From positions 1-40,745 of the forward strand of contig CAIZMQ010000148.1 in NCBI GenBank assembly GCA_903934135.1: a stretch of DNA of 40,745 bases, read 5' to 3'. A program made the position numbers and the translations under genes. The notes under the pieces were generated by a model. That model made no database searches and had not been told where the DNA came from. It saw only the letters and a list, made by a program, of their open reading frames with translations. Of the stretch, positions 1-40,745 are shown piece by piece. The stretch comes from an uncultured Verrucomicrobiota bacterium. Lineage in GTDB: Bacteria; Verrucomicrobiota; Verrucomicrobiia; Chthoniobacterales; JACTMZ01. Position 1 is the stretch's first letter. The number at the start of each line of letters is the position of its first letter.

Positions 1-708
1 CCACTGCAAGTGGTCGCCATGCACGGGTGGGGACGGGACGCACGAACTTGGGAGCCATGGAGAAAGGCGACGGACTCTCGGGGATGGCTCTGGCACGCGG
101 GCGAACGGGGCTACGGTGCCCTGCCGCCCCGCGTCTCCGCGTGGCCCGGACCGGGGACAGCAGGGCGTCGACTGGTCATCGGCCGCTCGCTCGGGCCGCA
201 CATGATTCCGGCCAACGTCCTCGCCCAGGCCGATGCCGTGGTACTGCTGGCCAGTTTCGCCACTTTTGTTCCCCCGGGGCGCGAAGGCCGCCGCCTAAGG
301 GCTGCTTTGACGGGGATGGCCGCCAGCTTGGAGGACGAAGTCCGGGCCCGTGAGATGCTCGGGAATTTCACGGCCAAAGTGGCCGAACCGCAGTCGGCCG
401 ATCTGCTCCCGCCGGGGCCCTTGGATGGTCCGCTGGACGAAGCCAACCGGGCGCGGCTGCGACAGGATCTCGATTTGCTCGCCGGATGCCACCGCTTGCC
501 GGACGGATTTCCGCTTGGCGCCCGCGTGCTTATCGTCGAGGCCGGGTCGGATCGCATCGTGGAGCCGCAGGCGCGGACCATGCTGCGCACGGCGCTGCCC
601 GCTGCGGAGGTCCTCACCCTGCCGGGCGTTGGCCATGCCTTGCTGAGCGACGGCGTGATGGCCAACGTAATCGACTGGGTCGAGTCGTGGCGGGACGCGG
701 AAGAGTAG
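1..708 (+). CDS. alpha/beta hydrolase, BioH-like (5' end cut by window edge)
   Basis: This is an alpha/beta-hydrolase fold protein resembling BioH (pimeloyl-ACP methyl ester esterase) or a related small carboxylesterase. The reading frame is open from base 1, and the first visible residues (LQVVAMHGWGRD) are the beta-strand and oxyanion HGW motif that normally lie near the N-terminus, so only a few residues are probably missing. Counting from the GTG at base 10, the candidate nucleophile is Ser60 in the elbow GRSLG, the acid is Asp181 in the AGSDRIV segment and the base is His209 in GVGHALL. The fold is clear; the substrate is not. BioH is suggested by size, by the HGWG start and by a bioF gene elsewhere in the window, but the two are not adjacent and generic esterases look similar. 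The elbow is GRSLG, whereas BioH usually has GWSLGG. A short hairpin with a T-run follows the stop codon. Confidence 0.75.
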   Translation, partial: PLQVVAMHGWGRDARTWEPWRKATDSRGWLWHAGERGYGALPPRVSAWPGPGTAGRRLVIGRSLGPHMIPANVLAQADAVVLLASFATFVPPGREGRRLRAALTGMAASLEDEVRAREMLGNFTAKVAEPQSADLLPPGPLDGPLDEANRARLRQDLDLLAGCHRLPDGFPLGARVLIVEAGSDRIVEPQARTMLRTALPAAEVLTLPGVGHALLSDGVMANVIDWVESWRDAEE

Positions 709-719
709 AAACGCCGCGC

Positions 720-737
720 GCGACGCTGTCGCTTTTT
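720..737 (+). terminator. short hairpin plus T5 after the hydrolase gene
   Basis: GCGAC (720-724) pairs with GTCGC (728-732) across a three-base loop and is followed at once by five T (733-737), only 11 bases after the hydrolase stop codon. The position is right for a rho-independent terminator separating this gene from the convergent lipoprotein operon. The stem is only five pairs, so it is a weak candidate. Confidence 0.4.
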
Positions 738-748
738 CGCCGATACGG

Positions 749-1213
749 CTACTCGCCCGCGCGGTAGGTCTCCGGGAGATAAATCGCGCCGTAGAGGTCG
801 ATGAGGTTTTTCCCGTCGGGCGTGTCGGGCGCAAAGATGGAGTCGACGGGCCCGGCCACGCTGAGCACTTTCCCGTCTTGCCGCAGAACTTCGAAGCCGA
901 AGAGCGGCGGGGAATCCGGATTCTGGAGAACATCAAACTGGTCCTCGGGAAACCAGTAGGCGGTCATGAAAATGACTTTTTCGGCCTGTTCGAGCGGACT
1001 GTAGTAAACAGTGGCGGAGGCCAGGGCTCCGGCCTTTTGCACCTCCTCAGCGAACGGGCCTTCGATCGGTCCCGTGCTCAAACGGGCGAGGATTCCTTCG
1101 GCTGTTTTCATGGCGAAGGGGACCGGGGCCAAGGAAAGAACGGCCTCGCGCTCAGGCGAACAAGCGGCCAGGGCAACGAGGGCAAGGAAGAGGATAGGAC
1201 GGGTGATTTTCAT
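749..1213 (-). CDS. hypothetical lipoprotein, 154 aa
   Basis: This protein is not recognised beyond being a lipoprotein. The chosen ATG (complement of 1211-1213) gives a textbook type II signal peptide, a short basic start (MKITR), a hydrophobic stretch and a lipobox LAAC with Cys18. The mature part is about 137 residues, acidic, and rich in aromatic and Pro residues in its second half, with no familiar catalytic motif. An upstream in-frame extension to 1333 would bury the signal peptide and was rejected. Its ATG overlaps the TGA of the preceding DUF3828-type lipoprotein (ATGA), so the two are probably translationally coupled. It is the last gene of a minus-strand run of four exported proteins. 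It is likely anchored in a membrane, facing the periplasm. Confidence 0.75.
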   Translation of the reverse strand: MKITRPILFLALVALAACSPEREAVLSLAPVPFAMKTAEGILARLSTGPIEGPFAEEVQKAGALASATVYYSPLEQAEKVIFMTAYWFPEDQFDVLQNPDSPPLFGFEVLRQDGKVLSVAGPVDSIFAPDTPDGKNLIDLYGAIYLPETYRAGE

Positions 1214-1770
1214 AGTGGGGTGGTGGGGGTTGGTGCTTCGGCGGCCAGAGAACTTTCGAAATCCTGCAAAACATCGCGCAATCCGAGCAAGCCGGCTTTT
1301 TTCCCCGAGTAGCGCACGTCGTCGATCTTCCAACCCTCTTCGTTGACCAGGAGGACCTCGTCGGTCCAGGCGACATTGTAGGGCTCGTTGCGGAAGCGGA
1401 CCTCCACGGAAGTCAGACCGTCATCCGTACGCTCAGGACCGACTTCGAAACTGGTAAAGCCTTCATACAGGCCGGCAAAGATTTCGCCTTCGAGCAGGAG
1501 GGGTTTGTCCGTCGGGAACTCGCTGGCTTTGACCCGGGCTGCCGATTCTTTCTCACCTTCCGCCGCCGATTGGAGGGCCGCGGCGAGAGCTCGTGAGAGA
1601 AGGGCCGGGTCGGCCTGGCGGTAGTCGCCGCGGTAGCCCTGAAAAAATTGCTTTGCCGCGTCGGAAGCGGTGGGTGGGGCCTGCGGAGGCGCTGGTTCCG
1701 GCGGACGGTCGCAGGCGGCGAACGACCAAACAACCGCCAGACCAAGAACCGTCCGAAAGGCTGATCTCAT
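1210..1770 (-). CDS. lipoprotein with DUF3828 (YbjP/YqhG-like) domain
   Basis: The 186-residue protein starts at the ATG at 1770 and has a lipoprotein signal peptide (lipobox FAAC, Cys20), then a Pro-rich linker. The body, from about residue 40, reads like the DUF3828 family. Its features are a helix with FFQGYRGDY, a basic helix rich in Ala and Glu, then a beta-strand region with FRNEPYNVAWTDEV, and a final GWKIDDVRYSGKK. The ending W-[KR]-IDDV-x-Y is the feature that most suggests this family, whose biochemical role is not established. It sits between a tiny lipoprotein gene (11-base gap) and another lipoprotein gene (ATGA overlap), so it belongs to one transcription unit. An N-terminal extension to 1929 would overlap the upstream small genes and lacks export logic. 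Confidence 0.75.
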   Translation of the reverse strand: MRSAFRTVLGLAVVWSFAACDRPPEPAPPQAPPTASDAAKQFFQGYRGDYRQADPALLSRALAAALQSAAEGEKESAARVKASEFPTDKPLLLEGEIFAGLYEGFTSFEVGPERTDDGLTSVEVRFRNEPYNVAWTDEVLLVNEEGWKIDDVRYSGKKAGLLGLRDVLQDFESSLAAEAPTPTTPL

Positions 1771-1781
1771 CAACGGACAAC

Positions 1782-1859
1782 TCAGAACGTGAAGCCGGCG
1801 CAACCGCCGAGGGCGAGAGCGGCACCGAGAAACGAGAGACGAAGGAAGGTGGAGGACAT
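1782..1859 (-). CDS. candidate tiny lipoprotein, 25 aa
   Basis: A 25-codon frame encodes a short N-terminus, a hydrophobic core and the lipobox ALGGC (Cys20), leaving a mature peptide of only six residues after processing. It is reminiscent of entericidin-sized lipoproteins, but no homology is claimed. The main support is context: it fills the gap between two exported-protein genes with spacings of 14 and 11 bases, the same tight packing as the rest of the operon. No strong ribosome binding site is visible. It could be a chance frame, so confidence is moderate. Confidence 0.45.
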   Translation of the reverse strand: MSSTFLRLSFLGAALALGGCAGFTF

Positions 1860-1873
1860 GGGTCCGATGAGGA

Positions 1874-2137
1874 TCAGGGGTTGACCGGCCGGCGAGGTCC
1901 GCCGGGGATGCGCTCGAGCAGGTTGCCATAAGGTCCGCGGCCTCGGGCGCGCCAGTATTTGAAAGTGTTGCCGCTGGGACGGCGCGAAGGGTCGATGAGC
2001 AAATACTGCTCCATGGTCAGTCCCCATTTTTCCATTGCCGTGATTTTTCGTGGAGAACCCGCGGTGACCACGTCCACCGCGTCTTGGGCCAGACCCGGGG
2101 CGACAATGATGAGAAGAAAAAGGAGGACAAATCTCAT
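1874..2137 (-). CDS. small exported hypothetical protein, 87 aa
   Basis: The first gene of the exported-protein run. From the ATG at 2137 it has a very hydrophobic signal sequence (MRFVLLFLLIIVAPGLAQ) with a likely cleavage after GLA, at about residue 17. The mature part is about 70 residues, basic, Gly/Pro/Arg-rich, and includes a MEKWGLTMEQYLL helix and the segment RARGRGPYGN. There is no lipobox and no family I recognise. A longer frame to 2398 exists but overlaps the divergent transporter gene and would hide the signal peptide. The roughly 100 bases between this start and the divergent EamA start must hold both promoters. I see no clear -35/-10 pair there. Confidence 0.65.
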   Translation of the reverse strand: MRFVLLFLLIIVAPGLAQDAVDVVTAGSPRKITAMEKWGLTMEQYLLIDPSRRPSGNTFKYWRARGRGPYGNLLERIPGGPRRPVNP

Positions 2138-2236
2138 GAGATAAGGTTGGGCTGGATGGCGAGGGCCTGGCAAGGACGAAGTCCCGGGTTGCCATTGTCG
2201 GGTCGGGGTGCGTCCTGTCATGTTTCCACCCGCGTG

Positions 2237-3223
2237 ATGACCCCGATCTCCACATTGCCGCTGGAACGAAACACGTTGCCACCCTTCCGGCTGATCGCGG
2301 TGGCCTTCGCCATTGTTTATGTGGGCTATGGCTTGAATTTCCTCGCGGTCAAAATTGCGGTGGAAACGCTGCCGGCGTTTCTCTTCGCGGGCTCGCATGT
2401 CCTGCTCGCGGGCTTCATCATGATGGGGTGGCGCCTGGCCCGCGGAGGCTCGCTGGCCTTGCCACGAGGGGGCATGAGGCGGGCGGGGCGGGCGGCATTC
2501 TTTCTTTTCGTCGGGGGCGTCGGACTGGTCACGCTGGGCGAGAAACTCGGGTTGGCTTCCGGCGCGGCAGCCATGATCAAGGCTTCGGTGCCGCTTTGGG
2601 TTGCGGTGATCGAAGCGTTGCGGCCGCGCGGGGAAAAACCCACCTGGTTGATTGCCGGCGGCCTTCTGCTCGGCGCACTTGGCGTGACCTTGCTCGTTAT
2701 CCCGAACCTTGCGCAGGGCGGCACCGGAGGTGCGGCGGCGGGCACTTGGGTGCTGCTCGCCTCCGCACTACTCTTTGCCATCGGCACGCTGGACGTGCGC
2801 CACCGTCCCCCCTCCCCCGATACGGTGAACAATGTCGCGTGGATGATGGTGCTGGGCGGGACTTACTTGTGGGTCATCGGACTGGCGACCGGCGAGGCCG
2901 TCCAAGTGTCGCCCCAGGATTTCACCGCACCGGTTCTTTCCTCGTTCTTCTTCCTCCTTGTTGTTCACTCGCTGGCCGCTTTCTCCGCGATGAATTGGTT
3001 GCTCCGGTACCTGCCAGCCGCAGTGGTGACGACGAAGTTTTACGTCTCTCCGGCCATTGCCGCGGTGGCCGGATGGCTGGTGCTCGGTGAGATCGTCGGG
3101 ACGGGCGCCATGGTTGGTCTGGCTTTGATCCTCGGCGGGGTGGCCGTGGTCATGCTGGGCGAAAAGCTTCGGCGGATGGAACCCGCCCTGAGGGCCGACG
3201 ACGCGGACGAGTTGGAGGAATGA
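2237..3223 (+). CDS. EamA/DMT family transporter
   Basis: An integral membrane protein of 328 residues, the usual length for the drug/metabolite transporter superfamily, with ten predicted hydrophobic helices arranged as two EamA repeats. Diagnostic pieces are VGYGLNFLAVKI in the first helix, the LGEKLGLASGAAAMIKASVPLWVAV segment ending repeat one, and FYVSPAIAAVAGWLVLGEIVG near the end of repeat two. Family members export amino acids or metabolites; the substrate here cannot be read from sequence. The start at 2237 places a short hydrophilic N-terminus before helix 1; a longer frame from 2084 adds a charged, low-quality sequence antisense to the neighbouring exported protein. It ends 10 bases before the convergent gltD stop, with no clear terminator between them. 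Confidence 0.9.
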   Translation: MTPISTLPLERNTLPPFRLIAVAFAIVYVGYGLNFLAVKIAVETLPAFLFAGSHVLLAGFIMMGWRLARGGSLALPRGGMRRAGRAAFFLFVGGVGLVTLGEKLGLASGAAAMIKASVPLWVAVIEALRPRGEKPTWLIAGGLLLGALGVTLLVIPNLAQGGTGGAAAGTWVLLASALLFAIGTLDVRHRPPSPDTVNNVAWMMVLGGTYLWVIGLATGEAVQVSPQDFTAPVLSSFFFLLVVHSLAAFSAMNWLLRYLPAAVVTTKFYVSPAIAAVAGWLVLGEIVGTGAMVGLALILGGVAVVMLGEKLRRMEPALRADDADELEE

Positions 3224-3233
3224 GCCCGCGAGG

Positions 3234-4718
3234 TCAGGGCAGGTTGCTCACGCCCATCAAAAAGCGGTCGCATTCGCGGGCCGCGGCACGGCCTTCATTG
3301 ATCGCCCAGACGACAAGGCTCTGGCCGCGGCGCATGTCACCGGCCGCAAAGACTCCCTCCACGCTGGTTGAAAACTTGCCGTAGTCGGCTTTCACATTGC
3401 TGCGGTCGTCGATGGCGAGACCGAGCTTTTCCACCAGAGGCTTCTCGGGTCCAAGGAAGCCCATGGCAAGGAGGACGAGTTGTCCGGGGATGACTTTCTC
3501 CGTGCCCGCCACGTCTACCGGGGAGTAACGGCCCTGGGGGTCGAGCTTCCACTCGATCTGCACAGTGTGCAATTCGTTGACCCGGCCGTTCGCATCGCCG
3601 ACAAATTTTTTTGTCGTGGTGCAATAGACCCGTGGGTCGGCGCCATAGAGGGCGGCGGCTTCTTCCTGCCCGTAGTCCATGCGGTAAATCTTCGGCCATT
3701 CGGGCCACGGGTTGTTCGGGGCGCGGGTCGCGGGTGGCTTGGGCAGAATTTCCAATTGGACCACGCTTTTGCAGCCATGGCGGATGGAGGTGCCGACGCA
3801 ATCCGTCCCGGTGTCGCCGCCGCCGATGACCACGACGTGACGGTCCTTGGCCGAGAGATGCGCGGGCACTTCTGTGCCGTCGAGGAGGCACTTGGTGTTT
3901 GTGCTGAGGAATTCCATGGCCGGATAAATTCCGTCAAGGTCGCGACCATCGACCGTGAGATCGCGCGCCTGGGTGGCGCCGCAGCAAAGCACGACGGCAT
4001 CGAAATCCTGGCGGAGTTTTTCGACCGGATAGCTTTGTCCGACATTGGCGTTGGTCACGAACTCGATGCCTTCGGCCGCGAGGATATCAACCCGGCGCTG
4101 GACGATGTCATCCTTGTCCAACTTCATGTTGGGAATGCCGTAAGTGAGGAGTCCGCCAATGCGGTCGGCGCGCTCGAGAACAGTGACGAGATGACCGGCT
4201 TTGTTCAGTTGGTCCGCACAGGCCAGACCGGCGGGGCCGGAACCGACCACTGCGACTTTTTTGCCGGTGCGTTTTTTCGGAGGATGCGGGACGACCCAAC
4301 CTTCCTCGAAGCCGCGCTCGATGATGGAAAATTCGATATTTTTGATCGTGACCGGCGGCTCGATGATGCCGAGCACGCAGGCGCCTTCGCAGGGTGCGGG
4401 ACAGACGCGGCCGGTGAATTCGGGGAAGTTATTCGTCTTGTGCAGGCGGTCGAGGGCCTCGCGCCAGAGACCGCGATAGACCAGGTCGTTGAATTCCGGA
4501 ATGAGGTTATTGATCGGACAACCGCTGGCCGCGCCGTTGAGAATCATGCCGGTCTGGCAAAACGGCGTGCCGCAATCCATGCAGCGCGCACCCTGCTCGC
4601 GGAGTTTTTCCTCCGCGGTGTGCACATGAAATTCCTCCCAATCGCGGATGCGCTCGAGCGGCGAACGATCGGCGGGGATCTCGCGGGTGAATTCTTTGAA
4701 TCCGGTCGGCTTGCCCAT
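3234..4718 (-). CDS. gltD: glutamate synthase (NADPH) small subunit
   Basis: The beta subunit of GOGAT supplies electrons from NADPH through FAD and iron-sulfur clusters to GltB for glutamate synthesis from 2-oxoglutarate and glutamine. At 494 residues it has the usual length. N-terminal cysteines for the [4Fe-4S] clusters are visible at 46, 49, 54, 67, 106, 110 and 114. The FAD Rossmann motif [10 protein letters not shown] lies near 158-167 and the NADPH site [11 protein letters not shown] near 297-307. The C-terminal [16 protein letters not shown] segment closes the FAD fold. The gene starts three bases after the gltB stop, so the pair is one operon in the order gltB-gltD. It converges on the EamA gene. 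Confidence 0.97.
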
Positions 4719-4721
4719 AAA

Positions 4722-7700
4722 TCAGTTGCCTCCCGCCCGGGCGAGGTCGCGGGCGTTTTCCTCGAAAGCGGCCATGACTGCCTCGTCGCCGCTCAGGCCG
4801 GCGGCCATGACGCGATCCATGGCAAGAAGGACGCGCTTGTAATCTTTCGGCATGACCTTGACGAATTTCGGCAAGGTCTCCTCCCATGCGGCCAGCACTT
4901 CGGTGGCGCGGGTGCTGCCGGTGAGATGGGCATGCCGTTCGATCATCGACTTCAGTTCGGCGATCTCTTCGGCGTTTTCCACGCGGTCAAGGTCGACCAT
5001 GTCCAAGTTGCAGTTGGTATGGAAGGTGCCGTCGGCATCGAGGATGTAGGCGATGCCGCCCGACATACCCGCGGCGAAGTTGCGTCCGGTCGGACCGAGC
5101 ACGACCACCCGGCCGCCGGTCATGTATTCGCAACCGTGGTCGCCCACCGCTTCAACCACCGTGCAGGCGCCGCTGTTGCGGACGCAGAAGCGCTCGCCGG
5201 CCATCCCGCGGATGTAAACCTCACCGCCGGTCGCGCCGTAGAGGGCAACGTTGCCGATGATCATGTTCTTTTCCGCGGCAAAATCGGACTCGGGCGACGG
5301 CTGGATGATGATCTTGCCGCCGCTCAAACCTTTGCCCACGTAGTCGTTGGCATCGCCCTCGAGGCGCAGGGTCAGCCCGCGCGGGGCGAAAGCGCCGAAA
5401 CTCTGTCCGGCCGAGCCGACAAAATCGAGCGTGATGGTATCCTCGGGCAGCCCCTCCAGCCCGTGGACCTTGGAAATTTCGTAGCCGACAATCGTTCCGA
5501 CCACCCGATTGACGTTCCTGATCGGCAGGCGTGAGTGGACTTTTTTGCCTTTCTTGATGGCCGGCTCGCAGACTTTGAGCAAGGTGGTCATGTCGAGCGA
5601 CTTCTCGATCCCGTGGTCCTGCTTCATCGTGCAGTAACGGCCGACTTCGTCGCCGACTTCGGGTGCGTAAAGAATGCGCGAGTAGTCGAGCCCCTGCGCT
5701 TTCCAATGGTCGACGGCTTTGCGCATGACGAGCTTGTCCACCCGGCCGACCATTTCATCGAGGTTGCGGAAGCCAAGTTTGGCCATGAGTTCGCGCACCT
5801 CGGTGGCGATGAAGCGCATGAAGTTGACCACGTGGTCGGCATCGCCGGTGAATTTTTTGCGCAACTCGGGGTCCTGGGTGGCCACGCCGACCGGGCAGGT
5901 GTTGAGGTGGCAGGCGCGCATCATGATGCAACCCATGACGACGAGTGGCGCGGTGGCGAAACCGAACTCCTCGGCACCGAGGAGGGCACCGATGACCACA
6001 TCGCGGCCGGTTTTGAGCTGTCCGTCGACCTCGACGACAATGCGGCTGCGGAGGTTGTTGAGCAGGAGAGTCTGGTGCGTCTCGGCCAGGCCGAGCTCCC
6101 ATGGCATGCCGGCATGTTGCACGCTGGAAAGCGGGGACGCGCCGGTGCCGCCGTCGTATCCGCTGACCAGGACGACATCGGCATGGGCCTTGGCCACCCC
6201 GGCCGCGACGGTGCCGACCCCGACTTCGCTGACCAGCTTGACCGAGACGCGGGCGTGGCGGTTGGCATTCTTGAGGTCGTGAATCAATTCGGCGAGGTCC
6301 TCGATCGAATAAATGTCGTGGTGTGGCGGCGGCGAGATGAGCCCGACGCCCGGAGTGGAGTGGCGCACTTTGGCGATCCAGGGATAAACCTTGGTGCCCG
6401 GGAGCTGGCCGCCTTCGCCGGGCTTCGCGCCCTGCACGATTTTGATCTGCAGTTCCTTGGCCTGCGAGAGGTAGTAGCTGGTCACGCCGAAACGGCCGGA
6501 GGCGACTTGTTTGATCGCGCTGTTTTTCGAGTCGCCATTGGGCAGAGTCATGAAACGCTCGGGGTCTTCGCCGCCTTCGCCCGTGTTGCTCTTGCCGCCG
6601 ATCCGGTTCATGGCGATGGCCAGCGTCTCGTGGGCTTCCGAACTGATCGAGCCGTACGACATGGCGCCGGTCTTGAAGCGCTTCATGATCGATTCGACCG
6701 TTTCGACTTCCTCGACCGGAATCCCGCCATTTTCCGGAAATTCGAAGTCGATGAGTCCGCGCAGGGTGGAAAGCTTCTTCGACTGGTCGTTGACCGAGTC
6801 GGTGTATTTGCGGAAGGCACCGAGGTCCCCCGTGCGGCAGGCGTGCTGCAGGAGGTGGATGGTGGTCGGGTTGAAAGCATGGTGCTCGCCGTCATGGCGC
6901 CACTTATAAACCCCGCCCGCGTCGAGCACTTCGTCGCGGTAGTCACCGCCGGGGTAGGCGCGGAGATGGCGCTCTTCCACCTCGCGGGCAATGCCGGCCA
7001 GGTCGATGCCCTCGATGCGGGAGGCGGTCGATTTGAAATAGGTGTCAACCACCTCGCTGTTCAGACCGACCGCTTCGAAAATTTGCGCACCGCGGTAGCT
7101 CTGGATGGTGGAAATGCCCATCTTGGACATTGTTTTGACGATGCCTTTGACCGCGGCCTTGACGTATTGCTTGATCGCTTTCGACACGTCGATCCCCGTG
7201 AGGTTTTGGCGGCGGATGATTTCTTCGATCGATTCGAAGACAAGATACGGGTTGACCGCGCCCGCGCCGTAACCGGTGAGCAGGGCGAAGTGGTGCACTT
7301 CCCGGGGCTCGCCGGACTCAAGGACGAGGCCGACTTGCGTGCGCGTGCCGTCGGCCACGAGGTGATGGTGCAGGCCGGACATGGCGAGGAGCGCGGGGAT
7401 GGCCGCTTTTTCCTCGGTCACCCCGCGGTCGGAGAGAATGAGAATGTTGACCCCTTCGGCGATCGCGCGGTCGGCGGCCTTGAAGAGTTCGGACAGCGCC
7501 TTTTCGAGGGCGGATCCGCCGCCGGCCACCTCATAGTGGATAGGCAGGGTGGCGGACTTGAAACCGGGGCGGTCGAGGACGCGGAGCTTTTCCAGTTCCT
7601 CGTTCGTGATGACCGGCGAGGCCAGCTGGATCTGGCGGCAGCTCTGCGGCGTGGGCTCGAGGAGATTGCCTTCCGAGCCGAGTGTGGTGAGCGTCGAGGT

Positions 7701-9314
7701 GACGATTTCCTCGCGGATCGAATCGATCGGAGGATTGGTGACCTGCGCGAAGAGCTGCTTGAAATAGTTGTAGAGCAGCTTGGGTTTGTCGGAGAGGGCG
7801 GCCAGCGGCGAGTCGTTGCCCATCGAACCAATCGGCTCGACGGCGGTCCGCGCCATCGGGGCAATGATCAGATTGAGGTCTTCCTGCGTGTAGCCGAAAG
7901 CGAATTGCCGCGTGGTCACGGTCTCGTGGTCCGGGTGCGCCGGCTCGGCACCGGCCGGCAGATCTTCCAGTTTGATCAAGTTGTCTTTCAGCCATTCGCC
8001 ATAGGGATGCTCTTTGGCCAGGGAGGCTTTGATTTCTTCGTCCGAAATGATGCGCCCTTCCTTCGTATCGACGAGGAAGATGCGGCCGGGCTGGAGGCGG
8101 CCTTTGTGCGCGACGCGCTCCGGCTCGATGTCGAGCACGCCGACCTCGGAAGCCATGACGACGAGGTCGTCTTTGGTCACGTAATAGCGGCAGGGACGGA
8201 GGCCATTGCGGTCGAGGACGGCGCCAATCTGCGTGCCGTCGGTGAAGGCGACCGCGGCGGGACCATCCCACGGCTCCATGAGACAGGAATGGTATTCGTA
8301 AAAATCTTTGTGGTCCTGCGGCATGCTGCCGTGTTTGGCCCACGGCTCGGGGATCATCATGACGGCGGCGTGGGCGAGCGGACGGCCGGAAAGGACGAGG
8401 AATTCGAAGCAATTGTCGAACATGGCCGAGTCGCTGCCGTCCTGGTGGACGATCGGCTTGAGCTGCTCCATGTCCTCGCCGAAGAGCGGCGAGGCGAACT
8501 GCGACTCGCGGGCGTGCATCCAATTGACGTTGCCGCGGAGGGTGTTGATCTCGCCATTGTGCGCCACGTAGCGGTAGGGGTGCGCGCGGTCCCAACTCGG
8601 GAAGGTGTTCGTGCTGAAACGCGAATGAACCAGCGCCAGCGCGCTTTCCATGCGGGGGTCGGTCAGGTCGGGATAAAATTCCGCGACCTGCGCCGTGGTC
8701 AACATGCCTTTGAAGACGATGGTGCGGGAGGAGAAACTCGGGATGTAGAAGAAGCTGCCACCGGGGGCGCCGGCGTAGCGCACCTCGTTGAAGAGGCGGT
8801 GACGGATGACGTAAAGTTTCCGCTCGAAAGCAAGGTCGTCCTTGATCGACGGACTGCGCCCGACAAAAGCCATACGGACTTCGGGTTCCTCGGACTTGGC
8901 CGTCTCACCCAAAGTCGAGTTGTCGGTCGGGACGGTGCGCCAGCCGAGAAATTTCTGCCCTTCGGCCCGGACCACCTGCTCGAAGCGCTCCTCGATTTTT
9001 TGGCGGAGCTGCTTCTCGGGCGGGAGGAAGACCATGGCCACGCCGTAGTGACCGGCGGCCGGGAGATTGATGTGCTCTTCCTTGGCCACAGCTTGGAGAA
9101 ATTTGTCCGGCATCTGGATAAGGATGCCGGCACCGTCACCCGTGTTTTCCTCGAACCCGCAGGCACCGCGGTGCTCCAAGTTAACCAGGATTTGCAGGCC
9201 CTGCTCGACGATCTGGTGCGACTTGACGCCCTTCATGTTGGCTACGAAGCCAACCCCGCAGGATTCGTGCTCGAATTGCGGGTCGTAAAGTCCTTGGCGT
9301 GCGGGTCTTTTCAT
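4722..9314 (-). CDS. gltB: glutamate synthase large subunit
   Basis: The 1530-residue alpha subunit of GOGAT. It begins with an 18-residue propeptide, then Cys19 in HESCGVGF, the N-terminal nucleophile of the glutaminase domain that releases ammonia from glutamine. The central and FMN-binding synthase domains follow, with recognisable [10 protein letters not shown] and [15 protein letters not shown] stretches. The [3Fe-4S] motif [12 protein letters not shown] is near residue 1130, and the C-terminal GXGXG beta-helix domain is Gly-rich with repeated strands. All expected parts are present with no truncation. It is co-transcribed with gltD. A near-perfect sigma-54 promoter lies about 90 bases upstream, which links expression to nitrogen status. 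Confidence 0.98.
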
Positions 9315-9404
9315 GGGCTGGGCCGGCCGGGACCGGACAGATCGTTCAAGTTAAGGATTTCAGCGTCGGGGGCAAAGAAAAACTCACCCTCCGGCGGCAA
9401 GAAA

Positions 9405-9421
9405 AGCAACGTCCGTGCCAA
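9405..9421 (-). promoter_or_regulatory. sigma-54 (RpoN) promoter of gltBD
   Basis: On the minus strand the site reads TTGGCACGGACGTTGCT. This matches the core sigma-54 consensus YTGGCACG-N4-TTGCW exactly, with GG and GC separated by ten bases as required for -24/-12 elements. It lies in the 123-base gap between the der stop and the gltB start, pointing toward gltB. Transcription would begin near 9394, giving a leader of about 80 bases. No clear NtrC enhancer (TGCACC-N5-GGTGCA type) was spotted nearby; upstream enhancers would fall inside der. Confidence 0.75.
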
Positions 9422-9437
9422 GTCCGGCGGACGCCAT

Positions 9438-10850
9438 TCAGCGCCGCTTGGCCGGCGCACGTTTGGCCGGACGTTTCCCGCCGCGGGTGCGCAAGCGTTT
9501 TTCCGATTCCGGGCGGGCGCGCAAATCGAGGATGAGCGGCAGGCCCGGATATTCGCGGACCCGGCGCAATTGGGCGGTAAGATACGTTTCGTAGGTCGGC
9601 GTGAGCAGGCCGGGGGCATTGACGAAGAGAAGGAACCGCACCGGGGCAAAGGGACGGGGTTGAGTTTCCTCGAGTTGTGTCGCGTAAAAGACCTTCAACC
9701 GGCGCGTGCCTTTCAGGGGTGGCGGGTGGAGACTCATGGCGTCGCGGACCACGCGATTCAACTCGCCTGTGCCAAGCCGGCGGGTGGCGTGCTGGCGCAC
9801 TTTTTCCAGCGTGGTCCCGAGACGCTGCAAATTGTCGCCGGTCTTGGCCGAGAGCAGGACCATCGGAGCGTAGGGCAGGAAAAAGAGCTGCGATTGCCAC
9901 ATGGCAAGCTGTTCCTTGAGGCCGTCGCGCTTTTGGTCCTCCTCCGGAATGAGGTCGGACTTGTTCACCGCAATGACCACGGCTTTTCGCGCTTTTTGCA
10001 CCAGACCGGCGATGCGCTTGTCTTGCTCGGTCACACCGACTTGGGCGTCGACGACCAGCACGCAGACGTCGGCCATGCGAATCGCTTCCTCGGAGCGCAT
10101 GACGCTGAAGACTTCGACCGATGTGTTGTGCTTGGAACGGTGACGGATCCCCGCCGTGTCGAGCAGGAGGTAATTGTGCCCGCCCAACTCGCAGGGCACC
10201 TCGAGCGCGTCGCGGGTCGTGCCGGCGATTTCGCTGACAATGGCCCGCGCGCTGCCAAGCAGCGCGTTGGTCAAGGAGGACTTGCCGACGTTCGGACGGC
10301 CGATGATGACGATGCGGGGCGGGATCTTGACCTCGGGAGCCTCGACTTTTTCTTCGGCCGCCCCGAAGGCCTCGTCGATGGCCGAGATCAGGTCGCTGGT
10401 GCCGCGACCATGCACCGCACTGACCCCGACCAGGCGCGGAAAGCCAAGACGCTCGAACTCCGCCTCGCGATCGTCGTGTTTCGGATCATCGATCTTGTTG
10501 ACCACCAGCACAACCGGGCACGAGGCGCGGCGCAGCTTCGCGGCCAACTCGTTGTCGAGCGGGAGGAGTCCGTCCTGTCCGTCGACGACAAAGAGCACGA
10601 CATCGGCACCCACCAGGGCATGATCGGCCGCGCGGTGCGTGGCTTCGGCAAAATCGGGATCCGGCGAAGCGCCAATGCCGCCGGTGTCGACGATGCCGAA
10701 GGCGTTCTGGCCGAGTTTGCAGACCGCCTCAATGCTGTCGCGCGTCACCCCAGGTTGGTCGTGCACGATGGAAATGCGCCGCCCGGCGAGGCGGTTGAAG
10801 AGGGCGGACTTTCCGACGTTCGGACGGCCCACGAGGACGGCTTTTTTCAT
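9438..10850 (-). CDS. der: ribosome biogenesis GTPase Der (EngA)
   Basis: A 470-residue tandem GTPase needed for 50S ribosome assembly. Both G1 loops (GRPNVGKS) are present, near residues 8-15 and 185-192. G3 appears as DTGG and DTAG, and G4 as NKID and NKSD. The C-terminal KH-like domain is recognisable by [14 protein letters not shown] followed by YLTAQLR. The last 25 or so residues are a Lys/Arg/Pro-rich tail. The start chosen is the ATG at 10850, which begins directly with the first G-domain strand (MKKAVLVG); a longer frame to 10946 lies inside pgsA. The ATG overlaps the pgsA stop (ATGA), so translation is probably coupled. Confidence 0.97.
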
Positions 10851-11416
10851 TGCGCTTGCGCGGCCCCTTCCATGGCGTGCATACCACGCCACATATAGCC
10901 GAGGCCGCTGAGCAAAGTGAAGAGCCCGGCCACCCAGACGACCCACTGCTGTTCAGGAATCTGCAAGAGCACCCAGGCCACGGCAGCCATCTGCAGGGCG
11001 GTGGCAATTTTCCCGAGCATACTGGGTCGCACTTCGACATCACCGGTGAAAAATTTGAGCAGCCCGCAGCCAACGAGAATGACCACGTCACGCGCGATGA
11101 CGAGCACAGGGAACCAGAGCGGCAGACTCACCGGCCAGGGATAAAGACTCAAGGTGATGATGGCGGTGAGCAGGAGGCCCTTGTCAGCGATGGGGTCAAG
11201 CACCACGCCCAAAGCGCTTCGCTGGCTGAAGCGGCGCGCGACCCAACCGTCGAGGCCATCGCTTGCCGCGGCAACGACAAACACGGCAACGGCCGCCCAG
11301 CGCAAGGATTCCTCGGCCGCCCCGGCGCGCACGCCCGCCGAATAGTAAATGGCGAACACGACAAACACCGGAATGAGCATGATGCGCACGAGCGTGATTT
11401 GGTTGGCCACCGTCAT
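10847..11416 (-). CDS. pgsA: CDP-diacylglycerol--glycerol-3-phosphate 3-phosphatidyltransferase
   Basis: A 189-residue inner-membrane CDP-alcohol phosphotransferase that makes phosphatidylglycerophosphate, the precursor of phosphatidylglycerol. The CDP-alcohol signature D-x2-DG-x2-AR-x8-G-x3-D-x3-D is complete, running from [11 protein letters not shown] to [11 protein letters not shown] around residues 53-80. It is followed by several hydrophobic helices. The start [12 protein letters not shown] is typical of PgsA; an upstream extension to 11506 adds a Cys/Arg-rich stretch and was rejected. The product could in principle be another CDP-alcohol transferase, but length and N-terminus favour PgsA. 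It is immediately followed by der with an ATGA overlap and is divergent from the degenerate ABC gene, 89 bases away. Confidence 0.93.
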
Positions 11417-11505
11417 GAACCACAATCGTGCCGCCCCACCGCCTGCACGGCAACAGATTCTTCCTGCCTTTCGCCTTCGGCCGATGCATGGTGAAGTCTC
11501 CCGCA

Positions 11506-12174
11506 ATGAATGCCCCCCTGCTCCATTGCCGCGAACTGCACTGCGTCCGGCCGCTATGGCGTGAAGGCGATTCGCACGTTCGGGGCGCGAACGCCGTCTT
11601 CCAATCCGGCCATTTTCATGCCATCAGCGGTCCGGAGGGCTGCGGAAAGAACCTCCTGCTCCATGTGCTCGGACTGCTCGAGCAACCCGATGCCGGCGAG
11701 GTCTGGCTCGGCGGGATCAACACCACAGAATTGCCGGCTCCCGCCCGCGACGCGCTGCGCCAGCGACATATCGGATTTCTTTTCCCGACCTGCGCCCTTC
11801 TTCCCTCGTTGAGCGTCCTGGAAAACATCGCCTTCCCCGTCCTCAAGGCCGGCGGCACGACCGAGGCCGAACAAGCCGAGCGCACGTTGTCCGCGCTGAG
11901 GTTTTGCCATCTGGAAGATCAGGCGGAGCAGCGGGTCGGCGATCTTCCACCCGCATCGCAGGCCGTGGCCGCCTTTGCCCGCGCCATCATCCACCGGCCG
12001 CAACTGCTCCTGGCCGAATCGCCCGCCGCCGAGGAACTTCTCGTTCCCCTCGCCCGCCGTGCCGTGGACGAACTCGGCCTCACCGTGGTCTGGGGTGCCA
12101 GGGCCGACGGACCGGCCTCGCGCGCCGCCGACCGCACACTTCAGATGACCGGCGGACGCCTTGAAGGCGCATGA
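11506..12174 (+). CDS. degenerate ABC ATPase-like protein (LolD/MacB type, probable pseudoenzyme)
   Basis: The 222-residue protein has the layout and length of a LolD/MacB-class ABC ATPase, but every catalytic motif is altered. Walker A is GPEGCGKN (42-49), with Asn in place of the Mg-binding Ser/Thr. The Q-loop Gln is Pro94 in FLFPT. The LSGGQ signature is replaced by LPPAS (147-151). Walker B, normally LLLADEPT, is LLLAESPA (167-174). The H-loop region reads VVWGARADG with no His. The frame is intact and of normal length, and its TGA overlaps the ATG of the downstream hpnD-like gene, so it is not a decayed pseudogene by appearance. No permease gene is adjacent. It may bind nucleotide weakly, if at all; the role is unknown. 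Start is the ATG before APLLHCREL; ATGs at 11488 and 11428 are alternatives. Confidence 0.75.
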   Translation: MNAPLLHCRELHCVRPLWREGDSHVRGANAVFQSGHFHAISGPEGCGKNLLLHVLGLLEQPDAGEVWLGGINTTELPAPARDALRQRHIGFLFPTCALLPSLSVLENIAFPVLKAGGTTEAEQAERTLSALRFCHLEDQAEQRVGDLPPASQAVAAFARAIIHRPQLLLAESPAAEELLVPLARRAVDELGLTVVWGARADGPASRAADRTLQMTGGRLEGA

Positions 12175-13001
12175 ATCCGCTCCTTCCGCCCGGATACCTC
12201 GATGCGGCGGCCATCGTCCGGGCCGGCAAGTCGAGCTTCGTGCCGGCCTTCCGCTTGTTACCCGCCGGCCGCCGCCATGACCTCGAAACATTCTACGCGT
12301 TCTGCCGCGTGGTCGACGATTTGGCCGACAGCGGGCCGCATCCGCCCGCGTTCCGCAGGGAAGCACTTGAGGCTTGGCGCGCGGGTTTCCGCGCCGCGGA
12401 CTTGTCGGGGTTGCCGGACAATCTCGCCTCCTTGATCCGGCGCCGCGACCTCGACCGGAGCCTTTTCCTCGAGTTGCTCGACGGCGCGGCCACCGACCTC
12501 GCCCCGCAAGTGCGCATGGCCTCGCGGTCCGAGCTCGACCTCTACTGCCACCGGGTGGCCGGAGCGGTGGGACAAATCTGCCTGCCGATTTTCGGCGCGG
12601 ACCCCCGCCGTGCGGCGGATTATGCGGAGACATTGGGGCGCGCGTTGCAATACACCAATATCCTGCGTGACACCGCCGCGGATCTCCGCCGCAAGCGCAT
12701 CTATTACCCGCTGGACGAGCTGACCGGCGCCGGGGTGGACCCCGCATCGTTTCCCTCTGGCGCGGGGCAATATTTTGCGAAATTCGCCGCCGAAACGGAG
12801 CAGCTTTTCGGAAAGGCCGCACGCCTTCAGCCTTCCGCCGATGCGCGCAACCTCCTTCCCGCCCGCATCATGGCCTCAATTTACCGTGCCCTTCTGGGAA
12901 AAATGCGGCGCGACAATTTACGAGTGACCGAAAAACGCTACCGCCTCTCCGCGCCGGAAAAGCTTCTCGCCGTGGCCCGCGCGCTGCTTCTGCCTCAATA
13001 G
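12171..13001 (+). CDS. hpnD: squalene/phytoene synthase family protein, HpnD-like
   Basis: A 276-residue head-to-head prenyl synthase that condenses two farnesyl diphosphates, most likely to presqualene diphosphate on the way to squalene and hopanoids or C30 carotenoids. The first Asp motif is VVDDLAD (Asp49, 50, 53) inside the family signature YAFCRVVDD. The second is NILRDTAAD (163-171), preceded by LGRALQYT and followed by RRKRIYYPLDEL. The late helix ARIMASIYRALL is also typical of HpnD. HpnC and CrtB are alternatives; the KSSF...LLP start is closest to HpnD. No other hopanoid gene is in the window. It overlaps the pseudo-ABC gene by ATGA and ends overlapping a convergent gene by seven bases. 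Confidence 0.85.
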   Translation: MNPLLPPGYLDAAAIVRAGKSSFVPAFRLLPAGRRHDLETFYAFCRVVDDLADSGPHPPAFRREALEAWRAGFRAADLSGLPDNLASLIRRRDLDRSLFLELLDGAATDLAPQVRMASRSELDLYCHRVAGAVGQICLPIFGADPRRAADYAETLGRALQYTNILRDTAADLRRKRIYYPLDELTGAGVDPASFPSGAGQYFAKFAAETEQLFGKAARLQPSADARNLLPARIMASIYRALLGKMRRDNLRVTEKRYRLSAPEKLLAVARALLLPQ

Positions 13002-14140
13002 CCGGCTTTTTTCAGCATGGTCGACACTCCCTTGGTGTTGTTGACCAAATTCGCCATGCGGAAGAAGACATGGCCGGAAGGACCGGAACCGACCGTGCGC
13101 GAGAGACCGACTTGCCGGACAATCTCCTGCGCGGGCCACCCCTGCTCGCTCATGCGGTAAGCAGCGATTCCGGGGTAAACCGGAACGCCCCGCGGGTTGA
13201 CCGACGGGCTGCGCCACCACTTGAGCAACTCAGTGAAACACTGGTCGGATTGGTCCTTCCAGTAAAGTTGCGGCGCGATGTAGTCGACCCAGCCGCTGCG
13301 CATCCACTTCAACGGATCGGCATAAATCTCGTTGAGCTGGTCGAGCCCGGCTTTGACCGTGGATGGCTGGCCTTTGGTGTAGATACCGAAAGGACTCACC
13401 CCGAAAACGATACCCGGACGCGCTTCCTTCGCCGCTTGGGAGGATCGCGCAATGAGGCGGTTCACATTGTCCCGGCGCCAATCTCCTTGCGACAGATCTC
13501 CGCCTCCCGAGCGATAGCGTTCGTAAGTTTTGCCGTCCGGCAGCTTTCCGACCGAAGGATACGGATAAAAATAGTCGTCGAAATGGATGCCGGCCACCGG
13601 ATAACGGCGGGCGAGGTCAGCGACCACCTTGACCACATGGTCCTGCACTTCGCGGGCCCCGGGGTCCATGCAGACGACTGAACCGACTTTGTAGGCATGA
13701 GATTTGTAGCGACGCGCCATATGATTGGTGGCGAGAGGTGCCCCGGCTTTGACCGAGGCGCGATACGGATTGAGCCAGGCATGGACGCGAATATCGCGTT
13801 TCCCCGCCTCGCTTATGCAGAAAGCAAGCGGATCATAACCGGGGTCCTCGCCTTGTGTTCCGGTAAGAAAGCGACTCCAAGGCTCCAGCGACGAACGGTA
13901 AAGGGCGTCGCCTTCGGGGCGCACCTGGAAAAAAACATCGGTCAGGCCGAGAGACTCGGCCGAGTCGAGAATGCGGATGAGTTCCGCTTTTTGTTCCGCG
14001 GCGGACAGGCCTTTTTTCGAAGGCCAGTCGAGGTTGTGCACGGTTGAAATCCAGGCACCGCGGAATTCCGCCTGCGCCGTAAGGGCGCACGCCACGCAGA
14101 AAACCAAGTTAAGCCACAATTTCAGTGCCGATTGCTTCAT
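12995..14140 (-). CDS. exported GHL10 family (DUF187) glycosyl hydrolase-like protein
   Basis: A secreted 381-residue protein with a Sec signal peptide (MKQSALKLWL start, cleavage after LTAQA near residue 24). The mature part begins EFRGAWISTVHNLDWPS, the hallmark opening of the glycosyl hydrolase-like 10 (YngK/DUF187) family. Other family features are VFFQVRPEGDALY, VHAWLNPYR, and GIHFDDYFYPYP with the likely catalytic acidic residues, then VSPFGIY and IAPQLYW. The TIM-barrel fold and action on a polysaccharide are inferred from the family; the substrate is unknown. Its start lies 32 bases inside the 3' end of argB, so it is probably read from the arg operon transcript. Its 3' end overlaps the convergent hpnD by seven bases. 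Confidence 0.88.
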   Translation of the reverse strand: MKQSALKLWLNLVFCVACALTAQAEFRGAWISTVHNLDWPSKKGLSAAEQKAELIRILDSAESLGLTDVFFQVRPEGDALYRSSLEPWSRFLTGTQGEDPGYDPLAFCISEAGKRDIRVHAWLNPYRASVKAGAPLATNHMARRYKSHAYKVGSVVCMDPGAREVQDHVVKVVADLARRYPVAGIHFDDYFYPYPSVGKLPDGKTYERYRSGGGDLSQGDWRRDNVNRLIARSSQAAKEARPGIVFGVSPFGIYTKGQPSTVKAGLDQLNEIYADPLKWMRSGWVDYIAPQLYWKDQSDQCFTELLKWWRSPSVNPRGVPVYPGIAAYRMSEQGWPAQEIVRQVGLSRTVGSGPSGHVFFRMANLVNNTKGVSTMLKKAGY

Positions 14141-14987
14141 TGTTGAATATCTCCAAGAGCAAAGCATGCGACAACCGTCCGTCAATCATATGCGTCTTGC
14201 CCACACCGGCCCGCAACGCGGCCACCGCTCCTTGCACTTTGGGAATCATGCCACCTTCGAGCACCTTCTGGCGGATGAGCGCGTCCACCTGGCCGGTGCG
14301 CACGCTGGGGATAAGCGAGCCGGGGTCCTCCCTGTCGCGCATGATCCCGGGCACGTCGCTGAGAAAGACCAGCTTTGCCGCGCGCAAGGCGCCCGCAATG
14401 GCGGCCGCAGCCTCGTCGGCATTGATGTTGTAAGTGAGCCCGTCAGCGCCGCGCGCCACCGGGGAAATCACGGGCACACCCTCCTCGCGAAGAACTTTTT
14501 CGATCTCCGCCGTTTCCACCCCCGTGACCCGGCCGACAAAGCCGATGTCCTCCGCACCACCCTTGCCATCGTCGACCGCAGGCAGCTTTTCCGCGCGCAA
14601 CACATCGCGCCCCGAAAATCCGATGGCATGGCCGCCGAATAGCTTGATCGTTTCGACCAACCGGGGGTTCACCTCGCGGTCCAGCACATCTTCAACGATG
14701 CGGATCGAGTCGGCGTCCGTGACCCGCAACCCGTTGACGAACCGCGCAGTCAACCCTGCTTCGCGCATGCGCGCACTGATCGCCTTGCCACCGCCATGGA
14801 CCAGCACTGGATTGACCCCCACGGCCTCGAGAAAAACCACATCACGCAACAACCCTTCGACGGCCTCGACGCTCTCCATCGCACTGCCGCCGTATTTGAT
14901 AACGAAGGTTTGCCCGCGGAACTTTTGCAAATACGGCAAAGCCTCGATCAGCGTCGCGGCCCGGAGACTGGCATCGGAAAGGCTCAT
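14109..14987 (-). CDS. argB: acetylglutamate kinase
   Basis: This 292-residue cytoplasmic kinase phosphorylates N-acetylglutamate in the second step of arginine synthesis. The amino acid kinase fold is marked by FVIKYGGSAM near residue 30, the VHGGGKAIS loop near 64, and the NINADEAAAAIA region. The segment LVFLSDVPGIM precedes the C-terminal GGMIPKV nucleotide site. Length matches the usual ~290-300. It is separated from argJ by one base, so argC, argJ and argB form a tight operon. The last 32 bases are shared, in another frame, with the start of the GHL10 gene. Confidence 0.97.
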   Translation of the reverse strand: MSLSDASLRAATLIEALPYLQKFRGQTFVIKYGGSAMESVEAVEGLLRDVVFLEAVGVNPVLVHGGGKAISARMREAGLTARFVNGLRVTDADSIRIVEDVLDREVNPRLVETIKLFGGHAIGFSGRDVLRAEKLPAVDDGKGGAEDIGFVGRVTGVETAEIEKVLREEGVPVISPVARGADGLTYNINADEAAAAIAGALRAAKLVFLSDVPGIMRDREDPGSLIPSVRTGQVDALIRQKVLEGGMIPKVQGAVAALRAGVGKTHMIDGRLSHALLLEIFNNEAIGTEIVA

Positions 14988-14988
14988 C

Positions 14989-16200
14989 CTATTCGCTCAA
15001 GTTGAGTTCGACGTATTTCGCCGTCAGGTCGGTGGTGTAGACCGTGTAGAAGGCTTTCCCTTGGTGCAGGTCGATCGTCACGGTGAACTTGTCGCCGGAG
15101 ACCGCTTTGACCAGCTTGTCCTTCGGCGTGGGCGCTGCCATTCCCCCGCGCACCGCAGCGACGCCGTCGTAGTAAATGTCGACCAATTCCTCCCGGATCC
15201 GCACCCCGCAGTAGCCGGCGGCATCAAGGATGCGTCCCCAATTCGGGTCGTTCCCCGCCCAGGCGCATTTGACCAAAGTGGAATTGGCCACCGCCTCGGA
15301 CACCTTGCGCGCCGCCTGCAGGCTGGAGGCCCCGCGCACCTGCACGGTGACGAATTTCGAAACACCCTCGCCGTCGCGCACGATCATGAAGGCCAACCGG
15401 GTGCAGACTTCATTGAGCGCCTCGGTGAAGAGGGCATACTCGAGCGAACCGCTCTTGATCGGCGCGCCGCCTGCCGCGCCATTGGCCAGCACCAGCACGG
15501 TGTCGTTCGTGCTCATATCACCGTCCACCGTGATGCGGTTGAAGCTGCGCTCCACTGCGGTGTGCAAGGCGTTTTGCAGCGTGCCCTTGGAAATCTTCGC
15601 GTCGGTGGTCACCAGGCAGAGCATGGTCGCCATATTCGGGTCGATCATCCCCGCCCCTTTGGCCATCCCGCCGACCCGGAACGCACCGCCCGGGGCACGC
15701 ACCTCGACGGCGAACTCTTTGGCAAAAGTATCGCTCGTCATAATGGCCTGTGCCGCATCCTCGCCGCCCTCAACCGACAAGCGCGCGGCCAACTCCGGAA
15801 GCTTATCCGCCATTTTTTCCACTGGCAAAGGCACGCCGATACGTCCGGTCGAGCAAACCAGCACGCGCCGCACGCCGCAGTCGAGCACATCGGCCAGACT
15901 CGCGGCGAGCGACTTGGCTGCCGCGATGCCGCAAGGACCGGTGCAAGCATTGGCGTTTCCGCTGTTGAGGAGCACGGCACAGGCCTGCGGCGCGCGCAAA
16001 TGGGCGCGCGAAACACGCACCGGCGCCGCCTTGACCCGATTGGTGGTGAAGACTCCAGCCGCCACGGCGGGCACTTCGGACGCCACCAGCGCCATATCGG
16101 CGCGGCTTTTGTTTGATGGCTTGATCCCCGCGAAAACCGAGGAGGCACGAAATCCCTTTGCGGCCGTGACCCCGCCTTTGATCGTTTTCAACTTGTTCAT
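14989..16200 (-). CDS. argJ: bifunctional ornithine acetyltransferase / N-acetylglutamate synthase
   Basis: ArgJ moves the acetyl group from N-acetylornithine to glutamate, and in bifunctional forms also uses acetyl-CoA, giving the cyclic arginine route. The 403-residue precursor contains the autoproteolytic site KGAGMIDPNMATML; cleavage would occur between Ala191 and Thr192, with Thr192 becoming the N-terminal nucleophile of the beta chain. Other family features are VFTTNRVKAAPV, LLNSGNANACTG and the late AGNDPNWGRILDAAGY. Whether it is mono- or bifunctional cannot be read reliably from sequence. Its ATG overlaps the argC stop (ATGA), and argB follows after one base. Confidence 0.97.
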   Translation of the reverse strand: MNKLKTIKGGVTAAKGFRASSVFAGIKPSNKSRADMALVASEVPAVAAGVFTTNRVKAAPVRVSRAHLRAPQACAVLLNSGNANACTGPCGIAAAKSLAASLADVLDCGVRRVLVCSTGRIGVPLPVEKMADKLPELAARLSVEGGEDAAQAIMTSDTFAKEFAVEVRAPGGAFRVGGMAKGAGMIDPNMATMLCLVTTDAKISKGTLQNALHTAVERSFNRITVDGDMSTNDTVLVLANGAAGGAPIKSGSLEYALFTEALNEVCTRLAFMIVRDGEGVSKFVTVQVRGASSLQAARKVSEAVANSTLVKCAWAGNDPNWGRILDAAGYCGVRIREELVDIYYDGVAAVRGGMAAPTPKDKLVKAVSGDKFTVTIDLHQGKAFYTVYTTDLTAKYVELNLSE

Positions 16201-17231
16201 GACAATCCCAATGTTTCGTCCCAGCCCTGGGAAAGATTGAATGCCTGCACCGCCTGCGACGCCGCGCCCTTGCCGAGATTGTCCAGGGCGCTGAAAAGGA
16301 TCAAACGCCCGGTCCGCTTGTCCTCGCGCACCGCAATGTCGATGAAATTTGTATTGGTGACATGTTTCGAATCAGGCAGGTGCGGCACGACGCGCACGAA
16401 AGGCCGGCCGTGGTAGGCCTCGCGCCAAACCGATTCGACCAGTCCGGCGTCGGCGCCGCCAAGCGGAGTGGCCACGATGGTGGAAATCATACCCCTCGTC
16501 ACCGGAACAAGATGCGGCGTGAAGGTAACCGTCACCGTGCACCCTGCCGCGGCCGAAAGTTCCTGCTCGATCTCCGAAAGATGCCGGTGCTTGGGCGCAC
16601 CATAAGCCCGGAGACTTTCGTTGCACTCGGCAAAGAGAAGCGCTGCATCCGCTTTGCGCCCCGCACCACTGACCCCGCTCTGGCTGTTGATCACAATGGT
16701 CGCAGGATCAATCAACCCCCGCCGCAGGAGAGGAATGACCGGCACGAGAATGCTGGTCGGATAACATCCTGGACATGCGATGAGCCCGGCACCCTTCAGC
16801 GCGTCACCTTGGAGAATTTCGGGCAGCGCATAGACCGCCTCCGCCAGCAGGTCAGGCGCAGGGTGTTCTCCGCCATAAAACTCGGCAAAGACATCCGCTG
16901 ATTTGAGCCGGAAATCCGCGCTCAGATCGATCACCTGCCGTCCGGCTTTTCGCAACGGCCCGGCAAACTCCGCCGCCAACCCGTGCGGCAGCGCAAGGAA
17001 GATGCTTGCGGCACCTGATTTTTCCAGCGCCCCGACCGACGGTTCGACAAATTTCAATCCCGCAACAGCCGATCCCGCGATGCGCGGAAAGACCTGCGCT
17101 ATCGTCTCCCCGGCCGATTGCCGCGACGTCACCGCGACAATTTCCACCCGCGGATGCCGCGCGAGCAGCGCGACAAGCTCCTCGCCCGAGTAACCGCTTG
17201 CGCCAACCACGGCCGCTTTGACTTTTTCCAT
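16197..17231 (-). CDS. argC: N-acetyl-gamma-glutamyl-phosphate reductase
   Basis: This NADPH-dependent reductase turns N-acetylglutamyl phosphate into the semialdehyde, the third arginine step. The 344 residues fit the family. The Rossmann motif VVGASGYSGEEL is at residues 8-19. The catalytic cysteine is Cys156 in ACPGCYPTS. HRHLSEIEQEL and FTPHLVPVTRGM are the expected downstream motifs. It is first in the argC-argJ-argB unit. The 120 bases upstream contain no confident -35/-10 pair and no ARG-box pair I can recognise. A GGGGG run directly before the ATG may serve as the ribosome site. Confidence 0.97.
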   Translation of the reverse strand: MEKVKAAVVGASGYSGEELVALLARHPRVEIVAVTSRQSAGETIAQVFPRIAGSAVAGLKFVEPSVGALEKSGAASIFLALPHGLAAEFAGPLRKAGRQVIDLSADFRLKSADVFAEFYGGEHPAPDLLAEAVYALPEILQGDALKGAGLIACPGCYPTSILVPVIPLLRRGLIDPATIVINSQSGVSGAGRKADAALLFAECNESLRAYGAPKHRHLSEIEQELSAAAGCTVTVTFTPHLVPVTRGMISTIVATPLGGADAGLVESVWREAYHGRPFVRVVPHLPDSKHVTNTNFIDIAVREDKRTGRLILFSALDNLGKGAASQAVQAFNLSQGWDETLGLS

Positions 17232-17309
17232 CCCCCATTTCTACCCGTTCGGGCCCCGCAAGGAAACGCGCAAAAACAAGGGTTACCGCGTCCAGACTGA
17301 ACAAACTTC

Positions 17310-17338
17310 CCCGCCGCACGGTTCGGGAACCCGGCGGG
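17310..17338 (-). terminator. GC-rich stem-loop between DUF2231 gene and argC
   Basis: CCCGCCG (17310-17316) pairs with CGGCGGG (17332-17338), and inside it GGTT (17320-17323) pairs with AACC (17328-17331) around CGGG, with a three-base bulge on one side. It sits 14 bases beyond the DUF2231 stop. On the minus strand it is followed by GGAAGTTTGTTC, T-rich but not a clean T-run, so termination of the DUF2231 transcript is plausible rather than certain. Confidence 0.4.
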
Positions 17339-17351
17339 AGGTTCCCCGGGG

Positions 17352-17852
17352 TCAGTCGACCTTCAGGCGGATCACCTCTTCCGTTCCCGGCGCAGGTTTT
17401 GGCGCATTCGGCCCGAAAAAGTGGGTGTGCGTGAGCACCATTCCCGTGTGGTGCGAGGCCTGCATCGTCCATAACAAAAACAAACACGCGGCCACCGCGA
17501 CCAAGCGAGCCAGCAAGGACAAGCCCGGGATGAGATTGGTGAAAAAGACCGTACCAGCCGAGACCGCCGCGATCCATGAAGCGACGAGCATCAGATCCGA
17601 AGTGCTCTTGTGCTCCTGCACCGCCGCGGCCGTTGACTCGCCGACATAACGGACAGCCGCCGCTTCATCCGTCCCCGTGTGGTGGGCCCAAGTGGCACCC
17701 AACGCGCCAAGCACCATGATCAGAAAAGCCAGACGCACCACATAGCGGTTGGGCCACAAGAGCGACAAAATAAGAGCCACCATTCCGAGCAGGAGAAACG
17801 CCGCCGGGAAATGCACCGCAAACGGGTGCACGGGGTCAGGCAGGTGAAGCAT
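17352..17852 (-). CDS. DUF2231 family membrane protein
   Basis: A 166-residue inner-membrane protein with about four hydrophobic helices. The opening PVHPFAVHFPAAFLLLGM is the conserved HP-x3-HFP start of the DUF2231 family, whose function is unknown; some members have been linked to redox or cytochrome contexts. A loop WAHHTGTDEAA after helix 2 and HHTGMVLTHTHFFG near the end are His-rich, which could mean metal or heme binding, but this is inference. It is divergent from bioF, with 162 bases between the two starts. I see no clear promoter in that gap. Confidence 0.85.
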   Translation of the reverse strand: MLHLPDPVHPFAVHFPAAFLLLGMVALILSLLWPNRYVVRLAFLIMVLGALGATWAHHTGTDEAAAVRYVGESTAAAVQEHKSTSDLMLVASWIAAVSAGTVFFTNLIPGLSLLARLVAVAACLFLLWTMQASHHTGMVLTHTHFFGPNAPKPAPGTEEVIRLKVD

Positions 17853-18014
17853 GCCGCCAAGTTGCCCGCCAGACCCCCGCCAATCAACCCTTCCTCTTCA
17901 GCCCTCGGGGCAAAACGGGCCAACCCACCCGCGAAGACAAGGGGAGCCAACCATCGATCGACCTTCTCTTCAATGGACTCCGCGCCCTTTGCGGTGAAGA
18001 ATCCTCGCTGCCTG

Positions 18015-19292
18015 ATGTTCGAAGACCACCTGCAAAAGACCCTCGCCGACCTCGAGACGCAGCACCGCCGCCGGCGCCTCCTCGTCTCGGACCTCGCCAC
18101 CGGTCCGCTCGTCCGCTTCGACAACAAAACGCGGCACAACTTCGCCTCCAACGACTACCTCGGCCTCGCCGCCCATCCGCAGGTTGTCGCCGCCGCGCTG
18201 GAAGCAGCCCGCAATTTTGGCGCTGGCGCCGGGTCCTCGCGCCTCGTCACCGGCACCCAACGTCCCCACCGCGAACTCGAAGAAAAAATCGCCGCTTTCA
18301 AAAACACCGCTGCCGCCCTCGTCTTCGGCAGTGGCTACGCTTCCAGCACCGGCGCCCTGCAAGCACTTGCGACCAAGGACGACGTCATCCTCCTGGACAA
18401 ACTTTCCCACGCCTGTCTGGTCGACGGAGCCCGTCTCAGCGGCGCCACCATCCGTCCGTTCCACCACAACGACCCCGCCCACCTCGAGCACCATCTCCAG
18501 TGGGCGCGCGAGAAACATAAGCAAGCCCGCGTCTTCATTGTCACCGAATCCGTTTTCAGTATGGATGGCGACCTCGCTCCGCTCCGCGATATCGTGGAAC
18601 TCAAAGACCGCTACGGCGCCGTTTTTCTCCTCGATGAGGCCCATGCGGTCGGCGTCCTCGGGCGGGGCGGTCGCGGACTGGCCGATCAGCTCGGGTTGGC
18701 CCATCGCATCGAAGTGCAAATGGGAACGCTCGGCAAAGCCTTAGGCAGCTCCGGCGGCTATATCGCCGGATCACGCGCCCTCATCGACCTCCTCGTCAAC
18801 CGCGCCCGCAGCTTCATTTTCTCCACCGCTCCGCCGGCGGCCAACGCCGCCGCCGCCTCGGCCGCACTCGACCTATGCGCCAGCCCCGAGGGCGACCAAC
18901 GCCGGGCTAAACTCCGCGAACTCGCCGGCCTTCTCGACCCCGCCCCACCCGCCGCCATTCATCCGGTCATCATCGGCCGCGAAGAGGACACCCTCCATGC
19001 CGCCGAGCAAATGGCCCGGCTCGGATTCCACGTCCCCGCCATCCGCCCGCCCACCGTCCCCGCCGGCACCTCGCGCCTCCGCGTCAGCCTCTCCGCGGCA
19101 CACGACCCGGAAGTCGTTCGCACCCTCGCCGCCGCTTTGCGCGCCATTGTCGCCCCGGCAACCTCGCAGAACGACGACCCGGACACCGTCTGCCCGGTCT
19201 GCGGCGCGGCCCTCATTTCCGAAAAATGCAAAGTGGTCTGCCGCAGCGCCACCTGCGGCTACCGCATCGTTTTCAATTGCTCCGAATTCTGA
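18015..19292 (+). CDS. bioF: 8-amino-7-oxononanoate synthase with C-terminal zinc ribbon
   Basis: A PLP-dependent alpha-oxoamine synthase that condenses pimeloyl-ACP or -CoA with alanine in biotin synthesis. Family features are FASNDYLGLA (43-52), GSGYASSTG, the DEAHAVGVLGRGGRG segment (207-221), and the PLP lysine Lys241 in GTLGKALGSSGGY. The catalytic domain ends near residue 380, the normal AONS length. The protein then continues in frame through a short linker into CPVCGAALISEKCK and CRSATCGYRI, with Cys at 393, 396, 405, 409, 414 and 422, ending NCSEF. This looks like a small zinc ribbon and is not part of normal BioF. KBL or another oxoamine synthase is possible. Start is ATG 18015; ATG 17973 is an alternative. 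pepF follows after 20 bases. Confidence 0.88.
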   Translation: MFEDHLQKTLADLETQHRRRRLLVSDLATGPLVRFDNKTRHNFASNDYLGLAAHPQVVAAALEAARNFGAGAGSSRLVTGTQRPHRELEEKIAAFKNTAAALVFGSGYASSTGALQALATKDDVILLDKLSHACLVDGARLSGATIRPFHHNDPAHLEHHLQWAREKHKQARVFIVTESVFSMDGDLAPLRDIVELKDRYGAVFLLDEAHAVGVLGRGGRGLADQLGLAHRIEVQMGTLGKALGSSGGYIAGSRALIDLLVNRARSFIFSTAPPAANAAAASAALDLCASPEGDQRRAKLRELAGLLDPAPPAAIHPVIIGREEDTLHAAEQMARLGFHVPAIRPPTVPAGTSRLRVSLSAAHDPEVVRTLAAALRAIVAPATSQNDDPDTVCPVCGAALISEKCKVVCRSATCGYRIVFNCSEF

Positions 19293-19312
19293 CCCGCCCA
19301 AAATCCACCACC

Positions 19313-21151
19313 ATGTTGTTCCACTCGACCGAAGCCCCCGCCATCTCCCGCGTCCCCACCCGCCAGGAAATCCCCGAGTCAGACCGCTGGGATCTCGCGC
19401 GTATCTATCCCGATGACTCCGCATGGGAGTCCGATTTCACCGCACTCCAGCAACGCTACCCGCAGATCACGCAATTCCGCGGACGACTCGCCGAATCCCC
19501 CGCCACCCTCCTCGCTGCGCTCGAATTCGAAAAGAGCATCGACCAGCCCCTCGAACGCCTCGGCACCTACGCCAGCCTGCGGGTGAGCGAAAATGCCTCC
19601 GATCCCGCCTTCCTCGAGCGCGAAGCGCGCCTCCAAAATCTCCACACCAACATCGTGGAGCAATGCTCGTTCCTCAGCCCCGAGTTGATGGCGGTTCCGG
19701 ATGCGGAATTCGCCGCGCTCACCGCCGCCCCCGCACTCGCCCCCTGGCACCGCGTGCTCGAACGTCTCCGCCGCTTCCAGCCGCACACGCTCAACGAAAA
19801 CGAGGAACGCCTCCTCGCCATGAGTTCGCAACCGCTGGCCGGACACGAGGACACTTTCTCCCAACTGACCAATGTCGACCTCAAGTTCGGACTGATCACC
19901 GATAGCGCCGGCCGCCAAGTGGAGTTGAGCCAAAGCAGCTTCAGCTCCTTCCTGGTCAAACCCGACCACGACCTCCGCCGCCGCACCTTCCATCAATTCT
20001 ACGAGGAATTCACCGACCACAAATTCACCCTGGCCAGCACCCTGGCCAACTCGGTCCGCACCGACGTCTTCCACGCCAAAGCCCGCCGCTATCCGTCCGC
20101 CCTCGACGCCGCCCTCTTCCGTCACAACATCCCCACCGACGTCTACACCAACCTCGTCTCAACGGTCCGCGCCAACCTCGCACCCCTGCACCGTTACTAC
20201 GAACTCCGCCGCCGCGCCCTCGGCCTCGAAGAGGTCCACCACTACGACACCTACGTCCCCCTCGTCCCGCAAATCACCACGCACCTTACCTTCGACCAAG
20301 CGATCGACCGCACCACCGCCGCCACCGCACCGCTTGGCCGGGAATACACGCGCGAATTGGAGGCCGGACTGCGCGGCCGCTGGTGCGACCGCTACGAGTC
20401 GAAAGGCAAACGCAGCGGCGCCTTTTCCAGCGGGTGCTACGGCTGTCCACCCTACATCCTCATGAATTACAAAACGGATGTGTTTGCCGACATGTTCACC
20501 CTCGCGCACGAGGCGGGCCACTCTATGCACACTTGGTATGCGCAACGTGACCAGACCTTCCAGGACCACCATTATCCGATCTTCCTCGCCGAGGTTGCTT
20601 CCACTTTCAACGAGGAACTCCTGACCCACCACCTCCTCACCCAGACGGACGATCCGCCCATGAAAGCGTATCTCCTCAACCGCCAAATCGACGACCTCCG
20701 CGGCACCATCTACCGCCAAACTATGTTCGCCGAATTCGAGAAAATTATCCATGAACGCCAGGAAGCCGGCGAAGCCCTCACCCTCGACACCCTCACCACC
20801 ATTTACCACGAATTGCTGGTCACCTATTTCGGTCCCGGCTTCACCCTCGACCCGCAACTCGACCTCGAGTGCCTGCGCATCCCGCATTTCTACAGCGCGT
20901 TTTACGTCTACCAATACGCCACCGGCATGAGCGCCGCCATCGCCCTCTCCCGCCAGGTGCTCGAAACCGGCGACCCGTCCCGCTACCTGGCCTTCCTCCA
21001 ATCCGGCGGCCGGCAAGATCCCATCGACACCTTGAAACTTGCCGGCGTCGACATGACCTCACCCACCCCCGTGGAGGCGGCACTCCAACTTTTCGCCCAA
21101 CGCGTCGACGAACTCGCCACCCTGCTCAAGATCGACCTCGATCAGCCATAA
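19313..21151 (+). CDS. pepF: M3 family oligoendopeptidase F
   Basis: A 612-residue zinc metallopeptidase of the M3B type, which cuts medium-size peptides in the cytoplasm. The active site TLAHEAGHSMH places HEAGH at residues 399-403, and the third ligand is expected in the downstream FLAEVASTFNEELL helix. The upstream CYGCPPYILMNY and downstream FYVYQYATGMSAA segments are characteristic of PepF. The N-terminal oligopeptidase_F domain covers roughly residues 120-190. The start at 19313 begins just after bioF (20-base gap), suggesting co-transcription; no signal peptide is present. An earlier in-frame start would overlap bioF. Confidence 0.95.
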   Translation: MLFHSTEAPAISRVPTRQEIPESDRWDLARIYPDDSAWESDFTALQQRYPQITQFRGRLAESPATLLAALEFEKSIDQPLERLGTYASLRVSENASDPAFLEREARLQNLHTNIVEQCSFLSPELMAVPDAEFAALTAAPALAPWHRVLERLRRFQPHTLNENEERLLAMSSQPLAGHEDTFSQLTNVDLKFGLITDSAGRQVELSQSSFSSFLVKPDHDLRRRTFHQFYEEFTDHKFTLASTLANSVRTDVFHAKARRYPSALDAALFRHNIPTDVYTNLVSTVRANLAPLHRYYELRRRALGLEEVHHYDTYVPLVPQITTHLTFDQAIDRTTAATAPLGREYTRELEAGLRGRWCDRYESKGKRSGAFSSGCYGCPPYILMNYKTDVFADMFTLAHEAGHSMHTWYAQRDQTFQDHHYPIFLAEVASTFNEELLTHHLLTQTDDPPMKAYLLNRQIDDLRGTIYRQTMFAEFEKIIHERQEAGEALTLDTLTTIYHELLVTYFGPGFTLDPQLDLECLRIPHFYSAFYVYQYATGMSAAIALSRQVLETGDPSRYLAFLQSGGRQDPIDTLKLAGVDMTSPTPVEAALQLFAQRVDELATLLKIDLDQP

Positions 21152-21160
21152 GCCCCCTCC

Positions 21161-21176
21161 CGGCCCCAGCGGGCCG
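21161..21176 (+). other. GC stem-loop in the pepF-kinase gap
   Basis: CGGCCC (21161-21166) pairs perfectly with GGGCCG (21171-21176) around CAGC, in the 36-base gap between the pepF stop and the kinase start. No T-run follows. It may trim or stabilise a shared transcript, but it could be chance in GC-rich DNA. Confidence 0.3.
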
Positions 21177-21187
21177 TAGCCCCGACA

Positions 21188-22375
21188 ATGAAACGCGCCT
21201 TCCTCGACAAACTCCTCGCCCGCCTCCGCCGCATCCAACCGGAAGACGTCGAAGCCTTCTTCGTCGAACTGGCCCGCGACAAACGCTTCCTCGAGACCAT
21301 CTTCAACGCCATCCGCGAAGGTGTCATCGTCACCGACACCGCCGGCACAGTCATTTACATGAACGATGCCGCCGGACTCCTCTTTGGACTCGACCCCGCC
21401 GCCGCCCTCGGCCGTCCGCTGGCCGAAAACATCAGCGGACTGCGCTGGAAAGAACTGGCCCAAGGCCGTGAAGTCGTCACCCGCGACATCGAAGTTTTCC
21501 ACCCCGCCCACCGCGTCCTCAATTTTTATGTCGTTCCGCTTCTGGCCGAGGACGACGACAAACCCGGACACCGCCAGCACGCCGGTTACGCCCTCATCAT
21601 GCGCGACTTCACCGAGCGCCATCGCGCCGCGCAAGAAACGCTGGAAAGCGAACGCATCGCCGCCCTCCAACTCCTCGCCGCCGGTGTGGCCCACGAAATC
21701 GGCAACCCCCTCAATTCCCTCACCATCCATCTCCAACTCCTCGAACGCCGCCTGCGCAAACTCCCCGCAGAGCAGCAGAACACCCTCCTTCAACCGCTCG
21801 AAGTCGCGCAGGAAGAAATCAAACGCCTCGACACCATCGTCACCCAATTCCTCCGCGCCATCCGTCCCGCCCCGCTCCAACGCACCCCGCACGACCTCAA
21901 CTCCCTCGTCCGCGACGCTGCCGAATTCCTCGGACCGGAACTCAAGTCACGCAACATCCTGCTCGAACTCGAACTCGCCCCCGGGCTCCCCGTCCTTGAA
22001 GTCGACCAGGACCAACTCAAGCAGGCGTTTTACAACATCGTCAAAAACTCGAGCGAAGCCATGAAGCAAGGCGGGCTCCTCAAGATCCGCACCGGCGCCG
22101 ACAGCGAATGGATCAACATCAGATTCGCCGACACCGGTGGCGGTATGACCCAAGAAGCCATGGCCCGCATCTTCGAACCCTACTTCACCACGAAGCAAAG
22201 CGGCAGCGGTCTCGGCCTCATGATTACCCAACGCATCGTCCGCGCCCACGGCGGAGAAGTCGTGATCGAAAGTGACCCCGGCAACGGCTTGAAAATTACC
22301 ATCCGCCTCCCCCGTCACGACCGCCAGGTCCAAATGCTCCCCCCAGCCCCTCTCCGTCTCCCAGCCCCGGAATAG
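21188..22375 (+). CDS. PAS-domain sensor histidine kinase, NtrB-like, cytoplasmic
   Basis: A soluble 395-residue histidine kinase with no membrane segment. A PAS domain spans about 35-145 (GVIVTDTAGTVIYMNDAA). The HisKA H-box is AAGVAHEIGNPLNSL with phospho-acceptor His169. The HATPase domain shows the N-box NIVKNSSEAM (Asn287), G1 DTGGGM (315-320), the F-box FEPYFTTKQSGSG and G2 SGLGLMITQ. Architecture and motifs are those of NtrB-type kinases that often drive sigma-54 activators. No response regulator is next to it, so its partner must be elsewhere. It follows pepF by 36 bases and may be co-transcribed with bioF and pepF. A link with the sigma-54 promoter of gltBD is possible but is inference only. 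Confidence 0.9.
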   Translation: MKRAFLDKLLARLRRIQPEDVEAFFVELARDKRFLETIFNAIREGVIVTDTAGTVIYMNDAAGLLFGLDPAAALGRPLAENISGLRWKELAQGREVVTRDIEVFHPAHRVLNFYVVPLLAEDDDKPGHRQHAGYALIMRDFTERHRAAQETLESERIAALQLLAAGVAHEIGNPLNSLTIHLQLLERRLRKLPAEQQNTLLQPLEVAQEEIKRLDTIVTQFLRAIRPAPLQRTPHDLNSLVRDAAEFLGPELKSRNILLELELAPGLPVLEVDQDQLKQAFYNIVKNSSEAMKQGGLLKIRTGADSEWINIRFADTGGGMTQEAMARIFEPYFTTKQSGSGLGLMITQRIVRAHGGEVVIESDPGNGLKITIRLPRHDRQVQMLPPAPLRLPAPE

Positions 22376-22452
22376 CCACCTTCAAGGCAGCGGACACACG
22401 GGCGAACCGAGAAAGATCGGACCGAATCCGCCGGAGGTGGCCGCCGGAACCC

Positions 22453-22686
22453 TTACTTCACCGCCCGCTTGAACACCGCGACATCCTTCCGTGTGAAACC
22501 CACCAATTCCCACCCGTCCAACCCGCGCGCACTGAGCATCTCACCAAGGTTGCGATTATTCAGCGCGGCACTGACCACCAGATACTCCCACTTCGGAGTC
22601 CGGGCCTCGGCCAGCGGAGAAAGCCCGAGAAACAAACCGGCCGTCAAAGTGGCGGCCATCATTCGTGGATTGCGCAGCATATTCAT
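22453..22686 (-). CDS. small exported DUF4177-like protein
   Basis: A 77-residue protein with a signal-peptide-like N-terminus (hydrophobic core LTAGLFLGLSPLAEA, likely cut after AEA). It is followed by a compact domain: KWEYLVVS strand, a short helix with LN and GLDGWELVGF, then VAVFKRAVK. The W-E-Y...L-N...G-W-E-L-V...F-K-R pattern is that of DUF4177-type domains, small proteins of unknown function. I start at the ATG at 22686; ATG at 22680 and GTG at 22713 are also in frame. It is a single gene between convergent neighbours. The 77 bases before its stop (22376-22452) and 81 bases after its start hold nothing I can name. Confidence 0.75.
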   Translation of the reverse strand: MNMLRNPRMMAATLTAGLFLGLSPLAEARTPKWEYLVVSAALNNRNLGEMLSARGLDGWELVGFTRKDVAVFKRAVK

Positions 22687-22767
22687 CGCCCCGCCAAACT
22701 GAGCTATCTCCACTCATCGAAGCGAGCCCGAAATAACCCGCCGGCCCCAGGTCGACCCCTTGCCGAT

Positions 22768-23712
22768 TCAATTTGGAGCCATCCAACCCGGGAACGCAGC
22801 ACGCCGCGGCCGCGTCACCGCCCAGGCGAGCAAGAAGAGCAGGGCCCCGACAACCACCATGGCCCCGGCCGGAGAGCAATTGAGCCAGACGGACAGCTGG
22901 TAGCCCAACACGCTGCTCAGTGCCGCGTGCAAAAAGACCAGCGCGAACCGGACCGGCAAACGATCGGACAATTGTGCGGCAAACATCGGCGGCACAACCA
23001 GCATGGCCACCGCGAGAATGGCGCCCACCGCTTCGAAGACCGAGACGATGACGATCGAAAGCACCGCCATCAGGCCGTAGTGCCAGATCCCCACCCGGAT
23101 ACCGAGCGACTTGGCCAGGGCCGGATCAAAGGACGTGACCAGCAATTCCTTGTAAAACACCGTGGCAAGCACGAGCAAGCCGACCAGCACGCCCGCCATG
23201 CGCACCACCGGAGCCGGGCCGAGGACCAGCCCGAGAACCTCCACCGCCGGATCGAGCGGCACGAAAGCGATCTCTCCATAAAGCACACATTCGGCATCGA
23301 GGTGCACCGGTCCCTTCACCTCGGCCACGCTGAGCAGAACCACGCCGGCGGCAAACAAGGTGGTGAAGGCGATGCAGATCGCTGCGTCGGTTTTGACCCG
23401 GGATTGGCGATGGATGAACTCAATGATGCCCACCGTCAGGAGGCCCGTGGCCACCGCCGCGACAAACATCACCATCGTACCTCCCGACCGGAAGACCATG
23501 AAGGCCACGACCAAGCCGAACAAAATGCTGTGGCTGATTGCATCGCCGACCAGCGCCATGCGACGCAAGAGCAAGTAAGTCCCGACCAGCCCGCAGGTCG
23601 CCACGACGAGAAAACCCATGACCACAATCCAGAAGGAGACCATGAAGTCCTCCGTCCACGGCTGCACCATGACCCTCTGCCATTCGAAAGGCGGAATAAA
23701 TCCAGACATCAC
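22768..23712 (-). CDS. metal ABC transporter permease (TroD/MntD-like)
   Basis: A 314-residue inner-membrane permease of the ABC-3 family that moves Mn, Zn or Fe ions, with about eight hydrophobic helices. Markers are VGTYLLLRRMALVGDAISHSILFG, the family start with its conserved DA-SHS motif, then VFYKELLVTSFDPALAKSLGI and the AVAMLVVPPMFAAQL segment near the end. Its ATG overlaps the stop of the preceding fused permease (ATGA). It would pair with that permease as a heterodimer, fed by the ATPase encoded upstream in the operon. Metal specificity is inferred from the adjacent MntR gene and shared operators, not from this protein. Confidence 0.93.
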   Translation of the reverse strand: MMSGFIPPFEWQRVMVQPWTEDFMVSFWIVVMGFLVVATCGLVGTYLLLRRMALVGDAISHSILFGLVVAFMVFRSGGTMVMFVAAVATGLLTVGIIEFIHRQSRVKTDAAICIAFTTLFAAGVVLLSVAEVKGPVHLDAECVLYGEIAFVPLDPAVEVLGLVLGPAPVVRMAGVLVGLLVLATVFYKELLVTSFDPALAKSLGIRVGIWHYGLMAVLSIVIVSVFEAVGAILAVAMLVVPPMFAAQLSDRLPVRFALVFLHAALSSVLGYQLSVWLNCSPAGAMVVVGALLFLLAWAVTRPRRAAFPGWMAPN

Positions 23713-25160
23713 GCCGCACCTTTCTCCGCGAAGCCGGCAGCCCGTTCGGAGGGCGGAGCCCCGGCAGCCAAATCGGCTAAGCCCGGGATCAATTTTCCGT
23801 GCGGGTCACGCCGTGCGTAATTCAAGCGCCGCTCCAAGCGACGCACCGTCTCATCGCCCAGCATATGCTCGATCACCTCGGCATCATCGTGCACGTGATC
23901 CGGAGCCAATTGCGCGGCATTGGTCAGATACAGCTCCCAGAGCCGGTGGTTGCGGACAATCTCGCAGGCCCTTTGCCAGCCCTCGGGCGTGAAAGCGACC
24001 CGACCGCCTTCCTCCGTGGCCAGTCCGGCCCGCTGCAACTCAGCGACTTCCCGCCGTGCCCCCACCGCCGTCTCCCGCCGCCGAGCCGCCACGTTCCCGA
24101 CCGCCACCACCTCCTCACGAAAACCGCCGTCCTCCATCACATGGTAAATCGCCTTGAGTGTGTTCTCCCGGCGAATCCGCGCGGCCCGCGACCGTCGCCG
24201 CCACAATCGCCCGACCATCCCGTGTTTCGGGGCAAAGAGCAGGGCGAGCACAAAAAGGGCCGCCGCGGCCAGGACCATGAAAGGCCCAGTCGGCAAGCTC
24301 CGCCCGGTGAAGGAAAAGAAAGCGCCCGCCGCCCCCGCCAACATGCCGAACCCCGCCGACCAAGCCAGCATGGCCCCCATCCGATCGGTCAGGAGGAATG
24401 CGGCCGCCGCCGGAATGACCAACATGGCCGAGACCAGGACCACGCCGACAGCCTGCAGGGCCGACACAATCGCGAAGGCCAGCAATAACATGAGGCTGTA
24501 ATGATAAAGCTTCACCGGCCACCCGAGCGACCGCGCGAACCCCTCGTCGAAACTTGTCAGCACATACTCTTTGTAAAAAAGCCCCACCGCCCCCAAAGCC
24601 AGCACGGTCACTCCGGCCAGCAACCACACATCTTCCGGACCGAGCGCCGCTGCCTGGCCGAACATGAAGCCATCCAACCCGCTCTTCGCCCCGCCCGGCA
24701 AATTCTGGATCATGGTGAAGAGCACGATGCCCACCCCAAAAAACGAGGAAAGGACAAACCCCAGCGCCGCGTCCTCCCGGTGTTTCGTGGTGGCCCGGAT
24801 CCATTGCACCACGACCGCGCCGAGCAACCCCGCCCCCACCGCTCCGGCGAAAATCGCCGCCGGATTCTTTGTCATACCCCACAAAAACCCGAGAGCCACC
24901 CCGGGCAAGACCGCATGGGAGAGCGCATCACCCATCAAAGCCAGCTTGCGCACCACGAGGAAGGCGCCCATCAAACCGCAACACAGCCCGAGCAACATCG
25001 AGCCGCCCAGCGCATAGCGTACCGAAGGATCCTGCAGACTGAAAAAGCGCGCGGCCTGCGAACCAAAATTCCAGTCTGCCATTTCCCCGATGCGCGCCGC
25101 CTCGACCGGTGCGGCAGTGGTCAACACCAGGAGCGCCACGAACCAACCCAGCCTCCTCAC
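23709..25160 (-). CDS. metal ABC permease fused to an MntR/DtxR-like regulatory module
   Basis: The 483-residue protein has two parts. Residues 1-310 form an ABC-3 permease: a signal-like N-terminal helix, FLVVRKLALMGDALSHAVLPG, then FYKEYVLTSFDEGFARSLG and AMLVIPAAAAFLLTDR. After a basic linker (WRRRSRAARIRR) residues 331-458 resemble a DtxR/MntR repressor: a winged helix (331-395) and a dimerisation/metal domain with His405 and HDDAEVIEHML (Glu428, Glu431, His432). Aligned by eye to B. subtilis MntR, the ligands His77, Glu99, Glu102 and His103 are kept, while Asp8 and Glu11 become Asn333 and Lys336. The module would sit on the cytoplasmic face, perhaps gating transport by metal level (inference). 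It has ATGA overlaps with genes on both sides. Confidence 0.9.
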   Translation of the reverse strand: MRRLGWFVALLVLTTAAPVEAARIGEMADWNFGSQAARFFSLQDPSVRYALGGSMLLGLCCGLMGAFLVVRKLALMGDALSHAVLPGVALGFLWGMTKNPAAIFAGAVGAGLLGAVVVQWIRATTKHREDAALGFVLSSFFGVGIVLFTMIQNLPGGAKSGLDGFMFGQAAALGPEDVWLLAGVTVLALGAVGLFYKEYVLTSFDEGFARSLGWPVKLYHYSLMLLLAFAIVSALQAVGVVLVSAMLVIPAAAAFLLTDRMGAMLAWSAGFGMLAGAAGAFFSFTGRSLPTGPFMVLAAAALFVLALLFAPKHGMVGRLWRRRSRAARIRRENTLKAIYHVMEDGGFREEVVAVGNVAARRRETAVGARREVAELQRAGLATEEGGRVAFTPEGWQRACEIVRNHRLWELYLTNAAQLAPDHVHDDAEVIEHMLGDETVRRLERRLNYARRDPHGKLIPGLADLAAGAPPSERAAGFAEKGAA

Positions 25161-25933
25161 GGCTCCTCCCCGAGCGACTGGACCACGTCGGAAAGAATGG
25201 TCAGCCGCCCACCGTAGGTTTTCTGCAGCAACTCCGGGGTGAACACTTCCGCGGTCGGCCCGGCCGCCACGAGGCGCACGTTGAGAAGAACCAGACGATC
25301 GAAGTAATCCCGCGCGGTCGACAAATCATGGTGCACCACGACCACCGTTTTGCCCCGCGCCTTCATCTCGCGGAGGAGATCAACGATCGCCGCCTCCGTG
25401 GCCGCATCCACCCCGGCAAAGGGTTCGTCCATGAAATAGAGGTCGCTCTCCTGGGCCAAAGCGCGCGCGAGAAAAACCCTCTGGCGCTGGCCGCCGGACA
25501 AATTGCCGATCTGCCGCCGCGCCAGAGGCAGCATCTGCACTTGATCGAGACAAGCCCGCGCAATCTCGCGGTCCGCCCGGCCCGGTCGCCGGCCCGGAGG
25601 CAGGTGCCCGTAGCGACCCATCAACACGACATCCATCACGTTGACCGGAAAATCCCAGTCCACCGACTCCCGCTGGGGAACATAACCCGTGCGGCGTGCG
25701 TTTTGGGCCAGCGGACCACCGAAAATTTTGACCCAACCGGCCGACAAGGGTAACAAGCCCAGCACCGCTTTGAGCAACGTCGACTTGCCCGCCCCGTTCG
25801 GACCGATAATTCCGGTCAGACTCCCCGCCGGCACGGTCAGATCAATCCCGTAAAGCACCGGACGCCGGTCGTAAGCCACCGTCAGATCATGCACCTCCAA
25901 GGGCGGGGCCGTGGTGGAAAAATCTTTCATCAT
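25157..25933 (-). CDS. metal ABC transporter ATP-binding protein (TroB/MntB-like)
   Basis: A 258-residue ATPase of a Mn/Zn importer. Walker A GPNGAGKS is at residues 44-51. The Q-loop lies in YVPQRESVDWDFPV, a stretch typical of TroB/MntB proteins. The signature is NLSGGQRQRV, Walker B is LYFMDEPF, and the H-loop is VVVHHDLS. All catalytic residues are present. It is first in the operon and its stop overlaps the fused permease start. Two adjacent ATG codons (25933 and 25930) can serve as the start. No ribosome site is visible because the MntR-type operator sits one base upstream, so the leader must be very short or the mRNA leaderless. Confidence 0.95.
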   Translation of the reverse strand: MMKDFSTTAPPLEVHDLTVAYDRRPVLYGIDLTVPAGSLTGIIGPNGAGKSTLLKAVLGLLPLSAGWVKIFGGPLAQNARRTGYVPQRESVDWDFPVNVMDVVLMGRYGHLPPGRRPGRADREIARACLDQVQMLPLARRQIGNLSGGQRQRVFLARALAQESDLYFMDEPFAGVDAATEAAIVDLLREMKARGKTVVVVHHDLSTARDYFDRLVLLNVRLVAAGPTAEVFTPELLQKTYGGRLTILSDVVQSLGEEP

Positions 25934-25934
25934 G

Positions 25935-25952
25935 ATGTAGCAGATGCTACAT
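25935..25952. promoter_or_regulatory. MntR-type operator in the mntR / transporter divergent region
   Basis: The perfect inverted repeat ATGTAGC-AGAT-GCTACAT (7-base arms, 4-base spacer) lies one base from the transporter ATPase start codon. The core TGTAGC-N4-GCTACA recurs before the binding-protein gene. The layout resembles the enterobacterial MntR box (ACATAGC-N4-GCTATGT type). A TTGACA at 25987-25992 (minus strand) could be the transporter -35, but the -10 at 17 bases (TTACAC) is poor. TGTAAT at 25965-25970 (plus strand) could be the mntR -10, which would put the operator over the mntR -35 and allow autoregulation. Confidence 0.8.
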
Positions 25953-26011
25953 TACTCAAATATGTGTAATCCGGCGGTTGCCGGTCTGTCAAACCCCCAT
26001 TCCCCGCCGCC

Positions 26012-26452
26012 ATGCCCGCCCGCACCCGCGACACCGCCGCCATCCAACGCCACACCCGCCGCGCCCATGCGCAGGAGCGCGCCCAGGACTACGTCGAAGC
26101 CATCGCCGACCTCATGGCCGAGCACGGCGAGGCTCGGGCCACCGACATCGCCCGCTCGCTCGGGGTGACCCACGTCACGGTTATCCGCACGGTCCAGCGA
26201 CTCCAGCGGGAGGGACTGGTCAAAACCCTGCCTTATCGCTCGATCTTCCTCACTTCGGCCGGACGCGCCCTCGCTGCGCGGACCAAAGACCGCCACCAGA
26301 CAGTCGTCGCCTTTCTCGAGGTGCTCGGCGTACCACGCGCGGACGCCATGGCCGATGCGGAAGGCATTGAACACCACGTCAGCCCCGCCACCCTCGCCGC
26401 GATGAACAAATTCCTTGCCGCACAAGGCCCGCGCCGGCGTACCGGAAAATAG
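26012..26452 (+). CDS. mntR: manganese-responsive transcriptional regulator MntR
   Basis: A 146-residue DtxR-family repressor. The winged helix covers about residues 22-90 (ATDIARSLGVTHVTVIRTVQRLQREGL), followed by a short dimerisation helix region. By comparison with B. subtilis MntR (Asp8, Glu11, His77, Glu99, Glu102, His103), all six metal ligands are visible: Asp26 and Glu29 in QDYVEAI, His95 in DRHQ, and Glu117, Glu120 and His121 in AEGIEHH. This favours Mn over Fe or Zn. It has no SH3-like third domain, as in other MntR proteins. It is divergent from the transporter operon and shares its operator region, and it converges on the binding-protein gene 45 bases away. It is the likely reader of both TGTAGC-N4-GCTACA sites. 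Confidence 0.95.
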   Translation: MPARTRDTAAIQRHTRRAHAQERAQDYVEAIADLMAEHGEARATDIARSLGVTHVTVIRTVQRLQREGLVKTLPYRSIFLTSAGRALAARTKDRHQTVVAFLEVLGVPRADAMADAEGIEHHVSPATLAAMNKFLAAQGPRRRTGK

Positions 26453-26497
26453 AGACCGCGACCAGCCAAGCGCAGCCGGTTGTGAGAGTGCTGCTTG

Positions 26498-27409
26498 CTA
26501 CTCCTTGGTCCCGTCCAAGCCCGCCACGATGGTGGCGAGGTTGTAGCGCATCATCCCGTCGTAAGTCCCCACGTCGTAACCCCCCGCCATTTGACCCGGC
26601 TCACCCAGGGCATCGGAGAAAAGCTCGCCTCCGATCCGCGCCCCTGCATCCTGGGCCACGCGCTGCAAACCGGCCGGGTTGACGCTTGTTTCCACGAAAA
26701 TAGCCGGCACTTTTTGCTCGCGGAGGAAGTCAACCAGTCCGGCCATGTCGGACAAACTCGTTTCGCTCACCGTGGAAATCCCCTGGAGCGCGATGACCCG
26801 GAACCCGTAAGCCCGGCCGAAGTAGTTGAAGGCATCATGACTGGTCACGAGGATACGCTGCCCCTCGGGCACCATTTCCGCCTGCTCCCGGCACCAGGCA
26901 TCCAGCGCCCGCAATTCGGCGGCCAACTTTTCCCCGTTGGCACGATAGACCGGCGCCCCGTCGGGATCCGCCTCCGACAAGCCGGTCACCACCGCAGGCA
27001 CCGCCTCGGCCCAAAGCGAGGCATCCAACCAAATGTGCGGATCATAAAAGCCCTCGGAATCCTCCGGAGAAAGCAAGCGACTCTCCGGTACCGACTCGCT
27101 CACCGCAAAGACTTTGACCCCCTGCCCGGCCAATCGGGCAAACAAGTCGCCGAGACGGCCTTCCAAATTTAATCCGTTGTAGAAAATTGCGTCCGCCTTG
27201 GCCAAGCGCGATGCGTCCGCCGCGGTCGGCTTGTAAAGGTGCGGGTCCACCCCCGGGCCCATCAACTGCCGCACCTCGACCCGCTCGCCGCCCGTCCGCC
27301 GGACCAAATCGGCCACCATCCCGGTGGTGGCGACAACTTTTACTTCAGCCGCCGGCAAGCCGGCGGCGCCCAGCAGCAAAAACCAAATGATGGTAAGATA
27401 TTGTTTCAT
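26498..27409 (-). CDS. metal ABC transporter substrate-binding protein (TroA/MntA-like)
   Basis: A 303-residue periplasmic cluster A-I metal-binding protein with a Sec signal peptide (cut near LPA-AEV). The ligand set visible is His57 in GVDPHLYKP, His125 in DPHIWLD, His191 in TSHDAFNYF, and an Asp in the YDVGTYDG segment. This is the TroA-like His/His/His/Asp pattern; many Mn-only proteins (PsaA type) have Glu at the third place, so Mn versus Zn remains open from this protein alone. There is no His-rich ZnuA loop. It is transcribed apart from the rest of the transporter, from its own operator and promoter. Start is ATG 27409; an upstream frame to 27436 would run through the operator. Confidence 0.94.
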   Translation of the reverse strand: MKQYLTIIWFLLLGAAGLPAAEVKVVATTGMVADLVRRTGGERVEVRQLMGPGVDPHLYKPTAADASRLAKADAIFYNGLNLEGRLGDLFARLAGQGVKVFAVSESVPESRLLSPEDSEGFYDPHIWLDASLWAEAVPAVVTGLSEADPDGAPVYRANGEKLAAELRALDAWCREQAEMVPEGQRILVTSHDAFNYFGRAYGFRVIALQGISTVSETSLSDMAGLVDFLREQKVPAIFVETSVNPAGLQRVAQDAGARIGGELFSDALGEPGQMAGGYDVGTYDGMMRYNLATIVAGLDGTKE

Positions 27410-27412
27410 AAA

Positions 27413-27428
27413 TGTAGCTTTAGCTACA
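27413..27428. promoter_or_regulatory. MntR-type operator before the binding-protein gene
   Basis: TGTAGC-TTTA-GCTACA, an inverted repeat with perfect 6-base arms and the same 4-base spacing as the operator near 25935. It lies three bases upstream of the start codon and overlaps the predicted transcription start of the adjacent promoter, a position expected for repression. Confidence 0.8.
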
Positions 27429-27432
27429 ATCG

Positions 27433-27461
27433 GCAATAACGGCTACGGACGGTTCTGTCAA
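27433..27461 (-). promoter_or_regulatory. sigma-70 type promoter of the binding-protein gene
   Basis: On the minus strand a perfect -35 TTGACA (27456-27461) is followed after exactly 17 bases by TATTGC (27433-27438), a modest -10. Transcription would start inside the operator at about 27423-27427, giving a leader of roughly 15-20 bases. Confidence 0.55.
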
Positions 27462-27498
27462 AAGGTTTCCCCCGACCAAGCCGGTCGACCCGCCAACC

Positions 27499-28278
27499 TC
27501 AGCAGGCGGCAGGCCGTGCTGTCAGCCTAACCGGCACCCCCCGCTCCGCGAGAAACGCCTTCACCTCACCTACCGTGTATTCCCCGAAATGAAAAATGCT
27601 CGCCGCGAGCACCGCATCTGCCCCGGCACTTTGCAGCACCTCGGCCATGTGTTCCAACGTTCCCGCCCCACCGCTGGCAATAACCGGAATGCTCACCGCA
27701 GAGCTGACGGTTGCCACCAATTCCAAATCATACCCCTCCTTGGTGCCGTCCGCATCCATGCTCGTGAGCAAGATTTCCCCGGCGCCGAGATCTGCCACGG
27801 TCCGGGCCCAAGCCACCGCTTCCAAGTCCGTCGGGTTCCGTCCCCCGTGGGTGTAAACCGTCCACCCGCCCTCCGGCCGCCGCCGCGCGTCGATCGCCAC
27901 CACGATGCACTGGGACCCGAACCGCTCCGCGCCCTCGCGGACCAGCTCTGGACGCTGGAGGGCCGACGTGTTGATGCTCACCTTGTCCGCCCCCGCCCGT
28001 AACATCACCTTCATGTCCTCGACCGACCGGATGCCGCCCCCGACGGTCAAGGGCATGAAGCACTCGGAGGCCGTCCGCTCAACCACATCCACCATGGTCG
28101 CGCGGGCATCGGACGAGGCCGTGATATCCAAAAAGACCAACTCATCCGCCCCCTGCGCATCATAAGCCTTGGCGCACTCGACCGGATCTCCGGCGTCGCG
28201 CAGGTTGAGAAATTTCGTCCCCTTGACCACACGTCCGCCGGTCACGTCGAGGCACGGGATGATGCGTTTGGTCAGCAT
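27499..28278 (-). CDS. hisF: imidazole glycerol phosphate synthase subunit HisF
   Basis: The cyclase subunit of IGP synthase, which uses ammonia delivered by HisH to convert PRFAR into imidazole glycerol phosphate and AICAR, linking histidine and purine synthesis. The 259-residue TIM barrel starts [12 protein letters not shown] with catalytic Asp11, and the second catalytic Asp130 is in VVAIDARR. Phosphate-binding motifs [15 protein letters not shown] and ASGGAGT are all present. No other his gene is nearby, so hisF stands alone here. It is divergent from the amidase gene, and its 3' end lies 38 bases from the promoter of the metal-binding protein gene. Confidence 0.97.
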
Positions 28279-28362
28279 CCCCCGAGGATGCCCCCCGGCA
28301 CCCCTCCGCGCAATCCGTCGTATTTGCTTTGCCTGAGCTCTCCGGTTTTTTACGTTCCATCG

Positions 28363-28968
28363 ATGCGATCACTTTTTTGCGCGGCCCTTTTGTCCGCCAC
28401 GGTGGTCTTCCTGACCGGATGCGCGAGCACGAGCGGGGTCGGACGCTTCCACACTGTGGTCTTGGACGCCGGGCACGGCGGGATCGACCGGGGGGCCAAG
28501 GGCGTGGACGGCTCAACCGAAAAAAAATACGCGCTCGACACGGCCAAACGGGTGGAGCGTAGGCTCAAGCGTGCCGGTTACCGCGTGGTCATGACCCGCA
28601 AGGGCGATTACTTTGTTCCCCTCCCAACCCGCGCGGCCATTTCCAACCGCACACGGGGCGCGGTTTTTGTCAGCATCCATTACAACTGGGCCAGCCGCTC
28701 CAGCGCCAGCGGCACCGAAACCTACTACTACAACTCCCGGTCCTACCCGCTGGCCGCCAATATCCAACGGGAATTGGCCCGCGTCTCCGGCAACCGCGGG
28801 GTCAAGCGTGCCCGCTTCCACGTCCTGCGCAACAACCTCCGCCCGTCCGCCTTGGTCGAGTGCGGATTCCTCTCCAACTCCGGCGATGCACGCAAAGTCC
28901 GTTCGTCCTCCCACCGGCAACGTCTTGCCGACGCCATCGTGCGCGGCATCGTGAAGTCATCAAGGTGA
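28363..28968 (+). CDS. N-acetylmuramoyl-L-alanine amidase, lipoprotein
   Basis: A 201-residue peptidoglycan amidase of the Amidase_3 (AmiC-like) family. It cleaves the bond between muramic acid and the stem peptide. The chosen ATG gives a lipoprotein signal with lipobox LTGC (Cys20), so the enzyme is membrane-anchored in the periplasm. The zinc ligands are His38 in LDAGHGG, Glu53 in TEKKYALD and His106 in SIHYN; the catalytic Glu166 is in LVECGFLSN. The domain is minimal with no AMIN or SPOR extension, and no obvious inhibitory helix. The extended frame from 28288 would hide the lipobox. It is a single gene, divergent from hisF and followed by a long gene-free stretch. Confidence 0.92.
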
Positions 28969-29196
28969 AGCCGAGCCTCGACTTCCTGCCATCTACCCGC
29001 CCCAGCGGTCAGAGCGACGATTGAACAATCGCTAACCAAGCAAACGCGGAGAGATCCCCGCCCCTCTGAACTTCGTTCCCTTCGTTACGTTGACTCCTTC
29101 GCTTCCGCTCATGTCGCCCTGCGGGTCCCGCTTGGGCGGGATCTTCCCCGAGCGCCCGTGCGCTCCGGTGATCTGTTGAAAAAACTCTGATCATTT

Positions 29197-29345
29197 CCTC
29201 TCCGTGATTTCTGTGCCTTGGTGAGAGAAATTTCCGCTCCCCGCATCCCGGGCCTCGAACTCAGAAAACTCTCACGGAGACACGGAGAGCACGGGGCTAA
29301 AAACTCACTGGAAACCCCTCTGCGTTCTCTGTGCCCTCTATGGTT
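29197..29345. repeat. three degenerate repeats of ctctcacggagacacgg type
   Basis: Unit 1 (29197-29227) contains CTCCGTGATTTCTGTGCC and ends GGTGAGAG. Unit 2 (29269-29294) is CTCTCACGGAGACACGGAGA and so on, an inverted and imperfect version of unit 1. Unit 3 (29317-29345) contains CTCTGCGTTCTCTGTGCC and is again in the first orientation. From memory, repeats of this wording are scattered through many PVC and other environmental genomes, often near GxxExxY or four-helix-bundle genes; no such gene is here. Confidence 0.55.
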
Positions 29346-29354
29346 TGCCAAGCA

Positions 29355-29375
29355 ATCGCGCTCGGAGTGCGCGAT
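29355..29375. repeat. perfect hairpin ATCGCGC / GCGCGAT
   Basis: ATCGCGC (29355-29361) and GCGCGAT (29369-29375) pair perfectly across the seven-base loop TCGGAGT. There is no T-run on either side, so it is not a simple terminator. It lies just beyond the degenerate repeats and may be part of the same element. Confidence 0.5.
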
Positions 29376-29428
29376 CCGCTGGAGACGACCCAACCCACCG
29401 GGGCCTCCCCCCTTCGTTACCTTTTGTT

Positions 29429-29455
29429 AAAAAAAACTCCGGTCTTCAAACCGAG
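29429..29455 (-). terminator. rho-independent terminator of the ATP synthase operon
   Basis: On the minus strand CTCGGT pairs with ACCGGAG (one-base bulge) around TTGAAG and is followed by TTTTTTTT (29429-29436). The stem overlaps the atpC stop codon, so the transcript would end within 20 bases of the last gene. Confidence 0.75.
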
Positions 29456-29865
29456 CGGCGGCGGCGTTTGACGCCCAGCATGGCCAAGTTGCGCTTCAGT
29501 CCGGCTTCCAATCCGGCGGCCTCCTCGTCGCTCATGTTGGCCGCATTGGCCAGAGCGGTTTGCGCCCGCTCGATCGCCTTGGCCACTGCATCCTCATCGA
29601 TCTCGCTCTCGCGCGTCACCATGTCGGTCAGGATGGAGATGCGGCCGGGCGTGATCTGCGCGAAGCCCTCGCCCACTGCGGCGTAAACCGTCTTGCCGTC
29701 ATTGATCACCGCCAACTCACCCGGCTCGAGCATGGTCATGACCGGTTCATGCTGCGGGAGCACGCCGATTTCCCCGGTCGTCGTCGGGATGACCACCTGA
29801 TCGACCTGCTCCGCAGTGCTGACCCCGGCGGGAGAAACAATTTCGAACTGGATTTTGGCGGCCAC
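29446..29865 (-). CDS. atpC: ATP synthase F1 epsilon subunit
   Basis: A 139-residue rotor subunit that couples the c-ring to gamma and can inhibit hydrolysis. The N-terminal beta-sandwich is recognisable by IQFEIVSPAG, IPTTTGEIGVLPQHEPVMTML and VGEGFAQITPGRISILTD. The C-terminal helical pair (EIDEDAVAKAIERAQTAL onward) is present, ending in a basic VKRRRRSV tail. It is the last gene of the operon, 3 bases after atpD, and its stop codon lies in the operon terminator. Confidence 0.96.
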   Translation of the reverse strand: MAAKIQFEIVSPAGVSTAEQVDQVVIPTTTGEIGVLPQHEPVMTMLEPGELAVINDGKTVYAAVGEGFAQITPGRISILTDMVTRESEIDEDAVAKAIERAQTALANAANMSDEEAAGLEAGLKRNLAMLGVKRRRRSV

Positions 29866-29868
29866 GCT

Positions 29869-31287
<1,419 letters not shown>

Positions 31288-32160
31288 TTAGCCCATGGCG
31301 ATCTGGGCCGAGGAAATCTCGAGGATTTCCGTGGTGATCGCGGCCTGGCGTATTTTGTTGTATTCGAGGGTGAGGTCTTTAATCAGGGTCTTGGCATTGT
31401 CGGTGGCATTCTTCATGGCCACCATGCGCGCGCTCTGCTCGGACGCGCGGGCATTAAGGATCATGGCGTACAGCTCGTTGCCGATGTAAAACGGGAGCAA
31501 CGCGTTGAGCACTTCTTGGGAGGAAGGTTCGAATTTGAAGGCCGACATGGCTTCTTCCGCCGCGGAATCGGTGTCCTCCGCATGCTTGCCGCCCATCTCG
31601 AAGGAGGCGATGGGGAGCAGTTCGTGCGCCGAGGGCACTTGGATGAGCGTGTTGATGAAATCGGTGTAGAGCACGACGGCCCGGTCGCACTCGCCGGCCA
31701 GGAATTTTTCGATGATGAATTGCGAGACGGGTTTGACCTCGCCGTATTCCGGCGTGTCGCGCATCGGGAAGTCGGCCAGCAGCGGACGCTTGGTCCGGGC
31801 CAGAAAATCAACCGCTTTTTTGCCCGAGGCAATGAAGCTGGTCGTAGCCGCATCGAATCGCTGGATCTCGCGGAAGAGGTTTGTGTTCAACCCGCCGCAC
31901 AGACCTTTGTCCGTCGCGACGACGTAGACCAAAGTGTGATGGACCGGGCGGGCCTGCAAGAGCGGATGGAGTTCGTCCTCGCTGTGCTTGCTCAAGGAGA
32001 CCAGCACACGGTTAAGCATCCGGGCATAGGGGCGGGCATCCAAGGCGCGCTGCTGCGCCTTGCGCATTTTCGCCGCGGCGATCATGTGCATCGCCTTGGT
32101 GATTTGCGCCGTGTTGCGGACCGATTTGATCCGGCGGCGGATGTCCCGTGTGCTCGGCAT
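31288..32160 (-). CDS. atpG: ATP synthase F1 gamma subunit
   Basis: The 290-residue central stalk. The N-terminal coiled-coil helix starts MPSTRDIRRRIKSVRNTAQITKAMHMIAAAKM, a strongly conserved opening. The middle Rossmann-like domain has YVVATDKGLCGGLNTNL, and the C-terminal helix contains MVAMKNATDNAKTLI and LEYNKIRQAAITTEI, the family signature. It starts six bases after the atpA stop and is followed by atpD. Confidence 0.97.
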   Translation of the reverse strand: MPSTRDIRRRIKSVRNTAQITKAMHMIAAAKMRKAQQRALDARPYARMLNRVLVSLSKHSEDELHPLLQARPVHHTLVYVVATDKGLCGGLNTNLFREIQRFDAATTSFIASGKKAVDFLARTKRPLLADFPMRDTPEYGEVKPVSQFIIEKFLAGECDRAVVLYTDFINTLIQVPSAHELLPIASFEMGGKHAEDTDSAAEEAMSAFKFEPSSQEVLNALLPFYIGNELYAMILNARASEQSARMVAMKNATDNAKTLIKDLTLEYNKIRQAAITTEILEISSAQIAMG

Positions 32161-32166
32161 GGGTCT

Positions 32167-33699
32167 TTATTTGTAGAACTGGGCGAACTCGTCGAGGGCG
32201 GCCTTCAGATCGGCGCCCAACGCATCGTCGATTGCTTTCTTCGTGCGAATGCTCTCGAGGAGGGAAGCTTTGCGCGTCTCGAGAAATTCCTGCAGCTTGG
32301 CTTGGAAGTCTTTGATTTTCTCGACCTCCACTTTGTCCATGTAGCCTTGCTGCATGGCATAGAGAACAGCGGCCTGCATTTCGACCGGAAGCGGCTGGTA
32401 TTGCTGCTGCTTGAAGAGCTCCACGATACGGCGTCCGCGCTCGAGGAGGCCTTTCGTTTTGTCGTCCAGGTCGGACCCGAATTGGGCAAAGGCCGCCATT
32501 TCACGGAACTGGGCCAACTCTCCCTTGATCTTGCCGGCCACCTGCTTGATCGCCTTGATTTGCGCGGCGGAACCGACGCGGCTGACCGAAAGGCCCACGT
32601 TGATGGCCGGACGAATGCCTTGGTAAAACAGATCGCCCTCGAGGTAAATCTGGCCGTCGGTGATGGAAATGACGTTGGTCGGAATGTAGGCCGAAACGTC
32701 ACCGGCCTGCGTTTCAATGATAGGCAAAGCGGTGAGCGATCCCCCGCCCGCCTCTTCGCTCAAACGCGCGCTGCGCTCGAGCAGGCGGGAATGCAGGTAG
32801 AAGACGTCGCCCGGATAAGCTTCGCGGCCGGACGGACGTTTGAGCAGCAGCGACACCTGGCGGTAGGCCACGGCCTGCTTCGACAAGTCGTCGAAAACAA
32901 TGAGCGCATCCATGCCATTGTCCATGAACCACTCGCCGATGGCCGCCCCGGCAAAGGGCGCCAGATACTGGCTGGCCGCGTCATCCGAGGCGGAAGCCAC
33001 CACGACGATGGTGTAAGGCATGGCGCCTTCCTTTTCCAAGGTGGCAATGACCCGCGCCACGTTGGCGTTTTTCTGGCCGATGGCCACGTAGATTGAATAA
33101 AGCGGACGGAAATCTTTGTCGCCCAAAGCCTCACCCTGCTTGTTCAAGCGGGCCTGGCTGATGATCGAGTCGATCGCCACGGTGGTCTTGCCGGTGGCGC
33201 GGTCGCCGATGATCAGTTCACGCTGTCCGCGGCCGATCGGAATCATCGCGTCGATTGCCATGATGCCGGTCTGCACGGGCTGGGTCACGGGGCGGCGCTT
33301 GATGATGCCGGGGGCGATTTTTTCCAGCGGGTAGTAGGTGCTGGCCTCGATCGGTCCCTTGCCGTCAATCGGTTCGCCGAGCGTGTTGACCACACGGCCG
33401 AGAAGCGCTTTGCCCACCGGGATGGAAAGGAGCCGTCCGGTCGTTTTGACCTCGTCGCCTTCTTTGATGTTGCCGTAGCTGCCGAGGAGAACGACACCGA
33501 CTTCGTTTTCTTCCAGGTTGAGGGCGAGGCCAAAGACACCGCCGGGAAATTCCACCATTTCGTTGAGCATGACATTGCTCAACCCTTCGACGCGGGCGAT
33601 GCCATCGCCGACTTCGCGGACTTTGCCGGTGTTGGTGTGCGCGGCGCCGGCCTGCAGGCCTTTGATCTTGGATTCGATTTCTTCAACGAGTGTGCTCAT
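32167..33699 (-). CDS. atpA: ATP synthase F1 alpha subunit
   Basis: The non-catalytic nucleotide-binding subunit of F1, 510 residues. The P-loop GDRATGKT is at 165-172. Also typical are [16 protein letters not shown], the [24 protein letters not shown] segment, and the arginine-finger region [13 protein letters not shown]. Length and motif order are standard. It lies between atpH (23 bases) and atpG (6 bases). No clear Shine-Dalgarno sequence precedes its ATG, a feature shared by many genes in this window. Confidence 0.98.
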
Positions 33700-33722
33700 G
33701 GGCTTGGTTTTTTAAATGGGTT

Positions 33723-34109
33723 TCAAACAGGTAAGGCTTCGAGACGCGCGCGGACACTGCCGTCCCACACGTCACTGCCGACGCGCACGCGCAGACCGCC
33801 GATCAGGTCGGGGCGCACCGCGGTCTCAAAGGTCAAGTCGTCGCCGTGGGACCGCGTGATCTCGTCGCGGACTTCTTTCATGGCGGCTTCGGAGAGAGGC
33901 GTGGCGCTCTCGATCACCGCATGGCGGCGCTCCAACTCAAGGCGGACCAGACGCGAGAAAACCTGCAAGATGCCAAGGTAGCCGCGCGGTTGTTCCGTCG
34001 CCACTGCTTCGGCCACGGCCCGGACGCGCGTCGGGTCGAGTCGTCCTCCGGTCAGACAGCCGCGGAAGAGCGAACGGGCATTTTTGCGGGCCTCGCGGGG
34101 AGATCTCAT
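33723..34109 (-). CDS. atpH: ATP synthase F1 delta subunit, short form
   Basis: The peripheral-stalk subunit OSCP/delta. The C-terminal part is normal: ESATPLSEAAMKEVRDEI, then LTFETAVRPDLIGGLRVRVGSDVWDGSVRARLEAL. With the ATG at 34109 the protein is only 128 residues, against about 175-185 in most bacteria, so much of the N-terminal helical bundle that caps the alpha subunits is missing or replaced. An in-frame extension runs to 34166 (147 residues), overlapping atpF, but still falls short and its Arg-rich start is not convincing. No frameshift is obvious. Operon position between atpF and atpA confirms identity. Confidence 0.88.
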   Translation of the reverse strand: MRSPREARKNARSLFRGCLTGGRLDPTRVRAVAEAVATEQPRGYLGILQVFSRLVRLELERRHAVIESATPLSEAAMKEVRDEITRSHGDDLTFETAVRPDLIGGLRVRVGSDVWDGSVRARLEALPV

Positions 34110-34134
34110 CGGTGTGGGGCAAAAGCCGGCAGCT

Positions 34135-34644
34135 TCACGCCGCGATCTCCTTGATCGTCTCGTCATTGAGACGCTTCTGGTCGTCGGCCGTGAGGATTTT
34201 TCCGGTCACCTTCGTCGTCGTGGCGGCCACCAGGCCGACCATGGCGCTTTTCACTTCGGCCTCCATCTTGCGGCGGTCCTGCTCGATCGACTCGTGGGCT
34301 TTGCGGATGACACCCTCGGCCTCGCCGATGGCCTCCTGCACGCGCTTCTCGCGCACGGCTTCGGCGCTGGCCCGGGCCTCATCGATGAGGGCTTTGGCTT
34401 CCACGTCGGCTTGGCCGAGAATTTCCTTGTAGCGCGCGTCGGCGGCGGCCAGTTGCTGCTTGATTTTCTCGGCGTTTTCCTGCGCCTCGGCAATGCGGCG
34501 TCGGCGTTCGGCCAGCACGTTGACGATCGGGCCGAAGGCGTATTTGTTCAGCACCCAATAAACGATGATGAAGATGATCGTCTGGGCGATGAACTTCGGC
34601 CAAGTGACGCCGAACTGGCTGAAAAGTTGTTGGACGATTTCCAT
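34135..34644 (-). CDS. atpF: ATP synthase Fo subunit b
   Basis: A 169-residue stator subunit with one N-terminal membrane helix (KFIAQTIIFIIVYWVLNKYAFGPI). It then has a long charged coiled coil rich in Glu, Lys and Ala (RRRRIAEAQENAEKIKQQL onward), the usual b architecture. Only one b gene is present, so the stalk is probably a homodimer. The start is ATG 34644; a GTG nine bases earlier is an alternative. A strong hairpin sits between this gene and atpE. Confidence 0.94.
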   Translation of the reverse strand: MEIVQQLFSQFGVTWPKFIAQTIIFIIVYWVLNKYAFGPIVNVLAERRRRIAEAQENAEKIKQQLAAADARYKEILGQADVEAKALIDEARASAEAVREKRVQEAIGEAEGVIRKAHESIEQDRRKMEAEVKSAMVGLVAATTTKVTGKILTADDQKRLNDETIKEIAA

Positions 34645-34660
34645 GGTGAGCACGGAGGCA

Positions 34661-34684
34661 GGCCGTCCCGCGAACGGGACGGCC
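34661..34684 (-). other. perfect 9-base stem-loop between atpE and atpF
   Basis: GGCCGTCCC (34661-34669) and GGGACGGCC (34676-34684) form a perfect nine-pair, very GC-rich stem with a six-base loop. It lies 9 bases after the atpE stop and 16 bases before the atpF start. There is no T-run, so it is not an ordinary terminator. It could protect the 3' end of an atpE-containing mRNA piece or attenuate downstream expression, which would suit the higher copy need of subunit c (inference). Confidence 0.7.
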
Positions 34685-34693
34685 CGATGAGTT

Positions 34694-34933
34694 TTAGCGT
34701 CCGCCGAACGCGAGAATCAGGGCGTAAATGGCGATGGCTTCCGCCAGCGCCATGCCGATGATGCCGAGCGTCAGGACCTTGCCGAAGGCGCCGGGGTTGC
34801 GTCCGACCGCTTCCACGGCCTTGGCGCCGACCATGCCGATGCCGATGGCGGCCCCGGCGCCGGCGATGGCGAGGGTGAAACTTCCGGAGATCCCCGCGGT
34901 GGCCGCGGCTTCTGCGATGATAGGTGTGATCAT
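34694..34933 (-). CDS. atpE: ATP synthase Fo subunit c
   Basis: A 79-residue proteolipid with two membrane helices. The first contains the Gly/Ala-rich AIAGAGAAIGIGMVGAKAVEAVGRNPGA, whose polar loop RNP contacts the gamma/epsilon foot. The second carries the ion-binding Glu65 in GMALAEAIAIYALIL. The residue after Glu65 is Ala rather than the Ser/Thr used by sodium-type rings, and helix 1 lacks the sodium-coordinating Gln, so a proton-driven enzyme is predicted. It follows atpB by 66 bases. Confidence 0.97.
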   Translation of the reverse strand: MITPIIAEAAATAGISGSFTLAIAGAGAAIGIGMVGAKAVEAVGRNPGAFGKVLTLGIIGMALAEAIAIYALILAFGGR

Positions 34934-34999
34934 GTTATGTCTTGTGTTGTTGTTGGTTCACGCCGCCCACGCTCTGGGCATGGTCCCGGCGGGAAAGTT

Positions 35000-35866
35000 T
35001 TAGTGCGCTTCCTCCTCGTCGTGGGTGGTCGACAAGGTGATGTAGACCGCGCAAAGCAGGGTGAAAACCATGGCTTGGAGCAGTCCGATCAGCAATTCAA
35101 GGAAGTAAAAAGGAAGAGGGAGGATGATACTAGAGAGATAGGCGATGAAATCCGGCAACCCAAGTTGCTTTCCGAGGGTCAGCATGGTGACGAGGAGGTT
35201 CTCGCCGGCAAAGACATTGCCGAAAAGACGCAGCGAGAGAGAAACCGGACGAAAGGCGATGGAGACGACCTCGATCACGCCGACCATGAAAAAAATCGGC
35301 ATGAGCACGATGGCCATGAAGCCCTTGAGACCGCCCTTCACCCCGAACATGTGCTTGAGGAAACCGCCCACACCCATTTCCCCGATCGACCAGTAAAGCC
35401 AAAGCGCCATGAAGACGAGCGCCATGGCTAAGGTCATGTTCAAATCGGCCGTAGTCGGACGCAAAATGGGCACCTTGAGGTCGCCGGCACTGATACTGTG
35501 CCAAGCTCCGACCTGCGAGGAATCGGCCGCAAAGCCGATCGAGCCGACACCCGGAAGCAGCGCAAACCAGTTCGAGACGAGGATGAAGATGAAAAGGGTG
35601 GCCAGCAGAGAGAAAGCCTTGCTCACCATGTGCGGCCCGACAATCTCCTCCACTGTGTCGTAGAGCGTCTCGACGATCGCCTCGAAGCGGTTTTGCGGCC
35701 CGTCCGGCACAAGTTTAACGTCCTTCGTCGCCCGCCGGGCAAATAAAAGCACGATGGCCATGACCAACAACGAGACCAAAATCGAATTGGTCAGCCAGTC
35801 GGCTTCCAAGAAAAACTTGTCGGCATAGAGCGGGATAGCGGCGGCGATCGGGAAAGAGAAGCTCAT
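35000..35866 (-). CDS. atpB: ATP synthase Fo subunit a
   Basis: A 288-residue membrane subunit carrying the proton half-channels. The essential Arg is in the PVSLSLRLFGNVFAGE motif. FIFILVSNWFALLPGVGSIG and the C-terminal LLIGLLQAMVFTLLCAVYITLS helix are also characteristic. The start is ATG 35866. A GTG at 35908 would add 14 residues but lies upstream of the transcription start predicted by the promoter at 35911-35940, so it was not chosen. First gene of the operon; no atpI or atpZ gene precedes it here. Confidence 0.96.
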   Translation of the reverse strand: MSFSFPIAAAIPLYADKFFLEADWLTNSILVSLLVMAIVLLFARRATKDVKLVPDGPQNRFEAIVETLYDTVEEIVGPHMVSKAFSLLATLFIFILVSNWFALLPGVGSIGFAADSSQVGAWHSISAGDLKVPILRPTTADLNMTLAMALVFMALWLYWSIGEMGVGGFLKHMFGVKGGLKGFMAIVLMPIFFMVGVIEVVSIAFRPVSLSLRLFGNVFAGENLLVTMLTLGKQLGLPDFIAYLSSIILPLPFYFLELLIGLLQAMVFTLLCAVYITLSTTHDEEEAH

Positions 35867-35910
35867 CAGAGGTAAAAATGCCGCAAGCGCGAATTCGCGG
35901 ACGAACACTT

Positions 35911-35940
35911 CTTATAAGCTGGTCTAATAGTCCGGCTCAA
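35911..35940 (-). promoter_or_regulatory. sigma-70 type promoter of the atp operon
   Basis: On the minus strand TTGAGC (35935-35940) and TATAAG (35911-35916) are 18 bases apart, matching four and five of six consensus positions. The predicted start, near 35904, is about 38 bases upstream of the atpB ATG. No other good pair is visible in the 148-base gap upstream of atpB. Confidence 0.6.
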
Positions 35941-36014
35941 GAGCGAATTACGCGGAGAAACAACACAAAAACCTTTGCTCCCCCGTGGCACGACCCGCTG
36001 AGCCCAGAGCGCCC

Positions 36015-37541
36015 CTAACGACCGGAGGAGTGGGGCGGCGCTCCGTAGAACCGGGACACTCCCAGCCCGACCAAGAGGATGACCAAAGTCCCCACCACCA
36101 CGGTCATGAAACTGTGGAACGGGCTCTGTAATTCCACCGGCCACACCGCCGATCCGGGCGTGAGGGTCATCCAGAGGATAACCAAGACCCCGGCCAGCAC
36201 AGCAGTGACCGCCGCCGGATTCCCCGCCCGCCGCGAGATGAGCCCGAGCAAAAACAGCCCCAGCATCCCGCCGGCAAAAATCCCGGAAAGCGTCCACCAG
36301 GCATCGAGCGCCGCTTTGACCCCGATCATGGCCAGCGCCACGCCCGTGCCCAGCGCGCCCCAGACCAGCGACGCCCCGTGCAGCACGCGCATCGACTCGC
36401 GCTCACCGGCCTCCGGCCGGAAAAATCTTTGATACCAATCGGTCAACAAAAGTGTGGCCGAAGAATTCAGGCTGGTCGAAATCGTGCTCATCGCCGCGGA
36501 AAAAATCGCCGCGAGGAGCAATCCCTTGGCCCCGGGCGGCAACTGGGTGACGATGAAATACGGAAGGATGCGGTCCGCCTGATCCGCCCCCTGCAATGCG
36601 GCGGGCAAAAGGTCCGGCTGTGTTCCGTAGAAAACAAAGAGCCCCGTTCCGATCAGGAAAAAGACAGCCGACACGGGAAGGTAAAGCATTCCGCCGACCC
36701 ACAGGCTGCGCCGCGCCGCGGTTTCCGACCGCGCCGCCACATAGCGCTGCACGTAATTCTGATCGATGCCGAAATTCTGCAGGTTGATGACGATCCCGTA
36801 GGCCAGCACGACCCAGAATGTCGACTCGCCCAACGACGCCCCGAAACTGCCGAGCGAAAATTTGTCGTGGGCCACCGCATAGTCCCAACCGGCGACCGCG
36901 CCGTCCGGCAAACCGGCCACGAGAAGCAGGAGGCACAAAAGCGCGCCGGCTATGAGAATGATGGCCTGCACCGCATCGCTCCACATCACGGCGACAATCC
37001 CGCCGAGCATCGTGTAAACAATGACCGACACCCCCGTGAGCAGGATGATCCAGTGCATCTCCCAGCCGAGCAGCAGGTGCATCGGCAGAGCCATCAAAAA
37101 CATGACCGATCCCATCCGCGCCAACTGTGTGAGCAAATAGCAGACCCCCGCATAAACCCGCGCCCACGGCCCGAACCGCGTCTCGAGATGGCTGTAAGCC
37201 GAGACCTCGCCCGTCGCGCGGTAATACGGCACGAACCACCGCGCCGCGACCCACAGCGCGATGGGCAGAGACAGACTGAAGACAAAAGCATTCCAATTCC
37301 CCGCAAAGGCGCGTCCGGGCAAGGCGAGAAAACTGATACTGCTCACATAGGTCGCCAAAATAGACAGCCCGACCACCCAACCCGGCATCGCGCCGTCCGC
37401 CTTGGTAAATCCCGCCGCGGTCGAACTCCGCCCCGAGCGGTAAAAATACCAGCCCACACCGAGCATGGCGGCAAAGTAAAGACCGAGCACCACCCAGTCG
37501 ACCAACGGGAGCGCTGCGGTTTCTATCATCTCAACTTTCAC
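36015..37541 (-). CDS. sodium:solute symporter family protein
   Basis: A 508-residue inner-membrane transporter of the SSS family with about 13 hydrophobic helices. Markers are the early SGRSSTAAGFTKADGAMPGWVVGLSILATYVSSISFLALPG region, the NLQNFGIDQNYVQRYVAARS stretch, and LLLAAIFSAAMSTISTSLNSSATLL, which carries Na2-site Ser/Thr residues. Closest in style to the SGLT/sialic-acid or sugar branches, but the substrate cannot be fixed from sequence. The GTG start at 37541 is preceded by AAGGG at suitable spacing; ATG 37529 is an alternative. It begins 11 bases after the GH3 glycosidase stop, so the two are likely co-transcribed and may share a sugar substrate. Confidence 0.9.
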   Translation of the reverse strand: MKVEMIETAALPLVDWVVLGLYFAAMLGVGWYFYRSGRSSTAAGFTKADGAMPGWVVGLSILATYVSSISFLALPGRAFAGNWNAFVFSLSLPIALWVAARWFVPYYRATGEVSAYSHLETRFGPWARVYAGVCYLLTQLARMGSVMFLMALPMHLLLGWEMHWIILLTGVSVIVYTMLGGIVAVMWSDAVQAIILIAGALLCLLLLVAGLPDGAVAGWDYAVAHDKFSLGSFGASLGESTFWVVLAYGIVINLQNFGIDQNYVQRYVAARSETAARRSLWVGGMLYLPVSAVFFLIGTGLFVFYGTQPDLLPAALQGADQADRILPYFIVTQLPPGAKGLLLAAIFSAAMSTISTSLNSSATLLLTDWYQRFFRPEAGERESMRVLHGASLVWGALGTGVALAMIGVKAALDAWWTLSGIFAGGMLGLFLLGLISRRAGNPAAVTAVLAGVLVILWMTLTPGSAVWPVELQSPFHSFMTVVVGTLVILLVGLGVSRFYGAPPHSSGR

Positions 37542-37552
37542 CGTTCGCCCTT

Positions 37553-38650
37553 TTAATAAAGCTCCACCGGCGAGCGTTTCCCGTCTTCCAAGCTTTTCTC
37601 GCGCGCTTTTTCCTCGCCCAGCGTGGCCACCCGCAAATCCCAGATGTCACGGTTGATCGCCTCAAACGCCGCAGGCGAAAAATCCGCAGGCGGCGCCATC
37701 TTTTTTTTGAAGACCGCCACCCGCCCGAGCGAAGCCGCCAGCAGGTCCGTCGGCTGCGTCTCAAGCACGACCCGCGCCTGCTCGAGCAGCTCCACCCGGT
37801 GACAAATCATGAGCAAGTCGTTCCCCGCGGCCAATCCGAGCGCCAGCATGTCCTCGAATGAGGTCGTGTCGATAATCGCCCCCATATCCAAGTCGTCGGT
37901 CATGACCAATCCGTCGAATCCCATCTCGTGCCGCAGCAGACCGTTGATCATGACCGGCGAAAGCGAAGCCGGACGCATCTCCGGATCGAGAGAACCGTAG
38001 TGGATGTGACCGATCATCATGCTGTCGACCAGCCGGGCGAAATGACGGAACACGGCCAGCTCGTTCGCCTCCATCTCGGCCCGCGAGCGCTCGATGACCG
38101 GGAACGAATGGTGCGGATCTTCCACCGCCGCGGCGTAACCGGGAAAGTGCTTGCCGCAACTCAGAATGCCGCCGGCCCGTAGGGCGGTGTTGAATTCACC
38201 GGCCAAGGCGATGACCTGCTCGACCGTCCGGCCGTAGCAACGCCCGCGCAGCGAGTTGTCCGCCTCGTCATCGAAGGAAAGATCGAGCACCGGACAAAGA
38301 TCGAGATTGAATCCGAAAAGCCGCAGGAGTTTCGCGGTCAACTCCCCGTGCCACCGCACCAATTCCGGGTTCCCCCGGTCGCGCAGCTGCTGCGCATTGG
38401 GCGGCTCCTCGCCGATCAAACGCAACCGCGAGACGCGGCCGCCCTCCTGGTCGATGGTGATGATTGGTTCGACCGCCGAAAGATCGCGCAGATCGTCGAT
38501 CAACTTCCTCAACTGTTCCGGCGACTGGATGTTGCGTCCGAAGAGAATAAACCCGCCCGGCTGCACCCGGCGCAACATGGCCGCCGTCTCCACGTCCAAC
38601 TCCGCGCCCGGCACTCCGACCAAAAGCAACTGACCGACATCGTTCGACAT
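37553..38650 (-). CDS. glycoside hydrolase family 3, beta-N-acetylhexosaminidase (NagZ-like)
   Basis: A 365-residue GH3 enzyme with the single-domain NagZ layout. It shows TIDQEGGRVSRL (66-76), GKHFPGYAAAVEDPHH (166-181) with the Asp178-x-His180 pair that serves as general acid/base in NagZ enzymes, and the nucleophile Asp252 in MTDDLDM. There is no signal peptide, so it acts in the cytoplasm, as NagZ does on anhydro-muropeptides or GlcNAc-containing fragments. Peptidoglycan recycling is the likely role; a different hexosaminide is possible. It is directly upstream of the sodium symporter in one unit and follows recQ by about 105 bases. Confidence 0.9.
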   Translation of the reverse strand: MSNDVGQLLLVGVPGAELDVETAAMLRRVQPGGFILFGRNIQSPEQLRKLIDDLRDLSAVEPIITIDQEGGRVSRLRLIGEEPPNAQQLRDRGNPELVRWHGELTAKLLRLFGFNLDLCPVLDLSFDDEADNSLRGRCYGRTVEQVIALAGEFNTALRAGGILSCGKHFPGYAAAVEDPHHSFPVIERSRAEMEANELAVFRHFARLVDSMMIGHIHYGSLDPEMRPASLSPVMINGLLRHEMGFDGLVMTDDLDMGAIIDTTSFEDMLALGLAAGNDLLMICHRVELLEQARVVLETQPTDLLAASLGRVAVFKKKMAPPADFSPAAFEAINRDIWDLRVATLGEEKAREKSLEDGKRSPVELY

Positions 38651-38727
38651 GAGCGTTCAAAAACCAGATCTGTCTAGGAGTGTCGAGAAGAAGAAAAACG
38701 CCGCGGGGGCGGAATTTTCCCTTTCCT

Positions 38728-38754
38728 GTGATCACTGCAACCTCTGCACTGCAA
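38728..38754. repeat. GTGATCAC palindrome and CACTGCAA direct repeats
   Basis: Just downstream of the recQ stop, the palindrome GTGATCAC (38728-38735) overlaps the first of two direct copies of CACTGCAA (38733-38740 and 38747-38754), 14 bases apart. This could be a regulator site ahead of the GH3-symporter unit; it could also be chance. Confidence 0.3.
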
Positions 38755-38755
38755 A

Positions 38756-40603
38756 TCATCCCCCCGCAAATTGCTGCCGCGGTTTGGTCGACAACCATCC
38801 CCCAATCGCGGCAAGGAACACCTGTCCGTAATCGGACAACTTCCGCTCCCCCACCCCGGGTATTTGCAGCAGCGCCATCTCGTCCCGCGGATACGCCCGC
38901 GCCATATGACGCAACGTGGCGTCGGAAAAGACGACATAAGGCGGCACATTGCGCGACCGCGCCAGTTCGGCTCGCAGCTTGCGCAACACCTCGAAAAGTC
39001 CCTCGTCGCACGCCACCTCGCCGGACCGCGCCCGGCGCTTCTTCGGCCCCGCCGTATCCTCACGCGGTTTCACCATCGGACGGGTCAGCGCGACCTTCTC
39101 CCGCGCCCGCAGCACCTCGACCCCGCGCTCCGTCACGCTGACCGTGGCAAATTTATCCTCCGAGGCCTCGAGCAATCCGAGCCGCAACAATTGCCGTCCG
39201 AGGTCCACCCAATAAGCCCGCGGATGTTCTTGTCCGACGCCGTAAGTGCTGACCGTCTCATGCCCCCAACGCAGGATCTTTTCCGATTTGCCGCCGGTCA
39301 GCACCTCGACCGCATACTGCAGCCCCGTGCTGAAACCGCTCTTCTGCCGCAACCGCAACACGCAGCTGAGCAGCTTTTGCACATCCATCGTGGCGTCCCA
39401 TTTTTCCCGCGGGGCGAGGCATTGGTCGCACGCGCCGCAATTTTCCTCGGTCCAGTCCTCCCCGAAGTATCCCAGCAAGGAAACCCGCCGGCAGCGCTCA
39501 TCCTCCGCGAAATGTGTCATCTTCTCCAACTGGACCCGCGCCTCCCGCCGGGCCTGCAAATCGGTGATCTCCTCGAAAAACCGCAGATACTTCACCACAT
39601 CGCCCCGCGAGTAGAGGAGCAGACAGTCGGACGGCAACCCGTCGCGCCCCGCGCGTCCGGTTTCCTGATAGTAGCTTTCGACGTTCTTCGGCAGGTCGGC
39701 ATGGATCACGTAGCGCACGTTCGGTTTGTTGATCCCCATGCCGAAGGCGATGGTGGCGCAAATGACCTGTAAGTCGTCGCGCAGAAACTTTTCTTGGTTG
39801 CGCGACCGTTCCTCCGCCTCGAGCCCCGCGTGGTAAGGCGCCGCTTTGATCCCCGCCTCGCAGAGCGCCGCGGCCAGCGACTCCGCCATCCGCCGCGACT
39901 GCGCGTAAACAATCCCCGCCTCATCGGACCGCTCCCGCACGAATTGCACCACTTGCGCCGCGGCCTTGGATTTCGGGATGACGCGATAATTCAGGTTCGG
40001 ACGATTGAAGCTCGCGAGGAAAATTTCCGGGTCCCGCAATTCCAGCTGCGTGCGGATGTCCTCCTGCACCCGCGGGGTGGCCGTGGCGGTGAGAGCGAGG
40101 AGCGGCAGTCCGGGGAAACGTTCGCGCACCTCGCGCAGTCGCCGGTATTCCGGACGAAAGTCGTGACCCCACTCGCTGATGCAATGAGCCTCATCGACCG
40201 CGAGGGCCTTCATCCCCCACTCCGCGAGCTTGGGCAAAAATTCCGGCAGCATAAGCCGCTCCGGCGCGAGATAAAGGAGCCGGTATTCGCCGGCATACAA
40301 CTTGGCAAAACGCTTGCGGGCCTCGGCCGAATCGAGGGTCGAATTCAAAAAGGTCGCCGCCACCCCGCTGGCCGTCAACTGGTCGACCTGATCCTTCATC
40401 AAGGCGATGAGCGGCGAAACCACCACGGTCAGTCCGTCCCGCACCAAAGCAGGCAGCTGGTAACACAAGCTCTTCCCCGCCCCGGTGGGTAAAATGGCCA
40501 GCGTGTCGCGCCCGGCGAGGAATGACTCGGCGATCTCCCGCTGGTGCGGACGGAAGGTGTCGTAGCCGAAGACTTCTTTCAGCTTCTGTTCCAGCGCAGG
40601 CAT
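38756..40603 (-). CDS. recQ: ATP-dependent DNA helicase RecQ
   Basis: A 615-residue 3'-5' helicase for recombination and fork repair. Walker A PTGAGKS is at 39-45. The DEAH box and aromatic loop follow as VDEAHCISEWGHDFRPEYRRL, then motif VI as QETGRAGRDG. The zinc-binding subdomain has its four Cys: one in DERCRRVSLLGYF and three in NCGACDQC. The winged-helix RQC domain and a C-terminal HRDC domain (about 530-600, ending PGVGERKLSDYGQVFLAAI) complete the classic RecQ layout. Start is ATG 40603; a GTG eight codons earlier gives a poorer N-terminus. It is first in line on the minus strand, with the GH3 gene about 105 bases downstream. Confidence 0.97.
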   Translation of the reverse strand: MPALEQKLKEVFGYDTFRPHQREIAESFLAGRDTLAILPTGAGKSLCYQLPALVRDGLTVVVSPLIALMKDQVDQLTASGVAATFLNSTLDSAEARKRFAKLYAGEYRLLYLAPERLMLPEFLPKLAEWGMKALAVDEAHCISEWGHDFRPEYRRLREVRERFPGLPLLALTATATPRVQEDIRTQLELRDPEIFLASFNRPNLNYRVIPKSKAAAQVVQFVRERSDEAGIVYAQSRRMAESLAAALCEAGIKAAPYHAGLEAEERSRNQEKFLRDDLQVICATIAFGMGINKPNVRYVIHADLPKNVESYYQETGRAGRDGLPSDCLLLYSRGDVVKYLRFFEEITDLQARREARVQLEKMTHFAEDERCRRVSLLGYFGEDWTEENCGACDQCLAPREKWDATMDVQKLLSCVLRLRQKSGFSTGLQYAVEVLTGGKSEKILRWGHETVSTYGVGQEHPRAYWVDLGRQLLRLGLLEASEDKFATVSVTERGVEVLRAREKVALTRPMVKPREDTAGPKKRRARSGEVACDEGLFEVLRKLRAELARSRNVPPYVVFSDATLRHMARAYPRDEMALLQIPGVGERKLSDYGQVFLAAIGGWLSTKPRQQFAGG

Positions 40604-40665
40604 AAGGGAAGAGCTTCTTTGCGGCACGCCTTTACGTCGAGGTTGGAGCGGCGGTCTACGACATC

Positions 40666-40745
40666 CCAGGTAGGGCGGGGCCTCCGGACCCGCCGCGGGT
40701 GGCGGGCATGCACCCGGCGCGTCGGGGACGCCGCGCCCTACCTGG
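40666..40745. repeat. 80-base inverted-repeat element at the right window end
   Basis: CCAGGTAGGGCG (40666-40677) and CGCCCTACCTGG (40734-40745) are perfect 12-base inverted arms, and pairing continues inward with few mismatches (GGC with GCC). The interior has two smaller hairpins, CGGGTG/CACCCG and GCGTC/GACGC. The design is that of a REP/MITE-like palindromic element. It lies 62 bases upstream of recQ and ends exactly at the last base of the window. It holds no coding sequence. Confidence 0.7.

Follow-up and report, generated by a model that had tools for sequence, protein, structure and literature searches.

A catalytically dead ABC protein of LolD ancestry, conserved beside an HpnD-type prenyl synthase gene in Chthoniobacterales

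The window, that is, the whole stretch of 40,745 nucleotides from an uncultured Verrucomicrobiota bacterium that was analysed here, carries a gene for a degenerate ABC protein, pABC, whose neighbours are a divergent pgsA gene and an hpnD-like gene. The pABC frame is open from the ATG at 11506 to the TGA at 12172-12174 and encodes 222 amino acids, and its stop codon overlaps the ATG of the hpnD-like gene at 12171; the clean frame and the overlap, both reported in a preliminary description made from the sequence, were confirmed. A sigma-70 promoter scan of the pABC/hpnD region found none. The features are as follows.

11506-12174, + strand (end includes the stop codon): pABC, a 222-aa catalytically dead ABC nucleotide-binding-domain protein of LolD ancestry.
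11629-11652, + strand: degenerate Walker A, GPEGCGKN, residues 42-49, from the alignment with intact paralogues.
11773-11838, + strand: most conserved pABC block by column information, residues 90-111, GFLFPTCALLPSLSVLENIAFP, the segment facing the Q-loop and coupling helix, with the Q-loop Gln lost.
11938-11961, + strand: lost signature motif, GDLPPASQ, residues 145-152, from the alignment and column information.
12001-12024, + strand: degenerate Walker B, QLLLAESP, residues 166-173, from the alignment and column information.
12171-12174, + strand: ATGA stop/start overlap of pABC and the hpnD-like gene; almost every related pair in the order has the same 4-bp [AG]TGA overlap.
12171-13001, + strand: HpnD-type head-to-head prenyl synthase (Pfam SQS_PSY, 2.5e-54), with DDLAD and NILRDTAAD intact.

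The Pfam family ABC_tran (PF00005) matches pABC at 1.5e-15 (58.4 bits against a cut-off of 25), while the best NCBIfam models, those for LolD/PotA, score about 92 bits, far under their cut-offs of >300 (for LolD, TIGR02211 at 91.8 versus 307.75 bits and NF008639 at 92.7 versus 360 bits). The AlphaFold2 model, for which a 39-sequence alignment served as input, is a confident nucleotide-binding-domain (NBD) fold (pLDDT 92.7, pTM 0.90). Searched with Foldseek, this model ranked LolD of LolCDE first (9rle, TM 0.89), with MacB and HrtA also among the closest solved structures, and a PDB profile search gave LolD as the best-matching solved relative as well (2e-52). An ordinary, intact LolD-like ATPase is encoded beside lpxC in the same genome, and pABC is therefore a separate, degenerate paralogue.

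Alignment with intact paralogues showed that every loss of a catalytic motif noted in the preliminary description is real. In the window protein the Ser/Thr of Walker A is replaced by Asn, as it is in 10 of 10 congeners carrying pABC; the Q-loop reads FLFP, with Pro for Gln; LSGGQ is gone from the signature, which has become GDLPPASQ; Walker B, LLLAESP, has Glu for Asp and Ser for Glu; and the His of the H-loop is absent (VVWGARAD). The motifs are intact in control ATPases of the same and sister genomes. The comparison of orthologues proposed earlier reveals that the degeneration is shared: the full motif set occurs in 0 of 66, and an intact LSGGQ, Walker B Asp-Glu or H-loop was likewise seen in none of the 66 pABC-bearing genomes. 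Single elements do survive, as three members from family f10 retain the GKT P-loop (the textbook GxxxxGKT), one member retains the Q-loop Gln and several from family f6 retain Glu at the catalytic position. Motif decay has thus differed among lineages, and loss of the signature, the Walker B Asp and the H-loop is common to all.

Searches against related genomes and named GTDB genomes placed the window in Chthoniobacterales, an order of soil and freshwater bacteria. A scan of 213 Chthoniobacterales genomes, followed by inspection of the loci, found pABC in 66 of them (64 scoring more than 184 bits and two diverged copies, in G033 and G284). Named carriers of the gene include two isolates, Chthoniobacter flavus Ellin428 and Spartobacteria strain LR76. 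An HpnD-type gene adjoins pABC in 65 of these genomes, the exception being G270 (L197), so that the pairing anticipated from the window is conserved. Within the window's genus the pair is found in nine of ten other genomes (the tenth, G009, is 65% complete), and it recurs in families f5, f6, f7, f8, f10 and f11 of the order. In a phylum-wide sample of 388 genomes no pABC was found outside Chthoniobacterales at the threshold used, and the matches from other orders in that sample (L189, L191-L193) have intact motifs. In a tree built from 31 pABC sequences together with 24 canonical ATPases, all pABC fall into one clade (SH-aLRT 100), to which, with a midpoint root, LolD-type sequences of other verrucomicrobial orders are nearest. 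Recurrence of the same gene, overlap and degeneracy across 66 genomes is more than chance would give.

The protein is, moreover, under selection in its degenerate state, as had been supposed: pairwise within-genus dN/dS values (NG86) are 0.08-0.23 for pABC, not near 1, and 0.11-0.25 for hpnD, and specific pABC residues are conserved between families at about 30% identity. These data bear on two simple explanations. That every motif is broken in the window copy would suit a recent pseudogene or an assembly artefact, but this reading is vanishingly improbable and is ruled out by the shared degeneracy, the monophyly of an ancient clade and the purifying selection; the frame, moreover, is open in 66 of 66 genomes, and cultured isolates carry the gene. 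Alternatively, the frame might be a translated leader whose only role is to set hpnD expression, as the near-universal ATGA overlap could suggest. We regard this as extremely unlikely, since the low dN/dS extends over the whole protein and the residues conserved between families testify to selection at the amino-acid level, which rules out a leader function only. It is therefore well shown that pABC is a selected pseudo-ATPase tied to an HpnD-type gene. The interpretation given in the preliminary description is partly supported, with selection, shared degeneration and pairing upheld; the LolD ancestry, the additional membrane protein and the missing hopanoid genes described below lay outside what could be seen from the window.

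What selection protects in this protein can be judged from the information per alignment column in 39 pABC sequences set against 24 canonical ones. Each of the catalytic elements carries less information in pABC than in the canonical set: 2.18 versus 3.17 bits for Walker A, 1.55 versus 2.97 for the signature, 1.58 versus 2.26 for the Walker B/D-loop and 1.54 versus 2.24 for the H-loop. The reverse holds for residues 92-111, with the consensus G-F-[LV]-F-x2-P-x-LLPSFSVxENVAMP, which reach 3.09 bits per column in pABC versus 2.45 in canonical paralogues, a figure to be read with the bias toward this block of the 39-sequence set, part of which was fetched with an ENxAxP pattern. In the genomes recovered with the whole protein as query the block is equally present, with minor variants, in all 66. 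Conservation in pABC has thus moved from the ATP site to residues 92-111. In working ABC proteins this stretch, which follows the Q-loop, lies opposite the permease's coupling helix, and by analogy with those transporters we infer that in pABC it is a putative protein-binding site.

The remains of the P-loop allow for a different reading, in which pABC is a ligand sensor that binds ATP, ADP or prenyl diphosphate without hydrolysis and thereby switches HpnD activity. The P-loop Lys is retained in 34 of 39 family members and Gly42 in >90%, and the f10 proteins with GxxxxGKT would fit such a role. However, the Mg-coordinating Ser/Thr is replaced by Asn, Gly, His, Ala or Arg in most pABC, and the P-loop has been destroyed outright in several lineages (L046, L206, L215, L225) that still keep both the gene and the pair. 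Nucleotide binding is therefore dispensable and is not what selection protects, and we consider the sensor unlikely.

The partner had been described as a squalene synthase. The family assignment stands, as judged from the SQS_PSY match and from both Asp-rich catalytic motifs, in which D49, D53, N163, D167 and D171 are invariant in the HpnD alignment. The equivalog assignment does not, as the window protein scores 217.3 bits against TIGR03465, under the cut-off of 278.6, although the partner of pABC in C. flavus clears it at 281 bits. 'Squalene synthase' is therefore the name of a family here, with the activity only predicted. Neither HpnE (TIGR03467) nor squalene-hopene cyclase (PF13243) was found in four genomes of the window's genus (G000, G002, G003 and G010; G000 is 89% and G003 100% complete), which makes the label 'hopanoid' unsafe; the cyclase occurs in several relatives that carry the membrane protein MemX (see below), and hpnC does not adjoin hpnD in the window. 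On this sequence evidence the enzyme should be called HpnD-type, with no product assigned. A separate cluster in G000 (L153; G000:C37:5000-14000) combines a phytoene-synthase-like gene with a polyprenyl synthase and a beta-carotene 15,15'-dioxygenase (PF15461), which suggests carotenoid/retinal synthesis in that genome.

Many relatives, namely families f9, f4 and f13 and the genomes of 0.9 Mb, have HpnD without pABC, so that HpnD can evidently do without it. Two of these reduced, symbiont-like genomes (G017 and G027; L156:5776-6609 and L032) have the hpnD-type gene beside pgsA, with neither pABC nor MemX, and the product of the enzyme therefore seems important there; the reduced genomes also keep a second SQS_PSY gene (L155). 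A mirror-tree comparison of pABC with HpnD, given Der, yields a partial correlation of 0.33 that falls to 0.03 when G033 is left out; the signal comes from this one genome and does not establish co-evolution. In that genome (L046) pABC and HpnD are both strongly accelerated and the control protein Der is not. Between the window and locus L090 of a sister genome, positions 12006-13005 differ by one base per ~1000, versus 2.5% over the 12.7-kb region, which suggests recent recombination across hpnD.

A third gene occurs at this locus in many relatives. It encodes MemX, a polytopic membrane protein of about 390-450 aa found upstream of pABC in families f5, f8 and f10 and in part of f6 and f7 (L111:4537-5832, L098:4838-5986, L122:4800-5978 and others), often directly before it and sometimes overlapping. 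MemX was found in 14 of 38 relatives and in 13 of 236 genomes of the class, in no order other than Chthoniobacterales and at no locus other than that of hpnD. It matched no Pfam family, FtsX included, and no sequence relative was found in the PDB; its structure model is good (pLDDT 88.5), and the fold search with it gave no confident match, the best being TTYH and choline-transporter-like proteins with TM ≤0.32 on the query. A known permease was accordingly rejected as the identity of MemX.

The two accessory genes come and go in different combinations. MemX was not found in the window's genus, where pABC and hpnD stand alone, and family f9 and part of f4 have MemX and hpnD without pABC. In G270 (L197/L109), the sole such case among the 66 genomes, MemX and pABC have no HpnD gene adjoining, which suggests that these two proteins form a unit. 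In G020 (L104:5367-5987) the centre of MemX (model positions 51-327) has been deleted, with the ends left in one frame and pABC and hpnD intact. MemX as a required partner was ruled out, since the window's genus and several lineages of f6, f7 and f11 keep pABC without it. The presence states need seven changes for pABC and nine for MemX on the HpnD gene tree, which is unrooted, so that these counts do not distinguish gain from loss. We read the pattern as an ancestral MemX-pABC-hpnD triad eroded differently by lineage, with the window's genus having no MemX and others having lost pABC or both.

MemX also enters into the possibility that pABC is the dead half of a transporter heterodimer, paired with a working ATPase such as the LolD of the same genome and seated on a permease, either one of FtsX type or MemX in that role. 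The LolD ancestry, the retained coupling-helix segment, the upstream position of MemX in many relatives and the intact LolD-like ATPase beside lpxC all speak for it. In such a heterodimer, however, the signature of the dead half would serve the P-loop of its partner, and pABC has lost its signature too; MemX, moreover, resembles neither FtsX nor any other family or fold with confidence and is absent from the window's genus. This arrangement is, in our opinion, quite unlikely. Still less probable is a lipid carrier, in line with the lipid-handling role suggested in the preliminary description, that binds the hydrophobic product and passes it to the membrane or to the next enzyme: the gene is indeed paired with one whose enzyme should have a very hydrophobic product, but the pABC model is an ordinary compact NBD, and we know of no NBD that binds lipids in the manner of a carrier.

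The explanation that we favour, tentatively, from the conservation patterns and the gene order agrees with the scaffold suggested in the preliminary description: pABC may serve a membrane-associated HpnD-type synthase as a docking or scaffold subunit with no catalytic activity of its own. The ability of a LolD-type NBD to hydrolyse ATP would have disappeared in the ancestor shared by the Chthoniobacterales carriers, and the domain would then have been kept in this new capacity. Overlapping translation would set a defined ratio of pABC to HpnD, and the retained coupling-helix groove would grip a protein partner, which would be HpnD, plus MemX where it is present. The resulting complex could hold the soluble synthase at the inner membrane, the destination of its hydrophobic product. 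In the window's genus, where MemX is missing, pABC would act on HpnD either by itself or in concert with another membrane protein.

Pseudo-enzymes and half-dead ABC transporters are kinds already known, and few protein machines are conserved as strictly as the ABC ATPases. It is unusual for a stand-alone member of this class to be dead in all its carriers throughout an order and still be maintained by selection and linked to a single metabolic enzyme. This one offers a testable case of a motor domain turning into a scaffold, with C. flavus Ellin428 and strain LR76 available as cultured hosts. The pairing hints at a possible need of HpnD-type synthases for docking partners at the membrane, and it brings to light in MemX an unfamilied membrane protein with a likely role in triterpenoid metabolism. 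Searches of the open-access full-text literature yielded no account of a dead ABC domain that stands alone, outside recognised transporters, and is linked both to a prenyl synthase and to a membrane protein without an assigned family. It is conceivable, though we put this forward with more reserve than the docking role itself, that an ABC motor domain has left the transporter world and become, with the order-specific MemX, a dedicated membrane dock for a triterpenoid synthase, in a three-part MemX-pABC-HpnD module that resembles no ABC or isoprenoid system described so far.

Several known systems resemble parts of this one. The window partner belongs to the HpnD presqualene diphosphate synthase family of the HpnCDE squalene route, and its C. 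flavus counterpart passes the family cut-off; unlike in that route, the search of the window's genus turned up neither HpnE nor squalene-hopene cyclase, and in the window hpnC is not beside hpnD. With LolD and the other type VII or MacB-class NBDs (MacB, FtsE, HrtA and YbbA) pABC shares the full-length fold (TM ~0.85-0.89) and the segment after the Q-loop. It differs from this class in having no Walker A Ser/Thr, Q-loop Gln, signature, Walker B Asp-Glu or H-loop, and from LolD in that the adjoining gene encodes a prenyl synthase in place of an FtsX/LolC-type permease; the FtsX-like permease with an extracytoplasmic domain that defines type VII ABC transporters was not seen at the pABC locus. 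To our knowledge the nearest functional analogue is YbbAP-TesA, yet that is a working transporter. There, a LolD-class ABC protein serves a lipid enzyme (PMC12646458), which is a precedent for the proposed association of pABC with HpnD, but YbbA is a working ATPase that acts with an FtsX-type permease and a periplasmic hydrolase (PMC12646458), whereas pABC is dead. Its partner enzyme, unlike TesA, is expected to be cytosolic, and in the Pfam search MemX had no match to FtsX.

Asymmetric ABC transporters contain degenerate nucleotide-binding sites whose substituted catalytic residues are kept by selection, and pABC is likewise an NBD with substituted catalytic residues under selection. Half-dead ABC heterodimers of that kind nevertheless stay halves of transporters, with one composite site competent, whereas pABC has lost both halves of its would-be site and stands outside any recognised transporter.
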